Part shown: in pieces, positions 1 through 63,869 of the stretch
How the letters are laid out: every line of letters starts with the position of its first letter
Numbering within the stretch: position 1 is the stretch's first letter
IMG/VR virus record: IMGVR_UViG_3300027816_000108
Coordinates: 1 to 63,869 of that record
Length of the DNA: 63,869 nt
Origin: a virus
Strand: one strand, 5' to 3'
The notes under the pieces: generated by a model
Databases searched by the model: none
What the model was told of the DNA's origin: nothing
What the model saw: only the letters and a program-made list of their open reading frames with translations
Program-made: the position numbers and the translations under genes

Positions 1-150
1 AATACATTTAGAATGGTTCTAAATAATATTTCCCCTTCATACGCTGTTGAAAAGGTAGTTTATACACCGTCTATTTAACATAATATTAAACGGAGTGGGC
101 GGGGTTATTACCCTCTTTTGTTATCTTTTTAGGGGGAAAAGTGTAACATT

Positions 151-375
151 TCAGACCTTTTGCAGGTATTGGATGAGGTTTTGAGGGTTGCCCCTGTTAT
201 CTGATTTAATGAGGTTTGTTTTATAGACCTTTCCTTTGCTCCTTATGTTACAAGGGTTTGAGCGGTTTAGTGCCACGTAAACCGAACGGGGGTTTGCTTT
301 GATAGATGAGCACAAAGCGGTTAGGGTTGTGTACGCTTCAGCCCCTGAATCATTAATAAGTATGTATAGCTTCAT
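151..375 (-). CDS. Small basic protein of the left terminal repeat (variable allele)
   Basis: A 74-residue protein of unknown function. It is homologous to the protein encoded at the same place in the right repeat (63124-63339). Shared features are an MK-YI start, an ALxxxNPCxIRxKxKxYxTNL core and a C-terminal RGN. The core looks like a small nucleic-acid-binding or helix-turn-helix-like fold, but this is not established. The start ATG (373-375) lies 22 nt below a TAnnTTTG promoter element at 398-405, which belongs to the conserved part of the repeat, so only the coding segment differs between copies. Transcription runs leftward out of the window, toward the right end if the map is circular. 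Confidence 0.75.
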   Translation of the reverse strand: MKLYILINDSGAEAYTTLTALCSSIKANPRSVYVALNRSNPCNIRSKGKVYKTNLIKSDNRGNPQNLIQYLQKV

Positions 376-397
376 GAATGTTATTATTTTTAAGCGT

Positions 398-405
398 CAA
401 AAGTA
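398..405 (-). promoter_or_regulatory. Bacteroidota-type -7 element for the left-repeat gene
   Basis: Reads TACTTTTG on the minus strand, 22 nt before the ATG at 375. It is identical in the right repeat (63361-63368). Confidence 0.6.
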
Positions 406-463
406 CAACATTTCACCCCAACAAACAAGTGGTATCAATTCCTTTTTAGGGGTTAATATCAAA

Positions 464-478
464 TGATAATTATTCTCA
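464..478. promoter_or_regulatory. Fur/PerR-type 7-1-7 palindrome (left repeat)
   Basis: The sequence TGATAATTATTCTCA matches the classical Fur-family heptad palindrome TGATAATnATTATCA at all but one position. It lies about 60 bp upstream of the promoter of the small leftward gene and upstream of the rightward early operon. The phage encodes a Fur-like protein (9314-9808), so autogenous or host Fur control is plausible but not shown. Confidence 0.55.
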
Positions 479-540
479 TTTAGGAATGTTTCAATCTAAA
501 GTTTTAATTTAGGCGGGAGGGTGCAACGTGCTAACAATCA

Positions 541-580
541 GCCCCAAACAGGGGGCAGCCCCGAAACGGGGTAGGGGTGT
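541..580 (+). terminator. Two adjacent G/C hairpins followed by T-rich DNA
   Basis: Hairpin one pairs GCCCC (541-545) with GGGGC (552-556). Hairpin two pairs CCCCG (559-563) with CGGGG (567-571). A T run follows. The pair is conserved in the right repeat. It may terminate rightward transcription or be a structural element of the genome end. Confidence 0.45.
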
Positions 581-1042
581 TTTTATACGAACACACGAGG
601 CACGGATTGGGGGGGATAACCAACGTCTTGAGCACAGGATTGTGATTTTGGGGCAACTCCCGTAAATAAGCATTGTTTAACCCCCCCCGTCACTGACAAT
701 GGATAATGAAATATGAGTTATTGCCCTCCCCCAAAAGGGTATGGGGTCAATGCCACGCTTTTTTACAAATGGTTATTAAATTAGCTATACTCCCTTTTAG
801 GGTAGTGGTTTAGCCAACATCTTGTACAATGTTGTGTTTTTTGTGTAACCCCTGTAAATGTATGGGGGGGGGTGTTATATGCCGTATGGGGGTTTTTAAA
901 ATGGGGGTATGGTGTTCTTCTATATGGGGGTATGGGCTTCTTACCTGTTTGACCTGTGGGGTGACTTAGGGGGTAATATGTTTTTTGTTATTTGGAATGT
1001 GTCTAAACTATTGTTTGGTTTGGGGGATACCGTTTGGTGTAT

Positions 1043-1050
1043 TACATTTG
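1043..1050 (+). promoter_or_regulatory. TAnnTTTG promoter, first rightward early gene
   Basis: TACATTTG, 16 nt before the ATG at 1067. An upstream TTTG-rich stretch supplies possible -33 contacts. Confidence 0.7.
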
Positions 1051-1066
1051 CATAAATTTGAATGAT

Positions 1067-1558
1067 ATGGAAATTAAAAAAGGTATGTTATTGCGGGCTA
1101 TTGACCCGTGTACTATGGATATGGGGGAGGATGCTCTTGTTGTGGGGGATGTTTATGAAATACTTGATGTGCTGCTTGATAAAAAACGGTTTGTTGTATC
1201 ATCAAGGCTTAATGACAAACATATGTTTTCGTTTGATAATATTCATTTGTATTTCGAACCTGTTGCTGTTGCTGATGAACCCGTTACTGCGGTGCAATGG
1301 CTTGTTCGAAACCTTAAACACCAATTTCAAATAATTGGGGATGATGAGTCTTTATCTGCGCTTATTGACTATGCCCTTGAAATGGAACAAAAACAAATGG
1401 TTAGGTTTGATAAAATAACCCGTTTAGAGGTTATTAATCATGCCGAAAACAAATACACCGTTGGTAGGGTGATTACTCTATATAAAGAGTTGGGATTTGA
1501 TAGCCTTGATTTTAGTTTTCAAGATAAAGGCATGACACTTAAAATATTTGTTGACTGA
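1067..1558 (+). CDS. Phage protein with C-terminal TAVxWL-type small-protein domain
   Basis: A 163-residue protein of unknown biochemical function. The N-terminal ~75 residues form a small beta-rich domain. Residues ~75-120 (TAVQWLVRNL, then a helix with ALEMEQKQMVRF) match the short helical family that also makes up the next gene. I start at the ATG at 1067, because a longer reading frame from 1034 would translate the promoter TACATTTG. It is the first gene of the early rightward operon. Confidence 0.7.
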   Translation: MEIKKGMLLRAIDPCTMDMGEDALVVGDVYEILDVLLDKKRFVVSSRLNDKHMFSFDNIHLYFEPVAVADEPVTAVQWLVRNLKHQFQIIGDDESLSALIDYALEMEQKQMVRFDKITRLEVINHAENKYTVGRVITLYKELGFDSLDFSFQDKGMTLKIFVD

Positions 1559-1644
1559 TTATACTATGTGGTACTATACTGTTTGGTACTATTTGGAATT
1601 TATCTAAATTGGGGATACTGTTTGGTGTGTAATACATTTTGGTG

Positions 1645-1652
1645 TATCTTTG
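1645..1652 (+). promoter_or_regulatory. TAnnTTTG promoter 4 nt before a start codon
   Basis: TATCTTTG, then exactly four bases, then ATG at 1657. This spacing predicts a leaderless transcript. Confidence 0.7.
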
Positions 1653-1656
1653 TGGC

Positions 1657-1917
1657 ATGAAACAAACAGCAGTAAACTATTTGGAATCGGAAATCAAGAA
1701 ACTTAAAATACCTGTTGATTCAGCAACGCAGGTTTCAATGATTAGAATTATTGAACAAGCCCTACAAATGGAAAAACAGCACACGCTTTCCGCACAAATG
1801 GATATGTTTCACTTTATAAACAATTTAGAGTATGGGTTGGAGTATTTAGATAAAAGGGATAAAGCAGAAGAATTTGCCGAACAGTATTACAAACAAACGT
1901 ATGGGGATGACAAATAA
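1657..1917 (+). CDS. Small helical phage protein, TAVxxL family
   Basis: An 86-residue, all-helical, charged protein. The pattern is TAVNYLE near the start, an IEQALQMEKQ helix, then a C-terminal YYKQTYGD. This is the common small protein found repeatedly in Bacteroidota phages. Its function is unknown. It is related to the C-terminal half of the preceding gene, so the two may have arisen by duplication. The start at 1657 is set by the promoter placed four bases upstream. Confidence 0.75.
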   Translation: MKQTAVNYLESEIKKLKIPVDSATQVSMIRIIEQALQMEKQHTLSAQMDMFHFINNLEYGLEYLDKRDKAEEFAEQYYKQTYGDDK

Positions 1918-1918
1918 T

Positions 1919-2173
1919 ATGAAACAAATTAAACACAAATACGACCTTAAAATCTACAACGGCAGAGTAAAGGTCTATGTTGATGGATACGTCATGTTCT
2001 CGTTTAACCAAATTGACTTCTTGGGATACTATGCATACAAAGACGACACATCTCTTTTTGGTTTAGATATTCACCTTCTCCGTGAAAAAGCGGGAGGATA
2101 TACAATGGAAATCTATTTCAAAACAAAAGAGAATTGGTTGAACATCCTTAAATTGCTTGACGAAAACCTATGA
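1919..2173 (+). CDS. Hypothetical small beta-rich protein
   Basis: An 84-residue protein that I do not recognise. It alternates short hydrophobic and charged stretches (YDLKIYNGRVKVYVDG, then FSFNQIDFLGYYAY), which suggests a small beta barrel or sandwich. It begins one base after the preceding stop. An ATG at 1907 is an alternative start. It is probably translationally coupled to the upstream gene. Confidence 0.65.
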   Translation: MKQIKHKYDLKIYNGRVKVYVDGYVMFSFNQIDFLGYYAYKDDTSLFGLDIHLLREKAGGYTMEIYFKTKENWLNILKLLDENL

Positions 2174-2268
2174 TGCTTGTACTATTTACCCCTTTATGGG
2201 TGGTTATGGGTATTAACTATTTAAAGGATAAAATCAATGAAACCAATAGAACAAGAACAAGCCAATGA
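2173..2268 (+). CDS. Possible 31-residue membrane peptide
   Basis: A very short frame whose ATG overlaps the preceding stop by one base. The first ~15 residues are hydrophobic (MLVLFTPLWVVMGI), followed by a polar tail. It overlaps the start of the next gene in another frame. Its only support is coupling and composition. Confidence 0.3.
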   Translation: MLVLFTPLWVVMGINYLKDKINETNRTRTSQ

Positions 2269-2470
2269 TATTGTTCGGAATAAACTATCCGAATGGCTGA
2301 AAAATGACGGGAATAATATATCGGGAAACTATTTTAAGTGGATGCTTATAGATGTTCTGCTTACCTATACCCAATGGAGGGCTTGTAATAGGTTTCATAG
2401 TCTATGGCAAAAAATATGTTTTAAACTAATTTATCCCGCAATTATTTGGATTATAAGGAAAACAATCTAA
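2237..2470 (+). CDS. Hypothetical protein with C-terminal membrane-like segment
   Basis: A 77-residue protein. It has an acidic helical N-terminus, a central hydrophobic stretch (WMLIDVLLTYTQW) and a C-terminal segment (ICFKLIYPAIIWIIRK) that could sit in or on the membrane. No family was recognised. It lies six bases before the leucyl-tRNA synthetase-like gene in the same operon. Confidence 0.55.
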   Translation: MKPIEQEQANDIVRNKLSEWLKNDGNNISGNYFKWMLIDVLLTYTQWRACNRFHSLWQKICFKLIYPAIIWIIRKTI

Positions 2471-2476
2471 CACTAA

Positions 2477-3772
2477 ATGACACTTACCGAGCAAAACAAT
2501 AAAACCCCCGAACATACAAGTGTGGTGGTGATGTTCCCATATCCAAGTGGTGCAGGGCTGCACGTGGGACATTTCTATAACTACGCTATTATAGATAGCT
2601 ATTGCCGATACCTGCGATATGTAGGACATAATGTGTTTCAACCGTTTGGGTACGATGCCTTTGGCTTGCCCGCTGAAAACTACGCTAAAAAAGTGGGGCG
2701 TGACCCCCGTGAGGTTACGTATGAAAACATACAAAACTTTTCACGTCAAATGGAAAGCATGAACACTATGTACGAAACCCTGCTTACTACCTCAGATGAA
2801 GGGTATCAGGGGCTTGTACAAGAATTGTTTATGCTGCTGCTTACACACGGGCTTGCCTATAAAGCTATGGGTACACAAGACTATTGCCCATCCTGCGAAA
2901 CCGTACTTGCACGTGAACAAGTTGCTGACGGTAAATGCGAAAGGTGTGAAACCCCCGTTGAACAAAAACAACTTGAACAATGGTATTTTAAAATTACCGA
3001 ATACAAACAACGCCTGATTGATAACATACTGAACGGCAAATCAGGACTTCCAAAAGAAACCGCTAATGCTCAGTTGAAATGGCTTGAAAACCAACACGAT
3101 TGGTGCGTTAGCCGCCAAAGGGCTTGGGGTTGTCCTATTCCCATACAGGGCGAAACCGATACTCTTGATACATTCGTTGATAGTAGTTTCTATTTTATCG
3201 TGTATCAACTGATAAAAGGATATAAACCCAAACCCATTGACCTGTATGTGGGTGGTAAGGAACACGCTTGTATGCACCTGATTTATGCAAGATTCATTAC
3301 TATGTTTCTTTATGACATCGGGATTATTGACTTTGATGAACCGTTTAAAAAGGTTATACATCAAGGCATGATTCTGAAAGACGGGCAGAAAATGTCTAAG
3401 TCTAAGGGAAACACCGTTAGCCTTGATGACTACGATAGCGATGAAATCAGGTTCTACCTCATGTTTATCGGACACTATTTTGACGGGGGTAGTTGGAATG
3501 ACCAAAATATCAACGGCATAAAACGCTTTATTGCCCGATTTAAAACATGGATGGGTAAAACAGGTGATGACACCGTTGACCTTGATTCATTTAAAAAAAC
3601 TATCTTTGCATATACCGAATCGTTTAAATTCAATAAGGTGGTTAGTTCGTTTATGATACTGCTGAACGAAAATAAAAACAAGTCCCTGACAAACAAATGC
3701 AAAGACGAACTGATTGACCTGCTTAATATCTATATGCCGTCCTTTAGGCTTAAAATGTGGCAAAACCCATGA
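2477..3772 (+). CDS. Minimal leucyl-tRNA synthetase-like protein lacking the CP1 editing domain
   Basis: This class Ia synthetase has 431 residues, about half the length of a bacterial LeuRS. The leucine-specific context is clear: FPYPSGAGLHVGH with the HIGH-type HVGH at residues 29-32, a zinc-ribbon-like CPSC (137-140) and CERC (154-157), DWCVSRQRAWGCPIPI, ETDTLDTFVDSSFYF, LYVGGKEHACMHLIYARF, and KMSKSKGN with KMSKS at 305-309. The ~190-residue editing insertion that should precede DWxxSRQR is missing, and the part between GCPIPI and ETDT is also shortened. The C-terminal anticodon-binding region is reduced to about 90 residues. All catalytic motifs are intact, so decay is unlikely. It may charge host tRNA(Leu) without proofreading, or have a non-translational role. 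It is followed by an ATGA-overlapping small gene. Confidence 0.9.
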   Translation: MTLTEQNNKTPEHTSVVVMFPYPSGAGLHVGHFYNYAIIDSYCRYLRYVGHNVFQPFGYDAFGLPAENYAKKVGRDPREVTYENIQNFSRQMESMNTMYETLLTTSDEGYQGLVQELFMLLLTHGLAYKAMGTQDYCPSCETVLAREQVADGKCERCETPVEQKQLEQWYFKITEYKQRLIDNILNGKSGLPKETANAQLKWLENQHDWCVSRQRAWGCPIPIQGETDTLDTFVDSSFYFIVYQLIKGYKPKPIDLYVGGKEHACMHLIYARFITMFLYDIGIIDFDEPFKKVIHQGMILKDGQKMSKSKGNTVSLDDYDSDEIRFYLMFIGHYFDGGSWNDQNINGIKRFIARFKTWMGKTGDDTVDLDSFKKTIFAYTESFKFNKVVSSFMILLNENKNKSLTNKCKDELIDLLNIYMPSFRLKMWQNP

Positions 3773-4065
3773 AACACAAAAAACTAACATACGATGAGTT
3801 TATACGTGATATTATCAATATGGAACTGATGCTCAAACACGTATGCTACGATGACCTTGATGAACAACCCGTGTTCGGTGAATTTGACGGTGTGCCGTTC
3901 TATCAATACTTTTCGTTTGACACCAAACGGGAACATGAAGCATGGCGTGAATACGTGTATAAGCGTATATCCGATTGTAACAGCTTAAGACACTATACAA
4001 AAAAACTCAAAATACAACTTGTATGTTATCTTGATTTAGTGTACGGTTTCCGAATCAACTACTAA
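3769..4065 (+). CDS. Hypothetical protein coupled to the LeuRS-like gene
   Basis: A 98-residue, helical, charged protein of unknown function. Its ATG overlaps the upstream stop (ATGA), so translation is probably coupled. Aromatic and acidic residues cluster in the middle (FGEFDGVPFYQYFSFD), with a basic C-terminal helix. Its position suggests a partner of the LeuRS-like protein, but nothing else supports that. Confidence 0.65.
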   Translation: MKHKKLTYDEFIRDIINMELMLKHVCYDDLDEQPVFGEFDGVPFYQYFSFDTKREHEAWREYVYKRISDCNSLRHYTKKLKIQLVCYLDLVYGFRINY

Positions 4066-4177
4066 TGGTTCGGAATTTCTTTTTCTATTTATTCAAAATA
4101 TCGTGCAAACTTGTGTTTGCATGGGGTGATATGTGGAACAAACACTAATTTAGTTTGTTTCTACACAATCATTGTAT

Positions 4178-4185
4178 TACATTTG
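4178..4185 (+). promoter_or_regulatory. TAnnTTTG promoter upstream of metallophosphoesterase
   Basis: TACATTTG in a 150-base intergenic gap, 30 nt before the ATG at 4216. TTTG at 4154-4157 is a possible -33 element. Confidence 0.65.
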
Positions 4186-4215
4186 CACAATCATTGAAAA
4201 TCATAATATAATTCT

Positions 4216-5550
4216 ATGACAAATAAATTCATCCCGAACGGACAAGACAGGGAGAAAAAAATCAAGGCTATTAAACTCTATCATGCCTTTTTAAAACAAA
4301 ACCACACTAAGTTCCAATGTGTTGCTGATGCGACAAAAGCATTTATTGACGAACATGGGCTTTGTGGGTATGCAAGTTTTGATAGCCTTAAACAGCTAAC
4401 CCTTAGCTATCCCAAAACGTACAAATTGTATGTATCTAAAGGGCTTGTTGAACAAGACGAACCCGTACATATCAATAAATTGTATTTGGGTAAACACAAG
4501 CATAGGGATAAAACCCCTAAAGTAAAACCCAAAGAACTATCGGTTGATGATGAGATTGAGCAGGATTTAAGGGAGTGGAAATCAAAAGCCGAACAAAAGG
4601 ACATTAGACGAAAGTTCGATAATCTGCTTGGCAGATACAATCAACTGATGCACGACTATGAAACGCTTGCTGCTTTACGGGAATACACCCCACAAGATTT
4701 ACATATCAAGGAGGTTGTACCAACGGGTAAAAGCATGGCTGCTGCTATTGTGCAGTACAGCGATTGGCACGTGGATGAGGTGGTAAAGGCAAGTACCGTA
4801 AACTATAAAAATGAATATAACCCCGATATTGCTAAAAAACGTGCAGTTAAATGTATTCAGAATACTCTGCGAGTTATTAAAACATTCAGACACGACATTG
4901 CAGTTAATGACATTGTTATTCAACTTGGGGGTGACTTTATAGGTGGCTACATACACCCCGAACTTGAACAAACCAATTCTATGTCACCGCTTGAGGGTAT
5001 CCGATTTGCTACTGAACTGCTTGTGAACGGTATTAACTTCTTGGCTGAATACGGAGATTTTGATACCATTACGCTTGTATGTAACAGGGGTAATCACTCC
5101 CGATTAACCAAAAAAATGCAGTCAAACGACTACGCTATGAACCTTGAACAAAATATGTACTATGACCTTGCCAAAAAATTCAGGGATGATGAGCGTATGA
5201 AATTTGTAATCAATGATGCAGAAGTGGTGTATGTACCTATATTTGATAAAATAAACCGTTTCTTTCACGGGCATCAAGTAAAATCACAAGGCGGTATTGG
5301 GGGTATCGGTATTCCGTTGTACAAACAACTACACCGTTGGGACGCTTCACAACACGCTGACTACAACTTTATGTGTGATAAACACACCTACTCACAACCC
5401 ACCGAAAATTGCAATATTAACGGCTCACTAAAAGGGTGGGATGCGTATGCTATTGGCAAGGGATTCAAATACCAAGAACCCCTGCAAAGTTTACAGCTAT
5501 TGGACAATAAACGTGGTTATACAATCAGAACAAAAATAATTTGCGAATAA
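4216..5550 (+). CDS. Calcineurin-like metallophosphoesterase
   Basis: A 444-residue protein. The N-terminal ~170 residues are helical and charged (possible coiled coil around 105-160). The C-terminal catalytic domain shows the metallophosphoesterase motifs in order: SDWHVDE (DxH), GGDFIGG (GD), NRGNHSR (GNH), then FFHGHQ (GHxx). The expected activity is hydrolysis of phosphodiesters or nucleotides with a dinuclear metal centre. The true substrate cannot be read from the sequence; DNA end processing and nucleotide metabolism are both possible. It has its own promoter and leads a short operon with two small genes. Confidence 0.85.
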   Translation: MTNKFIPNGQDREKKIKAIKLYHAFLKQNHTKFQCVADATKAFIDEHGLCGYASFDSLKQLTLSYPKTYKLYVSKGLVEQDEPVHINKLYLGKHKHRDKTPKVKPKELSVDDEIEQDLREWKSKAEQKDIRRKFDNLLGRYNQLMHDYETLAALREYTPQDLHIKEVVPTGKSMAAAIVQYSDWHVDEVVKASTVNYKNEYNPDIAKKRAVKCIQNTLRVIKTFRHDIAVNDIVIQLGGDFIGGYIHPELEQTNSMSPLEGIRFATELLVNGINFLAEYGDFDTITLVCNRGNHSRLTKKMQSNDYAMNLEQNMYYDLAKKFRDDERMKFVINDAEVVYVPIFDKINRFFHGHQVKSQGGIGGIGIPLYKQLHRWDASQHADYNFMCDKHTYSQPTENCNINGSLKGWDAYAIGKGFKYQEPLQSLQLLDNKRGYTIRTKIICE

Positions 5551-5551
5551 T

Positions 5552-5824
5552 ATGAAAAAAATAGAATTAACAGGAATAGAAGCCGAGTTATACATCATGG
5601 CGTGTGAACACTTTGGCTCGTTATCACAATTTATTGATGCTGTGACAAATGACAAAGCACAAGCCGAAGATAATGTTTGTCTTCTTAGTCAAAACCTTGA
5701 GGAAGCCATTAAAATAGCTGACCACTATCGGGAGTTAGTTGACGCATACCGCAATATGTCACCCCCAAAATTTACATGGTGTTGGATGAAATCGCTTGTT
5801 ACTAAAAAACCCGTAAACGTATGA
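5552..5824 (+). CDS. Hypothetical small helical protein
   Basis: A 90-residue, acidic, mainly helical protein starting one base after the phosphoesterase stop. No family was recognised. Its stop overlaps the next start (ATGA). Confidence 0.65.
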   Translation: MKKIELTGIEAELYIMACEHFGSLSQFIDAVTNDKAQAEDNVCLLSQNLEEAIKIADHYRELVDAYRNMSPPKFTWCWMKSLVTKKPVNV

Positions 5825-6033
5825 AAAAAGTATTAGCTTGGATTGTTTTAATCTCCTTCTTTGGTTGGGGTTTTTACAATATTATTGATAGCCTTATTAT
5901 CCAACCATGTATTAACTTTTACACCAAATATGGATACGCAGGTGTTTTTACGTGGCTGTTTGTAGTGATTGTAATAATACTTGCAGTAGTTTGCTTGGCT
6001 AAGATTTTGAATTGGGCAATAGACAATGCGTAA
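5821..6033 (+). CDS. Small two-helix membrane protein
   Basis: A 70-residue protein with two clear hydrophobic segments, residues ~3-24 and ~40-62, and short polar ends, so it is probably an integral inner-membrane protein. It is the last gene of the rightward early block and is followed by a stem-loop terminator. Its function is unknown. Confidence 0.7.
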   Translation: MKKVLAWIVLISFFGWGFYNIIDSLIIQPCINFYTKYGYAGVFTWLFVVIVIILAVVCLAKILNWAIDNA

Positions 6034-6034
6034 C

Positions 6035-6217
6035 CTAAATCTTAGGCCAACTTATCTTACTCAATATAGCCCCCTTTGTGGGGCTTTTTACTTTATAGCC
6101 CATTTGCTCTAACACTAAACGGGTACTATCGGTTAATGCTGCGTAATGACATCCCGTTGGGGATTTCCTGATGCACTCAATGATGTATTCAATGCCCGTG
6201 TCCGTTAGTTTTGACAT
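6035..6217 (-). CDS. Hypothetical small protein with its own promoter
   Basis: A 60-residue protein of unknown function. Its ATG (6215-6217) lies exactly four bases after TATATTTG on the minus strand, so a leaderless transcript is likely. A longer frame from 6244 would translate the promoter. It sits downstream of the helicase terminator and is therefore an independent unit, convergent with the rightward operon. Confidence 0.65.
   Translation of the reverse strand: MSKLTDTGIEYIIECIRKSPTGCHYAALTDSTRLVLEQMGYKVKSPTKGAILSKISWPKI
6068..6089 (+). terminator. Intrinsic terminator of rightward early operon
   Basis: Stem AGCCCC (6068-6073) and GGGGCT (6080-6085), followed by a T run. It lies inside the antisense gene 6035-6217. 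Confidence 0.7.
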
Positions 6218-6221
6218 ATCA

Positions 6222-6229
6222 CAAATATA
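6222..6229 (-). promoter_or_regulatory. TAnnTTTG promoter, 4 nt before ATG 6217
   Basis: TATATTTG on the minus strand, four bases from the start codon. Confidence 0.7.
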
Positions 6230-6230
6230 A

Positions 6231-6254
6231 TAAAAAAGCCCCAATTAAGGGGCT
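6231..6254 (-). terminator. Terminator of the leftward replication operon
   Basis: Stem AGCCCC/GGGGCT (6249-6254 with 6237-6242), followed on the minus strand by a T run. It lies directly after the helicase stop. Confidence 0.75.
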
Positions 6255-6258
6255 GATT

Positions 6259-8100
6259 TTAAAATGGTGGTTCATCTAAATGTTGTTCAAATCTTGGATT
6301 TATGTGATTGAACGGGTTATCAAGTGCAAGGTAATCAACCGTATTGAATATGAACCTGCGCCTGAAAAAGTCAAATTCAAACTCCAACATACCCCGTTTA
6401 AATAGCTTCTGCTTCTTTACCTTTAAGCTATGCCATTGACAGGTGGCTGACATGGGTTCTGTTTGAGCAACGGGTCTGTGGTATGCAAATAGGTTGTGTA
6501 GCTTGTTATCCCACATTGCACCCCCTGCCATATCATATTTATCGGGGCACTTGTAATTCCCCTCTTCGTCTTTTTGCATTTTGTGTGGGTGGGCTATAAT
6601 ATGAAAATACACATTGTTTTCATTGGCAAATCGCACAGCATCCCCCAAAAAGGCTTCAAGGTACTTGTCATCCCTACCCCCGTGTTTGGAGTAGTCATTA
6701 GTCATCGTGTTGAACGGGTCAATACATACTCCCGTTACACCGTGTTTGATTATCAGTTCTAAAAACTTTGCCTTTAGGTATTCGGGGGTTGGGGCTAATG
6801 TTTGGGGATACACATAGTAAAAATGTTCCCGTACAAAGTCATACGCTTCCTTAAACTTTTCTTTGCTTGGTCTGAACCTGTTTTCGGGGGTTAAACAACA
6901 CCCCATAAGTATTTCGGTTAGTTCTAAATACCATTCTTCTGCGGGGTAGTTTTCAGGGCCAAACACAGCAAACTTATCTCCGTCACGTAGTGCTTTGGTG
7001 ATAGCTAAATACTGCCACATGGTACTTTTACCGTAATTTCCGATACCCGTTAAGGCTGATACCTGCCTTTTCTTCCATTTGTAAAATTCATCAAGGGGTG
7101 GGATATGACACGATTCTGCTGATTCGTAACCCATGTCATACAGCCTTTCGGCATCATTCCACACATCTGCCCCGTATATTACGTCTGTGGGCTTGTAATC
7201 GGCATCCATAAGGTTGTCGGGGATGGTGTAGCTTGCTTCACCCGATTTAGTGACCATATACACCTCACCGTCTGTATCGAATTGGGCTTTGCCAAAATCT
7301 TTCCCGTTGCTGCGGTATGCACTTGTTACGGTACGGTTCATCTCCCGTTGTGAAAAATCGGTATCTCCCACAAGGTAATCCTGCGATATGTAACTTTCTG
7401 CATAGCCCTGTTGGATACCAAACCTGCAACACGCTGCTGCTAATTTGTATATGTAAAGGTTTCGCTCACCCCGTACAAAAGCATCACCCCTGTTTTCAAG
7501 CCATGTCTTTATCTTTTCGTAAATCTTGTATTCGTCTGTTTCGGGCTTGGTAACCTTTTTTACCTCAATCTTGGGTTCAATGTACACTCTATCCCATGTA
7601 TCACTTTTGGGATTGATGTATATTTCGGAATCGTAGCTTTCATAACACACTCTGCTAACATTTATCCCTGATTTATCTATTTCGGGGAACACCTGCTGCA
7701 ACGATTGGAAATGCTCACGGTGTTTGGTGCTGTCTGATATTCTGACTAACACCTTCACCCCATTACCGCTTGGGCTTATCCAACACGCATACGTGCATGG
7801 CCATTTAAGCATCTTACCCTTGCGCTCAATAGCTTGTTCGACTGTCTTATAGTCAAAATCAAGCACTATAAATCCTGAGTGTTTTATTAGGGCGGTATCC
7901 TTTCGCTCACCGAACTTACCCGAAAACATTACACAGGGTAATGATTTCTTTAGGTCGTTCTGTATTTCTTTGTCTGATTCTGACCGTATTTTATCAATCA
8001 GTTCCTTAGATTTCCCGATTTTAATTCGTTCTAAAGCCCCGTCAATAGTAATGGTATGATTGCCCGTTATATCGGATATGTTCTTGTATATTGAAATCAT
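6259..8100 (-). CDS. Primase-helicase (BT4734/VirE-N-like domain plus RecA-type helicase)
   Basis: A 613-residue two-domain replication protein. The N-terminal ~190 residues match the BT4734-like/VirE N-terminal family, a probable primase-type fold: VLDFDY with acidic residues D81 and D83, and SPSGNGVKVLVRI near 109-121. A linker follows. The C-terminal half is a RecA/DnaB-type ATPase with Walker A TGIGNYGKST around residues 345-354, Walker B GVCIDPFN around 450-457, and a later HIIAHPHK sensor-like motif. It should prime and unwind phage DNA. The start abuts the stop of the gene upstream, and a terminator follows. Confidence 0.88.
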   Translation of the reverse strand: MISIYKNISDITGNHTITIDGALERIKIGKSKELIDKIRSESDKEIQNDLKKSLPCVMFSGKFGERKDTALIKHSGFIVLDFDYKTVEQAIERKGKMLKWPCTYACWISPSGNGVKVLVRISDSTKHREHFQSLQQVFPEIDKSGINVSRVCYESYDSEIYINPKSDTWDRVYIEPKIEVKKVTKPETDEYKIYEKIKTWLENRGDAFVRGERNLYIYKLAAACCRFGIQQGYAESYISQDYLVGDTDFSQREMNRTVTSAYRSNGKDFGKAQFDTDGEVYMVTKSGEASYTIPDNLMDADYKPTDVIYGADVWNDAERLYDMGYESAESCHIPPLDEFYKWKKRQVSALTGIGNYGKSTMWQYLAITKALRDGDKFAVFGPENYPAEEWYLELTEILMGCCLTPENRFRPSKEKFKEAYDFVREHFYYVYPQTLAPTPEYLKAKFLELIIKHGVTGVCIDPFNTMTNDYSKHGGRDDKYLEAFLGDAVRFANENNVYFHIIAHPHKMQKDEEGNYKCPDKYDMAGGAMWDNKLHNLFAYHRPVAQTEPMSATCQWHSLKVKKQKLFKRGMLEFEFDFFRRRFIFNTVDYLALDNPFNHINPRFEQHLDEPPF

Positions 8101-8367
8101 TTATTTTAAATTGAATACATGGTTTAATTCTTCTTGTAAATACCATTGCAAATTAGATACATCCTTCTTAACCCCGATATTCTTTACAAGGCTTTCTGCT
8201 GTTTTAAAACTTAATTGCTTCCTATCAACATTCCAATGCCCCACAAATGGGATATGTTTGGGGGTATTCGTAATATCAAAAAGTTCCCCTTTTCTAAAAG
8301 CAAGCAATCTCCCATTAAATGTAAATGAATTGCTGTATTTTATTATGTATGGATTTTCGATACTCAT
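8101..8367 (-). CDS. Hypothetical protein upstream of the helicase
   Basis: An 88-residue protein. The motif GRLLAFRKGELFDIT followed by GHWNVDRKQLSFKTAESL resembles a small family seen in Bacteroidota phages and plasmids. Its function is unknown, and the fold may be nucleic-acid binding. I use the ATG at 8365-8367. A TTG two codons earlier falls inside the boundary of an inserted gene cassette. Its stop abuts the helicase start. Confidence 0.7.
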   Translation of the reverse strand: MSIENPYIIKYSNSFTFNGRLLAFRKGELFDITNTPKHIPFVGHWNVDRKQLSFKTAESLVKNIGVKKDVSNLQWYLQEELNHVFNLK

Positions 8368-8414
8368 AATCAATTAGTTATAACTCAGGGTGCAGGAAGC
8401 GGGTAGTTAGCACC
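8365..8414 (-). repeat. attC-like cassette end site, 8.4 kb locus
   Basis: On the minus strand this site begins with TGGTGCTAAC, the exact complement of the cassette start at 8608-8617, and runs to TTGATTATGAG. About 84% of its ~49 bases match the site at 54508-54558, and most differences are transitions. It ends six bases before the start codon of the next phage gene. Confidence 0.6.
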
Positions 8415-8418
8415 AATT

Positions 8419-8598
8419 TTATGACCGATAATTACGGGCAAAATAACTGATTGATGCCATGCATAACATTCCGAATAAAAACCAAACGGTGCATTTCCAT
8501 TCGACATTTTCAATAAAGAAGTCCGTAATTCTTGCAAGTATTCCAAAAAGGAACATACAAATAAATGTGAGCATTGATACTAAAATAAACTTTCTCAT
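8419..8598 (-). CDS. Cassette-borne small membrane protein
   Basis: A 59-residue protein with two hydrophobic segments (residues ~4-24 and ~39-53) separated by a short polar loop, so it is probably inserted in the inner membrane. It lies wholly inside a cassette bounded by complementary GTTAGCACC ends and replaces nothing obvious in the surrounding replication operon. Its function is unknown. A superinfection or stress role would be guesswork. Confidence 0.65.
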   Translation of the reverse strand: MRKFILVSMLTFICMFLFGILARITDFFIENVEWKCTVWFLFGMLCMASISYFARNYRS

Positions 8599-8669
8599 AA
8601 TAAAAACTGGTGCTAACATTGGTTTTACGCAAGTGGGGGTTAGCGTTTAAACCCATCTTACGTGCTTCG

Positions 8670-8981
8670 CTATATACTTACAACCACGTCAAATGTGCCT
8701 ATTTTACCCCCAAACAGTGTATCGGTTTTGTTTACAAACGACAACAGTATAAACAACTGAGCCGCTTCATCGTACCTCATTTCACCCCGTTTACTCTTAT
8801 CGGATTTTTTGATTATATAGCCATTGCCATTGTCTTCCAATCCCATTGCAAGTGTACCCCTTATATGTTCGTTATAATGCTCGGAGTGGCTGTAAAACAA
8901 CCAATAATGGGTGCTTTCAGCCTTATCAACCGCTAAGGTGTATTCTTCTTCACCGTGATTGTTTATGACTTTGTATTTCAT
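8670..8981 (-). CDS. Hypothetical protein with leaderless promoter
   Basis: A 103-residue, mostly beta protein of unknown function. It is rich in His, Glu and Tyr in the N-terminal half. TAACTTTG on the minus strand ends four bases before the ATG at 8979-8981, as at eight other genes here. The stop is followed within ~25 bases by the first site of the 8.4-kb cassette. Confidence 0.65.
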   Translation of the reverse strand: MKYKVINNHGEEEYTLAVDKAESTHYWLFYSHSEHYNEHIRGTLAMGLEDNGNGYIIKKSDKSKRGEMRYDEAAQLFILLSFVNKTDTLFGGKIGTFDVVVSI

Positions 8982-8985
8982 ACTG

Positions 8986-8993
8986 CAAAGTTA
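8986..8993 (-). promoter_or_regulatory. TAnnTTTG promoter, 4 nt before ATG 8981
   Basis: TAACTTTG on the minus strand, four bases from the start codon. Confidence 0.6.
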
Positions 8994-9006
8994 CAATTAA
9001 ACCTGT

Positions 9007-9234
9007 TTAGACACGTTCTAAATTACGGGCACGATAGTAACCTTCCTCAATATCAAGGTCTTTTTTCATGGTTTTTATTTCATCCTGAAGTTGGGGGATG
9101 CCCCAATTCTCAAACCTTTGTATGAGTTCACGTGTGTCGTACAACGATGCGTTGTCGAAATCCTGTCGCATTTTATAGCGCAGGTAATCCCAAAAGTCTA
9201 AATTCCCGCTTTCTCTTTCCATATCTTTTTCCAA
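9007..9234 (-). CDS. Hypothetical acidic helical protein
   Basis: A 75-residue helical, charged protein (possible coiled coil in the second half) of unknown function. ATG 9234 or the in-frame ATG at 9222 may be the start. Either overlaps the end of the small gene above it in another frame. It is the last gene of its operon segment. Confidence 0.55.
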   Translation of the reverse strand: MEKDMERESGNLDFWDYLRYKMRQDFDNASLYDTRELIQRFENWGIPQLQDEIKTMKKDLDIEEGYYRARNLERV

Positions 9235-9368
9235 TTTTGTTCGTTGTGGTTTTTACCAAATGCGCTGTCTAACAGCAAGCTATACTCATCCAACAATTTT
9301 TCAAAAGCATCTTTTAGCTTTTCGTACTTGGCGGATTGTTGGCATCCGCAGTCTTTTTCGTCTTGCAT
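9198..9368 (-). CDS. Possible 56-residue helical protein
   Basis: A short frame starting with MQDEKDCGCQQSAKYEKL and continuing as an amphipathic helix with a basic, Trp-containing C-terminus. It overlaps the Fur-like gene by 55 bases and the next gene by 37. It fills what would otherwise be an untranslated gap in a tightly packed operon. Support is composition and position only. Confidence 0.45.
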   Translation of the reverse strand: MQDEKDCGCQQSAKYEKLKDAFEKLLDEYSLLLDSAFGKNHNEQNWKKIWKEKAGI

Positions 9369-9808
9369 TTTTTACAACTTATTTTAATAAACATGGGTTC
9401 ATCAACTGATATACCCAATGAATTTTCGATTTCATCAATCATTTGTTTGTGGGACTTGGATGCGTATTCGTATATTTTACCGCACCCAAAACACACAAGG
9501 TGTGAATGAAAAGGTTTGAAATGTGCGTTTTCATATACCGTTTCACCTGCCCACTTGTACTTAACCAATAAACCACACTCTGTAAGCCATTCAAGGCGTT
9601 CTGCGACATTTTTACGGGTAAAGCCATACAATCCTATACTAAAGTTATAGATGTCATTGTATGTAAAATGGTAATCTCCCGCATATAGATAATTAATAAA
9701 AGAGATAATACCTTCGGGAACTTTTTTACCAAATTTTTGCTTATACCAATCATAAAATATCCTACGTGCGTGTTCTTGCCTATAATCAATGTACTCAGGA
9801 TTAGACAT
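9314..9808 (-). CDS. Fur-family metalloregulator-like protein
   Basis: A 164-residue protein with the layout of ferric-uptake-type regulators. The winged-helix part (residues ~45-95) contains FTYNDIYNF, GFTRKNVAERLEWLTECGLL and a wing ending in TVYEN, which align with the Fur pattern xSAxDLYxxL, ATVYRxLxxFxxAGI and FE. The hinge and metal-binding part follow: FKPFHSHLVCFGCGKIYEY with H101 and H103, C106 and C109, then C145 and C148 at the end. A short N-terminal extension is unusual. It probably senses iron, another metal or peroxide and binds a palindromic box; a near-consensus box lies in both terminal repeats. The ATG at 9808 overlaps the upstream stop by eight bases. The HHDHL-type cluster is reduced to HSHL, so metal specificity is uncertain. 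Confidence 0.8.
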   Translation of the reverse strand: MSNPEYIDYRQEHARRIFYDWYKQKFGKKVPEGIISFINYLYAGDYHFTYNDIYNFSIGLYGFTRKNVAERLEWLTECGLLVKYKWAGETVYENAHFKPFHSHLVCFGCGKIYEYASKSHKQMIDEIENSLGISVDEPMFIKISCKKCKTKKTADANNPPSTKS

Positions 9809-10337
9809 ACTCAAAATCAATATCTATGGTGTGTGGTGCTGTTTCATCACCCCCGAAATAAGGCCATGACATCCAACCTAAATCGGATTTTTCGTATTGC
9901 ATCCAATAGTTCAGCAGGTTCTCACGCTCAAAGTCAATATCAAAATGTACGATACCCCGTAAATTCATAACAAGCGAAAACTTGTAAACTTTACCAAAAT
10001 CCAACTCCACTATGGGTAGGTACATTTCCTTGCCGTAGTAAAACACTACCCCGTCTTTGTAAATGTACGGACATACCTCAATAGTATCATGTAACGGGTT
10101 GTATCTCCAACCGAACCTTACGCTATTCCAATGAACAGGGGGTTTAAATCCACCTTTAAACGAGGGGAACATACCGATAGTAAACCCAAACAGCTTGTTC
10201 CAATCTAATTGATTTTCAACTTCTTTGGTTTCATACCGTGCAGTATTGTTGAAACTGATATTAAACCGCACCCCGTCATAGGGGCAAATAAGTGACGGTA
10301 ATGCTAATGCGTGGTGTGTGTGTTTATAAATTTTCAT
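9801..10337 (-). CDS. Hypothetical beta-rich protein (GVRFN...NKLFGF family)
   Basis: A 178-residue protein with the order YDGVRFNISFNNTARYE, NQLDWNKLFGFTIG and VRFGWRYN, then several beta strands. I recall similar proteins from Bacteroidota plasmids and phages, without a known function. I start at ATG 10337, which overlaps the previous stop by 14 bases. The longer frame from 10418 is only an overlap with that gene. Confidence 0.7.
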   Translation of the reverse strand: MKIYKHTHHALALPSLICPYDGVRFNISFNNTARYETKEVENQLDWNKLFGFTIGMFPSFKGGFKPPVHWNSVRFGWRYNPLHDTIEVCPYIYKDGVVFYYGKEMYLPIVELDFGKVYKFSLVMNLRGIVHFDIDFERENLLNYWMQYEKSDLGWMSWPYFGGDETAPHTIDIDFEYV

Positions 10338-10656
10338 TTTCAAGTTCTCGGTTTGCTTTTTTGTAATTAATGTAGTACCTGCAAAAGTCATCAAACGAAC
10401 CACCTGCCGCATACGCAAAGTTAGCTAATGTGCTTACCGTTATTTGTGAAATCCACGTGGGGTGTTTCAGGTTCTGAACGTACCTCATGTTAATTTCAAT
10501 ATTGGTTGCTTTGCGCATACGGATTATAAGTGTTCGTATTGCGATGTCATCCCGCATACATATATCCTCAAGATAGTACGAGAATATGGTGCGGATTTCA
10601 ACCTCAAAACTTTTGTAGTTGACATTGCGTTTTTTATACTTACGCTTGTATTTCAC
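10324..10656 (-). CDS. Basic protein, possible DNA-binding
   Basis: A 110-residue protein with a very basic first 15 residues (KYKRKYKKR) and a helical rest, including a TVSTLANFAYAAGGSFDDF stretch reminiscent of a helix-turn-helix regulator. The only available start is GTG at 10656. Function is unknown; a regulatory role is possible. Confidence 0.6.
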   Translation of the reverse strand: MKYKRKYKKRNVNYKSFEVEIRTIFSYYLEDICMRDDIAIRTLIIRMRKATNIEINMRYVQNLKHPTWISQITVSTLANFAYAAGGSFDDFCRYYINYKKANRELENENL

Positions 10657-10675
10657 GTAATTAATTGATTACCAA

Positions 10676-11029
10676 TCAGAAGGGAAGCGAATCCGTTGGT
10701 TCGTCTTTATCAAACAATATGCTTTCGGGGGTGTCTTTACCCTCAACCTCACCCGTTGATTTGTTGATAAACGCAACGTCTGATGCTAACAATGCCATAA
10801 ACCATTGACCTTGCCATTCACGGGTGTCATAGCGGTATGTTACTTCTACCTGCTGACCTACGTGGCGTTCTTCGATAATGTCTGTACCTTCTTGTTTGAG
10901 TTCAAACACAATCTTTTCTAACTTTTCCTTTTCAAGTACGAACTTGCGTACATAGAATGGCTTGTTGGGGTCTTTACCACGATTTTCACGTTTACCAACC
11001 CAATGTAATTTTCCTGTTTCCGTCATCAT
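10676..11029 (-). CDS. DUF3127-like / SSB-type OB-fold ssDNA-binding protein
   Basis: A 117-residue protein. Residues ~1-85 fit the OB-fold DUF3127 pattern: TGKL near the start, a basic strand with RKFVLE, GQQVEVTYRYDTREWQGQWF. The C-terminus is acidic and ends DEPTDSLPF, like the protein-interaction tip of bacterial SSB. It likely coats ssDNA during replication and recruits partners. A TACCTTTG promoter lies 18 nt upstream. It is placed in the leftward replication operon with the helicase. Confidence 0.75.
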   Translation of the reverse strand: MMTETGKLHWVGKRENRGKDPNKPFYVRKFVLEKEKLEKIVFELKQEGTDIIEERHVGQQVEVTYRYDTREWQGQWFMALLASDVAFINKSTGEVEGKDTPESILFDKDEPTDSLPF

Positions 11030-11047
11030 AAAATGTTAATTATACCA

Positions 11048-11055
11048 CAAAGGTA
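11048..11055 (-). promoter_or_regulatory. TAnnTTTG promoter of the SSB-like gene
   Basis: TACCTTTG on the minus strand, 18 nt before ATG 11029. Confidence 0.65.
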
Positions 11056-11094
11056 ATACATAGTGTAATACCCTGCAAATTATTTTTGAAAAAA

Positions 11095-11223
11095 TTATCT
11101 TCCTTGTCTGTTGTATGCTTTTACTGATTCGTGCTTGTTGCGCTTTTTCTTCTGCACGCCTGTTTTCTTTTTACCGAAACTTACCTTACGTTGTTCTTTT
11201 GTGGGTTTGCCTACTTTTGCCAT
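11095..11223 (-). CDS. 42-residue highly basic protein
   Basis: A short gene reading MAKVGKPTKEQRKVSFGKKK and then further Lys/Arg-rich sequence ending in YNRQGR. It has its own TATATTTG promoter 16 nt upstream, so it is a real unit. Its composition suggests RNA, DNA or ribosome binding. Similar tiny basic proteins are frequent in Bacteroidota phages. It carries no known domain. Confidence 0.7.
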   Translation of the reverse strand: MAKVGKPTKEQRKVSFGKKKTGVQKKKRNKHESVKAYNRQGR

Positions 11224-11239
11224 TTTTTAGTATTTCCCA

Positions 11240-11247
11240 CAAATATA
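11240..11247 (-). promoter_or_regulatory. TAnnTTTG promoter of the 42-residue basic gene
   Basis: TATATTTG on the minus strand, 16 nt before ATG 11223. Confidence 0.65.
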
Positions 11248-11412
11248 CTAAATACTGACTATATCTTCGTCACTATTCAATTCGCAAATCTTACCCCCTT
11301 CTGTTAGGTCTATAACGGTTACTATTGGGTCATCATCTTCTAAATATGTTACCATAATGGATAGCTGTAAATCACCCATTGAACCCATAACTTTAAATGC
11401 TGTTGAAATCAT
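11248..11412 (-). CDS. Small acidic hypothetical protein
   Basis: A 54-residue protein with an acidic C-terminal half (EDDDPIVTVIDLTEGG). Its ATG at 11410-11412 lies exactly four bases after TACATTTG. The apparent longer frame would translate that promoter as YYIC. Function unknown. Confidence 0.6.
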   Translation of the reverse strand: MISTAFKVMGSMGDLQLSIMVTYLEDDDPIVTVIDLTEGGKICELNSDEDIVSI

Positions 11413-11416
11413 GCCA

Positions 11417-11424
11417 CAAATGTA
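11417..11424 (-). promoter_or_regulatory. TAnnTTTG promoter, 4 nt before ATG 11412
   Basis: TACATTTG on the minus strand, four bases from the start codon. Confidence 0.7.
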
Positions 11425-11459
11425 ATACATTAATAGCATTATACAAAATGTATTTTTGC

Positions 11460-11978
11460 TCAATAGTTGATAGTGTCTAATACGCTTTGTATATAAGCCA
11501 AATCAGATTCATCCAATGAAAACCATTCACCACGCACTCTTTTTTCAGCGTATTTTTTGTGCAGGTTAGATTCTAATTTTCTTGAATTTTCGGTTTTACT
11601 CATGCCATAAAACAAAAGACTAATTGTTGGTCTTATTGAAAGCATAGTGTGTTCTCTGTATTTGGGGTCTTTAGATATGCCTATTTTGTAATAATTTGTT
11701 AATTCATCAAACATTACATATAGAAATGAACCGCTATTATTACCACTAACGGGGGCTTTTCCCGATACAAGGTTTAATAGTTCTTCTTCTAACAAACCCT
11801 CATTGATTTTGCTTATATCGTTTTCTTCTGCAAACTTAATTGTGTTTGAAATATATTTGCTTATCAATTCAGCATCGGTCTTTGATAAGTATTGGCAATA
11901 CCCGTTAAGGTTTATTATTATGCCGTTTTCTTGGTCTATGCCAAGTATAATTGGTTTAGAGAAATCCATAATCCGCAT
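11460..11978 (-). CDS. GIY-YIG/T5orf172-type nuclease-like protein
   Basis: A 172-residue protein. The C-terminal ~90 residues match the T5orf172 branch of the GIY-YIG superfamily: FLYVMFDELTNYYKIGISKD, a following Arg, RKLESNLHKKYAEKRVRGEWF and SLDESDL. The N-terminal half is a separate small domain. It may nick DNA or act as a regulator, since many phage members have no known target. The start at 11978 is set by a TATATTTG promoter 14 nt upstream. The frame continues to 12272 without a stop, but that part reads through the promoter and non-coding repeats. Confidence 0.7.
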   Translation of the reverse strand: MRIMDFSKPIILGIDQENGIIINLNGYCQYLSKTDAELISKYISNTIKFAEENDISKINEGLLEEELLNLVSGKAPVSGNNSGSFLYVMFDELTNYYKIGISKDPKYREHTMLSIRPTISLLFYGMSKTENSRKLESNLHKKYAEKRVRGEWFSLDESDLAYIQSVLDTINY

Positions 11979-11992
11979 ATTATTTAATGATA

Positions 11993-12000
11993 CAAATATA
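11993..12000 (-). promoter_or_regulatory. TAnnTTTG promoter of the leftward block
   Basis: TATATTTG on the minus strand, 14 nt before ATG 11978. It forms the left arm of the divergent control region. Confidence 0.65.
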
Positions 12001-12074
12001 CAATTTTTTAAAAAAACACTTGCATTTATATTTTTTTGTTGTACTTTTGTATTGCATTGCATGCGGCTTTGCGG

Positions 12075-12082
12075 TATATTTG
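12075..12082 (+). promoter_or_regulatory. TAnnTTTG promoter of candidate ncRNA
   Basis: TATATTTG on the plus strand with TTG about 20 bases upstream. A second element, TACTTTTG, lies at 12042-12049. No coding sequence follows before the stem-loop at 12331. Confidence 0.5.
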
Positions 12083-12088
12083 TATCGA

Positions 12089-12376
12089 ATTTCTTTTTGA
12101 AGTCATATAAGAATCCCTGCTGGCCGCATACAGTGGGGTTTTCTTTTTTATATGTACCCCACAAATGCATTTTTAGCTTGAAGCATAATGCGACCGTGAA
12201 AGTACGAGCAGATTCGTTGATGTTTGACGACAAAACATAATACCCTTTAAATGACGTGCAAGGACGAAACACTATCCTGCGTCAGCCATACAATACTCAG
12301 AACTCGCTTATACCGAAGTTAATTGGTTAGGGTGTTTCCATTCTTTCTTGTGGGGGTGGGGGTGGAAACACCTTTT
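12089..12376 (+). ncRNA. Candidate non-coding RNA of ~290 nt
   Basis: It is bounded by a promoter-like TATATTTG at 12075-12082 and a 10-bp perfect stem followed by TTTT at 12331-12376. Only trivial reading frames occur inside. It contains a GTGGGGT/ACCCCAC hairpin. The RNA could regulate the divergent operons or prime replication. The exact 5' end is a guess. Confidence 0.4.
12331..12376 (+). terminator. Stem-loop with T tail in control region
   Basis: GGTGTTTCCA (12331-12340) pairs perfectly with TGGAAACACC (12363-12372), followed by TTTT. The 22-base loop is G-rich. Confidence 0.6.
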
Positions 12377-12445
12377 CCTACCTCCAAGCCTTGAATCTGC
12401 TTACCCGAAGTTTAATATTGACTTGCTTATATCGGTAGAATAAGT

Positions 12446-12473
12446 GTGGTAGACAAAGACGTGGTAGACAAAG
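12446..12473. repeat. Direct repeat GTGGTAGACAAAG x2
   Basis: Identical 13-base copies at 12446-12458 and 12461-12473, 15 bases apart. A degenerate third copy (GTATAGACAAGC) follows at about 12481. Confidence 0.75.
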
Positions 12474-12505
12474 TTTGTTAGTATAGACAAGCTAATACAA
12501 TCAAA

Positions 12506-12529
12506 AAAAAGATTAGTAAAAAGATTAGT
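12506..12529. repeat. Tandem repeat AAAAAGATTAGT x2
   Basis: Two perfect, adjoining 12-base copies in AT-rich DNA, just upstream of the first late promoter. Confidence 0.75.
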
Positions 12530-12556
12530 TAATTTGAGAAAATAAAAGGTTTGTAT

Positions 12557-12564
12557 TACATTTG
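12557..12564 (+). promoter_or_regulatory. TAnnTTTG promoter, 4 nt before ATG 12569
   Basis: TACATTTG, then CAGT, then ATG. Confidence 0.75.
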
Positions 12565-12568
12565 CAGT

Positions 12569-12826
12569 ATGAAACAGGATTACGACTACATTAACCCCGA
12601 ACACTATCAAGTAGGAGATAAAGAGGTATGGCAGATGATGATTGACATTTGGGGTGTTGATGCGTTTATTAGCTTTTGCAGGTTAAACAGCTTTAAATAC
12701 AGAATGAGATTAGGCTTGAAACCCGAACAACCCATAGAGCGTGATTTAGAAAAAGCATTATGGTACGAAAATATGGCGAATAAGCTACTCAAGTCTAAAA
12801 ACAACGAAAGGTACGGGGGATGCTAA
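12569..12826 (+). CDS. DUF3310-family protein
   Basis: An 85-residue protein matching the DUF3310 pattern: an INPEHYQ motif near the start, a central FCRLNSFKYRMRLGLK, then IERDLEKALWYENMA. The family is common in phages, often labelled nucleotide-kinase-like without proof. The ATG four bases after the promoter is the start; the longer frame translates the promoter. The stop overlaps the next gene by seven bases. Confidence 0.8.
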   Translation: MKQDYDYINPEHYQVGDKEVWQMMIDIWGVDAFISFCRLNSFKYRMRLGLKPEQPIERDLEKALWYENMANKLLKSKNNERYGGC

Positions 12827-13014
12827 GATTGTTGATTAAAAAGCGTTATAGGGGCAAAAACGGGCATACCTACATCATAGATAACATTTGGTGGTTAAAA
12901 GGTGAGGTATCACACATTGACTTATCCGATGATAAGGGCAAGAAGTATAACATGATTGAACTGAAATGGCTTGATACCAAATTAGCATCAGGTGAACTTG
13001 AACCCATAAAATAA
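12820..13014 (+). CDS. Small basic hypothetical protein
   Basis: A 64-residue protein, basic and beta-rich, overlapping the DUF3310 gene by seven bases (translational coupling). It is followed at once by a bidirectional stem-loop terminator. No known family. Confidence 0.65.
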   Translation: MLRLLIKKRYRGKNGHTYIIDNIWWLKGEVSHIDLSDDKGKKYNMIELKWLDTKLASGELEPIK

Positions 13015-13043
13015 AAAAGCCCCGTAATTAATACAGGGCTTTC
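13015..13043. terminator. Bidirectional terminator
   Basis: AAAGCCC (13016-13022) pairs with GGGCTTT (13036-13042). It separates a rightward gene from the convergent ribbon-helix-helix gene. Confidence 0.7.
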
Positions 13044-13065
13044 ATAACCATTTCCGTCCGATTGA

Positions 13066-13227
13066 CTAACTGCCGTAAATAAACTTATGCAAAATATCGT
13101 TCATATAAGCATTTACCGTAAGTCCTTCTTCCTCCGCTTTTTCCTTGATTTTGTGTTTGATGTCAAGGTTCTCTTTACTCAGCCTGATTACAAACATCTG
13201 AGTGCTTTGTTTTTTCTTTTCTTCCAT
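13066..13227 (-). CDS. Ribbon-helix-helix repressor-like protein
   Basis: A 53-residue protein: a basic N-terminal tail, a beta strand QMFVIRLS, helix one (KENLDIKHKIKEKAEEE), then GLTVNAYMNDILHKFI as turn and helix two. This is the Arc/CopG ribbon-helix-helix layout, so a DNA-binding dimer is expected. A palindrome (13231-13246) lies between its promoter and its start, which fits autorepression. It is transcribed against the late block. The start at 13227 is chosen from the promoter position; the longer frame covers operator and promoter. Confidence 0.75.
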   Translation of the reverse strand: MEEKKKQSTQMFVIRLSKENLDIKHKIKEKAEEEGLTVNAYMNDILHKFIYGS

Positions 13228-13230
13228 ACC

Positions 13231-13246
13231 GTACAATATTTTGTAC
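13231..13246. promoter_or_regulatory. Palindromic operator candidate GTACAA-N4-TTGTAC
   Basis: Perfect six-base arms four bases apart, immediately upstream of the RHH start codon and touching its -7 element. A related TTGTACAA palindrome lies in both terminal repeats (near 823-831). Confidence 0.55.
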
Positions 13247-13253
13247 AAACATA
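13246..13253 (-). promoter_or_regulatory. TAnnTTTG promoter of the RHH gene
   Basis: TATGTTTG on the minus strand, 18 nt before ATG 13227. Confidence 0.55.
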
Positions 13254-13262
13254 ATACAATGT

Positions 13263-13703
13263 ATGACAAATTCCAAATTAGTGTCCGAAAAAATGTACAA
13301 CACTATTATCGAAAGGTGTTATTCTTCTGATAGTGAACTACTTGCAAAATATCACGTGCTTGCCCCCGCTATGTTATTCGATTGTGTTGAACACACGGTT
13401 GATGTATTCCGCAAAGCCATGAACTTTGAAATGTACGAAGTGTATGACGGTGATAACTTTGTGGGGTACTTCGGGCTTGAAAACTATTTTGGTGAAATAT
13501 TCCTTTGTGGGTTTTTTATCATGCCCGAATACCGAACCCCAGAATGGAAACGTAAATTCATTGACGAAATAAAATCACGTACCGATGGATTGATAAACTG
13601 CTTGTTATACATCAAAAATACACGGGGTATCAAATTCCTGCAAAATATGGGGTTTGAACTGTCCAAAATAAATGATGATGTAGTGTATTTGTTTTTTGAC
13701 TGA
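13263..13703 (+). CDS. GNAT-like acetyltransferase
   Basis: A 146-residue protein with the GNAT fold pattern: DNFVGYFGLE strand pair, LCGFFIMPEYRTPEWKRKFID (beta4 to alpha3, the usual acetyl-CoA region), CLLYIKNTRGIKFLQNMGFEL at the C-terminus. The classical RxxGxG loop is not well kept (EYRTPEW), as in some phage internal-virion acetyltransferases. The substrate is unknown. It is the divergent partner of the RHH gene, and their upstream regions overlap. Confidence 0.65.
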   Translation: MTNSKLVSEKMYNTIIERCYSSDSELLAKYHVLAPAMLFDCVEHTVDVFRKAMNFEMYEVYDGDNFVGYFGLENYFGEIFLCGFFIMPEYRTPEWKRKFIDEIKSRTDGLINCLLYIKNTRGIKFLQNMGFELSKINDDVVYLFFD

Positions 13704-13710
13704 AATGTAT

Positions 13711-13718
13711 TACATTTG
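13711..13718 (+). promoter_or_regulatory. TAnnTTTG promoter
   Basis: TACATTTG, 16 nt before ATG 13735. Confidence 0.7.
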
Positions 13719-13734
13719 TAAAAAATTAAACAAC

Positions 13735-14133
13735 ATGAAACTTTTTAAGAAATTAAAACAAGATTTTGAACCACAACCGACACAAAACATTGACTTTTTT
13801 AATACTCAGTTTGGTGAAGTAAGAAGGATGTTAAACGAATTGAAAAGCGAAAACAATACTTTACAAAGTGATATTAAAAAGTTACGATTTGAAATTGATA
13901 ATCCGAAACCCCAAAATGGTGAGAGATTAATAATAAAAGATGAGCCATACATTGTTGTATCGTGCGAAATAGGTCTTTCCAATGTAAGCAGGTATCATCA
14001 TAGTGATGTAGCTTTAGAGATTGGGAAATATGGAGAATGCCCCGTTTGGGCTATTGGGGTTATAAAAGAAGGAACTTTTGACTTAAAAAAGGCTCTGTAT
14101 TACGGTAAGGGCGTATATAGATTTGTTTATTAA
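13735..14133 (+). CDS. Coiled-coil hypothetical protein
   Basis: A 132-residue protein. Residues ~20-55 form a coiled coil (FGEVRRMLNELKSENNTL and on), followed by a beta-rich C-terminal domain containing IIKDEPYIVVSCEIG. It could be a small virion or regulatory protein. The ATG downstream of the promoter is used, since the longer frame reads through it. Confidence 0.6.
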   Translation: MKLFKKLKQDFEPQPTQNIDFFNTQFGEVRRMLNELKSENNTLQSDIKKLRFEIDNPKPQNGERLIIKDEPYIVVSCEIGLSNVSRYHHSDVALEIGKYGECPVWAIGVIKEGTFDLKKALYYGKGVYRFVY

Positions 14134-14190
14134 ACAAATAGCGTGTTAAAGGTCTGAAAATCTTTATTTGCTTTTCTGCTGTGTGTGTAT

Positions 14191-14198
14191 TATTTTTG
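14191..14198 (+). promoter_or_regulatory. TAnnTTTG promoter of the internal virion protein operon
   Basis: TATTTTTG, 16 nt before ATG 14215. Confidence 0.65.
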
Positions 14199-14214
14199 TC
14201 TAAAATAACAGACA

Positions 14215-14994
14215 ATGCCAATAACAACAGGTGTAATAGCAGCAGGAGTTGGCCTGAAAGCAGTACAAGGCGGTATGGCTTATGCCCGTCAACGCAGGGC
14301 TGAAAAGCGGTTGGATGAACTTTCCAAACAGGCATTACCCCAATACAGCGCAACCCCACAATTACAGCGATATTACTCACAGGCTTTACGTGAAAGCCGT
14401 ACACCACAAGGATTTACCCCTGAGCAAACCGCAGCATTTGAAAGCGGTATGGGTAAAACCATAAACGCACGTATGGCAGCAGCACGTGGTATGGCAGGTG
14501 GTCAATTAAACCGTGCAGTACGTGGTACAAGCATAGCAGACCAATTGGCATCGCTTAATCAGTTTGCAGCGCAGGATGCGGCTATTGCCCGTCAAAACAG
14601 AATGTCAGCATTAGGTCGTTTAGGTTCGGCTACAAGCCAAATGCAAAACCTTGCAAACCAAAACGTATCGAATTTGTATCAACGCAGAATGATGACCGAA
14701 CAGGGTTTAGGCGCAGCCATACAGCAAAACCGTGATATTTGGCAACAAGCCATAGGTGATACAGGTAGTGATTTGATGAGCGCAGGTGTAAAAATGTACG
14801 GTTATGAAAATGCGTATGGCGATACAGGTGCAAGAAGCGCAAGAAACATATCAAAATCTTCTATTGATAGGTCAACAAGACCCGAAAAGTTTTTTGACCC
14901 CGAAACTCGTCAATATTCATTTGATGGTGGTGCTCAGAACGCTGGATTAAACAGACAGTATCTGAGAACACTTTATGGTTATGATAATAAGTAA
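14215..14994 (+). CDS. Small internal virion / DNA-ejection protein
   Basis: A 259-residue protein rich in Ala, Gln and Gly. A hydrophobic N-terminal segment (TTGVIAAGVGLKAVQGGMAYA) precedes long amphipathic helices and a Gln-rich middle. This resembles small ejection proteins of podoviruses, which leave the capsid and line a conduit through the host envelope. It is the first of five consecutive genes with internal-virion character. The assignment is by composition and order, not by sequence family. Confidence 0.6.
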   Translation: MPITTGVIAAGVGLKAVQGGMAYARQRRAEKRLDELSKQALPQYSATPQLQRYYSQALRESRTPQGFTPEQTAAFESGMGKTINARMAAARGMAGGQLNRAVRGTSIADQLASLNQFAAQDAAIARQNRMSALGRLGSATSQMQNLANQNVSNLYQRRMMTEQGLGAAIQQNRDIWQQAIGDTGSDLMSAGVKMYGYENAYGDTGARSARNISKSSIDRSTRPEKFFDPETRQYSFDGGAQNAGLNRQYLRTLYGYDNK

Positions 14995-15003
14995 AATCAC
15001 ACT

Positions 15004-16443
15004 ATGCCCGTAAATTTAGGAGAAGCAATAGGACTTGGCTCAAGACAACGTATCCGCAGCGGTGAATTAACGCAAGGCGTAAAGGATTTTATACAGCTTG
15101 ACCAACAGAAACGTGCAAGGCAAGCGGCAAAAGAAGCCGAAGACCAAAAGTACGCAGATGAAATTTATAAGTCATTGACCCTGAAAGTGGGTAAATTAAA
15201 CCAACCCCGTACAGAAGAAGCTATGCGAACTGTATCGGAATTTGCGGTAAACACCCGCAACAAAGAGGGTAAGATTGACAGGTTAAAAGCACAAACCGAG
15301 TTTGAAAAGGCAACAGCCCGATTACAGGCATTAAACAAAGAGCAGGAAGTAGATGATGATAACGCAAAAGTGTACCAAACAAACAGAAACGCATTTGGTG
15401 GCATGAATGTGTTGCAGTATGGTGAGGTAATAAAAAATGACCCATACTTAGCTACACGCATTTATCAAGATTCAGGATTTAATGTGCCGATACTTAAAGG
15501 TGTAAAATATGTTGACCCCACTACATTTGAAAATCAAACCGCTGAAACGTTGATGAAACAAAAGCAACCCGTTTCAACGGGTAAGACATTAGGGGGTAGT
15601 TTGGTTACAAAACGCATGCTAACCCAACAAGATGCAATAGACCTTGCAACAGCCAATGTGGGTGACGGTTCAACAGATTACGCAATTAGCTTGTACTCAC
15701 AGAACAAGCCTGAGATATTTAGAATTGCAGAAGAAAAGATGCAGAAAGACCCCAACCTAAGCGGGGATTTAGCTATAACATCAGCAATGGTTGATTTAGC
15801 AACCAAAAGGTTTTTAAGTCAAGGGCAATGGTTTGATACCGTAGGACTGCGTAGTTCACGTGACGGGGGTAGTGGAGGTAAACTAAAAAAAGGTTGGAAC
15901 ACAGGTGTTCAAGCCGAAAACCTCGCTTATGAAGAACAGGCAGCACCAACAACCCCATACGATGAATTACTTGGGCCGCAAAAAGGTCAAAAGAAAGGTG
16001 ATGTAGTTGGATTTGCAAAAGATTCAGGTCGTAGTGTTAATGACTACAAAGGGTTTTTATCAAACATACCAAGAGTTGACCCAGTCGCAGCAGATGAATC
16101 AACCAAAAAAATAGTATTGACATATCAGGGTGGTAATGTAACAAACACAGATATATTGTATTTTGTGCAAGACCCGATAACCCGTAAGTGGTTTGCAAAG
16201 GTTTCAGATGAAACAGCAAGCAAAATGTTTGGTGAAAGACTACTTAGTTCAGCAGGTTTGATACCCCTTAAAGAACAAGATTACGGTGCAATAGCATCAG
16301 CATACGGGGAAAAGAAAGAAAATTTTGTTAAGTTGCTTAACGAAACATCTGCCAAATACCTACCCAAAACGGGGGGTACAACAGAAAAGAAAGCGACAAC
16401 AGGAAGTAAACAATCAACCGTTACGGGTGGTAAAGTAAGATAG
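15004..16443 (+). CDS. Internal virion protein, helical
   Basis: A 479-residue protein with a highly charged helical N-terminus (residues ~20-130, coiled coil likely), a mixed middle and a low-complexity Lys/Thr/Gly tail. No enzyme motif was found. Its place between the ejection-protein candidate and the giant polyvalent protein suggests packaging inside the capsid. Confidence 0.55.
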   Translation: MPVNLGEAIGLGSRQRIRSGELTQGVKDFIQLDQQKRARQAAKEAEDQKYADEIYKSLTLKVGKLNQPRTEEAMRTVSEFAVNTRNKEGKIDRLKAQTEFEKATARLQALNKEQEVDDDNAKVYQTNRNAFGGMNVLQYGEVIKNDPYLATRIYQDSGFNVPILKGVKYVDPTTFENQTAETLMKQKQPVSTGKTLGGSLVTKRMLTQQDAIDLATANVGDGSTDYAISLYSQNKPEIFRIAEEKMQKDPNLSGDLAITSAMVDLATKRFLSQGQWFDTVGLRSSRDGGSGGKLKKGWNTGVQAENLAYEEQAAPTTPYDELLGPQKGQKKGDVVGFAKDSGRSVNDYKGFLSNIPRVDPVAADESTKKIVLTYQGGNVTNTDILYFVQDPITRKWFAKVSDETASKMFGERLLSSAGLIPLKEQDYGAIASAYGEKKENFVKLLNETSAKYLPKTGGTTEKKATTGSKQSTVTGGKVR

Positions 16444-16450
16444 CTTATAT

Positions 16451-19400
16451 ATGGAACAGCAAGACCCAATAAAAGACGCTCTTAGAGATTTTGTTGCCAC
16501 GTCTAATAGTGGCAAATATAGCAGTGAAGATGAATTGCTATCTAAATTTCCCGAGTTAAAAGGCTTTGATAAACAAGTTTTACGGGATTTTGTTGCTACA
16601 TCAAATAGTGGTAAATACAAAACAGAAGAAGAAATATTTTCAAAATTCCCTGAGTTTCAGGACATTAAAAAAAAAATACCTACAGAACCTACTACGTCCG
16701 TTTCAAAGAGTGGTGGAGTACCCACTTCCCCGTTAATATTTACATCAGCATCAGAATCACCCGAAGGGAAACCTAAGACATTTGGTGAGATTGGGGGCGC
16801 ACCGCCTAAACCAAAGGCACTAAAGGAAACTTTAATTTCTCCAAAACCGCAAGAACAACCCACCTTTGGTGAATTAGCCGAACAGGGTAAGATAAAGCGT
16901 GAAGAAAATAAAGACAAGTATGCTGTATTTCAAGGGTATGAGGGATTGCAAAGCGAACTTAGTGCTATTGATAAAGCCCTTAATTCAAGTGAAATAAAGA
17001 ACGCATCCCGCTATGTAGATAAGGCAGAAAAGGATTACTTGCTTAATAGAAAAGCGGAGTTGGAGAATAAACGGCTAACAACCAAGCAAAACGCTACATT
17101 AAACTACAAGCAAACACAAGCAGAGTTAGATAAATTCATACAAGGCGACATCAAGACAAACGGGCTTGATTATTTTACAAGAGTAAACAATAGTGGTTTT
17201 AAAGTAGCCGACCCCGAAAAAATTGATGAGTGGGCAAAGAACCTTTCCATGATGTCGGGGATGTCCGATGAGGGGTATTTCAAGGATTTGGCTTACAATA
17301 AAATGAAATCCAATATTCAGTATGAAATAGCCAAGCCCGAAATTGAAAAGACATTTAATTCATTGTATGAAAAGAAGTATGGCAAAAAAACACAGCAAGA
17401 CATACAAGCAGAGTTTGAAAAAACATTTAAGGCGCAGCAGGATATAGAGCAACAGCTAACATTGCAGGTTTCATCGGTTGTTAATCAGATAAAGCAATCG
17501 CAGCAAGCGGATATTAACCAAATAAAAAACACATATCAACCCCAATTAGATGCACTTAATGTTGGGTATGAACAGCAAACACAAGAAATAAAAACCCAAG
17601 CTAATGCTTTAAATCAACTTTATACCACAAAGCAAATATCCTATGAGGATTATGTTCGAGGTATAAACGAATTAAACGCAGGCATACAGCAATCAAACGT
17701 TCAATACAAAGAGCAATTTAATGCAGCAGCAACAGAATACCTTAATGCACAGCGTGAACTAAACGGTAAATATGCTGCAAGGTACAAAAGGCAGGTTGCT
17801 GAATTAAAGGCAATGGCTGATAATAGATTAAAGCAAGAGTTAGCCAAATACCAAAAAGAATACAAAATATCACCCGAACTTCAAAAGCGATACAATGATA
17901 CGTGGAAAGAAGCCACCAATGTGTTTGCTGAAAGCGAAGAGGGGCTAAAACGTGGGTTGGATGAATTAAAACCGTCATCTTATGTTTTTGCTCAATCCGT
18001 AATAAGTGGGCTTGGTGGTGCTGTAAGTTCTTTGTCAACATCACTTGGGTATGACGGTGGTAAGGTTATGGGGGATTACCTATCAAGTATGTTTACCCTA
18101 TCAAACCCCGAAATAAAAGAAGCAAAAGACCTTTTAGATTTAACCAAACTTTCTCGTTCAACGGGTGAAATGATTGGTGGTATGTTGCCAATAATGGCTG
18201 CACAAGCAATTACAGCAACAGCAACGGGTGGTTTATCAATACCCACTCAATTAGCATTACAAGGGGGTGTTGCGTTTACGGTTGAAACCGCACAGTTGGG
18301 CGGTGCTATGTACGATGAAACATTTGAAAGAACGGGTAATGTTGCAGAAGCAGAAAAAGCAGCAGCAAAGGTAATACAAGGAAACTTATATCTTTTACCA
18401 CTTTATGCAGTAGACGGTCTTCCATTCATAGACAATGCAACTTTAGGACTTAAAAATATTTTCTTAAAGGGTGCAGCCAAAGGTGGTGTTGAAGTAGCAA
18501 CCGAACTCCCACAAGAGTTTTTTCAGGGGGCTTTTGAAGATTTAGCCCGTTCAAACAAAGATATTAGTCAAATAGGTGAAAACATAACATTAGATAGGCT
18601 TGAAAATACGTTGCTAAACATAGTTCCGTCATCTTTTGCTATGGGTGCAACCCCTACATATTTGGGGGACATGAAAAACTTATGGACTAAAATTGAAGCT
18701 AAATCATTAGCAGCCAAACACGATTTAAGCAAATTATCAGAAACCGCTGTTCAGCAGTATATGTATGATATGTACCTTAGATATGGGGAATCGTTTTCTA
18801 AAGCATACTTATCGGGTTTGTACCAAAGCAACAAAATTGATGAAGTACAAGCAAAGCGTCTTACAGATATATTAGATTCAGCCAAAACCGTTATTGAAAA
18901 CTCAGAAAGGTTTAAACTAACAAAAGGGCAAAGTAAGGTATATGCAGCATTACTGTTTGATTACGAAAACGCTAAAACAGAAGCAGAATCAGCCACAGAT
19001 GAAATAGTAAAAGATTCGCTTAACAAAAAAGCCAATCAATTAAAAGCAATAGCATCAGATTATCTTTCAAACAAAAATGCTGAATTTGCGGTAATAGTAT
19101 TACCTAACAATGAACAATATGTTGTAACATTGCAGGAAGCAACCGATATGTTAGATGATGCAAGTTTTTCTAACAAGGTAAGGGCTAATGAGGTAAAGAT
19201 AGTACCACAATCAACTCAAAAAACAGAACAATTTAATACTTTAGAAAACAGATTAAAAACCATAGCAAATGAACCCATTACAAGAACTGACGAAGGAAGA
19301 GTTACTACAACTGAAGAACCAATTAGAGCAGCAGCTACAACAGGTGAAGAAGGAGTACAGGAAACGAATGTACCTATTGGAGAAGAAGTAGTCCAAACAG

Positions 19401-22400
19401 TTGAGGGAGAAAAAGCAAAGCCAACAGAACCCGCACAATCGGATAAGTCTTACATAGAAGCACAAGAGGTAACAGCAAATGTTTCAAAGGAAAATCCCGA
19501 AGCAAGTGTATTAATACAACCTAAAGGGGATGATTTAGTATTAACAGCAGTATATGTAGGTAAAGAAAAGCGTGGAAAGGGTATTGGCTCAAAGGTGCTT
19601 GAAACCGTAAAAAGCGAAGCAGATAGACTTGGTAAAAAAGTAGTATTAGATGCCACAAACGAATTGGATAGTGAAACCAATTTGGAACGACTTGGTAATT
19701 TTTACGAAAAAAACGGGTTCAAAAAGATTGGTGAAAATAAGTTTGAATACACACCCCAAGAAGTAGTATCTGAAACTCCTGCATTAAGAGATGTAGAGAG
19801 TACGGCTAAGGCGTTGGAGGGGGTAAAAGGGAAAAGTGGGAAAGATGTTTATTTGGAAGCCCAAAAAGCAGGTAGCGAGAATAACGATTTTGATGAAAAC
19901 ATGAGTGAATATCAAAATCAAATTGAGCAAAATGAATATTTGTTATTAAATATACCAATAGAAAAATTAGTAGAAAATGACCCTGATTTAAAGGAATACA
20001 TAGATGCTGGCATAGATGAATCTTCCCCCAAAAGAAGTATTAAACAACCAATAATTATTGGAAACGCAGAAAGAGGGTCGTTTAATACTATAAAAGACGG
20101 TGTTATTGATGGTTTTCATAGAGTAGAGCAATCTATAATAAATGGTGAAAAGTTTGTAAAGGCGTATGTGCCTAAAAACTCGAAATTAATTTCCGAAGCG
20201 TATCACAAAGCAAAAGCAGACAGAAGCAATCCTGAATTAGTAAAAGCAGTAGAGGAACTAATAACTAAACAATATGAACAAGAAATCAAACAAAAAGATG
20301 CCCAACCCCTGTCAGAAGGGGTACGAGGCTTACGGACTGAAACCGAAGAACGGGAAGCAAGTGCCCAACTGCGTACCGAAAAAGAAGAAGTAAAACCCGA
20401 ACTAACCCCCGCAGAAAAGACCAACCTTGAAAGTGTAGGAGAACAAGTAGGTAAAAACTTTAGAGAAGTACAGAATGTATATGCTAAATACGGTGAGGGT
20501 AAGCCCCTATCAGAAATAACAGCAGAAGATTACCGCAAAGCGCAGGAAAAGCGTGACGCATCAAAAGCCCCTGACATTGAACAGGTTGCCCAAAAATCAG
20601 GCATAACGCCTAAAAACCTAAAAGACCTGTACAACATTAACAGAGATTTGTTTGGGCTTGATAGAATCAAGTCTTTTGCCTCTGCAATAGCAATGGATAG
20701 AATGGTGGGGGCGATGGCTAAACGAGCAGGTATTACCAAAGAACAAATGTATGGTAGGTTGGATTTCAAAAAAGACACACAAGAAAACGTACTAAAAGCC
20801 GACAATGCGCTATTTCAGGGAACAGTAAACGGGCAAGAGGTATCATTAAAAAACATCGATATTGATGTAGTAAACGGGTTTTACTCACCCATAGAGAAAC
20901 GCCTTGCCGAAACCAAAATTGAAAAGCAAAGCGCAAATAAATGGCTTACTGTAATAGGCAAGGGGGATGAAGCTACTTGGACAGGAGTAAGAGCATGGCT
21001 TGAAAGCAAAAACCCACAAGAAACTGTATCTAAATCTGAAATCCAACAATGGATGAAAGATAATAGGATTAGTGTTGTTGAGGTGGTGAAGGGAGAAAAA
21101 GAAAAGCCAAAGCAATACCAAAGGTTTGATGAAATAATAGATACGCTTAAAAGCAGGGGTTACGATGTTGAGGTAGAAGATTACGGAGGCATGGATATGG
21201 GTGTAAGAGGTGTAGATGATGGGCAGGTGTACTTAGACACAGGTAATTATTATTCAAAAAGGGAAGATTTAATAAGAGAGGGGTATTCCGTAAAAGACAC
21301 ATACGAAGAAGATGTTAAACTTTTGGAAGAGGCAAAAAAAATAGCATCAAACCTTGCTTACAGACAACAAAAAGAAGATACTTTATCTGAAACCAAATTT
21401 TCCCAATACCAATTAGAAGGAGAAAAGGAAAACTACAAAGAGATATTGGTTACGTTGCCTAATAAAAATAAATATGATTCAATAGAAAAAAGAGAGAATG
21501 ACAAGGCAAAAGAGTTATTTGGTAAAAGTTTCGATGAACTTGATATATATGAAAAAGGTAAGGTAAGCAATATTATTGCAACCCAAAGTAGAGAAATTGT
21601 CGGTTTTAAATCCACCCACTTTGACGAACCTAACATCCTTGTTCACTTGCGTATGAACACCCGTACTGATGCAGATGGTAACAAAGTATTGTTTTTGGAG
21701 GAAGTGCAAAGTGATTGGGGGCAACAAGGAAAGAGAGAAGGTTTTGAAATAGACAAATCGCAAAAAATTAAAGAACTTGAAGAAAAGTTAAAACAAGCGT
21801 GGGAAAAACAATCTAAAGAAACTGACTTTTTAAAAAGAGGTGAAATTTACGAAACAGAAGTAAAGCCACTTGGTTTTGCACTTGAAGAAGCTAAAAATCA
21901 AAACAGAATACAAAAAACTCCAACCGCACCATTCGTAACCGACACAAACGCTTGGACTAAATTAGGTTTAAAAGTAGCATTAAAAGAAGCAGTAAAACAA
22001 GGTGCTGATAAGATTGCATGGACAACAGGAGAGCAGCAGAATGACAGGTATGATTTGAGTAAATCAGTTGATAAAGTTTACTACAATCCAAAAACGAAAG
22101 AATTTGGTTATTTTGGTACAGACAATTTACAGCCCGATGTGTTCCCTAAAACAGAACCAAGCAAGATTGTAGATTATGTAGGTAAAGACGTTGCAGAAAG
22201 ATTATTAAATTCAGAAGTTAATGAAGATGGGCTACAAGAACTAAAAGGCAATGATTTAAAAGTAGGTGGTAAAGGAATGAAAGGCTTTTACGGTTCACCA
22301 ACAGAAGGTAGTTTAGGCATAGTAGGTAATGTAGCAAAGAGTTTATCTAAGCAAGAGCCGAAAACTATTGAGATAACAACACAATTTAAACAACCTACAC

Positions 22401-23260
22401 AAGAAATATACGAAAGCCCAAATGGCAATTGGTTTGTTGATTGGACAGAAGAAAATGGTAGAACATATCAAAAAACATTTAAAACAGAAAAAGAAGCAAA
22501 AGTTTGGGCGAAAGAGAATTTAACAACTACTACATCAACCCAACACTCCATAGACATAACGCCTGAACTAAGAGCGGAAGTAGAACGTGGCTTGGCATTA
22601 TTTCAAAGAGAACAGGGTGGCAAGGCTAAGGGTGCAATGGTAGCAGCAGACGGAAGTTACGTTATCTACGCCTTAACAGACCCCAATGTAAGCACCCCGT
22701 TACACGAACTTGCCCACGTATTTGAGCATTACCTGACTGATGCAGAGATAGCAACCGTAATTAAAAACGCAGGTACAAAAGGTTGGACAACCGAAACAAG
22801 TGAATACTTTGCAAGAGGTTTTGAAAAATACCTTGCAGAGGGTAAATCACCTATTGAAGCCCTAAATAAAGTATTTGCCAAGTTCAAAGAATGGCTTACC
22901 GAAATTTACAATGGCATAAAAGGCTCAGGCATAGATGTTAAGCTAAATAACGAAATGCGTAGTATCTATGACAAGATGCTTGGTGTTGAAAAGCTAATTG
23001 ACGAGCAGGTAGTAGATGAAGTAGCCGAAAAGGTAATACAAGCCCGTGATGCAAAAAGGGGATATGACAAGAAAGGTGGCAGGAAAAAAGCATTTGAAAC
23101 CCAAGCTACGCTAAATGAAAAAGCCCAAAAAGCAATGGACGGTGTAGATACCAAATCCCCTGAATATGAAACCGTTAAGGCTATCGAAGAAAACATAGAC
23201 GATATTATGAATGATTTGATGAACAACGGTTTAATAGAAGACACAGATTGTGTATTATAG
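16451..23260 (+). CDS. Giant polyvalent virion protein (2269 residues) with GNAT, ParB-like, LPD-type and zincin domains
   Basis: Probably packaged and injected with the DNA. Visible order: two tandem 33-residue repeats (11-43 and 44-76, each with LRDFVATSNSGKY and FPE); long Gln/Lys coiled coils (~100-490); a Gly/Ala-rich hydrophobic region (~515-700); a GNAT acetyltransferase-like domain around 1010-1100 with RGKGIG at ~1040 and NFYEKNGFKKIG; a ParB-like segment around 1165-1235 with VIDGFHRVEQ; a large-polyvalent-protein-type domain around 1660-1960 (DEPNILVHLRM, FLEEVQSDW, IAWTTGEQQNDRY); and a zincin-like metalloprotease motif HELAH at 2085-2089. Such chains are known as polyvalent proteins of phages and conjugative elements and act on host targets at entry. 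It starts eight bases after the previous stop. Only part of the domain activities can be trusted without profile searches. Confidence 0.8.
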   Translation: MEQQDPIKDALRDFVATSNSGKYSSEDELLSKFPELKGFDKQVLRDFVATSNSGKYKTEEEIFSKFPEFQDIKKKIPTEPTTSVSKSGGVPTSPLIFTSASESPEGKPKTFGEIGGAPPKPKALKETLISPKPQEQPTFGELAEQGKIKREENKDKYAVFQGYEGLQSELSAIDKALNSSEIKNASRYVDKAEKDYLLNRKAELENKRLTTKQNATLNYKQTQAELDKFIQGDIKTNGLDYFTRVNNSGFKVADPEKIDEWAKNLSMMSGMSDEGYFKDLAYNKMKSNIQYEIAKPEIEKTFNSLYEKKYGKKTQQDIQAEFEKTFKAQQDIEQQLTLQVSSVVNQIKQSQQADINQIKNTYQPQLDALNVGYEQQTQEIKTQANALNQLYTTKQISYEDYVRGINELNAGIQQSNVQYKEQFNAAATEYLNAQRELNGKYAARYKRQVAELKAMADNRLKQELAKYQKEYKISPELQKRYNDTWKEATNVFAESEEGLKRGLDELKPSSYVFAQSVISGLGGAVSSLSTSLGYDGGKVMGDYLSSMFTLSNPEIKEAKDLLDLTKLSRSTGEMIGGMLPIMAAQAITATATGGLSIPTQLALQGGVAFTVETAQLGGAMYDETFERTGNVAEAEKAAAKVIQGNLYLLPLYAVDGLPFIDNATLGLKNIFLKGAAKGGVEVATELPQEFFQGAFEDLARSNKDISQIGENITLDRLENTLLNIVPSSFAMGATPTYLGDMKNLWTKIEAKSLAAKHDLSKLSETAVQQYMYDMYLRYGESFSKAYLSGLYQSNKIDEVQAKRLTDILDSAKTVIENSERFKLTKGQSKVYAALLFDYENAKTEAESATDEIVKDSLNKKANQLKAIASDYLSNKNAEFAVIVLPNNEQYVVTLQEATDMLDDASFSNKVRANEVKIVPQSTQKTEQFNTLENRLKTIANEPITRTDEGRVTTTEEPIRAAATTGEEGVQETNVPIGEEVVQTVEGEKAKPTEPAQSDKSYIEAQEVTANVSKENPEASVLIQPKGDDLVLTAVYVGKEKRGKGIGSKVLETVKSEADRLGKKVVLDATNELDSETNLERLGNFYEKNGFKKIGENKFEYTPQEVVSETPALRDVESTAKALEGVKGKSGKDVYLEAQKAGSENNDFDENMSEYQNQIEQNEYLLLNIPIEKLVENDPDLKEYIDAGIDESSPKRSIKQPIIIGNAERGSFNTIKDGVIDGFHRVEQSIINGEKFVKAYVPKNSKLISEAYHKAKADRSNPELVKAVEELITKQYEQEIKQKDAQPLSEGVRGLRTETEEREASAQLRTEKEEVKPELTPAEKTNLESVGEQVGKNFREVQNVYAKYGEGKPLSEITAEDYRKAQEKRDASKAPDIEQVAQKSGITPKNLKDLYNINRDLFGLDRIKSFASAIAMDRMVGAMAKRAGITKEQMYGRLDFKKDTQENVLKADNALFQGTVNGQEVSLKNIDIDVVNGFYSPIEKRLAETKIEKQSANKWLTVIGKGDEATWTGVRAWLESKNPQETVSKSEIQQWMKDNRISVVEVVKGEKEKPKQYQRFDEIIDTLKSRGYDVEVEDYGGMDMGVRGVDDGQVYLDTGNYYSKREDLIREGYSVKDTYEEDVKLLEEAKKIASNLAYRQQKEDTLSETKFSQYQLEGEKENYKEILVTLPNKNKYDSIEKRENDKAKELFGKSFDELDIYEKGKVSNIIATQSREIVGFKSTHFDEPNILVHLRMNTRTDADGNKVLFLEEVQSDWGQQGKREGFEIDKSQKIKELEEKLKQAWEKQSKETDFLKRGEIYETEVKPLGFALEEAKNQNRIQKTPTAPFVTDTNAWTKLGLKVALKEAVKQGADKIAWTTGEQQNDRYDLSKSVDKVYYNPKTKEFGYFGTDNLQPDVFPKTEPSKIVDYVGKDVAERLLNSEVNEDGLQELKGNDLKVGGKGMKGFYGSPTEGSLGIVGNVAKSLSKQEPKTIEITTQFKQPTQEIYESPNGNWFVDWTEENGRTYQKTFKTEKEAKVWAKENLTTTTSTQHSIDITPELRAEVERGLALFQREQGGKAKGAMVAADGSYVIYALTDPNVSTPLHELAHVFEHYLTDAEIATVIKNAGTKGWTTETSEYFARGFEKYLAEGKSPIEALNKVFAKFKEWLTEIYNGIKGSGIDVKLNNEMRSIYDKMLGVEKLIDEQVVDEVAEKVIQARDAKRGYDKKGGRKKAFETQATLNEKAQKAMDGVDTKSPEYETVKAIEENIDDIMNDLMNNGLIEDTDCVL

Positions 23261-23272
23261 CCCAAAAAATAG

Positions 23273-23280
23273 TATATTTG
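23273..23280 (+). promoter_or_regulatory. TAnnTTTG promoter of the ferritin gene
   Basis: TATATTTG, four bases before ATG 23285. The ferritin can therefore be expressed apart from the giant gene upstream, probably from a leaderless mRNA. Confidence 0.75.
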
Positions 23281-23284
23281 CATT

Positions 23285-23776
23285 ATGCACGACATATATA
23301 AACTTTCGCAGCCCGTTATTGATATAATCAATCCATTAGCTAAAATGGAGTTATTTCAAACAAGTTTCTATACCCGATTAGGGGCAATAGCAAACAACTT
23401 GGGATTCCTTGTAGCCGAGCAGTATTTCTATGCTGAAAGCAACGAGGAAAAGACACATTTTGATATGTGGAAAGATTATGTACTTGGCAGGGGAAATGAC
23501 TTTGACGTGCCAACTATTGAAGCCCCCGATTTGAGTGGTAAATCATTGTACGAACTAAGCGAACTTGCCCTTGAAATAGAAGCAGAGGTAAGCGGTATGT
23601 ACCAAGATGCAGCCATGAAGGTGTTTCCGATTTGCCAAATGACATACCGCAAAATGCAGGAGTTCATCAAGATACAAGAAGAAGCCATGAAGTTTTACGT
23701 TGACGTATGTACGGTATTGGTAGGACTTGACAAAACGGGTGAACTTGTAGTAGAAAAAACACTGTTTAAAGCATAA
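23285..23776 (+). CDS. Ferritin-like protein with full ferroxidase centre
   Basis: A 163-residue four-helix ferritin. Counting residues, E22, Y29, E54, E55, H58 and E99 fall exactly five positions after E17, Y24, E49, E50, H53 and E94 of E. coli FtnA, the known diiron and third-site ligands. Q131 is close to FtnA Q127, with a one-residue shift in the last helix, so the E130 counterpart (E133) is slightly uncertain. The helix B to C linker VPTIEAPDLSGKSLYELSE matches the ferritin xPxIExP pattern. It should oxidise and store iron as a 24-mer. The gene stands between two giant internal-virion genes, overlaps the next start (TAATG) and has its own promoter. It may be virion-borne, or made in the host to manage iron. 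Confidence 0.85.
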   Translation: MHDIYKLSQPVIDIINPLAKMELFQTSFYTRLGAIANNLGFLVAEQYFYAESNEEKTHFDMWKDYVLGRGNDFDVPTIEAPDLSGKSLYELSELALEIEAEVSGMYQDAAMKVFPICQMTYRKMQEFIKIQEEAMKFYVDVCTVLVGLDKTGELVVEKTLFKA

Positions 23777-26700
23777 TGGCTTGTAACTTAACATTAAGTA
23801 GTGAACTTGCTGAACGGGTAGGTTTAAAGGATAAAGACGGTAATACACGCAAAAAGATTACCCAAGCCGAGTTTTTGTCTTGGTTATCAAAGGGTAACAT
23901 AGAGCAGTTGATAGAAGAAGGCGTGTTAGATGCCAAAAAGTTTCAGAAACTGCGTGATGCGTTATACACCAAAAAAGAAGCACTAAAAGCAGCAGCAGCC
24001 GCAACGGGTAAAACTAAGAACTTAAAAGCAGCTATTCGTGAAAGCATAAAAGGTGCGGTAAAGTATGTAACCAAAACCGTAGGCGATTTTACAAAAGAGT
24101 TATACAAAGCCGAGCAAGCGGGGTCAAAAGCAGGTGCGAAGTATCAAAAGCAAATAACAGCCGAATTACAACGTGCATTTTCTGAATACCAAAAGGAAAA
24201 TCCTCTACCAAAGATTGCAGACAGAACAAAGGCAACAAGAATGAAACTTGCGGTTGAAAGACGTGCAAAGCGTATAACCAACCAAAAAAGCCTTATAAAA
24301 GCGATTGACTATTACAATAACTTACTGCGTGATGCAGAATACATTGAACGGGTAGATGCACTACGCAAGGCGCAGAAGGCAGTACTGCGTGTAAACAAAG
24401 ATGGATTACCTGCAACAGACCTTGCGTTCATTACGCAAATACGTGGCATTATACCGGAAAGGGTGTTTAACATTGATGCGTTTACCGAAGCGTTAAATGC
24501 GTATGCAGCAAACTTAGGTGCAAAAGCACCACAAACACTTGACATACGTAAAAGGTTGCAGAATTTATTTGCCGAGCAAGCAGATTTATTAACCGCACAA
24601 CAAGAAGAAATAGACAAGGCAAAGCGTGAGTTCTATGACGATATGTACCAACAAGCCATTGCAACGGGTGTTTTTGAGGGCACAATAGATGATTACATCA
24701 ATTGGCTTGAATCCCCCATTGTGGAAAATATGGTACAACCCGCAGAACCCTCCACAGATAAAAAAGCCGAGTTTGTAAAAGAGTTCAAAGACTTCCTTAA
24801 CTTCCTTGTGGATGAAATGGATTTAAGTTCCATTATAGGTGAGTATGACGGTACGGTAGAACAGAAGCGACAGATACGTGAAATGTACCAAAGCATAGTA
24901 GGTGCAAGCGAAGAAACGCTAATGAAAGTGCCTACTATCAATTTGATAAAACTTCAAAACATACTCAACAACATAGTAAGCGAGGGGGATTATACGGGAT
25001 TTGGGGATATGATACCCCAAGTAATTGAGCAGACCGAACGGTTAAAAAACTTACGTGGTTTAAACTTTAGAAACATAGAAACAAAGTTATTAGGCGATAA
25101 GAACGTAAAGAACTTGCAGGTGCTATTAAATTCCATAATAGCGGGTAATTCTGATGCGTTTATAGGGCAGTTGTTTGGGCGTACATTTGGTAAGTTTGCA
25201 GCAGCCCAAAAGAAATTAGCCTTTCTTATGGCTGAATTTGATAAAGAATTAGCCAAAGCAAAGGATAGCTATAAGACAGCCATACACGTAGATACTATTG
25301 GGTTTATCAACCAATGGCAAGCGGGTATGACACAAGAAGAAGCCGAAGCCCATGTACGTGAACGTGCAGAGCGCAGGGCAAGTGATTACGCATCGGTTAT
25401 CGAAAATAACACCCGTGAAGGTCAAACCGAAAGGCAAAAGGCACTTGTAAACGAAGCGGTAGTGGGGCTTGAATACTTGCAAAAAATAGGTGCAATATCC
25501 GATTTAAACATAAACAGAGAAACGGGTGAGGTATCATTTGAACCCGTAGAAACATTTGTGTTTGATGAAACTATAATGAACAAGGACGAAGCGCGGGTGT
25601 ACAACTTTGTACGTAACTTCTTTGAAAACAATACCGAAGATGTTATGCGTAACATTGCGGTGTACACAGCCCGTCCCGCAGAAAAATGGATAAACTATTA
25701 CCCCACCGTAACATATCAGCAGTACCAAACCGCAGAAACAATAGAAAGCACATCGCAGATATTCCCAACGGTAAATATGTACCCCGCTGTTCAAAAACAA
25801 TTTGGTGCAACCAAGCAGCGTAAAGGCTTAAAGCACGATAGAGTGTATGCAACGGGATTAAGACAAGTATTACGGTACGGTGCATATCAAAACATAGTAA
25901 TGCGAGATATGCCATATTGGAAAAACTATGCGTATCAATCAGCACTTAAAACCGCACCCGTATATCAATTTTTAACCCAAGAAAAGGGGTTAGATTCAAT
26001 GGATGTTGACTATGTGCGTTCAGCGGTACAAAACTATATAGGTGCTAAATTCAACCACGCAGCCATATCAAAAGCATTTGAGCAAACGGGTAAAAAAATA
26101 TTGAACTCGGTATTTCAAGGTTTTGTTAGAACGATTATACAAAAGCCGTCACAGATTATAAAGCAGACAGCATCCCCCGCAGTATATATGCTGATACGTT
26201 CGCCAAAGTTTTATATGGATGCCATATCTGTACTGCAAACCCGAAACGGAATAATAAAAGACGGTTTAAATAGGCTTTACAGCGAATCGCCCGAACAGCT
26301 AAGACAGCTACTTGGGCAGATAGAATTAAGTGAAAAGCAATTAGCTTTTGAAAAATCCGAAACAGTAGCAGGACAAAAGGCTGCACTAACATCAGAGCGT
26401 GTTTTAGATACGTTATCAAAAGTATCCGACTTTGGTATAACCATGTTAGCCGATAGCTTAACGGTAAAAACAGCGTTTTTAACGGGGTACATTGAAAGTC
26501 TATATAAGCGTGGCGTAGTGAAAAACAAGCAAGAGTTAGCCAAGCATTTTGAAGATATAGGTAATAATGTTATTGAACCTGATGAGCGTTCATTGATTGC
26601 GGGTTCAAATTATCAAACCAAAGCCAACAACGCAAGTGACCCCGACATGGCTCCCGAAGCATTGCGTTCAAAAGGGGGCAAAACGTTATACTTTTTGAAG

Positions 26701-27963
26701 TACATAGGTATGACTATGCAGCAGTCTGCAATAGATTCATTGCGTACAACTTTTGATGACAGAGCAACCCCACAAGAGAAAAGTGTTGCAGCACGTGAAG
26801 CATTTGCTTATTTGGCACAAGCAGCGGTGTTTAGAGTTGTATCACTCGGCATAACATCATTAACCGTAGATATTGTGGCAAAATATTTACTTGATATGCC
26901 CGAAGATGAGGAAGAAAAAGAAAAAAGAAAAAATATAAAGTGGTACACAGCAACGGGTATGTTTATTAAGGATATACTCTTTGCAAGTAGAAACCTTATA
27001 TATGATGTAACAGCATCAGTATTTGTAAATCTTTTGGTGGCTGCTAAGGTAAAATCATTAAAAGAAGAATACAAAGAAAAGAATCCCAATGCAAAGAGCA
27101 CACCATATGACGGGTATCAAGAGGGGTATAATATGTTTTTTGGCGACCCCTCATTGGACAACACATCAACGGGAGTAATCATAGGTGCAATGCAGGGGAT
27201 GTACGATATATATGAAAAATACGAAAAGAATGCAGATAAATTTGGTGACGAAGGCTTTAATCTAACCCCTGAAATGGCAGCAGCGGTAAAGGGTGTTCCA
27301 TTTTTGTTGGGTAACGGTACATTGAATGAGTTGTCGGGTTGGAATATGCAGGGTAACATTAAGCCCGAAGACACCAAAACAGCTAATTTATCAGCCAAAG
27401 CGGGTATCCCGTCAAAAGATGCACGTCAAGCCATAATCGAATACGGCAAAATAGGTGTAAATCACCAAGATAACAAGTACGATGAAAACGGCAATCTGCG
27501 TAAATTGGGTTATAAGAATTTTGTGTTTATACCACCCCAAAAAATAGTAACCGATGACAATATAGATAGCAACATACGGGTGATGCTGTCAAATGAATTT
27601 AGGCTTATACTGAACGGGCAGCAAGCGCAAGCGTGGTTGGAAATACGCAACTACATGAAAAATAGAATAGAAAGCGCAAAAGCACAGCAGGATGTAGGTA
27701 GTGAAGTAGATAAAGCCACAAAAGATTTAGGGTTCAGCGTAAGCAGCAAATTGCGGGAAAAGATTATAAAAGACGCAATAGGTGTACGTGAAAGCTATTA
27801 CAATCAACTTGCAAATCAAATCATTTACTATTTATCAAATGGACAATTAAAAGAGTCACAATTAGGTAGTGCATTTGGTGTTGATGACGCAAAAGCCAAA
27901 CAGCTATATAGTAAATACAGAAGTTTAGGTTCAATCAAGCAGATACAAACAATACAAGAATAA
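23776..27963 (+). CDS. Large internal virion protein (1395 residues)
   Basis: A mostly helical protein: a short N-terminal domain, Lys/Ala coiled coils (~60-330), a long mixed region, and near the C-terminus two hydrophobic stretches (about 1010-1040 and 1060-1100) flanked by basic residues. This matches the overall form of large podovirus ejection proteins that cross or cap the envelope channel. No catalytic motif was recognised. A C-terminal LPD38-like region is possible but unproven. The start overlaps the ferritin stop by one base. Confidence 0.6.
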   Translation: MACNLTLSSELAERVGLKDKDGNTRKKITQAEFLSWLSKGNIEQLIEEGVLDAKKFQKLRDALYTKKEALKAAAAATGKTKNLKAAIRESIKGAVKYVTKTVGDFTKELYKAEQAGSKAGAKYQKQITAELQRAFSEYQKENPLPKIADRTKATRMKLAVERRAKRITNQKSLIKAIDYYNNLLRDAEYIERVDALRKAQKAVLRVNKDGLPATDLAFITQIRGIIPERVFNIDAFTEALNAYAANLGAKAPQTLDIRKRLQNLFAEQADLLTAQQEEIDKAKREFYDDMYQQAIATGVFEGTIDDYINWLESPIVENMVQPAEPSTDKKAEFVKEFKDFLNFLVDEMDLSSIIGEYDGTVEQKRQIREMYQSIVGASEETLMKVPTINLIKLQNILNNIVSEGDYTGFGDMIPQVIEQTERLKNLRGLNFRNIETKLLGDKNVKNLQVLLNSIIAGNSDAFIGQLFGRTFGKFAAAQKKLAFLMAEFDKELAKAKDSYKTAIHVDTIGFINQWQAGMTQEEAEAHVRERAERRASDYASVIENNTREGQTERQKALVNEAVVGLEYLQKIGAISDLNINRETGEVSFEPVETFVFDETIMNKDEARVYNFVRNFFENNTEDVMRNIAVYTARPAEKWINYYPTVTYQQYQTAETIESTSQIFPTVNMYPAVQKQFGATKQRKGLKHDRVYATGLRQVLRYGAYQNIVMRDMPYWKNYAYQSALKTAPVYQFLTQEKGLDSMDVDYVRSAVQNYIGAKFNHAAISKAFEQTGKKILNSVFQGFVRTIIQKPSQIIKQTASPAVYMLIRSPKFYMDAISVLQTRNGIIKDGLNRLYSESPEQLRQLLGQIELSEKQLAFEKSETVAGQKAALTSERVLDTLSKVSDFGITMLADSLTVKTAFLTGYIESLYKRGVVKNKQELAKHFEDIGNNVIEPDERSLIAGSNYQTKANNASDPDMAPEALRSKGGKTLYFLKYIGMTMQQSAIDSLRTTFDDRATPQEKSVAAREAFAYLAQAAVFRVVSLGITSLTVDIVAKYLLDMPEDEEEKEKRKNIKWYTATGMFIKDILFASRNLIYDVTASVFVNLLVAAKVKSLKEEYKEKNPNAKSTPYDGYQEGYNMFFGDPSLDNTSTGVIIGAMQGMYDIYEKYEKNADKFGDEGFNLTPEMAAAVKGVPFLLGNGTLNELSGWNMQGNIKPEDTKTANLSAKAGIPSKDARQAIIEYGKIGVNHQDNKYDENGNLRKLGYKNFVFIPPQKIVTDDNIDSNIRVMLSNEFRLILNGQQAQAWLEIRNYMKNRIESAKAQQDVGSEVDKATKDLGFSVSSKLREKIIKDAIGVRESYYNQLANQIIYYLSNGQLKESQLGSAFGVDDAKAKQLYSKYRSLGSIKQIQTIQE

Positions 27964-27964
27964 T

Positions 27965-28867
27965 ATGGCACTTGAAGTAAAAGAAAACATAGTAATCAAT
28001 GACCCCGATGGATTAGTAAGCGAATTTACCGATGTAACGGGAGTATATAGCACCAACAACACAGGTGGGTACGGCACACCAAACATTGACTACGGTGACG
28101 TAGAAATGGTGCGCCTTAAAGTGGGTAACTACGAGAATATATCCCTTGAGTTTGTTCTTGATACCGCAGGTGCGCCACTTGGTCAATACTATGAGTATCT
28201 AAAAATCGCAGGAACACCAAAGGTGTATGACGGCAAAACCATATCGGTAGGTGAGTATTTTATTCCACACGTTGCAGGATTAACCGTACAAAGTGGTGAT
28301 GAATTTACCGTAACGGGTTTTTACAGCGCACCCATATCACCCGCTACGTTTTTACCCGCAAACACTAATCCTATTTTATACCTTAATTCGGTTCAATTAG
28401 GGCAGTACGGTTCGGTAGGTGTAATATCCGACAACCTCATAAGCGCACAATACGAGGTGTACGATAGCCTTCAAATAGGTGGTTCAGCCGTAGCCGATGC
28501 AACCTACATGGCATATAGTTCAACCGTAACTTACGGGGGTAATACATACAGATTAGGTGAGGTATTTACTGCAAGCGCAGCCACAGCCATAACGGGTACG
28601 GTGGTAAAATTAGCATCATCTGTAAGCCAAGATTTTGTATTAACCTACAACATTGACAAGGCAATAAACGAATTAGTAATACGTGCTAAATCGGGCGATT
28701 GTTCATGCTACGATGATATTATTGAGGGTGTGTTAAGGGTTAGATTACTGCTTGACGGTTTGAAATGGCAAGCAAAATCAGGCACACTATCGTGGATGAA
28801 AGGGCAGGATATATTAGACTACTGCACACAAAAAATCAACGAATTAACAAATAGTAGCTGTTTTTAA
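27965..28867 (+). CDS. Tail-associated adaptor protein, paralog 1
   Basis: A 300-residue, beta-rich protein. It contains the motif TYGGNTYRLGEVFTAS and ends with a helical part that starts SGDCSCYDD. The same elements (GGETYYVGEVF, GKCGCDSD, C-terminal helices) occur in the gene at 30811-31674, so the two are paralogs. Each is followed by a small gene and a fibre gene. It likely joins fibres to the tail or binds receptor. Confidence 0.6.
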   Translation: MALEVKENIVINDPDGLVSEFTDVTGVYSTNNTGGYGTPNIDYGDVEMVRLKVGNYENISLEFVLDTAGAPLGQYYEYLKIAGTPKVYDGKTISVGEYFIPHVAGLTVQSGDEFTVTGFYSAPISPATFLPANTNPILYLNSVQLGQYGSVGVISDNLISAQYEVYDSLQIGGSAVADATYMAYSSTVTYGGNTYRLGEVFTASAATAITGTVVKLASSVSQDFVLTYNIDKAINELVIRAKSGDCSCYDDIIEGVLRVRLLLDGLKWQAKSGTLSWMKGQDILDYCTQKINELTNSSCF

Positions 28868-28883
28868 TTAATCAAAAATTGTC

Positions 28884-28891
28884 TATATTTG
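28884..28891 (+). promoter_or_regulatory. TAnnTTTG promoter
   Basis: TATATTTG, seven bases before ATG 28899. Confidence 0.65.
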
Positions 28892-28898
28892 TGGACAG

Positions 28899-29195
28899 AT
28901 GTCATTTTACACCGAACAACAAATAGAAACTTTGACCGAAAATGCCGAGATTACCTATTTAGCTAAGGCGCAGGTAATTGCGACAATATGGGAAAGCGGT
29001 ATTGACAAGGTTCGGGAAAATAACATTATTGATGAAATGAAAAAGGCAAAAGCAATGATTGACGTTTGCAATAGCCCGATAGCCACGATTGAGCAAAAGA
29101 ACGATGCGATAGATGAGTTGGGGCGATTAGGTTATACAAGCGGTGCAACGGCAGGATATTCGGTAGGGTATGTAAGTAATTATACCAATCTGTAA
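28899..29195 (+). CDS. Small helical tail-module protein
   Basis: A 98-residue, helical, acidic protein between an adaptor paralog and a fibre gene. Its stop overlaps the fibre start (TAATG). It may be a fibre chaperone or connector. No family was recognised. Confidence 0.55.
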   Translation: MSFYTEQQIETLTENAEITYLAKAQVIATIWESGIDKVRENNIIDEMKKAKAMIDVCNSPIATIEQKNDAIDELGRLGYTSGATAGYSVGYVSNYTNL

Positions 29196-30811
29196 TGGCA
29201 GTAGATATTATATTTCGTTCAGGCAATGGCAACCCGCTAAGTTCAGCGCAGGTTGATTCCAATTTTAAAGCCCTAAAAGTAGCCGTTGAAGCCCTGCAAG
29301 TTGCGGGTAGTGGCGTAACAAGTGTTGGGCTTAGTATGCCATCAGGATTTGCGGTAGCCAATAGCCCCGTAACGGGTGCAGGTACACTTGCTGTTACAAC
29401 CACATTAAACGGGTTTGTAAAGGGCAATGGTAGTGGTTTTACCGCAGCAGCAAACGTAAACGCAGCCACAGAATTAACGGGTGTAGTTCCCATAGCCAAT
29501 GGGGGTACAAACGACAATGGTTCATCATACGCAAGCAATAGGGTGTTGGTGTATAACGGAACAAAATTTGTTACCGCATCAACCACCACTACTGAGGTTA
29601 ATTACCTTAGCGGTGTGACAAGTAGCGTACAAACCCAAATCAACGGTAAAGAAAATACTATTACAACCCTGCCAATCAATAAAGGGGGTACGGGATTAAC
29701 CGCAACACCAACCAACGGACAGTTGTTTATAGGCAACGGTTCGGGCTATACCCTTGCAAATATTACATCATCAGACGGTAGCGTAAGCGTAACCAATGGT
29801 GCGGGTAGTGTGAATTTAACTACCGCAGTAAACATTGATAATACCGCATTTGTAGCCAAAAACGGAAACGATGCAACGGCAACGGTAAATTCGGTTGTTA
29901 ATAAGTATTTGACTATTGGTGCAGCCTTAGCGGCAGCGGGAGCAGACACCGTGTTTGTTTACGCAGGAACATACACCGAAGACATTACCCTTAACAATGG
30001 TCAAAAGGTTTATTTACAAGCAGGTGCTATAATAGACGGAACGGTAACAATGGGTAATGGAACTAACTATATATTGGGTGAGGGTTCAATAGAAAAGAGT
30101 TCAGCAGGTGATGCCGTATTAATCAACGGTAATGGCTCATCATTTAACTACATAGGTTGCTTCCAAGTAATAGGCGGAACAAATGCAACGGGACACGCTG
30201 TTAGAAAAACAGGTAGCGGATATGCTGAAATTACCCCCACTTGTAGGGCTATATATGCACGTAGCGGTAGTGATATGGCTATTGACAACCAAGCGGGTAC
30301 AATGCACATCTTTTGTCAATTTGTACAAATTACGGGGGGTACATCAATAACCACCGCATTGATTAAAAACTCGGCTACAATGTTGTTGGATATTGACCAA
30401 TTCACCACATCAGAAACAAGTGCCACCCCTGCATTATTGATTGCGGGTAGCGGTAGCAGCAGATACTACTTTAACTTGTGTACGGGATTTGTAGAAATAA
30501 CGGGTACGGGTAAAAACAATATACGTGCTAAAGGTTCAACGGGCGCAATAAAAGTAAACACGGGTAGATACCCGATTAACATTACCACAGCATCCGCAAC
30601 AGCAATAAAAGTAAGTAATATGAACCTTGCGGTAGTGGGATACGGTGGAACAGACAGGGGGATACGTTGTTCAGCAGCCAATCAAACGGTTTGGATTGAC
30701 GGCAGGGTGGTATCAAACGTTGACCATTCAAAAGCCCCTGACCCATTTGCTATTACAATCACGGGCGGAACATTTACAGTTAATACAGCACTTGACACAA
30801 CTAACCCATAA
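29195..30811 (+). CDS. Tail fibre / tail spike protein
   Basis: A 538-residue protein. The N-terminal part carries typical fibre repeats (VQTQINGKENTITTLP, NKGGTGLTATPTNGQLFIGNG). From about residue 220 on, short repeated strands rich in Gly, Asn and Thr (VNKYLTIGAALAAAGADTVF, then YAGTYTEDITLNNGQKV) suggest a right-handed beta-helix like that of depolymerising spikes. It probably recognises or degrades a surface glycan. Active-site residues cannot be assigned by eye. Confidence 0.75.
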   Translation: MAVDIIFRSGNGNPLSSAQVDSNFKALKVAVEALQVAGSGVTSVGLSMPSGFAVANSPVTGAGTLAVTTTLNGFVKGNGSGFTAAANVNAATELTGVVPIANGGTNDNGSSYASNRVLVYNGTKFVTASTTTTEVNYLSGVTSSVQTQINGKENTITTLPINKGGTGLTATPTNGQLFIGNGSGYTLANITSSDGSVSVTNGAGSVNLTTAVNIDNTAFVAKNGNDATATVNSVVNKYLTIGAALAAAGADTVFVYAGTYTEDITLNNGQKVYLQAGAIIDGTVTMGNGTNYILGEGSIEKSSAGDAVLINGNGSSFNYIGCFQVIGGTNATGHAVRKTGSGYAEITPTCRAIYARSGSDMAIDNQAGTMHIFCQFVQITGGTSITTALIKNSATMLLDIDQFTTSETSATPALLIAGSGSSRYYFNLCTGFVEITGTGKNNIRAKGSTGAIKVNTGRYPINITTASATAIKVSNMNLAVVGYGGTDRGIRCSAANQTVWIDGRVVSNVDHSKAPDPFAITITGGTFTVNTALDTTNP

Positions 30812-31674
30812 TGGCAAACGAACTACTCATATCATACGACAGGTACACCTTACAGCAAATTGATATTTACGATGCCACAGATTATCCTATCGGGCTTGTA
30901 ACAAAAAACAGTATCAATCAAACAAGGTTTTTATTTGCCACCGTAAACACAATTAACAATCGGCAATTAGACGTAACAACCCTTGAAGCGTATAAGGAAT
31001 ATGACCTTGTAGGAACGGGTAGTATTACGGTAAACGGTGTAACATATAGTGCAGGCAGTAGCGTAGTGTTTGCCAATGACGAAACCCCGACTATCCCCGC
31101 AGGATTAACGATAAACGAAAGCGGTTATTATGTGCCGTACAGCACGTATATTCCAAGTGTAGATGACTATGCAACCATTATCCCAAGTTCAATGGGCTTA
31201 ACGGGTAATGTATTCCCCGATAGCGTAATACACATTATCTACGAAACATACACCACCGAATACCTTGCAGGCGCAACTGCCCCGTCAGGCACATACATAG
31301 TGCAGGGGACACAAGGCGATAGTATATCCATAGGGGGTGAAACCTATTATGTTGGTGAGGTATTTACAAAAGGTGGTTCATTTACATTTACCAATAACGC
31401 AGGAACAAATAAAGTTGTAAAGTATTTCCAAAGCGGTGATGCCTATACGTGGACAGACTACAACGCCTATCAGGTGTATGAAAGTTACGTACAAGCCCTT
31501 GCACAGGGGAAATGCGGATGTGATAGTGATTTTGTAGGAAACTACTTAAAGGTTTACAGCCTATTAAACAGTTTGTACATATCGGCTGAACGAGATGTAA
31601 ACGTAGATACAGATTCAATGCAAGCAGCATTAGATGAAATCAATACATTGTACAGTGTAAAACCCATGTGCTAA
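30811..31674 (+). CDS. Tail-associated adaptor protein, paralog 2
   Basis: A 287-residue, beta-rich protein related to 27965-28867. It holds repeated short units of the form xxxNGVTYxxGSSVVF and GGETYYVGEVF, then LAQGKCGCDSDFVGN and C-terminal helices. It starts the second adaptor-small-fibre triplet, overlapping the previous stop by one base. Confidence 0.6.
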   Translation: MANELLISYDRYTLQQIDIYDATDYPIGLVTKNSINQTRFLFATVNTINNRQLDVTTLEAYKEYDLVGTGSITVNGVTYSAGSSVVFANDETPTIPAGLTINESGYYVPYSTYIPSVDDYATIIPSSMGLTGNVFPDSVIHIIYETYTTEYLAGATAPSGTYIVQGTQGDSISIGGETYYVGEVFTKGGSFTFTNNAGTNKVVKYFQSGDAYTWTDYNAYQVYESYVQALAQGKCGCDSDFVGNYLKVYSLLNSLYISAERDVNVDTDSMQAALDEINTLYSVKPMC

Positions 31675-31919
31675 TGCCAACCCGTAACAGTACACAGATA
31701 AACACATTGTTTGATAAGGTAGTAGCCAAGTACATAGGTTATATGGAAAGCTACATACAAGCCCGTGAAAATGGGTATGCCACATTATCAAACCAAGTAG
31801 GATTAGCATCATTGGTAATGGACTTTGTAGATGAAGCCACGCAGACAGACAACCCCGATTTAACATTAACAAACGAAGCATTAGACTATACAATAAACAA
31901 TATTTATGGCACTTACTAA
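31674..31919 (+). CDS. Small helical tail-module protein 2
   Basis: An 81-residue, mostly helical protein in the same relative place as 28899-29195 in the first triplet, though sequence similarity is not obvious. The ATG at 31674 overlaps the previous stop, and its end overlaps the next gene by 14 bases. Confidence 0.55.
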   Translation: MPTRNSTQINTLFDKVVAKYIGYMESYIQARENGYATLSNQVGLASLVMDFVDEATQTDNPDLTLTNEALDYTINNIYGTY

Positions 31920-32985
31920 TTTAAAAGCCCCGATACCAAAGAATCTGATTGACCTTTTAGCCAATGCGCTGAATAGTATTACATCCCTTGTATGGGGTAA
32001 TATAACAGGTACGCTATCCGACCAAACCGATTTGCAAAACGCATTAAACGCAAAGCAAAACACCCTTGTTAGTGGTACAAACATTAAAACCGTAAATGGC
32101 AGCAGCGTGTTAGGTAGTGGTGATTTACCTATACCCGCAGCGGGAAATACGGGTGAAATACAATTTAACAATGGCGATGTTTTTGCATCCGATACAAACT
32201 TGTATTGGGATAATGCCAACAATTACTTGGGTGTAGGTGCTAATACAGGATTAAACGCAAACGTAACCATAAAAGGGTATGGCACGGGTAACACGGCTAA
32301 CGTAAGCGTGACCAACTCAGCGGGTGGCAAAATTATCAGAAGTACAAATAACGGATATGTTTTTATTGGCAACAATAGTTCAGACGGTGTATTTATAGGC
32401 AGTAGTTTCCAAACAAATGAAGTTCCAACTATAACAGAAACGGGGCAGAACAACCTTGTATTCTCTACGGCATTAGGCAATGTTGCAGGACACGGGTTTA
32501 TATTTACGAACCCCACGTTTACATTTAGCCCCCCAAGCGGTACAACCAATGTAATTACATTTGGTGATATTGAGTTTGTGGCAAATTCGGGAACGGGTAA
32601 TTTTACAGCCTACAACATTAACCCCGTAATTAATCAAACATTAACGGCTACGGGTATAGTTAGGGGAGTATTGTATAAACCAAGCATTACAAGTATCACG
32701 GGTGAGCACAGAGCAATTGAAACAACAGAGGGTGATGTGTTATTTGGGACTACAAGTGGTACGGTTAAAATAGGCACAACAGCAAGCCCACAAACGCAAT
32801 TTAAAAGCACGGGTGAGTTTGGGTTTGGTGGCGCAACACCGACATCCCCACAAACGGGTTGGGGGGTAGCAAATCCCGTAACCAACAGGGCGTTAGACGT
32901 TAGTGCAGCTACATTAGCACAAGTAACACAGGTGCTTGGAACGCTGATAGATGACCTAAAAGCAAAGGGCATAATTACTACATAA
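31906..32985 (+). CDS. Second tail fibre protein
   Basis: A 359-residue fibre-like protein: NALNAKQNTLVSGTNIKTVNG and SSVLGSGDLPI near residues 45-75, then GNTGEIQFNNGDVF and many short beta units. The C-terminal ~40 residues (LAQVTQVLGTLIDDLKAKG) form a helix of the kind used for trimer closure or chaperone contact. It completes the second triplet. Confidence 0.7.
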   Translation: MALTNLKAPIPKNLIDLLANALNSITSLVWGNITGTLSDQTDLQNALNAKQNTLVSGTNIKTVNGSSVLGSGDLPIPAAGNTGEIQFNNGDVFASDTNLYWDNANNYLGVGANTGLNANVTIKGYGTGNTANVSVTNSAGGKIIRSTNNGYVFIGNNSSDGVFIGSSFQTNEVPTITETGQNNLVFSTALGNVAGHGFIFTNPTFTFSPPSGTTNVITFGDIEFVANSGTGNFTAYNINPVINQTLTATGIVRGVLYKPSITSITGEHRAIETTEGDVLFGTTSGTVKIGTTASPQTQFKSTGEFGFGGATPTSPQTGWGVANPVTNRALDVSAATLAQVTQVLGTLIDDLKAKGIITT

Positions 32986-33002
32986 AATGAAAGGAACGGT
33001 AA

Positions 33003-33287
33003 ATGGACAGGATAAAGCAATTAGAAGAGGAGATTGCGTACTTAAAACGTGACCCCTCAGCAAAGTTTTACGCAGCACTTGTAGAAGCAGTAGAAGGTGT
33101 AACGGTTTTGATTAAGAGTAAGAAGTTAGACCTTGAAAGCGATGTGTATGCAAAATCAGTAATTATCCTTGCGGAAAAAAGCGATAAGATATTCAATGGC
33201 TTACGCAAGGGTTTGGAAATGTTTAACCAATCCGAGCAGGACGAAAAGCCCACAAAGGCTAAAAAGAGTGAAACACGGGCGATATGA
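33003..33287 (+). CDS. Putative small terminase subunit
   Basis: A 94-residue helical protein with an N-terminal coiled coil (QLEEEIAYLKRDPS) and a basic, low-complexity tail. It overlaps the large terminase start by four bases (ATGA). The assignment depends on position and size; no family was recognised. Confidence 0.45.
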   Translation: MDRIKQLEEEIAYLKRDPSAKFYAALVEAVEGVTVLIKSKKLDLESDVYAKSVIILAEKSDKIFNGLRKGLEMFNQSEQDEKPTKAKKSETRAI

Positions 33288-35107
33288 CGACAATCATAGA
33301 CAACACAAAACCCCGTGCCCCGATATTTGAATATGAACCAACACCAATATTTCGAACAACTTTAGAGGAACAGAAGTATTGGCAAGAAGAAAAGCGCAGG
33401 TGGTTAGAGGGCTATGGGGAAATGACAGGCCCACTATACTATTACGCCACGCAGATAAAGCTAAAAGACCGTTTAACGGGTAGGATATTCCGACCAACGG
33501 TACGGGATGCAGACCTCATCATATTTAAGGCAATAGAAGATGCACAAAAAGAGGGCAACGCACTTTATTTTTTAAAGGCACGTGGTATAGGATTTAGTTC
33601 AATAGGCATGGCATTGCCGTTTTATTATTTTAGGGTATTCCCGAATAGTAACTGCGTAGCCACAAGCAAAGATAAGAAGACCCTTGCAACGCTGTTTAAG
33701 GACAAGACAATTATAGCGTATGAGAATTTTGAAAGCCCCTATGTAAAACCCGATATATTGGCAAAGAACGAAACCGCCAATGAATCGTATTTATCGGTGG
33801 GGATGAAATACCTAAACGAAGACGGAAAGGAAAAGTACGCCACAAGCAATTTATATTGTAGGGATACGCAGGAAAGTGATAAGGCAGCAACCAACTTTTC
33901 GGGTGGTGGTGCGATATACGGGTTTGCGGACGAAGCAAGTTTGATGCCCCGACTAATGCTGTTTTTTAACTCAGCTATTGAGATATTCAAAAACACCGAT
34001 GGAAAGATAGCAGGTACACTTGTAATGGGTGGAACAGCCGAAGCAAGCATGGGCGCAGAGCATATCCAAAAGATACAGGGGATATGGGAAAACGCAGATG
34101 CGCTAAACATTAAGCCCCTATTTTTACCCGCAACGTATGGCAAGTACATGACAAACGGATGGAGTGACCACAAAAAAGCCGAAGAAGAGATACTAAAAGA
34201 ACGGGAAAAGAAAGCCAAGTTAAATGACGGGGGTGAATCGTTAAAGGCGTATATTAAAAACCACCCCCTAACCATTGAAGATATATTTGATTTCGGGGGT
34301 AGTTCAAGGTTTGATGACTATGCGGTACAATGTATTAACGAACAAACCAAAATAGTGTTAAAAGACCCCGCAATGCCCAAGTACGATATAATTGAAAGCA
34401 ACGGGGAAGTGGTAGCCGTACCCACAAAAAACGGGAAAATAGAGATATTGGAACACCCCAAGCCCAATGTGAAGTATGTTATAGGGATTGACGGTATTAT
34501 GACCTCGCAGCTAACAAGCAGCGAAAAAGATAGCAAGACATCAAAGTTTTCATGTATAACCATGAAGGGGGTTGACCCGCAAGCAGATTTGCAGTTTGCC
34601 CCGATATGCAGATATAGTGAACGCCCCAAGTCCATACAAGACGCAAACGAAACAGCCATACGCATATTGAAGTATTACAACAAATACGATAAAGCAGGTA
34701 TGATAGGGGAATTGAACGCAGGGGGTGAGCATATTGTAAAGTTAGCCATGACAAAAGGATTGTTTCACAAAATGATAATCCGAAAAGACCTAAATAAAAA
34801 AGGGTTTGTAGATACCAACAAAGTTTGGTTTTACCGAAACGATGCGATAAAAGAGTGGCAGAACGAAGCAGCCAACGTGTACTTTAAAAAATATGCAGGT
34901 ATGGTAAAGTACATTGACCTGCTAAAAGACGCACAAAAGAATATCACAGACAATACGGACGACCTTGATGCATTTATGGCTTGTTTGTATGGGTGGGGAA
35001 CGGGGGATTTGTTGGAAGAAAAAACCGTAGAACGCAAGCCCCGAAAGATAAGCATTTGCAGGTGGAATCCCCTTACAAATAAATACGAATGGACAGAGGT
35101 AGGATAG
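33284..35107 (+). CDS. Terminase large subunit
   Basis: A 607-residue DNA-packaging motor. The ATPase half has a variant Walker A, KARGIGFSS (residues ~98-106), and Walker B GFADEAS with D216 and E217. The RNase H-like nuclease half shows YVIGIDG (~400), GELNAGG (~485) and TDDLDAFM near 560, giving the expected acidic triad. It cuts and translocates concatemeric DNA into proheads. Packaging type (headful or cos/DTR) cannot be told from the sequence alone. Confidence 0.9.
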   Translation: MTTIIDNTKPRAPIFEYEPTPIFRTTLEEQKYWQEEKRRWLEGYGEMTGPLYYYATQIKLKDRLTGRIFRPTVRDADLIIFKAIEDAQKEGNALYFLKARGIGFSSIGMALPFYYFRVFPNSNCVATSKDKKTLATLFKDKTIIAYENFESPYVKPDILAKNETANESYLSVGMKYLNEDGKEKYATSNLYCRDTQESDKAATNFSGGGAIYGFADEASLMPRLMLFFNSAIEIFKNTDGKIAGTLVMGGTAEASMGAEHIQKIQGIWENADALNIKPLFLPATYGKYMTNGWSDHKKAEEEILKEREKKAKLNDGGESLKAYIKNHPLTIEDIFDFGGSSRFDDYAVQCINEQTKIVLKDPAMPKYDIIESNGEVVAVPTKNGKIEILEHPKPNVKYVIGIDGIMTSQLTSSEKDSKTSKFSCITMKGVDPQADLQFAPICRYSERPKSIQDANETAIRILKYYNKYDKAGMIGELNAGGEHIVKLAMTKGLFHKMIIRKDLNKKGFVDTNKVWFYRNDAIKEWQNEAANVYFKKYAGMVKYIDLLKDAQKNITDNTDDLDAFMACLYGWGTGDLLEEKTVERKPRKISICRWNPLTNKYEWTEVG

Positions 35108-35133
35108 TGTTTGTTAAATTAGACATTTAATGT

Positions 35134-35141
35134 TATATTTG
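35134..35141 (+). promoter_or_regulatory. TAnnTTTG promoter of portal gene
   Basis: TATATTTG, 17 nt before ATG 35159. Confidence 0.65.
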
Positions 35142-35158
35142 TCCAATATACTGCATAT

Positions 35159-37276
35159 ATGAACCCAAGTGTATTACCATATTCCCCGTTAGCGGTACAA
35201 CCCTCACAGCGTAAAAAGGATTGGACAGAAGAAGACTATATCTCAAACCTGCGTTGGTTATCTTCACAATACAACAGACCCATATTTGATTATGGGTACA
35301 GCACCACAACGGGTAGAGCAGCCGTAGTTCCGAATTGGGTACAGAATTACATAGCCAACGAATCATATTACCAACAAAGGCAAGCCATTACCCCATACGG
35401 TTTTTTTGCGGTTGACGAAACCAATAAGCCTACAAGCACAATCATGTATCAGGGTTCAGACATACGTGAGTTGATTGACCAAGTGGTAGGTAATTTGATG
35501 CAGCCGTTAAAGACATTGCCAAAAATGATTACGGCAATATCGGTAAGCCCCAATGCGGTTACACGCAAAATGATATTAAAGGACTTAGCGAAACTGCGTG
35601 TAGCAAACAAAGTTTATTTTGATATTTTAGAAGATATTTCGGGTGTGGGCTTTCAGCCAATGGGCGATTTGGACTTTGAGGACGAAGCGCAGATTGAGCA
35701 GTTTTTTACCACATTCCGTGATGACTTAGAAAAAGCCTACATAGCCCTTGCAAAAGATTCTTGTTACAGAAACCATTGGATAGAAGTATTTAGTAAATCA
35801 GCCCTTTACTATTGTATTGGGGGATTTGCCATGATGCGCCATAGTGTACGTAACGGCAAAGTTTGGTGGGATATTGTAGAACCCCGTAACGCAATATGGG
35901 ATAATTTCCGAAGCAGCGACCAACACAGATATGACCGTTTTGCAGGTGAAGTACGCATGATGACCATACCTGAATTGGTAACATTGTACGACTTTACCGA
36001 ACAAGAACAAAAGGAACTTGAAACCATAGCCCAAAGCCGTGATTCATGGACAACCTATAATTGGGTGTACGGTGGATATACATTCTATTGGTGGAACAGC
36101 GACAATAAAGGTGTTCCCGTAGTAGCAACCGTAGAGGGACAATGGCGTTCACTTGAATTTGTAAACGGTGAGTGGATTGAAGTAATCCGTGAGGGTGTAT
36201 TAATCGGTAACAAATACATCAAAAATTACGGTATATCCAAGAACACCCCCGAAGAACGTGATGACAAGAGCAAACTTAAATTCAGGTATGTAACCGTTAC
36301 CCCAAGTGTACTTTCAGGGGTAAACATGAGTATGATTGACGTACTCAAAAAATATCAGGATTTAAAAGATGCGTTCAAAACAAAACTGATTCAGTTAGTA
36401 GCCCGTTCAAAGGGTAAGGGATATTTTGTAAACGCCAACAAATTGCCCGAAGGCATGAACACTCCTGAGATTATATCGCAGTTATCCCAAGCAGGTATAG
36501 CGGTGCTTGAGGGTGATTTGATTGACGAGGGTAACAACAGCAAAGGCACACGTTTGGTTGAGCAGATTGACATGACCCTTGACCCAAGCATATTAGGGCT
36601 TGCACAATTGATACAGCAGGAACGAAACTACATGGACAATATTATATCCATGCCTGCGTCAGCACGTGGCGTAGTAACAAACTACCAAAGTGCAGACCAA
36701 ATAATGAGCAACATACAGCAATCCCGTGCAGGGCTTGACTATTTCTATACATCGTTCTATACGTGGGTACTGCGTAACCTTGAGTTAAGCGCAGACATGA
36801 TGAAAAACCTGATAGGCACAGAAGAGGATGACGAAGAGTACACCCCGTTGATTGTAGGTGATACTATGTATGAGATGCTTAAAATGGAAAACATAGCCGA
36901 AATGCCATTTACTGATTTTGCTATGAGCCTAAGCATTGATGACTTCGCCAACGAACAAGACAAGAAGATGATGCAGCAGGTAGCATTGCAACTTGCCACA
37001 GCAGGGGCTATTACAATGGCAGACTACACAAGACTGCTATCCATGACAAGCAAAACAGAAATAGCTAATTATTTCCAATACATTGACGAGAAGAAGAAGC
37101 AAGAGCAGATGATGATGCAGCAGCAACAAGCAGAACAAGCTATTCAACAGCAAGAGATGTCACGTCAAACACAGCTTGATTCAACAGCTATATCAGCCGA
37201 TGCGGGTATTCAAAAAGAGTTGATTAAGCAGGATACAGAATTAGCAAAGATGGATAGAAATGAATCACTTGGATAG
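35159..37276 (+). CDS. Portal protein
   Basis: A 705-residue protein directly after the terminase. The N-terminal half has the portal-type mix of helices and strands; the C-terminal ~80 residues are a Gln/Met-rich helix (KKKQEQMMMQQQQAEQAIQQ). It should form the dodecameric ring at the DNA entry vertex. Its end overlaps the end of an antisense RHH gene by 12 bases. Confidence 0.8.
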   Translation: MNPSVLPYSPLAVQPSQRKKDWTEEDYISNLRWLSSQYNRPIFDYGYSTTTGRAAVVPNWVQNYIANESYYQQRQAITPYGFFAVDETNKPTSTIMYQGSDIRELIDQVVGNLMQPLKTLPKMITAISVSPNAVTRKMILKDLAKLRVANKVYFDILEDISGVGFQPMGDLDFEDEAQIEQFFTTFRDDLEKAYIALAKDSCYRNHWIEVFSKSALYYCIGGFAMMRHSVRNGKVWWDIVEPRNAIWDNFRSSDQHRYDRFAGEVRMMTIPELVTLYDFTEQEQKELETIAQSRDSWTTYNWVYGGYTFYWWNSDNKGVPVVATVEGQWRSLEFVNGEWIEVIREGVLIGNKYIKNYGISKNTPEERDDKSKLKFRYVTVTPSVLSGVNMSMIDVLKKYQDLKDAFKTKLIQLVARSKGKGYFVNANKLPEGMNTPEIISQLSQAGIAVLEGDLIDEGNNSKGTRLVEQIDMTLDPSILGLAQLIQQERNYMDNIISMPASARGVVTNYQSADQIMSNIQQSRAGLDYFYTSFYTWVLRNLELSADMMKNLIGTEEDDEEYTPLIVGDTMYEMLKMENIAEMPFTDFAMSLSIDDFANEQDKKMMQQVALQLATAGAITMADYTRLLSMTSKTEIANYFQYIDEKKKQEQMMMQQQQAEQAIQQQEMSRQTQLDSTAISADAGIQKELIKQDTELAKMDRNESLG

Positions 37277-37447
37277 GAAACTTTCCACCAAGACTTTCAC
37301 CCACATAGATTCGGTATTAACACCGATACCTTTCATCTTATTCATTAAAAGTTCATAGCGTGCGGGGCTGATACGTCCCGTTAAACGAACCATTTTGTAG
37401 TCGCTTTTTGCGGCTTCAAGTTTATCTTCTTGTTTTTTAAAATCCAT
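37265..37447 (-). CDS. Ribbon-helix-helix-like regulator inside the head operon
   Basis: A 60-residue protein with a charged N-terminus and YKMVRLTGRISPARYELLMNK, then NTESMWVKVLVESFL, which fits a strand-helix-turn-helix RHH plan. It is transcribed against the late genes from its own promoter (37475-37482). A TGTCA-N5-TGACA palindrome lies between promoter and start. The divergent scaffold promoter at 37516-37523 shares this small control region, so the protein may tune head-gene expression. Confidence 0.65.
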   Translation of the reverse strand: MDFKKQEDKLEAAKSDYKMVRLTGRISPARYELLMNKMKGIGVNTESMWVKVLVESFLSK

Positions 37448-37457
37448 AGGCACAAGT

Positions 37458-37472
37458 TGTCACAAATTGACA
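37458..37472. promoter_or_regulatory. Palindromic operator candidate TGTCA-N5-TGACA
   Basis: Perfect five-base arms in the 5' leader of the RHH-like gene, about 45 bp from the scaffold -7 element. Confidence 0.5.
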
Positions 37473-37474
37473 CC

Positions 37475-37482
37475 CAAAGATA
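37475..37482 (-). promoter_or_regulatory. TAnnTTTG promoter of the antisense RHH-like gene
   Basis: TATCTTTG on the minus strand, 27 nt before ATG 37447. Confidence 0.55.
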
Positions 37483-37515
37483 AGGCATTACATATTAATG
37501 TCCAAACTGTTATAC

Positions 37516-37523
37516 TATTTTTG
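37516..37523 (+). promoter_or_regulatory. TAnnTTTG promoter of scaffold/capsid operon
   Basis: TATTTTTG, 19 nt before ATG 37543. Confidence 0.7.
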
Positions 37524-37542
37524 TATAAAAAATTGGACATTT

Positions 37543-38643
37543 ATGGAAGGTAATGAAGATTTTAAAGTGTTAGACGATTTTGATATGGAGGCATTTCTTG
37601 CTCAGAATCAAAACGCTACCACAGAAAAAACAGAAGAAAAGCAGGAGAGTACCCCTGCTGCCGAAACAACTGAAGCCACAACCGAAGCGGTAACAACCGA
37701 ACAGGTGCAGGACGAAGAAGAAGGCGAAAGTGGTACTAAGTTCTTACAATTTTTGACAGGCGAAACACAAGCCACTACAAGTGAAGAAGAAACCAAGAAA
37801 GCCGAAGTTCCGCAGGAAATCCTGAGTGAACTTGAATCGTACAAAGAGAAGCTATCTAAGTACGAAAGAAATCAGTTTCTGAAAGCAGTAGTGGAAATGG
37901 GTTTAAACCCTGATGACGCAAAGGCTATTGCCAAAGAGATTTTGGGAACAGACGTAAGCAATATGTCCGTAAATGACTTACTTGCAATGGATACCAAATC
38001 TGAAACAGGCTTAGACGGTGATGACTTGCAGGATGCTATTGACGCTGAGATTTCGTATTACGAATCATTAACCCCACGTCAAAAGGCGCAGTTTGAAAAA
38101 GAACTACGTGGCAAGTACAACCAAACATCCGAAAGCAAATTGCTGAAAAGTATTTTGGAATCAACCCCAAAAGAACAGCAAAAGATGTCACAGGAACAGA
38201 TTGATGCTATGCTTGCCGAAGACCGCAGACAACTCAATGAAGTTGTAAAGCAGTTTGTGGGGCAAGATTTAATGGGATTTAAAGTTGACGAATCGGTGGC
38301 CAAACAGATTATTGATTCGTATGACAACTACCCGTTCAAGCATTTCAACGATGACGGCACGTTCAACGCAAAGGACTACGCTACCGATGTATTTATCAAA
38401 GCTAATTTCAACAAGATTGTAAATAGCGCAGTAGAATACGGTAAGCAGGTAGCCCTGAAACAAAGAACTAACCCTGATAAAAACGGGGTAGCAGGTGGCG
38501 CAGGAACACCGTCAACAGACAATCGCAAGCCCATAGAAAAGTTAGCAGAAGCTATTGACAACGATGAAGTCAAGGTGTATGGTAACGATGAGTTGCCCGA
38601 AGATGTAAGAAGAGTATTAGAACAACATTTAAAAAACAAATAA
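37543..38643 (+). CDS. Scaffolding protein
   Basis: A 366-residue, strongly acidic, helical protein just before the major capsid gene. Residues ~20-90 are a Glu/Thr-rich low-complexity stretch. The C-terminal part has charged helices and ends VLEQHLKNK, a typical basic coat-binding tail. It guides prohead assembly. I start at ATG 37543, after the promoter; a longer frame from 37498 would translate the promoter. Confidence 0.75.
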   Translation: MEGNEDFKVLDDFDMEAFLAQNQNATTEKTEEKQESTPAAETTEATTEAVTTEQVQDEEEGESGTKFLQFLTGETQATTSEEETKKAEVPQEILSELESYKEKLSKYERNQFLKAVVEMGLNPDDAKAIAKEILGTDVSNMSVNDLLAMDTKSETGLDGDDLQDAIDAEISYYESLTPRQKAQFEKELRGKYNQTSESKLLKSILESTPKEQQKMSQEQIDAMLAEDRRQLNEVVKQFVGQDLMGFKVDESVAKQIIDSYDNYPFKHFNDDGTFNAKDYATDVFIKANFNKIVNSAVEYGKQVALKQRTNPDKNGVAGGAGTPSTDNRKPIEKLAEAIDNDEVKVYGNDELPEDVRRVLEQHLKNK

Positions 38644-38655
38644 AAAAAGTAGATT

Positions 38656-39996
38656 ATGGCATTAAATTCACCATTTATCAATCCAAATCTGCCCCTGAAA
38701 TCAGTATTTGAGTTGAACGAACTCAATTACAGGCAGGTTGAGAAGCTCGTGCCCAAAATGGCACCCGCCTTCCAACGAAGTGTGATTTCTATCATCAGTG
38801 AGCAAATGGGTAAACCCGTGATGAAAAAGTCTGCAAACCGTGTGTTTGAGATTTATCGTCAACCTAACGACTACCCTGCTGCAACTATCGCTACAAGAAC
38901 TGCAAGTGGAACTAAACTTGTTCTTGAGTGGACTGATTCAACCTTCCAAGCTATTCGTCAGGGCAACCTTATCATTGCCAACAGCGGATGTCTTGGTTAC
39001 GTAGAAACAGTAGCCGCAGGAACTGTTACCATTGCTTTCTTTGCTAATCCTAACGGAAACACCTCATTCCAATCTGCTGACTTTGCCACAGGCGAATTAG
39101 CTATTGACGGTGGTGACTTAGGAAACCTGAACAACCGTGAATCTAAAACCACTCTGTTCACCCTGCCTATCCAATACAAGAACATTATTGGTCAGATTAA
39201 CGAATCAGTAACTATTGATTTCGAATCTGCTAACCAATACACTTGGATTCAAGGGCCTGACGGACAGATGTACTATGCTCACGCTAAAGTTGCTCAGTCT
39301 ATGGGTCGCATGAAGCAGTACGAATCACTGCGTATGGTAGGTGATTTCCCTGCTGTATTTGACGCTAACAATCCATTGTCAGGTTCACTGCTGTGGCAGA
39401 TTAAGAATCAAGGTGGACGTTCACGTTCTTTCTCAAGTGCTATCACTGAAACAGAATTTTTCGCTGCTGCTGACGACTTCGCAAACGCAGGTGGTTACAC
39501 CTCAAACGAAATCGTGATTGTATGCGGACGTAATTACCTGAGTGATATTCAGAAAAACGTGTTCAAGCAGTTTGTAACAACCGCAGGTAAAACAAACGTA
39601 GTAGGTGGCGAAACCGTAAAAGGTATTGACGCTTACGAATTTGGTTACAACGGTGTAACTTACAAATTTGTTGTTGACCGCTTCCTTGACAACCAACAGT
39701 TGTTCGGACAATCTACAATCTTCACAGGCGAATCTAAGCGTTCACACTCAGCTATTTGGATGTCCACATCCCCTGTTGCTACTGAGAACGGTGGTACTAT
39801 GCCTTTCATCTCTGATTACTACTACGGAGTAGCTGACATTATCGCTACCGAAGTTGACGGTATGATTGATGCAAAAGCTAACCCTGTAAAGAAAGGTGCT
39901 AATGGCAAACTTGCTTCTACCGTAGAACTTTCTCTGAACAAGTGTACACAGTTGAGCAATCCTGCTTCATGTTACTATCACTACACTGAGGCTTAA
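38656..39996 (+). CDS. Major capsid protein
   Basis: A 446-residue protein, 12 bases after the scaffold stop, with the long mixed alpha/beta form of HK97-fold shells (N-terminal arm with NSPFINPNLP, E-loop-like Gly/Thr strands, C-terminal FVVDRFLDNQQLFGQSTIF). Codon use differs clearly from its neighbours: many C-ending codons (TTC, AAC, ATC), as expected for the most highly expressed virion gene. The next gene shares this bias. Confidence 0.85.
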   Translation: MALNSPFINPNLPLKSVFELNELNYRQVEKLVPKMAPAFQRSVISIISEQMGKPVMKKSANRVFEIYRQPNDYPAATIATRTASGTKLVLEWTDSTFQAIRQGNLIIANSGCLGYVETVAAGTVTIAFFANPNGNTSFQSADFATGELAIDGGDLGNLNNRESKTTLFTLPIQYKNIIGQINESVTIDFESANQYTWIQGPDGQMYYAHAKVAQSMGRMKQYESLRMVGDFPAVFDANNPLSGSLLWQIKNQGGRSRSFSSAITETEFFAAADDFANAGGYTSNEIVIVCGRNYLSDIQKNVFKQFVTTAGKTNVVGGETVKGIDAYEFGYNGVTYKFVVDRFLDNQQLFGQSTIFTGESKRSHSAIWMSTSPVATENGGTMPFISDYYYGVADIIATEVDGMIDAKANPVKKGANGKLASTVELSLNKCTQLSNPASCYYHYTEA

Positions 39997-40001
39997 TTTT
40001 G

Positions 40002-40008
40002 AAAGGAG
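40002..40008 (+). promoter_or_regulatory. Unusual Shine-Dalgarno-like site
   Basis: AAAGGAG lies nine bases before ATG 40018. It is one of very few purine-rich ribosome sites in this window, where most starts have none, and may support high translation of an abundant protein. Confidence 0.5.
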
Positions 40009-40017
40009 AAAAATAAA

Positions 40018-41004
40018 ATGAATAGTAAAGTAATTGACTTAGCCGTACTTGATACAGTAACCGCCAACGGTACAGATTGTTCTGTATCGGGAGGTATTGT
40101 AACCCTGAAGGATATTGATGGCCCAATCTTAACAAGCGGACTTATCTCGGTTGAAACCAAAACAGCCGTAACAGCCGTAGCTAAGGTTGACATTGTTACC
40201 CCTTCAACCGTATCTAACAACGCTGTTTACAGCCTGACTTTGACCTACACCGATAGCAAAACAGGATTGTCAGTAGCTAAACCGATGACTTACACTTCAG
40301 ACGCATCTGCAAGTGCAACTGAAATCTGTAACGCATTCCGTTCTTACATCAACAGCACCCCTAACTGCCCTGTAACTGCATCAGGAACAACTACCTTGAT
40401 TCTGACTGCCGATTCAGGCTATCCTAACTCTTTTGTAACATCTACAAGCGACAGCAAATTCACTATCGCCACAGGTGGTTCAGGAGGTTCAACAGCGGGT
40501 GTAGTTGGTTATGGACTTGGTTCACAACTTGCTGCTAAATACCCTGAAGCTGAATACCCTGCTATTGCTAACTTGGTTGCTGCTTCTGCTTACACAGAGG
40601 TAATCGTAACTTACCAAGACCTCGCAGGTCAAGGTGAGAACTCAACCATGAGCAACGGTATCGTATCAGCAGTAATGCTTGTGAAAGAATCTGCTACTAA
40701 CTTTGCTGACCTGCTTGGTACTTACGGTACTGTAACAGGTTTGAGAGCAGGTTACGCAGTAACTATCACAGCCCCCGCTACTACAACTTGCGAAGTAACC
40801 GTTACCACAGGTGCTCTGACACTTGCAGGTGGTTCTGCTACCTTTGCCTCACTTGGCGCACAATCGGGCGATTATATCGCAATCGGTTCTGATGTTACCA
40901 AGATTACAGGCATCACAGGTGCTGCCGCAGGTTTTGGCACAAAGGTTACTGCTACCGCAGCCGCTACTTTCAAGTTGGCTGCATGGCGTAATCTCGGATT
41001 CTAA
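40018..41004 (+). CDS. Abundant capsid-associated protein (decoration or head fibre)
   Basis: A 328-residue protein rich in Thr, Ala, Gly and Ser with Ig-like beta repeats (TGLSVAKPMTYTSDASASAT, then ATTTCEVTVTTGALTLAGGS). It follows the major capsid gene, has the same C-rich codon use, and carries a Shine-Dalgarno-like site, so it is probably made in capsid-like amounts. A decoration or head-fibre role is most likely. A strong terminator follows. Confidence 0.6.
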   Translation: MNSKVIDLAVLDTVTANGTDCSVSGGIVTLKDIDGPILTSGLISVETKTAVTAVAKVDIVTPSTVSNNAVYSLTLTYTDSKTGLSVAKPMTYTSDASASATEICNAFRSYINSTPNCPVTASGTTTLILTADSGYPNSFVTSTSDSKFTIATGGSGGSTAGVVGYGLGSQLAAKYPEAEYPAIANLVAASAYTEVIVTYQDLAGQGENSTMSNGIVSAVMLVKESATNFADLLGTYGTVTGLRAGYAVTITAPATTTCEVTVTTGALTLAGGSATFASLGAQSGDYIAIGSDVTKITGITGAAAGFGTKVTATAAATFKLAAWRNLGF

Positions 41005-41029
41005 CCTTCCATTTCCGTCCGTTTCATAG

Positions 41030-41070
41030 CACAAGCCCACCCCTAAAAAGGTGGGTTTTGTGTTTTATTT
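41030..41070 (+). terminator. Terminator after the capsid genes
   Basis: CCCACC (41036-41041) pairs with GGTGGG (41050-41055), with ACAA/TTGT extension and a T-rich tail. Confidence 0.75.
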
Positions 41071-41091
41071 GCATTGTATAATAATTAGTAT

Positions 41092-41099
41092 TATATTTG
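41092..41099 (+). promoter_or_regulatory. TAnnTTTG promoter
   Basis: TATATTTG, 18 nt before ATG 41118. Confidence 0.7.
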
Positions 41100-41117
41100 A
41101 ACAAAAAATTAGACAGA

Positions 41118-42353
41118 ATGGAAAAGGTTAAATTTCGTGTACAATCACGGTACATTGACACACAAGCCACCCCGATACTCATGCGTCATTTTAACAAGCA
41201 GTTAAGAACGCAGGTGGTTATGTTCAAAAACGGAGTAATTGAATTTAGAAACGCCACCCCTGATGAAGAGGATTTTTTGGATTCCATTGTGCTGACACAG
41301 CGTATGCACATTGAGGGTGGACATTTCAGGGTATATGCTGATTTTGAGTATGTTCCCGAACATTTAGAGGGTAAGTTAAACAGCGAATACGAGCGTTTGA
41401 ACAATATCCGCAACCGCAAATTGCACGAGTTTATGAAAATGGACAGCCGTGTAAAAAGCACAAACAATCAAAATATCATAGCCGACCCACCGTTTGAATT
41501 GGTAGAGGTTAGCGCAGATGTAATTGCCGAAGAAAAGAAGAACAAAGAGATTGCCACAGCGTCACAGAAGTTGACCGAAGTGTATAACAATAACGAAGAT
41601 TTGTTTGTAGATATTTGTTATGCGTATGGCATCCCGAATATTCAAAACTCAGAAAAGCAGAAGTTGTATAACTTGTGTATGAGCAAGTTGACAATTAATC
41701 CACAGGAATTTTTGAAACTTATCAACCAAAAAGATATTGCATTGCGTTCATTGGTACAACGTGCAATTAACTTTAAAGAGTTGAAAGACGGGCAAGAGAA
41801 AGGCATCATTGATATTACCCCGAACGGTAACTATATGTTAGACGGTGAGTTTATCGCAGCCAATATTGACGACTGCTATGAGCATTTCAAATCGCACGAA
41901 AAGCACAGACGTTATTTGGAAACCAAATTGGGGGTAGCTCCGTTGGTAGTTCACAGCACAATGGTAACAAAGGCAGCAGAAGACACTACCGAAACGGTTG
42001 AATTGACATTGGTTGACCATCAGATTTCGCAGCGTTATGCTGAAACAAACACCCGTGATATTAGGTTTAAATTGGCGCAAGCATGGCGCATTAAAGACCC
42101 TATTAAACGGGAAAAGAGAATTAACACCCTGCGTGAAGTGTATTCCAACAACTCGGTAAACGAAAAAATGTTTTTAAAAGAACTTGCCCGTTTGCAGAAA
42201 CGAGGTGTGGAAATGACCCCGCAACTGATTGATAAAAAGTATCTACCTATTAACGAAGATTACGTGGGTAAGAAAAAAGGTAATACAGAAGAATCGGAGT
42301 TGCCCGAAGTATCAGAGGTAGCCACCGATATTGACAACCCAACAGAAGAGTAA
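41118..42353 (+). CDS. Virion-operon protein of unknown function
   Basis: A 411-residue protein. The N-terminal ~90 residues form a compact beta domain (VVMFKNGVIEFRNATPDEEDFLDS). The rest is helical, with an acidic, low-complexity C-terminus. Its place between capsid and connector genes suggests a head-completion or assembly role. It forms a single-gene unit with promoter and terminator of its own. Confidence 0.55.
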   Translation: MEKVKFRVQSRYIDTQATPILMRHFNKQLRTQVVMFKNGVIEFRNATPDEEDFLDSIVLTQRMHIEGGHFRVYADFEYVPEHLEGKLNSEYERLNNIRNRKLHEFMKMDSRVKSTNNQNIIADPPFELVEVSADVIAEEKKNKEIATASQKLTEVYNNNEDLFVDICYAYGIPNIQNSEKQKLYNLCMSKLTINPQEFLKLINQKDIALRSLVQRAINFKELKDGQEKGIIDITPNGNYMLDGEFIAANIDDCYEHFKSHEKHRRYLETKLGVAPLVVHSTMVTKAAEDTTETVELTLVDHQISQRYAETNTRDIRFKLAQAWRIKDPIKREKRINTLREVYSNNSVNEKMFLKELARLQKRGVEMTPQLIDKKYLPINEDYVGKKKGNTEESELPEVSEVATDIDNPTEE

Positions 42354-42391
42354 TTGTGTGATTGTTTTCATATTTAATTGTTTAATTGGTT

Positions 42392-42425
42392 ACGAAAGCC
42401 CCGCTCAAAAGGTGGGGTTTTTCGT
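42392..42425 (+). terminator. Terminator
   Basis: ACGAAAGCCCC (42392-42402) pairs with GGGGTTTTTCGT (42414-42425), followed by TTTT. Confidence 0.75.
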
Positions 42426-42435
42426 TTTAAAATAG

Positions 42436-42443
42436 TATATTTG
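42436..42443 (+). promoter_or_regulatory. TAnnTTTG promoter, 4 nt before ATG 42448
   Basis: TATATTTG, then TACT, then ATG. Confidence 0.75.
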
Positions 42444-42447
42444 TACT

Positions 42448-43068
42448 ATGTTAGTCAGCGAAATAAAGAACAATTTTAATGTACAATGGGACGAGTTCTA
42501 TTCGGGTGAGATACCCGATGACCGTTTAAACTACATATTTGACCGTGCCCAAACGAACTATTGGGAGAAGATGATGAACAGCTATCAGATTAACAGCGCA
42601 GTAACCGCAGAGTTGCAGCCGTTGATTGTAAGTGCAACACCCGCTATTGCACCGTCAAACATTGTTCAGATTTCAAGCATACCCGATTATAAGCGTGTAT
42701 TGGCCGTTATGGCTACCTATACCGAAAACGGGGTAACATATACCGAATACGCTAAAGAATTGCCCACAGAAGAATTGGGGTCGTTTTTCAGCAGGGGAAC
42801 TGTACGCTACCCCCGTTACCGCATGGTGCAGGATAATGTGTACGTAATGCCCGAAAGTCCTGCGTTGTCATCATTGACCGTAACGTATTTCAGAAAGCCA
42901 TACGACATTGACTTTACCGATTTATTAGACCCCGATATTCCGTACATTGAAAAGAGTATTGCGGGAATTATAGACGAAGCGTTAGCCATTGCCTCTACGA
43001 TATACCGTGAGGATGGTTACTACAATGTAGCCGAACGTGAGCAGCGGGAAAATTCTAACTCGCTGTAA
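42448..43068 (+). CDS. Head-tail connector / ring protein
   Basis: A 206-residue protein with an N-terminal helix, a beta middle (VYVMPESPALSSLTVTYFRKPYDIDF) and a helical end. Size and place suit the adaptor that sits below the portal in short-tailed phages. No exact family was assigned. Confidence 0.55.
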   Translation: MLVSEIKNNFNVQWDEFYSGEIPDDRLNYIFDRAQTNYWEKMMNSYQINSAVTAELQPLIVSATPAIAPSNIVQISSIPDYKRVLAVMATYTENGVTYTEYAKELPTEELGSFFSRGTVRYPRYRMVQDNVYVMPESPALSSLTVTYFRKPYDIDFTDLLDPDIPYIEKSIAGIIDEALAIASTIYREDGYYNVAEREQRENSNSL

Positions 43069-43240
43069 CAGCAAGTGAATCAACCGCTTGTTCGTGGGTA
43101 ATGTAGCAGTTTTCGCCCGAATACCCTGAGAACATTGGTGTAGCAACAATTTCAAGAATACGCTGATTGGCGTGGTCAACATAGTAAAATGTTTGCCCCT
43201 CTAATACAGCGACCCCGTTTATGTAAAACATTGTTTCCAT
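43055..43240 (-). CDS. Antisense moron-like small protein
   Basis: A 61-residue protein (METMFYINGVAVLEGQTFYY onward) of unknown function. It lies on the opposite strand between two connector genes, with its own TATCTTTG promoter eight bases upstream. It overlaps the end of the connector gene by 14 bases. The longer frame from 43336 would cover its promoter and is rejected. Such self-contained antisense genes in late operons are typical of accessory inserts. Confidence 0.6.
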   Translation of the reverse strand: METMFYINGVAVLEGQTFYYVDHANQRILEIVATPMFSGYSGENCYITHEQAVDSLAVTAS

Positions 43241-43248
43241 ACGGGTTA

Positions 43249-43256
43249 CAAAGATA
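43249..43256 (-). promoter_or_regulatory. TAnnTTTG promoter of the antisense gene
   Basis: TATCTTTG on the minus strand, eight bases before ATG 43240. Confidence 0.6.
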
Positions 43257-43341
43257 ATACATTCCGTAATACAATGCAAGTGTTTGTTAATCAGGCAAAA
43301 TAATGTCTGCTTAAAAGTGTCTATTTTTGTGTACATTTTTG

Positions 43342-43349
43342 TATATTTG
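43342..43349 (+). promoter_or_regulatory. TAnnTTTG promoter, 4 nt before ATG 43354
   Basis: TATATTTG, then CATT, then ATG. Confidence 0.75.
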
Positions 43350-43353
43350 CATT

Positions 43354-44031
43354 ATGACCCTTGACCAAGTTGAAGAAATAATTGAGCGTTCAATCAATGC
43401 GGGTTTAGCTACATTGAACGGAAAATGGCAACCCCTGTACATTGAAGAGTTGATTCACGAAGCAAGGGGACAGGCTATTATTGAAACCTATAATGGCAGC
43501 AGAAGGCTTGCATCATCAAAGCGTATTAGCGGTGAGTGGTTGCAGGATTTCAATTTAACCATTACCCCGTCACAGCAGAACCCCGATGTAGATTACCTTG
43601 TGGTGCAATGCCCCGCCCCTGTGCGTATTAATTCAAACACAGACGGGTTGGTATATGTAGGTTCACGCAACAATGCCGTAGCGTTTAAAAAGGCTACCAA
43701 CAGGCAAGAGATTGCTATGTACATCCAACGGGGATTCATCAAAGACGGTAAGGATATAGTGTATTACCTTGACGGTGATAAATTGTATATCTATGGCAAT
43801 AAGCAGTTAAAAAACCTTGCAGTAAGTGGCGTGTTCCAAGACCCCACAGCCGTAACGGGTTACGATATAAAGAACGAGAACTACCCTATAAGCAGGGATT
43901 TAATTCCGCTTATGGAGGATTACATTATTAACAGATTAAGAGTTGCACTCGGTCAAGCCCCTGATATTATCAGCGATGCTTCGGTATCGAATGACCAAGC
44001 AAGGATTAAGGCTAACATTGTTAAACGATAA
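43354..44031 (+). CDS. Tail/connector structural protein (ring-like)
   Basis: A 225-residue protein with N-terminal helices and a long beta section (VDYLVVQCPAPVRINSNTDG, GDKLYIYGNKQLKNLAVSGV). Similar-sized proteins follow the portal region in crAss-like and other Bacteroidota podoviruses and build neck rings. The ATG four bases after the promoter is the start. Confidence 0.55.
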   Translation: MTLDQVEEIIERSINAGLATLNGKWQPLYIEELIHEARGQAIIETYNGSRRLASSKRISGEWLQDFNLTITPSQQNPDVDYLVVQCPAPVRINSNTDGLVYVGSRNNAVAFKKATNRQEIAMYIQRGFIKDGKDIVYYLDGDKLYIYGNKQLKNLAVSGVFQDPTAVTGYDIKNENYPISRDLIPLMEDYIINRLRVALGQAPDIISDASVSNDQARIKANIVKR

Positions 44032-44034
44032 CCT

Positions 44035-44739
44035 ATGGCATACAACATACAAGATTACGGCACATACGACTATATATCATTAGATACGTTGGTAGCAGCA
44101 GCAAAGATGCGATTGGGTATGAAAGATACCAATGCTGATGATATTTACCTGAAAGACCTTGCTATTGACGGCACAAAGAGAATACGTGGTTTGCAGTCGT
44201 TTGTACAAGCGCAAGCGCAAATCCCTATTCAAAATTTGAAAGCCAAGTTGCCAACGGGGTTCATACGTTTAAACAAACCAAACGCTATTGTGTTTGTAAA
44301 CGCAGACGGCACAATGAACACACGGAACATTTATCAACCCGTGTACGTTGATAACCCGTTTTTTGAAAACGACCCCACAACGGTAGCGTCACCCGACCAA
44401 AGCCGTTCGGGATATAAGTTCCTACCCACTTATCAGATTGTGGGGCAGTACATATATTTCAGCGCAAGTGTAACGGCTGATTACATTATGATAAGTTACT
44501 TGTCACAGAATGTAGATGACAACGGGGATATACTCATACCCGAAATTTATCAGATAGCCGTAGTGCCATATATTTGTTGGCAGTACAGCAAAACCTACTT
44601 TGACCGATTCCCAATGGGTATTATACAAATGTACGAAATGGAGTACAAGCAGAATAAGTCAGCCATACGTGGTATATCCAATATGCCTGATGCTGCACAA
44701 AATCAGCTTACTTCATTCAAAATGAACACAATAGTTTAA
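44035..44739 (+). CDS. Tail/connector structural protein 2 (ring-like)
   Basis: A 234-residue protein of comparable build to its neighbour: helical start, beta middle (LPTGFIRLNKPNAIVFVNAD), YIYFSASVTADYIMISYLSQ and a helical end. It starts three bases after the previous stop and ends one base before the giant hub gene, so the three are translated together. Confidence 0.55.
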   Translation: MAYNIQDYGTYDYISLDTLVAAAKMRLGMKDTNADDIYLKDLAIDGTKRIRGLQSFVQAQAQIPIQNLKAKLPTGFIRLNKPNAIVFVNADGTMNTRNIYQPVYVDNPFFENDPTTVASPDQSRSGYKFLPTYQIVGQYIYFSASVTADYIMISYLSQNVDDNGDILIPEIYQIAVVPYICWQYSKTYFDRFPMGIIQMYEMEYKQNKSAIRGISNMPDAAQNQLTSFKMNTIV

Positions 44740-44740
44740 T

Positions 44741-47700
44741 ATGCAGGACTTTAGCCGTCACGATTTCACCAAAGGTCTTAATCAGGATTTTGACACCCGC
44801 CTTGTACCGACAAACCAATATACCGATGCACAAGATGCAGAGTTTGTTGGTAATGATAGCGGGACAATGTTTGCTGCGGAAGCAAAGAAATCAATGGCTA
44901 TTGCCTATACTATCCCGACAATCAGCGCACAAAAGCAAGAGTGGCAGATAAAGTTTGTAGCAGGTGCAGTAGCCCCCAATGACAAGGACTATGAGTTTAC
45001 CCTGAGATATTTGGGTAACACCTATACAGCTACCGTAACCGTAACGGGTTCAAGCCCCGCCACAACGCAGACAGCTATTGAAGGTTTGTTTACCACAGCG
45101 GGATTAAGCGCAACCACATCGTATGATTTGGGAACAAATGCGATTACCATATCCCAAACCGCAAATCAAATAGCAGATGTATTCTTTTCGTTTACTATTA
45201 ACGGTGAACAACAAACCACCTATTTAACCAAAGACTTTTTGGGATTCGGTGGGCAACTACAACCCGTACAATCATGTGAGTTGGACAATAAAATGTTTGT
45301 ATTGTCCAAGTGTATGAACAACGGTGCGACAGAACTTGGCGTAGTGGTAAAATCGGATAGCATAAGTTCAGTTGAACAATACACCTATACCCGACTAATG
45401 AGAACAAAGGGTATTGTATTGCCGTTAAAGACCGACAAGGGTACAACCAAGTTGGGATTTTGGGATGCAAATACCAACACCCCTGTACTCACAGCCACCG
45501 ATACATCAGCCACACAAGGGTTTTATGAGGTATCCGTAGCGGGTACGCAGTTTGGTGTGGATTGGGAAGTGGGCGATTATATCATTCACTACTTAGGCAA
45601 CTATCAAAAAAATTGGGTTAAAGTACCCAATAACGAAGTAATAGATTTTAAGGGAGAAAGATTTAAAGACGACCAATACGCACTATACTTTGTGGACAAT
45701 TATAACAAACCCAAAGTAGTGTATGTGCCTGATACATTGACGCAGGACTGCGTGGTAAAAAGCGTAACCAACCCTGACGGTACACACAACCTTTCAAGCG
45801 TAGATGAACAAACAAACCTGCAACTCATAAACAATATGGGTTACGTAGAGTTTTTGCAGCAGCTACAAAGCGGGGGTGCATTAAAAGCAGGGGGCAAGAG
45901 ATACGCAGTACGTTTTGGTGTAGGGGAAAGCAACACAACCGAGTGGAGTTTCCTTACCCCGAATGTGATACCCGTTTACAAAGAAAGCACAGAGGGTTCA
46001 GCCTATGTAATACGTGGTAACGTAGTAGGTGAAACCACAAGTAAAGCAAACGTATTACGGGTTTACAACGCACGTCCCGATGTATTTCAATGGGTAGAAC
46101 TTGCGGTAGTAAACTATGCAAGCGACCTTGCACAATCAGCCGAGTTAGTGGGTAGATATTACCACACAACCGATATAATTGACATTACACATTTTGGAAC
46201 AGAGCAGACCACACAATTAGATACGGGTTCATTATTGCAAGTTCAAGACGTGGTATTAACCGCAAAGAACCAAGAGATAAAACTCAACCGCATGAACTAT
46301 GCGGGTATTAACATTGCAACAAGCCAAGACCTTACAAGCATAGCAAGCGGTATTACCCAATCACAAAGCAAGTATGCAATGGATGGGGTTGGGCGTTCAA
46401 ATAATACCCGTGAGGGGGTGTTTGGGGCATATACCGCAGCATCAACAAATACACTTGTTGCTATATCCTTTAACGAAGTTTGGGATTTATCAAACTATTG
46501 GCAACTAAATTCACAGTTTTACCCTGCACCGTATTCGTATTTTTCGTTGAATGTATCAATGAATGTAACCCTTGCAATAGCCGCAGTACCTAATGCAGCG
46601 TGGAGGATATTGATACGAGATAACACAAATGCAATAGTTTGGACAAGCGAATACGAAAAATTAGAAGGACGTACTTTTTTTACAGCAAGTGCATTTACCC
46701 CTTTGTTATTTGCAGGTGCTACATACTATACCGTTCAGTTAGAGGTTGCCAATCAAACGGGTTTAATAACAATTACCGAGAGATATTGTGCAGGTTACAT
46801 ATCAACCAACGGACAATCAAGTACCAAAGACATAAAGTACGGTGAGTACCTTGACCCATATAACTGCGCCAATAAGGTAGGTTATATGTTGGGTGAAACC
46901 TATGCTTTTGCTATCCGATTCCACTACAAGAACGGTTATGTAAGTGACCCATATCCTATTGACGGGGGTACGTTTACATTTAACACGGATACTGAAACGG
47001 TTTTAGTTGGAAACCCACCCGTAGCTGTACAAGCACAATATACAAGTACGGGGGCAAACGATTACGCATTTGCCACATTCCTTGAACTGAACAACATTGA
47101 TATTAGTTCAATACGTGACCAAATAAACGGGTTTAGTATTTGGAGGGCGCAAGTAACAAACCCCACCATAATGGGTACGGGGGTATTTGTTCCGTCACAC
47201 GGATTTACAGGTATTGACCCAACTGTAACCGCAAGTTCGCAGAACGGTAACTTTTCATGGGGATATTACTCGGCACAAATACGTGGTAATGACTACGGAA
47301 CTATTATACCGTCAACCACCAATAAAGTGCGTCAGTTTGGTATGATGATGTGCCCCGATGTAATGTTTGGCAAAACACAATTCGACTATGCCAACGGGGA
47401 TAAGCTAATAAACTTGGGGCAATTTGACCGCTATCAACGGGAAGACAATATGTTTGTTACCCCCGCTATTGGTGACTTTTCAGAATACACGGGCGCATCA
47501 GCCCTTGTAACTCCCGAAGAGTATGACATATCGGATAGTGTTATTACAGCATATAGCGATTCAAAAAGAAAGTTAAGACAAGCAGTATCGGCAACCGAAG
47601 ATTGGGAGGTTTCAGCCTTATTGGATTCAACGGGTGCATATACCACAGGCAACGCCACAGGCATAGCCATAGCATTAGATGCAGATGAATACGCAAACAA

Positions 47701-49435
47701 AGTAACAACGGCTAATGATTACGGGGTGTATAATGTTATTTACAAACGCACCGTAAACGGGCAATACGATTTTGATAACATCACCTATGTACCAACGGGT
47801 ACGTATTACAATGTAACCGCAGATAGCCCCGATATTGTTTCGGGAATACAAGTGTTTGGGGGAGATACCTACACACAAAAAACTATTATGCGTACCGTTT
47901 ACTTTGCTTTCCCCGTGACTATTAGCGGTATCAACTTCTACGTATCGGCAGGTATTAGTTTCTACTCGCAGAATAGAATTAACACTCAACTAAGGTTTAT
48001 TGAGCAGGAAGAGTTAATGTACCCATACAACGTAGAGTTGGATGAATATGTTTGTCCGCCTATTTACCGCACCGAGTTCCTTGCAGACTACCAAGAAGAC
48101 CCCATTCACTATGATGCGTCATACAGCGCAGACAACCTTGTGAACGTAGTTGACGGGTATAACAGCAGAGTAGCAGTAAATGGTATGTACCCCGCAAGAA
48201 TAATGTATTCCGAGCAAAAGCAGTACAACACATTCCTTGATGCGTACAGGGTGCTGTTACCGTTGAACATAAAAGACCTTGACGTAAAAGACGGGGAGAT
48301 AGTAGGCTTGTATGATACGGGTGATTACATAATGGCTATACAGCGTGATGCCATTATCGTGTTGCCATACCAAGCAGACGTAGTGGTAAACTCAGGCGCA
48401 GGTGACGTTTACGTAGGTAACGGTGAAGTATATGCCCGAAGAGGAACAAAGGTATCTACATTGGGAACAACCCTAAAATCAGCTACCTTATCGGGTAAGA
48501 ACAGAAACGGCAACCCCACAATATATTGGTATAGCATACCGTATAAAATCTTTATGAGGTATAGCGGTGACGGTATCCGAAAGCTATCCGATGAAAACCA
48601 AATGCGTACATGGTTTTTGAATAACACAGCGTTCATTAAAAACGAATACGACATACGACTTGGGTTTAACATCGCCAAACAAGATGTGCTTATTACAGCA
48701 GATTGCTTGAACAACAATGCGGCTTGGTGGAATAACTCCACATCGTATAATGTTGGAAACTTTGTAAAGTACGGTGCATCAGGTAGCTATGAAACATTTG
48801 AACAAACCCCCGACATATATCGAGCCACAGGCAACAACACCAACGATGCCCCGTTTGGTAGCTTGAATTGGGAATACATTGAACCAACCGACAATAGGTA
48901 TTACAATAAGTGGACATTGATATTCAACGAGTTACGTAATTCGTTCAGTACATTTACAAGCTATTACCCATTGCGGTATTTGAATTTTCAACAAGATACA
49001 ATGGCAAGCAGACCTATTGACAACGTAGGTCAGGTGTACATCTTGGACAAAGGAACGGATTATTTAAAGTGGTGGAATAACGGTTCAACCCACAAAGCGG
49101 GGGAATTTATGGTAGAAGTAGTGGTAAACAAAAACCCCGAAGTATCTAAGCGATTAGTGTCAACAGGCTTGGCAGTAGGAGAAAACTTTGATACCAACAA
49201 CTTACCAACACTTATTGCAAATAACGAAACTCAGACAAGTACACAAACCGAATGGTTACTACGCAGGGGTGAGTTAATCACAAGCGTAAAGAACCAAGTA
49301 ACGGGGGTAGGAACGCTAACAAGCAGCCCGATAATAGGGCAATGGAATAAGATAAAGATAACCCACACGTATTACATTAAGTTGGTAAGTATTATCAACA
49401 GATTCTACGCAAAATTCAGGTTGCCTTTTAGATAA
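44741..49435 (+). CDS. Large tail hub / stabilisation protein (1564 residues)
   Basis: A very long beta-rich protein. The N-terminus (DFTKGLNQDFDTRLVPTNQY, then TDAQDAEFV) matches the start typical of Bacteroidota podovirus tail hub or stabilisation proteins. Repeated Tyr-, Asn- and Gly-rich strands follow throughout. It likely forms the distal tail assembly that docks to the host. No enzymatic motif was seen. Confidence 0.7.
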   Translation: MQDFSRHDFTKGLNQDFDTRLVPTNQYTDAQDAEFVGNDSGTMFAAEAKKSMAIAYTIPTISAQKQEWQIKFVAGAVAPNDKDYEFTLRYLGNTYTATVTVTGSSPATTQTAIEGLFTTAGLSATTSYDLGTNAITISQTANQIADVFFSFTINGEQQTTYLTKDFLGFGGQLQPVQSCELDNKMFVLSKCMNNGATELGVVVKSDSISSVEQYTYTRLMRTKGIVLPLKTDKGTTKLGFWDANTNTPVLTATDTSATQGFYEVSVAGTQFGVDWEVGDYIIHYLGNYQKNWVKVPNNEVIDFKGERFKDDQYALYFVDNYNKPKVVYVPDTLTQDCVVKSVTNPDGTHNLSSVDEQTNLQLINNMGYVEFLQQLQSGGALKAGGKRYAVRFGVGESNTTEWSFLTPNVIPVYKESTEGSAYVIRGNVVGETTSKANVLRVYNARPDVFQWVELAVVNYASDLAQSAELVGRYYHTTDIIDITHFGTEQTTQLDTGSLLQVQDVVLTAKNQEIKLNRMNYAGINIATSQDLTSIASGITQSQSKYAMDGVGRSNNTREGVFGAYTAASTNTLVAISFNEVWDLSNYWQLNSQFYPAPYSYFSLNVSMNVTLAIAAVPNAAWRILIRDNTNAIVWTSEYEKLEGRTFFTASAFTPLLFAGATYYTVQLEVANQTGLITITERYCAGYISTNGQSSTKDIKYGEYLDPYNCANKVGYMLGETYAFAIRFHYKNGYVSDPYPIDGGTFTFNTDTETVLVGNPPVAVQAQYTSTGANDYAFATFLELNNIDISSIRDQINGFSIWRAQVTNPTIMGTGVFVPSHGFTGIDPTVTASSQNGNFSWGYYSAQIRGNDYGTIIPSTTNKVRQFGMMMCPDVMFGKTQFDYANGDKLINLGQFDRYQREDNMFVTPAIGDFSEYTGASALVTPEEYDISDSVITAYSDSKRKLRQAVSATEDWEVSALLDSTGAYTTGNATGIAIALDADEYANKVTTANDYGVYNVIYKRTVNGQYDFDNITYVPTGTYYNVTADSPDIVSGIQVFGGDTYTQKTIMRTVYFAFPVTISGINFYVSAGISFYSQNRINTQLRFIEQEELMYPYNVELDEYVCPPIYRTEFLADYQEDPIHYDASYSADNLVNVVDGYNSRVAVNGMYPARIMYSEQKQYNTFLDAYRVLLPLNIKDLDVKDGEIVGLYDTGDYIMAIQRDAIIVLPYQADVVVNSGAGDVYVGNGEVYARRGTKVSTLGTTLKSATLSGKNRNGNPTIYWYSIPYKIFMRYSGDGIRKLSDENQMRTWFLNNTAFIKNEYDIRLGFNIAKQDVLITADCLNNNAAWWNNSTSYNVGNFVKYGASGSYETFEQTPDIYRATGNNTNDAPFGSLNWEYIEPTDNRYYNKWTLIFNELRNSFSTFTSYYPLRYLNFQQDTMASRPIDNVGQVYILDKGTDYLKWWNNGSTHKAGEFMVEVVVNKNPEVSKRLVSTGLAVGENFDTNNLPTLIANNETQTSTQTEWLLRRGELITSVKNQVTGVGTLTSSPIIGQWNKIKITHTYYIKLVSIINRFYAKFRLPFR

Positions 49436-49443
49436 GTAAAACG

Positions 49444-49451
49444 TAAATTTG
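49444..49451 (+). promoter_or_regulatory. TAnnTTTG promoter
   Basis: TAAATTTG, 18 nt before ATG 49470. Confidence 0.6.
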
Positions 49452-49469
49452 TATAAAAAAATAGACACC

Positions 49470-49787
49470 ATGCAATATAATCTCGAAGCCCTTGTACGAT
49501 TAACTGAAAAAACAGTTCAGGATTCATACGGGTATAACATTGTACCGCTTGTAATTACAACCACAACCACCGCAGCAACAGGTGAGTTCATATACGCAGT
49601 AAAAGCCATTAACGGTGATGCGGTAATAACATCAGCCGTTGACATTAACGGTGCAACCGTAGCGGGGCTTGCAGGTGTAACAATCAAGCAGGGGGATATA
49701 TTGCAGTTCCCATTAAATACCATTACCCTAACAAGTGGTAAATTGGTGGTTTACAAAACAGTTAAATTAGACAACATCATACCGTGA
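49470..49787 (+). CDS. Small beta-rich virion protein
   Basis: A 105-residue protein with a Thr-rich strand region (LVITTTTTAATGEFIYAVKA) and a regular beta pattern, ending LVVYKTVKLDNIIP. This form is common in small Bacteroidota phage structural proteins near tail genes. Its stop overlaps the next GTG start. Confidence 0.55.
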   Translation: MQYNLEALVRLTEKTVQDSYGYNIVPLVITTTTTAATGEFIYAVKAINGDAVITSAVDINGATVAGLAGVTIKQGDILQFPLNTITLTSGKLVVYKTVKLDNIIP

Positions 49788-50635
49788 AAATAGGATTCGG
49801 ACTTGGAATATCGGATTACAGATTGCGGGGTGGTGGCTTAGACCCCGATGCTTTAGCATTTATAGTAGCAGAAGAAACAGCAGGTGCAACATTTGACGCT
49901 AACCAAAAAGATGCTATTAATAATCTATTCTTAAACCTAAAAGGGCAAGGGCCTGATAACAATACCGTAGATTTTTGGACTACAAATAAAGTTCGCAAAT
50001 GGTGGCCTTTGGTTGGTGGAGCATCTTCTGCCGCTAATGAGATAGACATAAGGTTAAATGCTGGTGTGTTTAATGGAGGTTGGACGTTTAACAATAATGG
50101 CGTACTCGGAAATCCAATAGATACATACTTCAATTCACTAACGGCATTTACAGGAGAAGCGACAGGTGATTGGGGTTGGGGTATGTACATAAGCGACTTT
50201 GTAGGCGGAGCAAGTGGCGAATGGTTTAATGGTTATATAATTTATTCCCCATCTGTAATACTTTCAGCATATAGAACGTTCAACCCCGCTGCGCCTGCGC
50301 CAATCGCAAACTCAGGCTCGTACATAAGAAGTGGTGGTATGACGACTATTTTAGATACATTTTCGGGAGCAAGGTCAGCTGTAAGGCAAGGTGGAACTGT
50401 TTATACCGTAAACAATAACTCAGTAATAAACACTTTTGTTGACCCCGACATGGGCGACTGTCCTCTTGACTTTTTCTTTGGCTCAATAAACAACGCAGGG
50501 GGCGGCATAGTTAGTCCAACAGCAAACTACTTTAAATCATTTTACATAACCTATGGAGTAACATCAACTGAAATGGAGTTGCTTCAACAAATAGACAATG
50601 CCTTTCAAACGGCATTAGGAAGGAACACATACTAA
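49784..50635 (+). CDS. LamG/concanavalin-like receptor-binding protein
   Basis: A 283-residue protein. After ~80 residues it shows a lectin-like beta sandwich pattern (GDWGWGMYISDFVGG, SGEWFNGYIIYSP, DCPLDFFFGSINNAGGG) and ends with YFKSFYITYGVTSTEMELLQ, the closing strand and helix typical of LamG-type tail proteins. It begins with GTG overlapping the upstream stop. It may bind host glycans. Confidence 0.6.
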   Translation: MKIGFGLGISDYRLRGGGLDPDALAFIVAEETAGATFDANQKDAINNLFLNLKGQGPDNNTVDFWTTNKVRKWWPLVGGASSAANEIDIRLNAGVFNGGWTFNNNGVLGNPIDTYFNSLTAFTGEATGDWGWGMYISDFVGGASGEWFNGYIIYSPSVILSAYRTFNPAAPAPIANSGSYIRSGGMTTILDTFSGARSAVRQGGTVYTVNNNSVINTFVDPDMGDCPLDFFFGSINNAGGGIVSPTANYFKSFYITYGVTSTEMELLQQIDNAFQTALGRNTY

Positions 50636-50844
50636 TGAAAGTAGCGCACATAACAGAACAACAAGCAGAACAATTGAAAGGGAACATATACTTTCAATCT
50701 GTATTTTTTAACCCTGTACAAGATGCCGATGATAATTGGTGTATCAGCGAAATAGTGATACAGAAAAATGAGAACACCGATTTTGCATGGGTGAACGAAC
50801 TTGTGGCAGATAAAGAGTACAAACTCAAAAAGATAAATATATGA
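50635..50844 (+). CDS. Small hypothetical protein
   Basis: A 69-residue acidic protein coupled to both neighbours by stop/start overlaps. It may be a chaperone for the LamG-like protein upstream. Unknown family. Confidence 0.55.
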   Translation: MKVAHITEQQAEQLKGNIYFQSVFFNPVQDADDNWCISEIVIQKNENTDFAWVNELVADKEYKLKKINI

Positions 50845-50993
50845 AAGAGATAATCAACCTTATAGCTGTAATTATATTTGTCGTGTTAGCATACGGGTTT
50901 TATACCCACGCAGAAGGGGCATGGCGTTTAGTTGGCCCGTTTATATTTTTAATATTACTATTTTTCTTTTTATCTAACCCTAATAAAACTTAA
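50841..50993 (+). CDS. 50-residue two-segment membrane protein
   Basis: A short gene whose ATG overlaps the previous stop (ATGA). It has two hydrophobic segments (residues ~4-20 and ~31-44) and a polar loop containing THAEGAWR. It stands directly upstream of the holin, so a role in lysis (antiholin, pinholin) is possible. Confidence 0.6.
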   Translation: MKEIINLIAVIIFVVLAYGFYTHAEGAWRLVGPFIFLILLFFFLSNPNKT

Positions 50994-51006
50994 TCAAATG
51001 TAACTT

Positions 51007-51393
51007 ATGTCACCTCTATCTACCTTTCTATCTAAGTATTATCTTTCTATTGGCGCAGGACTATTAGCGTACATTATCCCAATCAAAGCAGACCTCATAT
51101 TTGTGGGTTCATTAGTAATGTTCGATTGGATAACAGGCATGATGAAAGGTATCAAAACATCCGAGTTTAAAAGTTCAATAGCTATACGCAAGTTTTGGGT
51201 AAGCGCAGGATACCTGTTGGGTATATTTGTAGCCCACAGCGTAGAATTATATTTAGGCAGCGCAACCCCGATTGTAAAGCCAATGGTGGCTATTATAGCC
51301 GTAGCAGAGATACAATCATTACGTGAGAACATACAAATACTTACGGGGTTAGATATACTTAAAAGCGTTTCGGGATTGTTTAAAAAGAAGTAA
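51007..51393 (+). CDS. Holin
   Basis: A 128-residue protein with three hydrophobic segments (about 12-40, 62-80, 88-101) and the pattern FDWITGMMKGIKTSEFKSS, typical of the phage holin 4 (Cph1-type) family. It should permeabilise the inner membrane and release the amidase. It is followed within four bases by the endolysin gene. Confidence 0.8.
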   Translation: MSPLSTFLSKYYLSIGAGLLAYIIPIKADLIFVGSLVMFDWITGMMKGIKTSEFKSSIAIRKFWVSAGYLLGIFVAHSVELYLGSATPIVKPMVAIIAVAEIQSLRENIQILTGLDILKSVSGLFKKK

Positions 51394-51396
51394 GTC

Positions 51397-51837
51397 ATGC
51401 GTGAGATAAAGTTTATAGTTTTACATTGCACCGCAGGCCCACAAGCACAAACAACCAAGAGCATACTTGACTATTGGAAGAACAAGCTAAAGTGGAAATC
51501 GGTAGGCTATCATTTCCTGATTAGTGGCAATGGCAGCTATGAGCAGTTATCCCCTATTGATAAACCTACCAATGGGGTTGCAGGATTTAACGCCAACTCA
51601 ATTCATGTGTGTTATAAAGGGGGGTGGAACGGTAAAGACACCCGCACCCCTGAGCAGAAGCAATCTATGATTGACATTGTAAGAAACTTGAAGAAGCAGT
51701 TTCCCAACGCAAGAGTGGTAGGGCATAGGGATTTTAGCCCCGACCTTGATGGGGATGGGGTGATTGAGCCGCACGAATTTTTAAAACTTTGTCCCTGCTT
51801 TGATGCAGCGCAGTTCGCAAAAGAAAACAACCTATGA
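51397..51837 (+). CDS. N-acetylmuramoyl-L-alanine amidase (endolysin)
   Basis: A 146-residue amidase_2/T7-lysozyme-like enzyme. Zinc ligands are H10 (VLHCTAG), H110 (VVGHRDF) and C134 in the CPCFD motif. Y38 (VGYHF) and the SPDLDGDG loop support the family. It cleaves the bond between muramic acid and L-alanine in peptidoglycan. It has no signal peptide, so it depends on the holin. The stop overlaps the next start. Confidence 0.9.
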   Translation: MREIKFIVLHCTAGPQAQTTKSILDYWKNKLKWKSVGYHFLISGNGSYEQLSPIDKPTNGVAGFNANSIHVCYKGGWNGKDTRTPEQKQSMIDIVRNLKKQFPNARVVGHRDFSPDLDGDGVIEPHEFLKLCPCFDAAQFAKENNL

Positions 51838-52379
51838 GAAGCACATCAGATTGGAATATCATACTTACTTGTTTGTTATGTATAGCTATTCTAATCATAA
51901 GTGACCTCAGTTGCAAAAAGCCCAAGATAAAGAACATCATTGATACAGACACCGTAACGGTATCAGTGGTTCAGCGGGACACCATTTACCGAACCAAGTT
52001 AAAGCCCGTTTACAGAACGGTTGTAATACCCGACACAATCATTGACACAGCCTATGTGGTGGTAGATTACAACACCATTAACACGTACATAGATACAATA
52101 GCCGATAGTAATTACAATGTGATTATATTCGACACTATTTGGAAGAACGCTATATATTCCCGTAAGGCATACGTAAGTATTACCCACACCAAGACAACCA
52201 TAACCAACACCGTATTGCCCCGCAACCATGTATATGTGGGATTGCAGTTTACCGCACCCAACCCAAGCATAGGGGGTGTGGTGTATTACAATCGGGATAA
52301 AGATATGTACGGATTGGGGTATAACCCGTTCAACAGAAGTATTACAATCGGGTACAGCCGTAAATTATTTTCACGTTAA
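51834..52379 (+). CDS. Spanin-like periplasmic protein
   Basis: A 181-residue protein with an N-terminal membrane segment (residues 9-25) ending LSCKKPK, a possible but imperfect lipobox. The rest is a Thr/Asp/Val-rich periplasmic domain of short beta repeats (DTVTVSVVQRDTIYRTKL). Position directly after holin and endolysin, with overlapping start, suggests an outer-membrane disruption protein. No exact spanin family match was made. Confidence 0.55.
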   Translation: MRSTSDWNIILTCLLCIAILIISDLSCKKPKIKNIIDTDTVTVSVVQRDTIYRTKLKPVYRTVVIPDTIIDTAYVVVDYNTINTYIDTIADSNYNVIIFDTIWKNAIYSRKAYVSITHTKTTITNTVLPRNHVYVGLQFTAPNPSIGGVVYYNRDKDMYGLGYNPFNRSITIGYSRKLFSR

Positions 52380-52416
52380 GTGTATGTAATACGTACAAAA
52401 AATCGTATAAAAATGG

Positions 52417-52424
52417 TATATTTG
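52417..52424 (+). promoter_or_regulatory. TAnnTTTG promoter, 4 nt before ATG 52429
   Basis: TATATTTG, then AATT, then ATG. Confidence 0.75.
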
Positions 52425-52428
52425 AATT

Positions 52429-52716
52429 ATGCCAAAGACAACTACACCCCGCAAGAGAAAGCCCCGCAGCACAGGTAGTGTTGAGGTGGTATCACTTACA
52501 CATCAGGATATGTTAAATTGGGTGTCCACATTAAACGATTTGGCAATCAGCAATATCATAGACGAAGATAAAACAACCCCTTTAAGCAATGAACCCGTGA
52601 TGAAGAATTTGTTTGAAGAGCATGAGTTGCTTGTAATAAAGGGCAAGATATTTACACTATTGGAATGGATAAAGGTATCAAATGGGACTGACACTGACAC
52701 TACGCAAGAAACGTAA
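52429..52716 (+). CDS. Hypothetical protein with basic N-terminus
   Basis: A 95-residue protein with a Lys/Arg/Pro-rich first 17 residues and a helical, acidic remainder. It overlaps the nuclease-like gene by 35 bases. Unknown function. Confidence 0.6.
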   Translation: MPKTTTPRKRKPRSTGSVEVVSLTHQDMLNWVSTLNDLAISNIIDEDKTTPLSNEPVMKNLFEEHELLVIKGKIFTLLEWIKVSNGTDTDTTQET

Positions 52717-53062
52717 AGTAAACGGGGGAAGATACAGCAAGGCTGAACCCTCGAAGAGAACATATAATGGGGTTGTATATCAATCAATATGGGAAATGGA
52801 ATACGCCAAGAAGTTAGACTACCTGCTCAAAGCGGGTGAGATAAAGTCATGGAACAGGCAAGTGCCATTCCCGATTATAGTCAACGACCAAAAGGTTACA
52901 ACGTACATCTGCGACTTTGAAGTAATCAACCATGACGGAAGTAAAAGGTATATTGACCCCAAGTCATCACCCAAGATAGTTGACGAAGTGTTTAAGCTAA
53001 AGGCTAAATTGGTAAAGGCTATTTACGGGGTAGAGATTGAAGTGGTATATCAGAAGCCTTAG
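52682..53062 (+). CDS. DUF1064-like endonuclease (PD-(D/E)XK type)
   Basis: A 126-residue protein. Features are YNGVVYQSIWEMEYAKKLDY (catalytic Glu helix), a strand with FPIIVND, YICDFEVINHDG and YIDPKSSPK, the D...DxK core of the fold, then a basic C-terminal helix. Related phage proteins act as Holliday-junction or T7 endonuclease I-like enzymes. It is the last gene of the rightward late block and overlaps the leftward NinG-like gene tail to tail by 44 bases. Confidence 0.75.
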   Translation: MGLTLTLRKKRKVNGGRYSKAEPSKRTYNGVVYQSIWEMEYAKKLDYLLKAGEIKSWNRQVPFPIIVNDQKVTTYICDFEVINHDGSKRYIDPKSSPKIVDEVFKLKAKLVKAIYGVEIEVVYQKP

Positions 53063-53465
53063 ATACCTTGTAGTACTCCCGTATTAGTTCCAAACGGATT
53101 GCTTGCACCCTTTCGTATGTTTGCATACTGCTTCTATCCCCGAACTCATACTTGTGATGGCAACCCACACAAAGAAGTAGATGATTACGAATGTCGCTGC
53201 GAAGAGCAGTATTGCTCCCCTTTGAAATAATATGGCTGATATAAGCAGGATTAAACTCAGGCAATCCTTTGCCACATTCTTCGCATGACTTAGTTTTGTG
53301 GCTATCCCATGCACGTTTGTAATACTCTTTGTTTTCATTTCCGTTCTTGTTTGATTTCCTAATTGGTTTATAGGATGCAGCAGCACACGGTTTACACCTG
53401 CCCTTGCTGAATATGTACGTTACATTACCGCACTCTTTGCACGGTTTCTTTTTGGGGGTTATCAT
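53019..53465 (-). CDS. NinG-like / HNH recombination endonuclease
   Basis: A 148-residue zinc-rich protein. It has CKEC (9-12), CKPC (24-27), CEEC (~61-64), then AYISHIISKGSNTALRSD and LLLCVGCHHKYEFGD, an HNH-type core. Lambda NinG and Rap belong to this kind of structure-specific nuclease. The start overlaps the stop of the gene upstream (ATGA). Confidence 0.75.
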   Translation of the reverse strand: MITPKKKPCKECGNVTYIFSKGRCKPCAAASYKPIRKSNKNGNENKEYYKRAWDSHKTKSCEECGKGLPEFNPAYISHIISKGSNTALRSDIRNHLLLCVGCHHKYEFGDRSSMQTYERVQAIRLELIREYYKVSKASDIPLQSLPRK

Positions 53466-53767
53466 TTGAACCTTTCGCCTTTGCCCGATGTCTTACCCTC
53501 ACGGTAAACCTTTGAACCTTTACTCCAAAGGTCATTTAGTGCCCACCACGCAGCCGTTAGTTTTGATGCGTTGGCTGCACGGGCATGACGTTTACGGTAT
53601 TGTTCACGGGCTTTTGCGCTGTAATTTGAACTATATCCCTTTGCTCCGTATCGAACTATCTTTTCCTTGCCATTGGCACACGCCTTAACCACACGCTTGT
53701 GTATCCCGTCATTTGCTTCACGGGGTGTATTACACTTCATGGAATCTTTGTCAATACGCTTAGTCAT
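53462..53767 (-). CDS. Basic phage protein, MKCN...KACANGKEKIVRYG family
   Basis: A 101-residue, strongly basic protein with MKCNTPRE, VVKACANGKEKIVRYGAKG and KHARAAN, then AAWWALNDLW. This block occurs in many unrelated phages with no proven role. Nucleic-acid binding is likely. The ATG lies four bases after a TATATTTG promoter. Confidence 0.75.
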   Translation of the reverse strand: MTKRIDKDSMKCNTPREANDGIHKRVVKACANGKEKIVRYGAKGYSSNYSAKAREQYRKRHARAANASKLTAAWWALNDLWSKGSKVYREGKTSGKGERFK

Positions 53768-53771
53768 ACCA

Positions 53772-53779
53772 CAAATATA
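53772..53779 (-). promoter_or_regulatory. TAnnTTTG promoter, 4 nt before ATG 53767
   Basis: TATATTTG on the minus strand, then TGGT, then ATG. Confidence 0.75.
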
Positions 53780-53798
53780 ACCATTTGTAAAATAACAA

Positions 53799-54467
53799 TC
53801 AACGTATTATTTGGAATAGCAAATCCTCAGTTACCTGACTTGGGGGACAATGCAAATCCCCCTGCAATGTTATGAGTTTAGCCCCGTTACCTACCATTAC
53901 TTCGCTTTGTTTGTAGTGAACAATAGTGTCGTCTTTATAATGAATCAATGTTACGGGGCAATCGAACTTATGGTCTGATACATTCACATCCCCATAGGTA
54001 CGGGCAACACCCAATAGTTTACTACACAGCCAATCGTTTGTATTGGATATAGTGGCAACACATATCACCCCCTCTACCCTGTTCTTGCTTGCGTAGTTCA
54101 ATACAATATTAGTACCTGCACTTTGCCCGACTAACCACACCCTTTTAATACCCATTGATTTCAGGGCAGCAATAGCGTTGGTTATATCCTCAAGCATACT
54201 ATCAGATGTTGCGGGTAAAAACCTATAATTCATAGCCGCATAGGAATATCCCCTTGATTTGATTAGGGGTTTGATATACTCCCAATCAGACATATCACCC
54301 GATACCCACGCACCACCATGTACAAATAGGCAACAGGTTTCACCCGTTAATTGATACGTCATAACCTGACGTTCATGTTGCCCGTATCTCAATACGGATT
54401 GGGTTTCTTTTTCTTTGGCGCACCCAATAAGGAACGGCATAATTAAAAATAATATTCTTTGTAACAT
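53799..54467 (-). CDS. Lipoprotein alpha/beta-hydrolase (esterase)
   Basis: A 222-residue secreted enzyme. It has an N-terminal signal with lipobox LIGC (C16 would be lipidated), then oxyanion-hole motif HGGAW (50-54), nucleophile elbow GQSAG with S116, acid D180 (HYKDD) and H206 (GDLHCPP). The set matches acetyl-esterase or carboxylesterase families. It would act at the envelope, perhaps altering surface glycan acetylation and so blocking superinfecting phages. The gene stands between the cassette array and the NinG-like genes. Confidence 0.8.
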   Translation of the reverse strand: MLQRILFLIMPFLIGCAKEKETQSVLRYGQHERQVMTYQLTGETCCLFVHGGAWVSGDMSDWEYIKPLIKSRGYSYAAMNYRFLPATSDSMLEDITNAIAALKSMGIKRVWLVGQSAGTNIVLNYASKNRVEGVICVATISNTNDWLCSKLLGVARTYGDVNVSDHKFDCPVTLIHYKDDTIVHYKQSEVMVGNGAKLITLQGDLHCPPSQVTEDLLFQIIR

Positions 54468-54507
54468 AGTTTTAATTAATATTTTGGTTGTATGGATTTT
54501 GGCTACT

Positions 54508-54558
54508 GATAATCAACTAATTACAATTCAAGGTGCAAGAAGCAGGTAGTTATGTGCC
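54508..54558 (-). repeat. attC-like site E (end of cassette 5)
   Basis: On the minus strand it begins with GGCACATAAC (54558-54549), the exact complement of the cassette-5 start, and ends GTTGATTATC. It shares ~84% of ~49 bases with the site at 8365-8414. Confidence 0.6.
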
Positions 54559-54560
54559 AT

Positions 54561-55115
54561 TTAAAGAACGACACTGCTCTCAACTTCATTTCCCCAAACA
54601 TCCCAACCATTTCTCGGATAACGGCAGAAAAGTTCAACTCTTGGTAAATCACCAAACAACAGTTCAATTCGCTCAATCGCTTCAATAGGTTTCTTACTAT
54701 GTTTTGTTCTTTCTGCTTCTATTAGTTGAAAAATGTTGTTTGCTTTTTTGTGTTGCAACATATTACCTTTTGCACCTAAAATACACACCTCACAGTTTTT
54801 CATTGTCCACGCCCCAACATTTGCACAAGTATTGCCTTTATTGGTTATTTTCTTCCAAATAAAAACTATTGTTCGGTATGTAAAGCCCCACGCTTCTATT
54901 AATTCAATCCCTTCTTTTAGGTGGCTATCTGTTACCCATAAAAATAAAGCACAATCTTTGTCTGCAATATCTTTTACTGGTAATTGTTGCAACTCTTTTT
55001 TTGTCATCGTTGGGTATTGCTCATCTATAAGTCGGTCTTTTCTGCCGTTATCCTGATAAACCCCTTTGTTAAATCCCCAAGCTGGGTCTGCATAAATTAT
55101 TTGATATTTCTTCAT
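54561..55115 (-). CDS. MT-A70-type N6-adenine DNA methyltransferase (cassette 5)
   Basis: A 184-residue enzyme. Motif IV is DPAW at 10-13, followed by FLWVTDSHL (~58-66), WGFTYRTIVFIWKK (motif V-like) and KNCEVCILGAKG, the usual MT-A70 order. It transfers a methyl group from SAM to adenine N6, probably in DNA. Its stop lies two bases before the cassette end. It has no restriction partner, so it may mask phage DNA from host restriction. Confidence 0.85.
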   Translation of the reverse strand: MKKYQIIYADPAWGFNKGVYQDNGRKDRLIDEQYPTMTKKELQQLPVKDIADKDCALFLWVTDSHLKEGIELIEAWGFTYRTIVFIWKKITNKGNTCANVGAWTMKNCEVCILGAKGNMLQHKKANNIFQLIEAERTKHSKKPIEAIERIELLFGDLPRVELFCRYPRNGWDVWGNEVESSVVL

Positions 55116-55145
55116 ATTTATAAATTAAATTCGTGAATAAAAAAC

Positions 55146-55245
55146 GGCACATAACACGGTATATAAGCAAGTTTGCCATCAAGTTTATCGGTAATTTGAA
55201 ACATTCTGCAAGGCAAACCTGCTCATATACCCACCGTTAGCACCC
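55146..55245 (-). repeat. attC-like site D
   Basis: Minus strand: GGGTGCTAAC (55245-55236), then GTATATGAGCAGGTTTGCC, a loop with TTGCAGAATGTTTCAA, the return arm GGCAAACTTGCTTATATAC, and GTTATGTGCC (55155-55146), which opens cassette 5. The loop motif recurs in site B. Confidence 0.65.
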
Positions 55246-55473
55246 ATTGTAGAAATAATCCACATTGAAGCTAATAGTTAATATTCTACCATCATATCTA
55301 AATTGGTGGTTAATGTACTTTTCCCCTTTTACAATCGTTTTACCAGTTCCGTAGCATTGTCGCTTTCTGTTACTTGTTCTCTCAGTCGTAGAGCGTACAT
55401 TATCAAAAACAACGGGTGCTAACAGCGTATATAAAACATTACTGGGTTGTAGTTTTTTGTTACTGTGTGCCAT
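55237..55473 (-). CDS. Cassette 4 protein, start inside preceding attC-like site
   Basis: A 78-residue frame. Residues 1-18 (MAHSNKKLQPSNVLYTLL) are encoded by the arm of site C, and the cassette begins at codon CTG|TTA. The cassette part contains RKRQCYGTGKTIVKGEKYI and a beta-rich end. There is no in-frame ATG after the boundary, so the product would carry the site-encoded leader. Function unknown. The cassette-1 gene has a similar leader. Confidence 0.5.
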   Translation of the reverse strand: MAHSNKKLQPSNVLYTLLAPVVFDNVRSTTERTSNRKRQCYGTGKTIVKGEKYINHQFRYDGRILTISFNVDYFYNGC

Positions 55474-55550
55474 TTTATAAGTTTTTTATTGTTGTCAATA
55501 TTTTTGTGCTTTTCATACGCAACGTTTCATATACGAAAAACGTTACCTGC
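55414..55550 (-). repeat. attC-like site C (long form)
   Basis: Minus strand: GCAGGTAAC (55550-55542), an arm with CGTATATGAAAC, a long A-rich loop with an ATG followed by GCACACAG, a return arm with GTTTTATATACG, and GTTAGCACCC (55423-55414). The loop resembles that of site S0 and supplies the start codon of the cassette-4 frame. Confidence 0.6.
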
Positions 55551-55555
55551 AAGTG

Positions 55556-56395
55556 CTACATTTCGTTTCCAAATAGAGTTTCTGCCTGTAAATCTTTTTC
55601 TTTTCTTTTTTCTTCCCTCGCTTTTTTAATACGTTCTTCAATAATATTACAGTATTCATTTGATAATTCACTTCCAATAAAATTTCTATTACTTAAAATA
55701 CTCATTTTTGCAGTAGTTCCACTTCCCATAAAGCAATCATAAACTAAATCATTTTCATTGCTCCAAGTTATAATGTGGTCTAAACATAATTGTTCTGGGA
55801 ACATTGCAGGATGTTCAAAAGCAAAAGTATCTGATGTTGTATTTCCTTTCCCTGTTGCATATTCCCAAATATTATATCTATACCCAAGTTCTTCAACTAA
55901 TCTTTGTTTTCTATCTCCAAGTACGCCATCCTTTTCTCTTACGGTTGTTTTGCCAAACGTATAAGTTCCTCCGTATTTATTTTTTCTATCTTTTATTAAG
56001 TTAGTTGTTTTCGGTTTGCCTTTGCTTAATACAAACATAAATTCAATAGCATCTCTATATCTTCCTTTATGTGGCAATCCTCCGCTTGTTTTAGAATAAA
56101 TCATTGTGTCATAGACATTAAATCCGATACTTTGAAAATATAAACATTGTTTAAATGATGTAAGGCTTTTATTTCCATTCACAGTAGCATCTTTTACAAC
56201 CCAAATAACAACTCCACCTTGTTTGGTTATTCTATATAATTCTTTTGCAATATCCTCAAATGGAAATGAATACCCCTTGTAATCTCTTAAATTATCGTAA
56301 GGTGGAGATGTTACTGTTAAATCCACAAAACAATCGGGCATTTTTGCCATTGTTTCTAAATTGCTTTCATTATAATTCTTGTTTATCTCAATCAT
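55556..56395 (-). CDS. Site-specific DNA methyltransferase, TSPPY type (cassette 3)
   Basis: A 279-residue amino-methyltransferase of the circularly permuted (beta-group) order: motif IV TSPPY at 29-33, then the target-recognition region, then DCFMGSGTTA (motif I) at about 220-229 and GSELSNEYC. It methylates adenine N6 or cytosine N4; TSPPY does not decide which. It ends a few bases before the cassette end GCAGGTAAC. No restriction gene is linked. Confidence 0.88.
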   Translation of the reverse strand: MIEINKNYNESNLETMAKMPDCFVDLTVTSPPYDNLRDYKGYSFPFEDIAKELYRITKQGGVVIWVVKDATVNGNKSLTSFKQCLYFQSIGFNVYDTMIYSKTSGGLPHKGRYRDAIEFMFVLSKGKPKTTNLIKDRKNKYGGTYTFGKTTVREKDGVLGDRKQRLVEELGYRYNIWEYATGKGNTTSDTFAFEHPAMFPEQLCLDHIITWSNENDLVYDCFMGSGTTAKMSILSNRNFIGSELSNEYCNIIEERIKKAREEKRKEKDLQAETLFGNEM

Positions 56396-56493
56396 TTTTT
56401 TAAATTTTTCAAATTAATATTTACCATCGCACAAAAAAGAAAAGAAAAAGCGTTTGCGTTCCAATTCAAATTATGTGGTAATAATCCGCACCA

Positions 56494-56590
56494 GCAGGTA
56501 ACAGCGTATATAAGAAATGGCACATAAACATTTGTGCTAACTTTCAACATTCTACAAGTGCCACTTCTTATATACGCAAAACGTTAGGTT
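56494..56590 (-). repeat. attC-like site B
   Basis: Minus strand: AACCTAAC (56590-56583), GTTTT, arm GCGTATATAAGAAGTGGCAC, a loop with TTGTAGAATGTTGAAAG, arm GTGCCATTTCTTATATACGC, T, then GTTACCTGC (56502-56494). The arms differ by a few unpaired bases, as in integron attC hairpins. Confidence 0.65.
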
Positions 56591-56611
56591 CAATTAAATT
56601 ATTGTTTTGAG

Positions 56612-56971
56612 TTATTTAATAAATTTACATCTAACCCAATAAAGTGTCATATTAGGTTCGTGCTGTGTATGTAGTGAATAAAAAAAACATTTAGTTGCCC
56701 CTTTCTTTTCATATTCTTCAATATCATCTTGGAATTGTTTTAAATCCTTATACATCTTACTTTCCACATATAACTCGCTACCATTATATTCAAATTTAGG
56801 TGTAGTTACTTGAATTATTTCTAATTTAGGTTTTAATGTAACCTCGGATTGACAAAACCATTCCCCATTTATTAAATAGATGTTTTGGTCTGTATCCCAC
56901 TCTATTTTTTTAATTAAACCTTCAAATAATCTATCGCCAGATTTTACAATAACTAAATCTTTTTCTTTCAT
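56612..56971 (-). CDS. Cassette 2 hypothetical protein
   Basis: A 119-residue protein beginning with a small beta barrel-like part (VIVKSGDRLFEGLIKKIEWD) and ending with an aromatic stretch. No family was recognised. Its cassette ends are complementary over eight bases, then with three mismatches over a further ~18, so inverted repeats frame the gene closely. Confidence 0.6.
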   Translation of the reverse strand: MKEKDLVIVKSGDRLFEGLIKKIEWDTDQNIYLINGEWFCQSEVTLKPKLEIIQVTTPKFEYNGSELYVESKMYKDLKQFQDDIEEYEKKGATKCFFYSLHTQHEPNMTLYWVRCKFIK

Positions 56972-57005
56972 AATTTTTTTATATGGTAAAACAATAATTT
57001 AACAA

Positions 57006-57063
57006 AACCTAACAAATGATAAACAACATTAAAACGATTGTTTATCATCAACCGTTAGCGGCA
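57006..57063 (-). repeat. attC-like site A (short form)
   Basis: Minus strand: TGCCGCTAAC (57063-57054), arm GATGATAAACAA, short loop, arm TTGTTTATCATT, then TGTTAGGTT (cassette-2 start GTTAGGTT at 57013-57006). Outer CTAAC and GTTAG pair. Confidence 0.65.
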
Positions 57064-57064
57064 A

Positions 57065-57271
57065 TTACTTCTGCACCATAGTATAAGGTCGATATTCGCC
57101 ATTCACATTCAATCTATCTAACAATCTTTTCACTCTTTCATAAGTTCTCGGTGTTACAGCCCAATCATCAGGCATCTCAATACCGTCCTTATCAAGTATC
57201 TTCCATGTAACTGCCGCTAACACATTATTTGCGTCAGTGTGGGCGATGTGCTTTTTAGAATCTGTGTGCAT
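57065..57271 (-). CDS. Cassette 1 protein, start inside preceding attC-like site
   Basis: A 68-residue frame. The first ~16 residues (MHTDSKKHIAHTDANN) come from the arm of site S0; the cassette begins at GTG|TTA, so GTG at the boundary is an alternative start. The cassette part reads AAVTWKILDKDGIEMPDDWA, then a helical stretch. Unknown function. The leader resembles that of the cassette-4 frame (both have KK at 6-7 and a following NVL). Confidence 0.5.
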   Translation of the reverse strand: MHTDSKKHIAHTDANNVLAAVTWKILDKDGIEMPDDWAVTPRTYERVKRLLDRLNVNGEYRPYTMVQK

Positions 57272-57349
57272 ATTTTGAACTTTAGTTTGTTAAACAATCT
57301 TTGGTGGTGTAATGCCCCACCGAACGCAAATAATCGGAACGTTATGGCG
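57212..57349 (-). repeat. attC-like site S0 (long form, array entry)
   Basis: Minus strand: CGCCATAAC (57349-57341), arm with GATTATTTGCGTTCGGTG, long A-rich loop containing ATG and CACACAG, return arm with CACTGACGCAAATAATG, then GTTAGCGGCA (57221-57212). No cassette start complementary to CGCCATAAC was found upstream, so this is the array's entry edge. Confidence 0.55.
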
Positions 57350-57375
57350 AAATTCGCTTCGCTTTACGGTAGTAA

Positions 57376-57615
57376 TTACAGCACATAATACATTATTGTA
57401 TTGTTATCGGGGTCACAGAACATATCAATATACACCGCCCCAACCCACTTTCTAATCCGAAAAGCATTGCCTTCGGGATATATTGTGAATGGCTGTGTGC
57501 TTCGGCATATTGTATATTTACCCCCATATTGTTCGGATAATCTTTGTTCGATTCGGTTAAGACCTGCTTCATGTTGGTCAAACGATGTCTTGTGTATAAT
57601 CTTCTTGTTGCTCAT
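57376..57615 (-). CDS. Hypothetical phage protein before the cassette array
   Basis: A 79-residue protein, basic N-terminus, then EAGLNRIEQRLSEQYGGKY and a beta end (VGAVYIDMFCDPDNNTIMYY). It overlaps the NinB-like gene by 38 bases, so it belongs to the phage operon. Its stop is followed within ~30 bases by site S0. Confidence 0.6.
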   Translation of the reverse strand: MSNKKIIHKTSFDQHEAGLNRIEQRLSEQYGGKYTICRSTQPFTIYPEGNAFRIRKWVGAVYIDMFCDPDNNTIMYYVL

Positions 57616-57913
57616 TTGGGTCAGGGATTTGTGTGTTTAAAATGGTGGCCGCAAATTCTTGTATTAGTATTTTGTAGGTATCCCAATGGTGTACGTTCAT
57701 CTTACGTGTGCTTAGTGAATCACCAACCATGAAGTATTCTGATGAAACATTGTAGATGTCTGCTACCATTGGGATAAACCTGTTTTTAAGGTACAAATGT
57801 ACTTGTTTTTCTGTTAATTTATGACCTAATTTTTCAAATGATGATTGAATTATAGGGATGACCGTTCCCCAATAATAGGCGTTTTGTTGGGATGTTCTAC
57901 GTCTAACTTCCAT
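57578..57913 (-). CDS. NinB-like recombination protein
   Basis: A 111-residue protein with RRTSQQNAYYWGTVIPIIQS, HKLTEKQVHLYLKNRF and a helical end, the pattern of NinB/Orf-type recombination mediators of phages. It should help load or displace ssDNA-binding protein during recombination. It overlaps the DnaA-like gene by 64 bases. Confidence 0.6.
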   Translation of the reverse strand: MEVRRRTSQQNAYYWGTVIPIIQSSFEKLGHKLTEKQVHLYLKNRFIPMVADIYNVSSEYFMVGDSLSTRKMNVHHWDTYKILIQEFAATILNTQIPDPNEQQEDYTQDIV

Positions 57914-58296
57914 ATATGTTCAATCATTTTGAAATACCTAAGTATAAGTTTGTCATTCGCTTCAATCCAATCAAGGATATTATCTCTGCCATTTATTACG
58001 GTTGAGTGGTCACGCCAACCCAAATTGCTGCCTATGCGGGTGAGTGAAATGTTTTCTTTCCATAATATGTACATAATAATTTGTCTTGGATATACTACTT
58101 CACGCTTGCGTATAGGTGAACGCAGAACTTCGGGGTCAACCCCCATTGCAACCGATAGTTCATCAATAAACTGAGCAAGAGGATTAGCCTTCCTAAATTT
58201 CAGCGTCTTACAGAACTTAACGTATTCCTTTTCGGGGTCAAAACCGTAGGTCAATCCCAAATGTTTTATAAATAAATAGCTATTCTCGAACTCCAT
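57850..58296 (-). CDS. DnaA domain-IV-like replication initiator
   Basis: A 148-residue protein. Residues ~65-125 match the DNA-binding domain IV of bacterial DnaA: REVVYPRQIIMYILWKENIS, then RIGSNLGWRDHSTVINGRD (signature around 91-105, normally GRDHTTV). No AAA+ domain is present. It may recruit host replication proteins to phage DNA or bind DnaA boxes competitively. The start overlaps the previous stop by one base. Confidence 0.8.
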   Translation of the reverse strand: MEFENSYLFIKHLGLTYGFDPEKEYVKFCKTLKFRKANPLAQFIDELSVAMGVDPEVLRSPIRKREVVYPRQIIMYILWKENISLTRIGSNLGWRDHSTVINGRDNILDWIEANDKLILRYFKMIEHIWKLDVEHPNKTPIIGERSSL

Positions 58297-58781
58297 TACT
58301 TTTCTATTGTTAGTTTAACTTTTGTTGTACTTGATTTAATTGGGGGATTGATTGTATCCACCTCACCCGTGTCTTCGTTTACTAATGTCATTGGCTTGGT
58401 CAACGTTTTAAGGAACTTCTCACGGGCTTTACGGGCATCGGCATTGCGCTGTTCAGCATTGCGGTACATCGTCCACTCCATGTCCTTGCAGTTTTCGTAA
58501 TCGTATTTAGTGCCCACTTCTGCGATAGTAAACTTAACCCCGTGTTGGGTTACTTCTTTGCCGTGCTTTTCTACCTCATCAATCAGGTAAGAGTGTATAG
58601 CTTCTTCGCTTTGTTCGGCTATCTCCCGCAGGTTTCTGAGCATAGCAACCATTTCCATAGCTGTGTATGAACCACCGTCAACGGCTGATTTAATCTGCTC
58701 AACGAATGATTTGCGCTGCTCGGCATTGCACCCCTTAAACAATGCAGCTATTGACGGGGCTGTTAATTCCATTCTTTCCAT
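58296..58781 (-). CDS. Hypothetical replication-operon protein
   Basis: A 161-residue, helical, charged protein. A central segment GVKFTIAEVGTKYDYENCKD precedes a Lys-rich C-terminus. The layout recalls phage Gp157-like or host-nuclease-inhibitor proteins but I cannot place it. It lies one base after an OB-fold protein gene. Confidence 0.6.
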   Translation of the reverse strand: MERMELTAPSIAALFKGCNAEQRKSFVEQIKSAVDGGSYTAMEMVAMLRNLREIAEQSEEAIHSYLIDEVEKHGKEVTQHGVKFTIAEVGTKYDYENCKDMEWTMYRNAEQRNADARKAREKFLKTLTKPMTLVNEDTGEVDTINPPIKSSTTKVKLTIEK

Positions 58782-58782
58782 G

Positions 58783-59169
58783 TTAGTCTAATTTAGATGT
58801 TACCCATTCGTGAAACTTAGTTGCAAGCGGAAGCATTTGCTCGGTGCTAATCTTACCTGCTACACACAAATCTTTTGCGTATGACAAGCACATAGTAACC
58901 GCTTCCTTTTTGTGGTCTTTGCTGTACCCACCTTTGCCCCCGCCAAATGCAGGGCGATTAGGTTTGATTGTGTAGTACACCCCCGTGCCGTCTGCTTTTT
59001 GTTTCTCTTCCACGATAGCATCGGTTTCCATGCCTTCGGTGAATGTGGTTTGATTGTCTTCCTTTGTGCGGTAATAACACCGCTTCCCGTCCTCAAGGGT
59101 AATAGTGTAAGTCCACAGCCCGTACTGATTTTTTTCGGGCAACTTCTGAATTGATTTAATTTTTACCAT
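58783..59169 (-). CDS. OB-fold-like ssDNA-binding protein
   Basis: A 128-residue protein. The N-terminal ~70 residues have an OB-type strand pattern (GLWTYTITLEDGKRCYYRTK, DAIVEEKQKADGTGVYYTIK), then a Gly/Lys linker and a helical C-terminal domain (KEAVTMCLSYAKDLCVAGK). Similar two-part proteins accompany phage recombination genes. It could bind ssDNA; the function is inferred from fold and context. Confidence 0.55.
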   Translation of the reverse strand: MVKIKSIQKLPEKNQYGLWTYTITLEDGKRCYYRTKEDNQTTFTEGMETDAIVEEKQKADGTGVYYTIKPNRPAFGGGKGGYSKDHKKEAVTMCLSYAKDLCVAGKISTEQMLPLATKFHEWVTSKLD

Positions 59170-59483
59170 AAAATTGAAAATAAACGTGTGATTAAATTAT
59201 TTTTCTTTACTTTTTTCTTACCGAATATGCTTACATAAATGATAAACTTTTCCATGAACTTAGCTTGCATAGCTTCATCCCGTTTGAAATTGGTTATCCA
59301 ACTATAAAACTCATCAGGCGTTTTGAATATCTTATACCTGTCATACCTACCCCCAAACATTGCGGGGTACTTTTTCAAGGTGCTAACTTTGTCTTGGAAA
59401 TATTCGCACTTACCCCCTTGATATTCTCCCCACATAATCATCAGGGGGTACTTCGATTTGTCGCAATCAACTCTTGTAATCAT
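59163..59483 (-). CDS. Hypothetical protein
   Basis: A 106-residue protein with an N-terminal mixed part (YPLMIMWGEYQGGKCEYFQD) and a basic C-terminus. Unknown family. It overlaps the downstream gene start by seven bases and the upstream gene by 17. Confidence 0.55.
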   Translation of the reverse strand: MITRVDCDKSKYPLMIMWGEYQGGKCEYFQDKVSTLKKYPAMFGGRYDRYKIFKTPDEFYSWITNFKRDEAMQAKFMEKFIIYVSIFGKKKVKKNNLITRLFSILW

Positions 59484-59751
59484 GTGCCATGAATGTTAAT
59501 TTGTCCTTAATTGATTTACTTAGTGTAAGGGTTTTTGCCGTAGTAGTCCATAGCACCTCAACCGTTTCCCCTTTGGGGTAGTAGATAGTCCCTGTATTAC
59601 GCAGGTAGGCCGCAATATCATCAGCAACGTGGTGATTCAGCCCCACCAAATCCATTTCAGCTATCATCTTTTCATCTACATACCCGATGAAGTTACCGTT
59701 GAACGTAATACCTATGTTCCCGTCCTCTTGGTGTACCCACAACTTGTTCAT
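59467..59751 (-). CDS. Hypothetical protein
   Basis: A 94-residue protein of mixed structure (GNIGITFNGNFIGYVDEKMI). No known domain. Its start overlaps the stop of the gene above by four bases, indicating coupling. Confidence 0.55.
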   Translation of the reverse strand: MNKLWVHQEDGNIGITFNGNFIGYVDEKMIAEMDLVGLNHHVADDIAAYLRNTGTIYYPKGETVEVLWTTTAKTLTLSKSIKDKLTFMAHDYKS

Positions 59752-60026
59752 ACGGTTTGAGTGGTTTTTAAAAGTACAATCTGCTTTTCGAGTTCGTGTA
59801 TCTTATCTGAGATTTCACGGTGGGCTATGATATTGTGGGCTATGATTTCCTCACATCCCACCGCAGTTTCACCCCTGAATATTCTATCGGTTTTGCGCCA
59901 CGCATTATACACCGTTCTGTCGGGGTAAATACACACCATTACATCCATGTGTGTGCCATTCTTTGCTTCTGATTCGATTGCGTCAAGTATTAACGCAACG
60001 TTGTTTAAAATTGCTTGTTTGTCCAT
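59748..60026 (-). CDS. Small helical protein heading an operon segment
   Basis: A 92-residue protein with a C-terminal coiled coil (ISDKIHELEKQIVLLK). It has its own TACATTTG promoter 24 nt upstream and leads the replication-accessory genes at 57.4-60.0 kb. Unknown function. Confidence 0.6.
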   Translation of the reverse strand: MDKQAILNNVALILDAIESEAKNGTHMDVMVCIYPDRTVYNAWRKTDRIFRGETAVGCEEIIAHNIIAHREISDKIHELEKQIVLLKTTQTV

Positions 60027-60050
60027 ATCCGTGTTGTTTAAATTGTTTCA

Positions 60051-60058
60051 CAAATGTA
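60051..60058 (-). promoter_or_regulatory. TAnnTTTG promoter of the accessory operon
   Basis: TACATTTG on the minus strand, 24 nt before ATG 60026. Confidence 0.65.
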
Positions 60059-60061
60059 ATA

Positions 60062-60289
60062 CTAATTTTGTTTTCCACCAAATTTATTTTTTATCAACGG
60101 GTCAAACCCATAGTATCTCAGGTGTTTATCTTGTATGTCGAACATTTCTTTTCGGGTTTGTCGAATGTTATTCACGATATATTCCCGTGATGCTTTACCC
60201 TTTAATGTGAGGTAATACTCACACTTTGTTCTGAGGGTATGGATGTACGGGTAAATTGCCCGTGCTTTATTTTTTAGTTTTTCGTTCAT
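60062..60289 (-). CDS. Small basic protein
   Basis: A 75-residue, Lys/Arg-rich, helical protein. Unknown family. It lies four bases after the preceding stop. Confidence 0.55.
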   Translation of the reverse strand: MNEKLKNKARAIYPYIHTLRTKCEYYLTLKGKASREYIVNNIRQTRKEMFDIQDKHLRYYGFDPLIKNKFGGKQN

Positions 60290-60292
60290 GGC

Positions 60293-60484
60293 TTATCGGG
60301 TATTTGTTTCACACAATAATTTCAGCCCCATGCGCTCACTTTTATACAGCGTCATGCGTTCGTTACCCGATAAATGGGGAAATACATCGGTTGTCTTTAC
60401 CCTGATACGGGGGTTCTCTTGTTTCACGATTCTTTGGCACTCTGCCAATACTTTTAAATCGTATTTTTCGATTGTGTTATACAT
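60293..60484 (-). CDS. Small hypothetical protein
   Basis: A 63-residue, charged, mainly helical protein in a dense run of small leftward genes. No family was recognised. Confidence 0.5.
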   Translation of the reverse strand: MYNTIEKYDLKVLAECQRIVKQENPRIRVKTTDVFPHLSGNERMTLYKSERMGLKLLCETNTR

Positions 60485-60490
60485 ATTATT

Positions 60491-60616
60491 TTAGAATAAT
60501 TGGGTTAGTAAATAATAAACTATGTAGCCCGCACCCCCTATCAATAGGGTAATTTCCCATGCTTTTCTGTTCATGGCTTTTAGGCTGTCATTTAGGTTGC
60601 TTAGGTGTCGTTTCAT
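60491..60616 (-). CDS. 41-residue single-pass membrane protein
   Basis: A short gene: basic N-terminal helix (MKRHLSNLNDSLKAMNRKAW), then one transmembrane segment (ITLLIGGAGYIVYYLL). It overlaps the end of the gene above by 29 bases and fills the gap before the next start. Supported by composition and packing. Confidence 0.45.
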   Translation of the reverse strand: MKRHLSNLNDSLKAMNRKAWEITLLIGGAGYIVYYLLTQLF

Positions 60617-60824
60617 TTTTTAATTGGGTTTGTTTTAATTCGTATGCTTCTATGATTTTCCTGCACCTTTCATGGTAATAGTGGCGACTTCCCCGCCTCA
60701 TGTGTTTACAATCCTTTCTCCTGATAGGGTACACTTTATCGGTTTCCCTGTCCTTCAGGTAGGGTACTTTGTTCCACCTGAATGTGAGGTATTTTTTGGT
60801 TTGTCGCATTACAGTCAGGGGCAT
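60588..60824 (-). CDS. Small basic hypothetical protein
   Basis: A 78-residue, Arg/Lys/His-rich protein (RRKDCKHMRRGSRHYYHERC), possibly nucleic-acid binding. No family was recognised. Confidence 0.5.
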   Translation of the reverse strand: MPLTVMRQTKKYLTFRWNKVPYLKDRETDKVYPIRRKDCKHMRRGSRHYYHERCRKIIEAYELKQTQLKNETTPKQPK

Positions 60825-60828
60825 GGTG

Positions 60829-61005
60829 TTATCCTTTTAGTATAAATTTTTTAACATAATTAGCTGTCAATTTCCCGCTATCAATAAAGCCCTGAGTAAT
60901 TGGGATAAGGGTGATATGGATATATTTACCCACTACTTCAGCCCGTTCCACGTTGTAACTACTCAGAACTTTATTGTAATTTTCGGGGGTGTATTTAATT
61001 TTCAC
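60829..61005 (-). CDS. 58-residue hypothetical protein with GTG start
   Basis: A short frame beginning GTG three bases after the preceding stop: MKIKYTPENYNKVLSSYNVE, then KYIHITLIPITQGFI and a basic end. It fills an otherwise empty 180-base gap in a tightly packed operon. Confidence 0.55.
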   Translation of the reverse strand: MKIKYTPENYNKVLSSYNVERAEVVGKYIHITLIPITQGFIDSGKLTANYVKKFILKG

Positions 61006-61008
61006 GGG

Positions 61009-61218
61009 TTAGTAGCTCCATTTTTGCCATTTCATGCCTTCGCATAGGGCATCAGATAGCACGGTAAAAAGGCTTTTATACAGGGTTGGTAGTGTTTCCC
61101 ATTGGGTTATTTCTACCCCATTAATAAAGTAGGAAATATAAGCCTTGTTTGTTTCCTTTTCGGTTGCTAATACACTTAGGCATTTGCCGTGTATTTCGAT
61201 TGATTCTAATACTTTCAT
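61009..61218 (-). CDS. Small hypothetical protein
   Basis: A 69-residue protein with an N-terminal beta part and a helical end. The start overlaps the upstream stop by four bases. Unknown family. Confidence 0.5.
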   Translation of the reverse strand: MKVLESIEIHGKCLSVLATEKETNKAYISYFINGVEITQWETLPTLYKSLFTVLSDALCEGMKWQKWSY

Positions 61219-61424
61219 GCTTTTACGATTTTAAAGTTTTGTTTATTGTAATTGGTTGACTTCAATAGGTCATTCATTTTACCCCTACAAACTGGATACG
61301 GGGCTGTTTTAACCACTATTTCACCCCTGTACAGTAGATTGTATAGTTTTGGGGCTTTAGTTGATTTAGGGGCTTTATTTGTGGGCAAGCCGTAACCTGC
61401 CCACATTTTGGAATAGATATTCAT
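61215..61424 (-). CDS. Small basic hypothetical protein
   Basis: A 69-residue basic protein (NKAPKSTKAPKLYNLLYRGE). Unknown family. It is coupled to the next gene by overlap. Confidence 0.5.
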   Translation of the reverse strand: MNIYSKMWAGYGLPTNKAPKSTKAPKLYNLLYRGEIVVKTAPYPVCRGKMNDLLKSTNYNKQNFKIVKA

Positions 61425-61427
61425 ACA

Positions 61428-61595
61428 CTAATTATTGTGTAAGTGTTTAAAAATCTGAACTTTGCGAAGCAGTTGCCTGTATTTTGCTTCGAGTTTTTCA
61501 TGGCTGCGGGTGCAATATCCGCACACAGGCCGCCCGTTTTTCATTAGCATCAGGGAATGAACGCCCGATTTTGAGGTTGAAATGATTAATTGCAT
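61428..61595 (-). CDS. 55-residue CxxC protein
   Basis: A short gene with a central NGRPVCGYCTRSHEKLEAKY, i.e. one CxxC, and a basic helical end. It follows the previous gene by 11 bases and precedes the next by three, so it fits the operon. Possibly a half zinc ribbon acting as a dimer. Unknown family. Confidence 0.6.
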   Translation of the reverse strand: MQLIISTSKSGVHSLMLMKNGRPVCGYCTRSHEKLEAKYRQLLRKVQIFKHLHNN

Positions 61596-61606
61596 GGCTG
61601 TATTAA

Positions 61607-61852
61607 TTAAATTGCGACCGTTTCATTTTTTACTTTCCTGTTTATTAAACGGGTTGGGTATCCCGTAAATCTGTACTCCCTTAAATCGTGCCCTATTAAA
61701 GAATATTCTTTTTGTCTGCCTTGTTTATCGGTATAAAAAACTCCCGATTTTTCAAAGTTCAAAAATTGGCTGTTGGTTTCATAGGTTGAAACATCCTCCC
61801 AACCGAAGCCGTAATTCTGTTGAATAACTGAGAAATAGCTGTACTTTTTCAT
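61607..61852 (-). CDS. Small hypothetical protein
   Basis: An 81-residue, mainly beta protein (NYGFGWEDVSTYETNSQF onward). Its layout is like small proteins found beside recombination genes of Bacteroidota mobile elements. Function unknown. Confidence 0.55.
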   Translation of the reverse strand: MKKYSYFSVIQQNYGFGWEDVSTYETNSQFLNFEKSGVFYTDKQGRQKEYSLIGHDLREYRFTGYPTRLINRKVKNETVAI

Positions 61853-61942
61853 GGTATTAAATATTTAAAGGTTTAAAAAATTGATTAATTTGTGCGGGTT
61901 AACCCTGCGAGGGTTGCACGGCCTAACCGTACCCGCTTTGTG

Positions 61943-62812
61943 TTAAATTGCCCGTATATATTCCACCTGTTCAGCGGGGATATTATGGCAGCCTATTTTG
62001 ATATATTTGGGGCTTACCTCACTAACCGAATAATTTAACACACTGTCGCCTTGTCTCAACGTGCCGTTTTTATATGCTTCGGCATATCTTTTTGCCACGT
62101 CAATAGGCAATTTCACGCCCTTGCTTGTTTCAACTTGCCCGTCAATAACCCGTAAAATAGTAATGTCTGACAAGTTGATATATTTATTTAGTATAAGGCG
62201 TTCAGAAGGTTTAATTTGCTCGCTTATCTGTTCATATGGTAAGCCCGCCCGCCACAGTTTTATATACTTGTAAAAAAGTTTGCTGCCCTTTTCCTGAATG
62301 ATTTTAGCTTCTTTTTTGGCTGCTTCGGCCTGTTTACTTACTAACTGTTCAGCGTTTTCAAAGGTAAGTAAAAGCAGTTTTTTCAGTTCTTTAGTAGGTT
62401 TAACGGCCATAAATTCACAGTATGTTTTAGCCTCATTTTGCAGGTGCTGAATAGCGGTAAAATACTTTTCAGGCTTACGGGCTGTTCTCATTGCTTTTAA
62501 ATTCGATTCTATTTCACGTTGCCACGTACTGAAATTATCTGAATGACTGCCGTCAATATATGGGGCGTAAACTTTTGGCAAATGTGAACAGGCTGCCCGA
62601 ACTATTGAAATATGTTTTGCAGTTGTATTGCTATATGAACGGGTTGTAAATAGCACCTTCCCGTTTATATGCTTTGCAATAGGAAAGTGACGCCCATATG
62701 AATAGATAGTGTCACCGTCAAAATAAAAACTACGGTTTGAATTGGTTGCTTCGCTTTGTACTTTGTTTGCCCAATAGTGAGCAACGGTTTGAGGGTCTAA
62801 AACTTTTTTCAT
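61943..62812 (-). CDS. Phage protein with HYWAN...FYFDGDTIYSYG N-terminal domain
   Basis: A 289-residue protein, first gene of the leftward block. The N-terminal ~75 residues (VAHYWANKVQSEATN, SFYFDGDTIYSYGRHFPIAK, VLFTTRSYSNTTAKH) match a conserved domain seen at the start of many phage proteins of unknown function. The middle is a Lys/Glu-rich helix (possible coiled coil), and the end is a mixed domain. Two promoter-like elements lie 48-67 nt upstream. Confidence 0.7.
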   Translation of the reverse strand: MKKVLDPQTVAHYWANKVQSEATNSNRSFYFDGDTIYSYGRHFPIAKHINGKVLFTTRSYSNTTAKHISIVRAACSHLPKVYAPYIDGSHSDNFSTWQREIESNLKAMRTARKPEKYFTAIQHLQNEAKTYCEFMAVKPTKELKKLLLLTFENAEQLVSKQAEAAKKEAKIIQEKGSKLFYKYIKLWRAGLPYEQISEQIKPSERLILNKYINLSDITILRVIDGQVETSKGVKLPIDVAKRYAEAYKNGTLRQGDSVLNYSVSEVSPKYIKIGCHNIPAEQVEYIRAI

Positions 62813-62860
62813 GGTATTAATGATTAAATGATTAATATGGGGTTAATTTTTTAACGAGTA

Positions 62861-62879
62861 CAAAGGTATAGCAAATGTA
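62861..62879 (-). promoter_or_regulatory. Two TAnnTTTG elements upstream of the leftward block
   Basis: TACATTTG (62879-62872) and TACCTTTG (62868-62861) on the minus strand. Either could drive the gene at 61943-62812. The leader would be ~45-60 nt, longer than most here. Confidence 0.55.
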
Positions 62880-63123
62880 TTACGTGTCAATACCCTGAAC
62901 ACAAAAAAACATATTTATTTTTGCTATGCACTGAAAATCAGCACAATATTTTTACACTTTGTAATACATTTAGAATGGTTCTAAATAATATTTCCCCTTC
63001 ATACGCTGTTGAAAAGGTAGTTTATACACCGTCTATTTAACATAATATTAAACGGAGTGGGCGGGGTTATTACTCTTCCTTACAATCAAAATACTGATAG
63101 TTTGACCTGCAAAAGTACAGTAT

Positions 63124-63339
63124 TCATTTGCCACCCCCAAAATTGAGGATATTACCCCTTGTTTCATTGCCCTGTAGGTTTGTTCTGTATATTTTGGCTT
63201 TACCCCTTATCTGACAAGGGTTTGCTTTGGTTAGTGCTGCGTGCATTGAGCGGGGTTTGAGGTTGTAATGAGCGCAAAGTGAAACCAACGTACGCCAAAC
63301 TGTTAATTCATTACCCCGTGAATAGATATAAACTTTCAT
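63124..63339 (-). CDS. Small basic protein of the right terminal repeat (variable allele)
   Basis: A 71-residue protein of unknown function. It is homologous to the left-repeat protein at roughly 40-50% identity (MKVYIYSRG, ALTKANPCQIRGKAKIYRTNL, ETRGN), although flanking DNA is nearly identical. I use ATG 63337-63339, which aligns with the other copy; the frame extends to 63363. The promoter at 63361-63368 is the same as in the left copy. Confidence 0.75.
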   Translation of the reverse strand: MKVYIYSRGNELTVWRTLVSLCAHYNLKPRSMHAALTKANPCQIRGKAKIYRTNLQGNETRGNILNFGGGK

Positions 63340-63360
63340 AAATACTGATACTTTGAGGAA

Positions 63361-63368
63361 CAAAAGTA
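63361..63368 (-). promoter_or_regulatory. TAnnTTTG promoter for the right-repeat gene
   Basis: TACTTTTG on the minus strand, 21 nt before ATG 63339. Confidence 0.6.
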
Positions 63369-63426
63369 CAACATTTCACCCCAACAAACAAGTGGTATCA
63401 ATTCCTTTTTAGGGGTTAATATCAAA

Positions 63427-63441
63427 TGATAATTATTCTCA
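63427..63441. promoter_or_regulatory. Fur/PerR-type 7-1-7 palindrome (right repeat)
   Basis: TGATAATTATTCTCA, identical to 464-478 and at the same distance from the promoter. Confidence 0.55.
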
Positions 63442-63869
63442 TTTAGGAATGTTTCAATCTAAAGTTTTAATTCAGGCGGGAGGGTGCAACGTGCACACAA
63501 TCAGCCCCAAACAGGGGGCAGCCCCGAAACGGGGTAGGGGTGTTTTTATACGAACACACGAGGCACGGATTGGGGGGGATAACCAACATCTTGAGCACAG
63601 GATTGTGATTTTGGGGCAACTCCCGTAAATAAGCATTGTTTAACCCCCCGTCACTGACAATGGATAATGAAATATGAGTTATTGCCCTCCCCCAAAAGGG
63701 TATGGGGTCAATGCCACGCTTTTTTACAAAGGGTTATTAAATTAGCTATACTCCCTTTTAGGGTAGTGGTTTAGCCAACATCTTGTACAATGTTGTGTTT
63801 TTTGTGTAACCCCTGTAAATGTATGGGGGGGGGGGGTTATATGCCGTATGGGGGTTTTTAAAATGGGGG

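Follow-up and report, generated by a model that had tools for sequence, protein, structure and literature searches.

Integron cassettes carry the attC recombination site 3' of their gene, and the gene lies on the attC top strand. This orientation is treated as a fixed outcome of integron function: with the attC behind the gene, a cassette inserted at attI is read from the integron promoter. Cassette arrays without an integrase (CALINs) are a known kind of locus, and 17 of them were described in phages by Qi et al. in 2023, including one in Polaribacter phage P12002L that carries methyltransferases (PMC9892861). Five of six phage attCs recombined with IntI1 in that study, and divergent attC directions in P12002L were noted as possible mosaicism (PMC9892861). 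In V. cholerae, excision rises sharply when the attC bottom strand is moved to the lagging-strand template (PMC11023631).

Here we analyse a five-cassette array in the IMG/VR virus record IMGVR_UViG_3300027816_000108. The whole stretch of 63,869 nucleotides is referred to as the window. A preliminary description of this DNA, made from the sequence alone, had read the locus as a cassette array. That reading stands, but the inversion of the genes and the phage CALINs of 2023 had been overlooked. New here are the inverted form of the cassettes and, for one short attC subtype, its near restriction to viruses; no description of systematic cassette inversion was found in the open-access PMC papers searched.

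Layout of the array

The record is that of a phage, as the large terminase, a primase/helicase, an exonuclease and a NinB-like protein were recognised in it, and the host probably belongs to the Bacteroidota. The array is located among leftward early genes, adjoining NinB-like and DnaA-like genes, and extends from 54549 to the end of the fifth hairpin at 57350 (Table 1). Ten boxes, spanning 54549-57221, delimit five units. They form five exact pairs, each made of an R' (GTTRRRY type) and a complementary R'' (RYYYAAC type) sequence specific to its cassette, as in a CALIN, with 32 matching bases besides the invariant GTT/AAC. The units are linked by hairpins A1-A4, and a fifth full hairpin, A5, follows the last unit, its outer box GTTATGGCG (57341-57349) being without a partner. 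At the other end of the array, no attC-like feature was seen from 54508 to 54549.

Each unit comprises one ORF, 5/5 on the minus strand, whose stop codon lies 1-29 bases from the left box. Cassette 1 encodes an MT-A70 type DNA methyltransferase (Pfam MT-A70, E=2.5e-31; phrog_359, E=6.7e-72) and cassette 3 a DNA methyltransferase of the N6_N4 type (Pfam, E=5e-40; phrog_67). In units 2 and 5, the ORF begins in the loop of A2 and A5, respectively, and extends through the hairpin arm and across the R'' box; that of unit 2 ends within the R' box. No tyrosine recombinase was found in the record (no PF00589 or TIGR02249 match), nor an intI and attI beside the array as in a complete integron, and Rfam gave no match in the window.

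Table 1. Features of the array. Positions are those of the window; z is that of the bottom-strand fold of each closed unit (minus strand).
Feature	Positions	Strand	R' box	R'' box	ORF	z	Remarks
Array end without hairpin	54500..54549	+					Putative insertion point between AGCAGGTAG and TTATGTGCC, from sequence and end comparison
Cassette 1 body	54549..55155	-	GTTATGTGCC 54549	GGCACATAAC 55146-55155	54561-55115, 184 aa		Body from R' box to R'' box; single ORF
attC A1, cassette 1	55146..55245	- (bottom strand = minus)				-6.0	5' of gene; fold -25.0 kcal/mol
Cassette 2 body	55236..55423	-	GTTAGCACCC 55236	GGGTGCTAAC 55414-55423	55237-55473, 78 aa		No assigned function
attC A2, cassette 2	55414..55550	-				-1.8	Weakest fold
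Cassette 3 body	55542..56502	-	GTTACCTGC 55542	GCAGGTAAC 56494-56502	55556-56395, 279 aa		
attC A3, cassette 3	56494..56590	-				-8.8	
Cassette 4 body	56583..57013	-	GTTAGGTT 56583	AACCTAAC 57006-57013	56612-56971, 119 aa		No assigned function
attC A4, cassette 4	57006..57063	-				-6.5	Short subtype, loop ACATTAAAACGA (on +); alignment-based
Cassette 5 body	57054..57221	-	GTTAGCGGCA 57054	TGCCGCTAAC 57212-57221	57065-57271, 68 aa		No assigned function
attC A5, cassette 5	57212..57350	-				-4.2	Terminal hairpin at the transcription-upstream array end

For folding of the bottom strand, the two ends of each unit were joined, as in a free cassette. This closure brings R'' and R' together and lengthens the hairpin by 8-10 perfect pairs, and only unit 2 folds weakly. 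Five attC sites, imperfect hairpins with the AACG bottom-strand signature, are present, A2 being a weak one; a CALIN is defined by two or more. A site homologous to A3, with 77% identity, is found in the 634-kb huge phage LR745206.

A dynamic-programming search was also run for series of box pairs with hairpins between them. The five linked units of the array gave a chain score of 40.4. None of 60 first-order Markov-shuffled windows exceeded 9.2, and the remainder of the window reached 6; an earlier count gave four consecutive links in the array versus 0-2 isolated links in 20 shuffles. Because of this score, the exact box pairs and the closed-unit folds, a chance origin of the boundaries is excluded and the units follow the integron cassette rule. 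The array is confirmed, and its reading as a CALIN is supported.

One phage relative, identified by its terminase (69% identical), lacks the array and is too distant to provide an exact empty site; with this as the sole relative, none was found. The NinB-like neighbour led only to relatives of 28-38% identity, and the DnaA-like neighbour to none in the viral scan.

These results agree in most respects with the preliminary description, which had reported five units with complementary ends matching within each unit, integron-type R'/R'' boundaries, two methyltransferases and three unknowns facing one way, and no integrase. The ten boxes lie where it had placed them and all pair exactly, the hairpins are of attC type, and Pfam and PHROG matches identify the same two methyltransferases. 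Its starting point of 54508 has to be moved to 54549, where the first unit begins. It had named two observations that would speak against it, complementary ends at similar frequency around random genes and conservation of the same genes and order in all related phages with no empty site; neither was made, as no integrase is present and one relative lacks the array.

Gene orientation

Box pairs are symmetric and silent on polarity, which was read from the attC. In arrays adjacent to intI (L041, L043 and L047), the bottom strand reads RYYYAACG and the genes are on the opposite strand. Class 1 type attCs in a further locus (L234) follow the same rule, and three units of L042 break it. In the window, AACG is found on the minus strand in 5/5 attCs, and this is the gene strand. 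All five genes are therefore back to front, with the attC 5' of the gene and the gene on the attC bottom strand, and the array holds no canonical cassette, with the attC 3' of a top-strand gene. The array ends show a corresponding pattern. An array built from cassettes should end in a hairpin on the side away from attI and lack one on the attI side; in the window, the only end hairpin, A5, lies upstream of gene one of the array, and the opposite end has none. The lone end hairpin is likewise upstream of the first gene in four other phage arrays (L001, L002, L006 and L008).

A census was performed of cassettes that flank an attC of the short subtype to which A4 belongs; each had to have a matching box of at least 8 bases and an ORF ending close to one of the boxes. 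Viral contigs gave 80 inverted cassettes and 1 canonical (81 cassettes, 51 loci) versus 0 and 36 in Bacteroidota genomes (29 loci). The Fisher test of viral against bacterial orientation gives p = 2e-29; cassettes in one locus are not independent, and the contrast is still near total when counted per locus. The census does not depend on which strand is named the bottom one, since viruses and bacteria were compared by one and the same oriented sequence. A first pass under looser rules had given inverted:canonical ratios of 87:3 in viruses and 1:15 in bacteria. Excluded from the final count were 29 units earlier taken as canonical, several of which are terminal units read from the wrong strand (in L008, 9692 equals 4217). 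The pattern scans cover one attC subtype; for the others, polarity was assessed from the AACG signature at a few loci. Within the short subtype, inversion is the rule in viral cassettes, including those of huge phages, and is nearly exclusive to viruses.

The same inverted design was observed in the huge phages LR745206 and LR756500 and in P12002L. The latter has several inverted cassettes at its early-gene boundary and one canonical cassette, in antisense, among late genes, which fits the remark of Qi et al. on divergent attC directions. Inversion is not universal, because the actinobacterial Tetrasphaera phage TJE1 looks canonical, from one attC read by eye. The exact-match array finder gave nothing in PH101 and MW202573, two other phages of Qi et al.

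Distribution and mobility of the short attC subtype

The A4 subtype, with its conserved loop, is also present in P12002L, LR745206 and LR756500 (462 kb), and a pattern scan detected it in at least 120 stretches of IMG/VR contigs. By pattern and alignment it matches attC sites in genomes of Flavobacteria and other Bacteroidota, with which it shares sequence homology, and it occurs in 34/219 genomes from the family of Aureibaculum. As this one-subtype scan gave so many viral stretches, the 17 phage CALINs of 2023 probably greatly understate how common phage cassettes are.

Pairs of viral loci reveal the ends of the exchanged segments. L123 and L127 have a 100% identical 39-base hairpin and a gene with 86% protein identity, and L101 and L126 have an 85% identical hairpin and a 90% identical gene. 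In both pairs the common hairpin is the one 5' of the gene, the neighbours are unrelated, and identity drops to background at the AAC of each core site. Cassettes of the inverted design are thus shown, by these comparisons of viral relatives, to move as units with ends at the core sites, and the cassettes of the window may be presumed to do likewise. L073 and L101 share the hairpin and the beginning of the ORF at 98% identity and differ in the remainder of the gene, so genes can also be swapped behind a constant attC.

Candidate recombinases

IntI was detected above the curated cut-off in 105/395 genomes sampled from the phylum of the bacteria bearing the short attC subtype. Most short-attC-bearing genomes of the first bacterial sample had no IntI above the cut-off. 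True IntI genes do occur on IMG/VR contigs. No inverted short-attC array was seen beside a viral IntI in the best 80 IntI loci, for all of which array scores were obtained, with motif and short-attC counts for 23. None of the inverted arrays encountered had a linked integrase. The enzyme that moves the cassettes is likely a host IntI acting in trans. The preliminary description had proposed movement in trans or by an unknown enzyme, which is upheld for a record that has no integrase. Two of the checks that it had suggested gave these results: the closed units fold on the bottom strand with z from -1.8 to -8.8, and the R'/R'' rule is shared by Bacteroidota genomes that carry the short attC subtype.

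Cargo and expression

We examined 31 viral cassette proteins of at least 110 aa for family matches. DNA modifiers account for 12 of the 31 (N6_N4, 6; Mom, 2; D12, 2; MT-A70, 1; C5, 1), assuming that no protein was counted twice. Such methyltransferase-rich cargo most likely protects phage DNA from restriction. Neighbouring genes are co-directional with cassette genes by 222 to 30. As the cassette genes run with the neighbouring phage genes, they are probably expressed by read-through from the phage operon.

Promoters within the cassettes were also considered. The Bacteroidota -7 motif TAnnTTTG was at first found in 28/79 leaders versus 9 expected; on stricter leaders it was found in 9/54 versus 3.8 expected, with shuffles reaching up to 10, and enrichment is not claimed.

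Discussion

We interpret the locus as an integrase-less array of five cassettes in the early region of a phage, probably captured with the help of a host IntI, drawn from a viral pool of inverted cassettes and carrying cargo most likely directed against restriction; we assign this reading a probability of roughly 0.85. Each cassette would have been captured as a circle, by site-specific recombination at the folded bottom-strand attC hairpin; capture as circles is suggested by the R'/R'' match and the hairpin anatomy. The integron integrase would be supplied by the host and act in trans. With the attC upstream of the gene, the bottom strand is the sense strand. One speculative reason for the inversion is that phage genes stay co-directional and the recombinogenic strand is exposed. 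This exposure might occur as the non-template strand in transcription, or as the lagging-strand template where genes run with the fork.

Several other explanations were weighed. That the boundaries are chance inverted repeats combined with transcription terminators between phage genes is already refuted. Single box-pair links do arise by chance, at 0-2 per shuffled window, but not a five-unit chain of 40.4 versus at most 9.2, and homologous units with sharp boundaries occur in unrelated contigs. An ordinary canonical CALIN that has lost its terminal attC, so that the inversion is only apparent, is very improbable and already disfavoured. Although the symmetric box pairs do not give the polarity and the left array end could be a decayed attC, the AACG bottom-strand signature is on the gene strand in 5/5 attCs, the 5' hairpin co-travels with the gene, five phage arrays share the end pattern, and the inverted:canonical counts are 80:1 in viruses versus 0:36 in bacteria. 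Slightly less remote is movement by a non-integron enzyme that recognises similar hairpins, for instance a phage protein specific to inverted cassettes. Such an enzyme would be in keeping with the lack of a tyrosine recombinase in the window and, above the cut-off, in six other array-bearing phage records, including two huge-phage genomes, and with the near absence of inverted cassettes from the sampled bacterial genomes. However, bacterial cassettes have the same core sites, attC subtype and AACG signature, and IntI1 recombined phage attCs, including one of the two tested from P12002L (Qi et al., PMC9892861).

A more serious alternative, though still an unlikely one, is that cassettes enter either way round and are then sorted by selection alone, which retains the inverted ones because no others are read in the phage operon. 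The co-directionality with neighbouring genes, the canonical antisense cassette among the late genes of P12002L and the apparently canonical TJE1 (one attC by eye) are all in its favour. Against it, mostly canonical free cassettes would normally build arrays the other way round, and the bacterial sample contains no inverted source pool (0/36). Selection accounts for retention and not for origin, and is compatible with host-IntI capture from an inverted viral pool.

This pool can tentatively be drawn more sharply, in a proposal to which we give somewhat less than even odds. Bacteroidota phages, including huge phages, may share a dedicated pool of inverted cassettes separate from the bacterial one, in which the attC serves as both recombination site and 5' leader, often with the start codon. 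Its position on the sense strand might let phage transcription or replication expose it, and the cassettes might be moved by a host or other recombinase during infection. The inverted units in the window virus and in about fifty other viral sequences point to a separate phage gene pool, one that often serves to disguise phage DNA. A viral pool that is almost all inverted means that the recombination sites are shared with bacteria but the rules of their use in viruses differ, with expression from the phage operon. It makes testable a phage trade in anti-restriction genes, the service of host integrases to phages, and the relation of strand exposure to recombination.

Departures from the usual integron orientation are also found in the Treponema integrons, in which intI is reversed relative to the array and the cassette genes keep one direction (PMC3607928), unlike here. 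The exposure of the bottom strand that we propose would resemble that of the inverted sedentary chromosomal integron of V. cholerae, where it governs the recombination rate; that inversion was made in the laboratory and involved the array as a whole, whereas here it concerns the gene inside each cassette (PMC11023631). The closest systems are the phage CALINs of Qi et al., which are likewise integrase-less attC arrays in virulent phages with DNA methyltransferase cargo (PMC9892861). The array of P12002L in particular matches the present one in its short attC subtype and occupies a similar genomic position. Inversion as the rule in viral short-subtype cassettes is not described in that account. 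The cassettes of Flavobacteria and other Bacteroidota (L009, L011, L177-L197, L305-L351) share the attC subtype, the core sites and the R'/R'' rule with those of phages, but have a top-strand gene with the attC 3' of it in 36/36 cases, unlike the viral cassettes, 80/81 of which are inverted.

Coding capacity of attC hairpins and neighboring cargo

A start codon lies within attC, the integron recombination hairpin, in 48 of 172 viral units (unfiltered set). In one hairpin family, found in cassettes from four viral contigs, the loop contains the start codon, and the hairpin codes for a conserved stretch of some 25–34 N-terminal residues (MSKEMRQHIDKFNKFKLTESENLNISDV...), to which varied C-terminal parts are fused. 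The alpha/beta hydrolase beside the window array, an uncommon cargo in phage, harbors a lipoprotein-like signal (LIGC).

Positions of cassettes, attC hairpins and the array-adjacent gene
Feature	Position	Strand	Setting
alpha/beta hydrolase, 222 aa	window 53799-54467	minus	directly downstream of array
lone canonical cassette, ORF 93 aa	L055:14505-15197	antisense	Polaribacter phage P12002L, amid late genes
three inverted cassettes	L042:6049-7400		adjoining chromosomal intI
attC with start codon in loop	L073:1834		viral cassette
attC with start codon in loop	L101:5599		viral cassette
attC with start codon in loop	L065:3773		viral cassette
attC with start codon in loop	L108		viral cassette

Integron integrases and cassette orientation

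Many IMG/VR contigs classed as viral carry integron-integrase genes with the IntI-specific motif, which was observed, all frames counted, in 31 of the 80 best loci (L225-L304). For most such contigs no array was found near the integrase gene, and some of these genes are localized near a contig end, as a prophage integrase would be. Among 395 genomes sampled from the phylum of bacteria that carry the short attC subtype, 105 have an integron integrase above the curated cut-off, a high share that merits comparison with published surveys.

The canonical cassette of P12002L, with attC 3' of its gene, is separate from the inverted array of this phage, which is positioned at the early-gene boundary. 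Two of the three inverted cassettes beside the chromosomal intI share identical boxes and have ORFs of equal length. Given these three cassettes, bacterial integrons too have occasional inversion, there with a different attC subtype.
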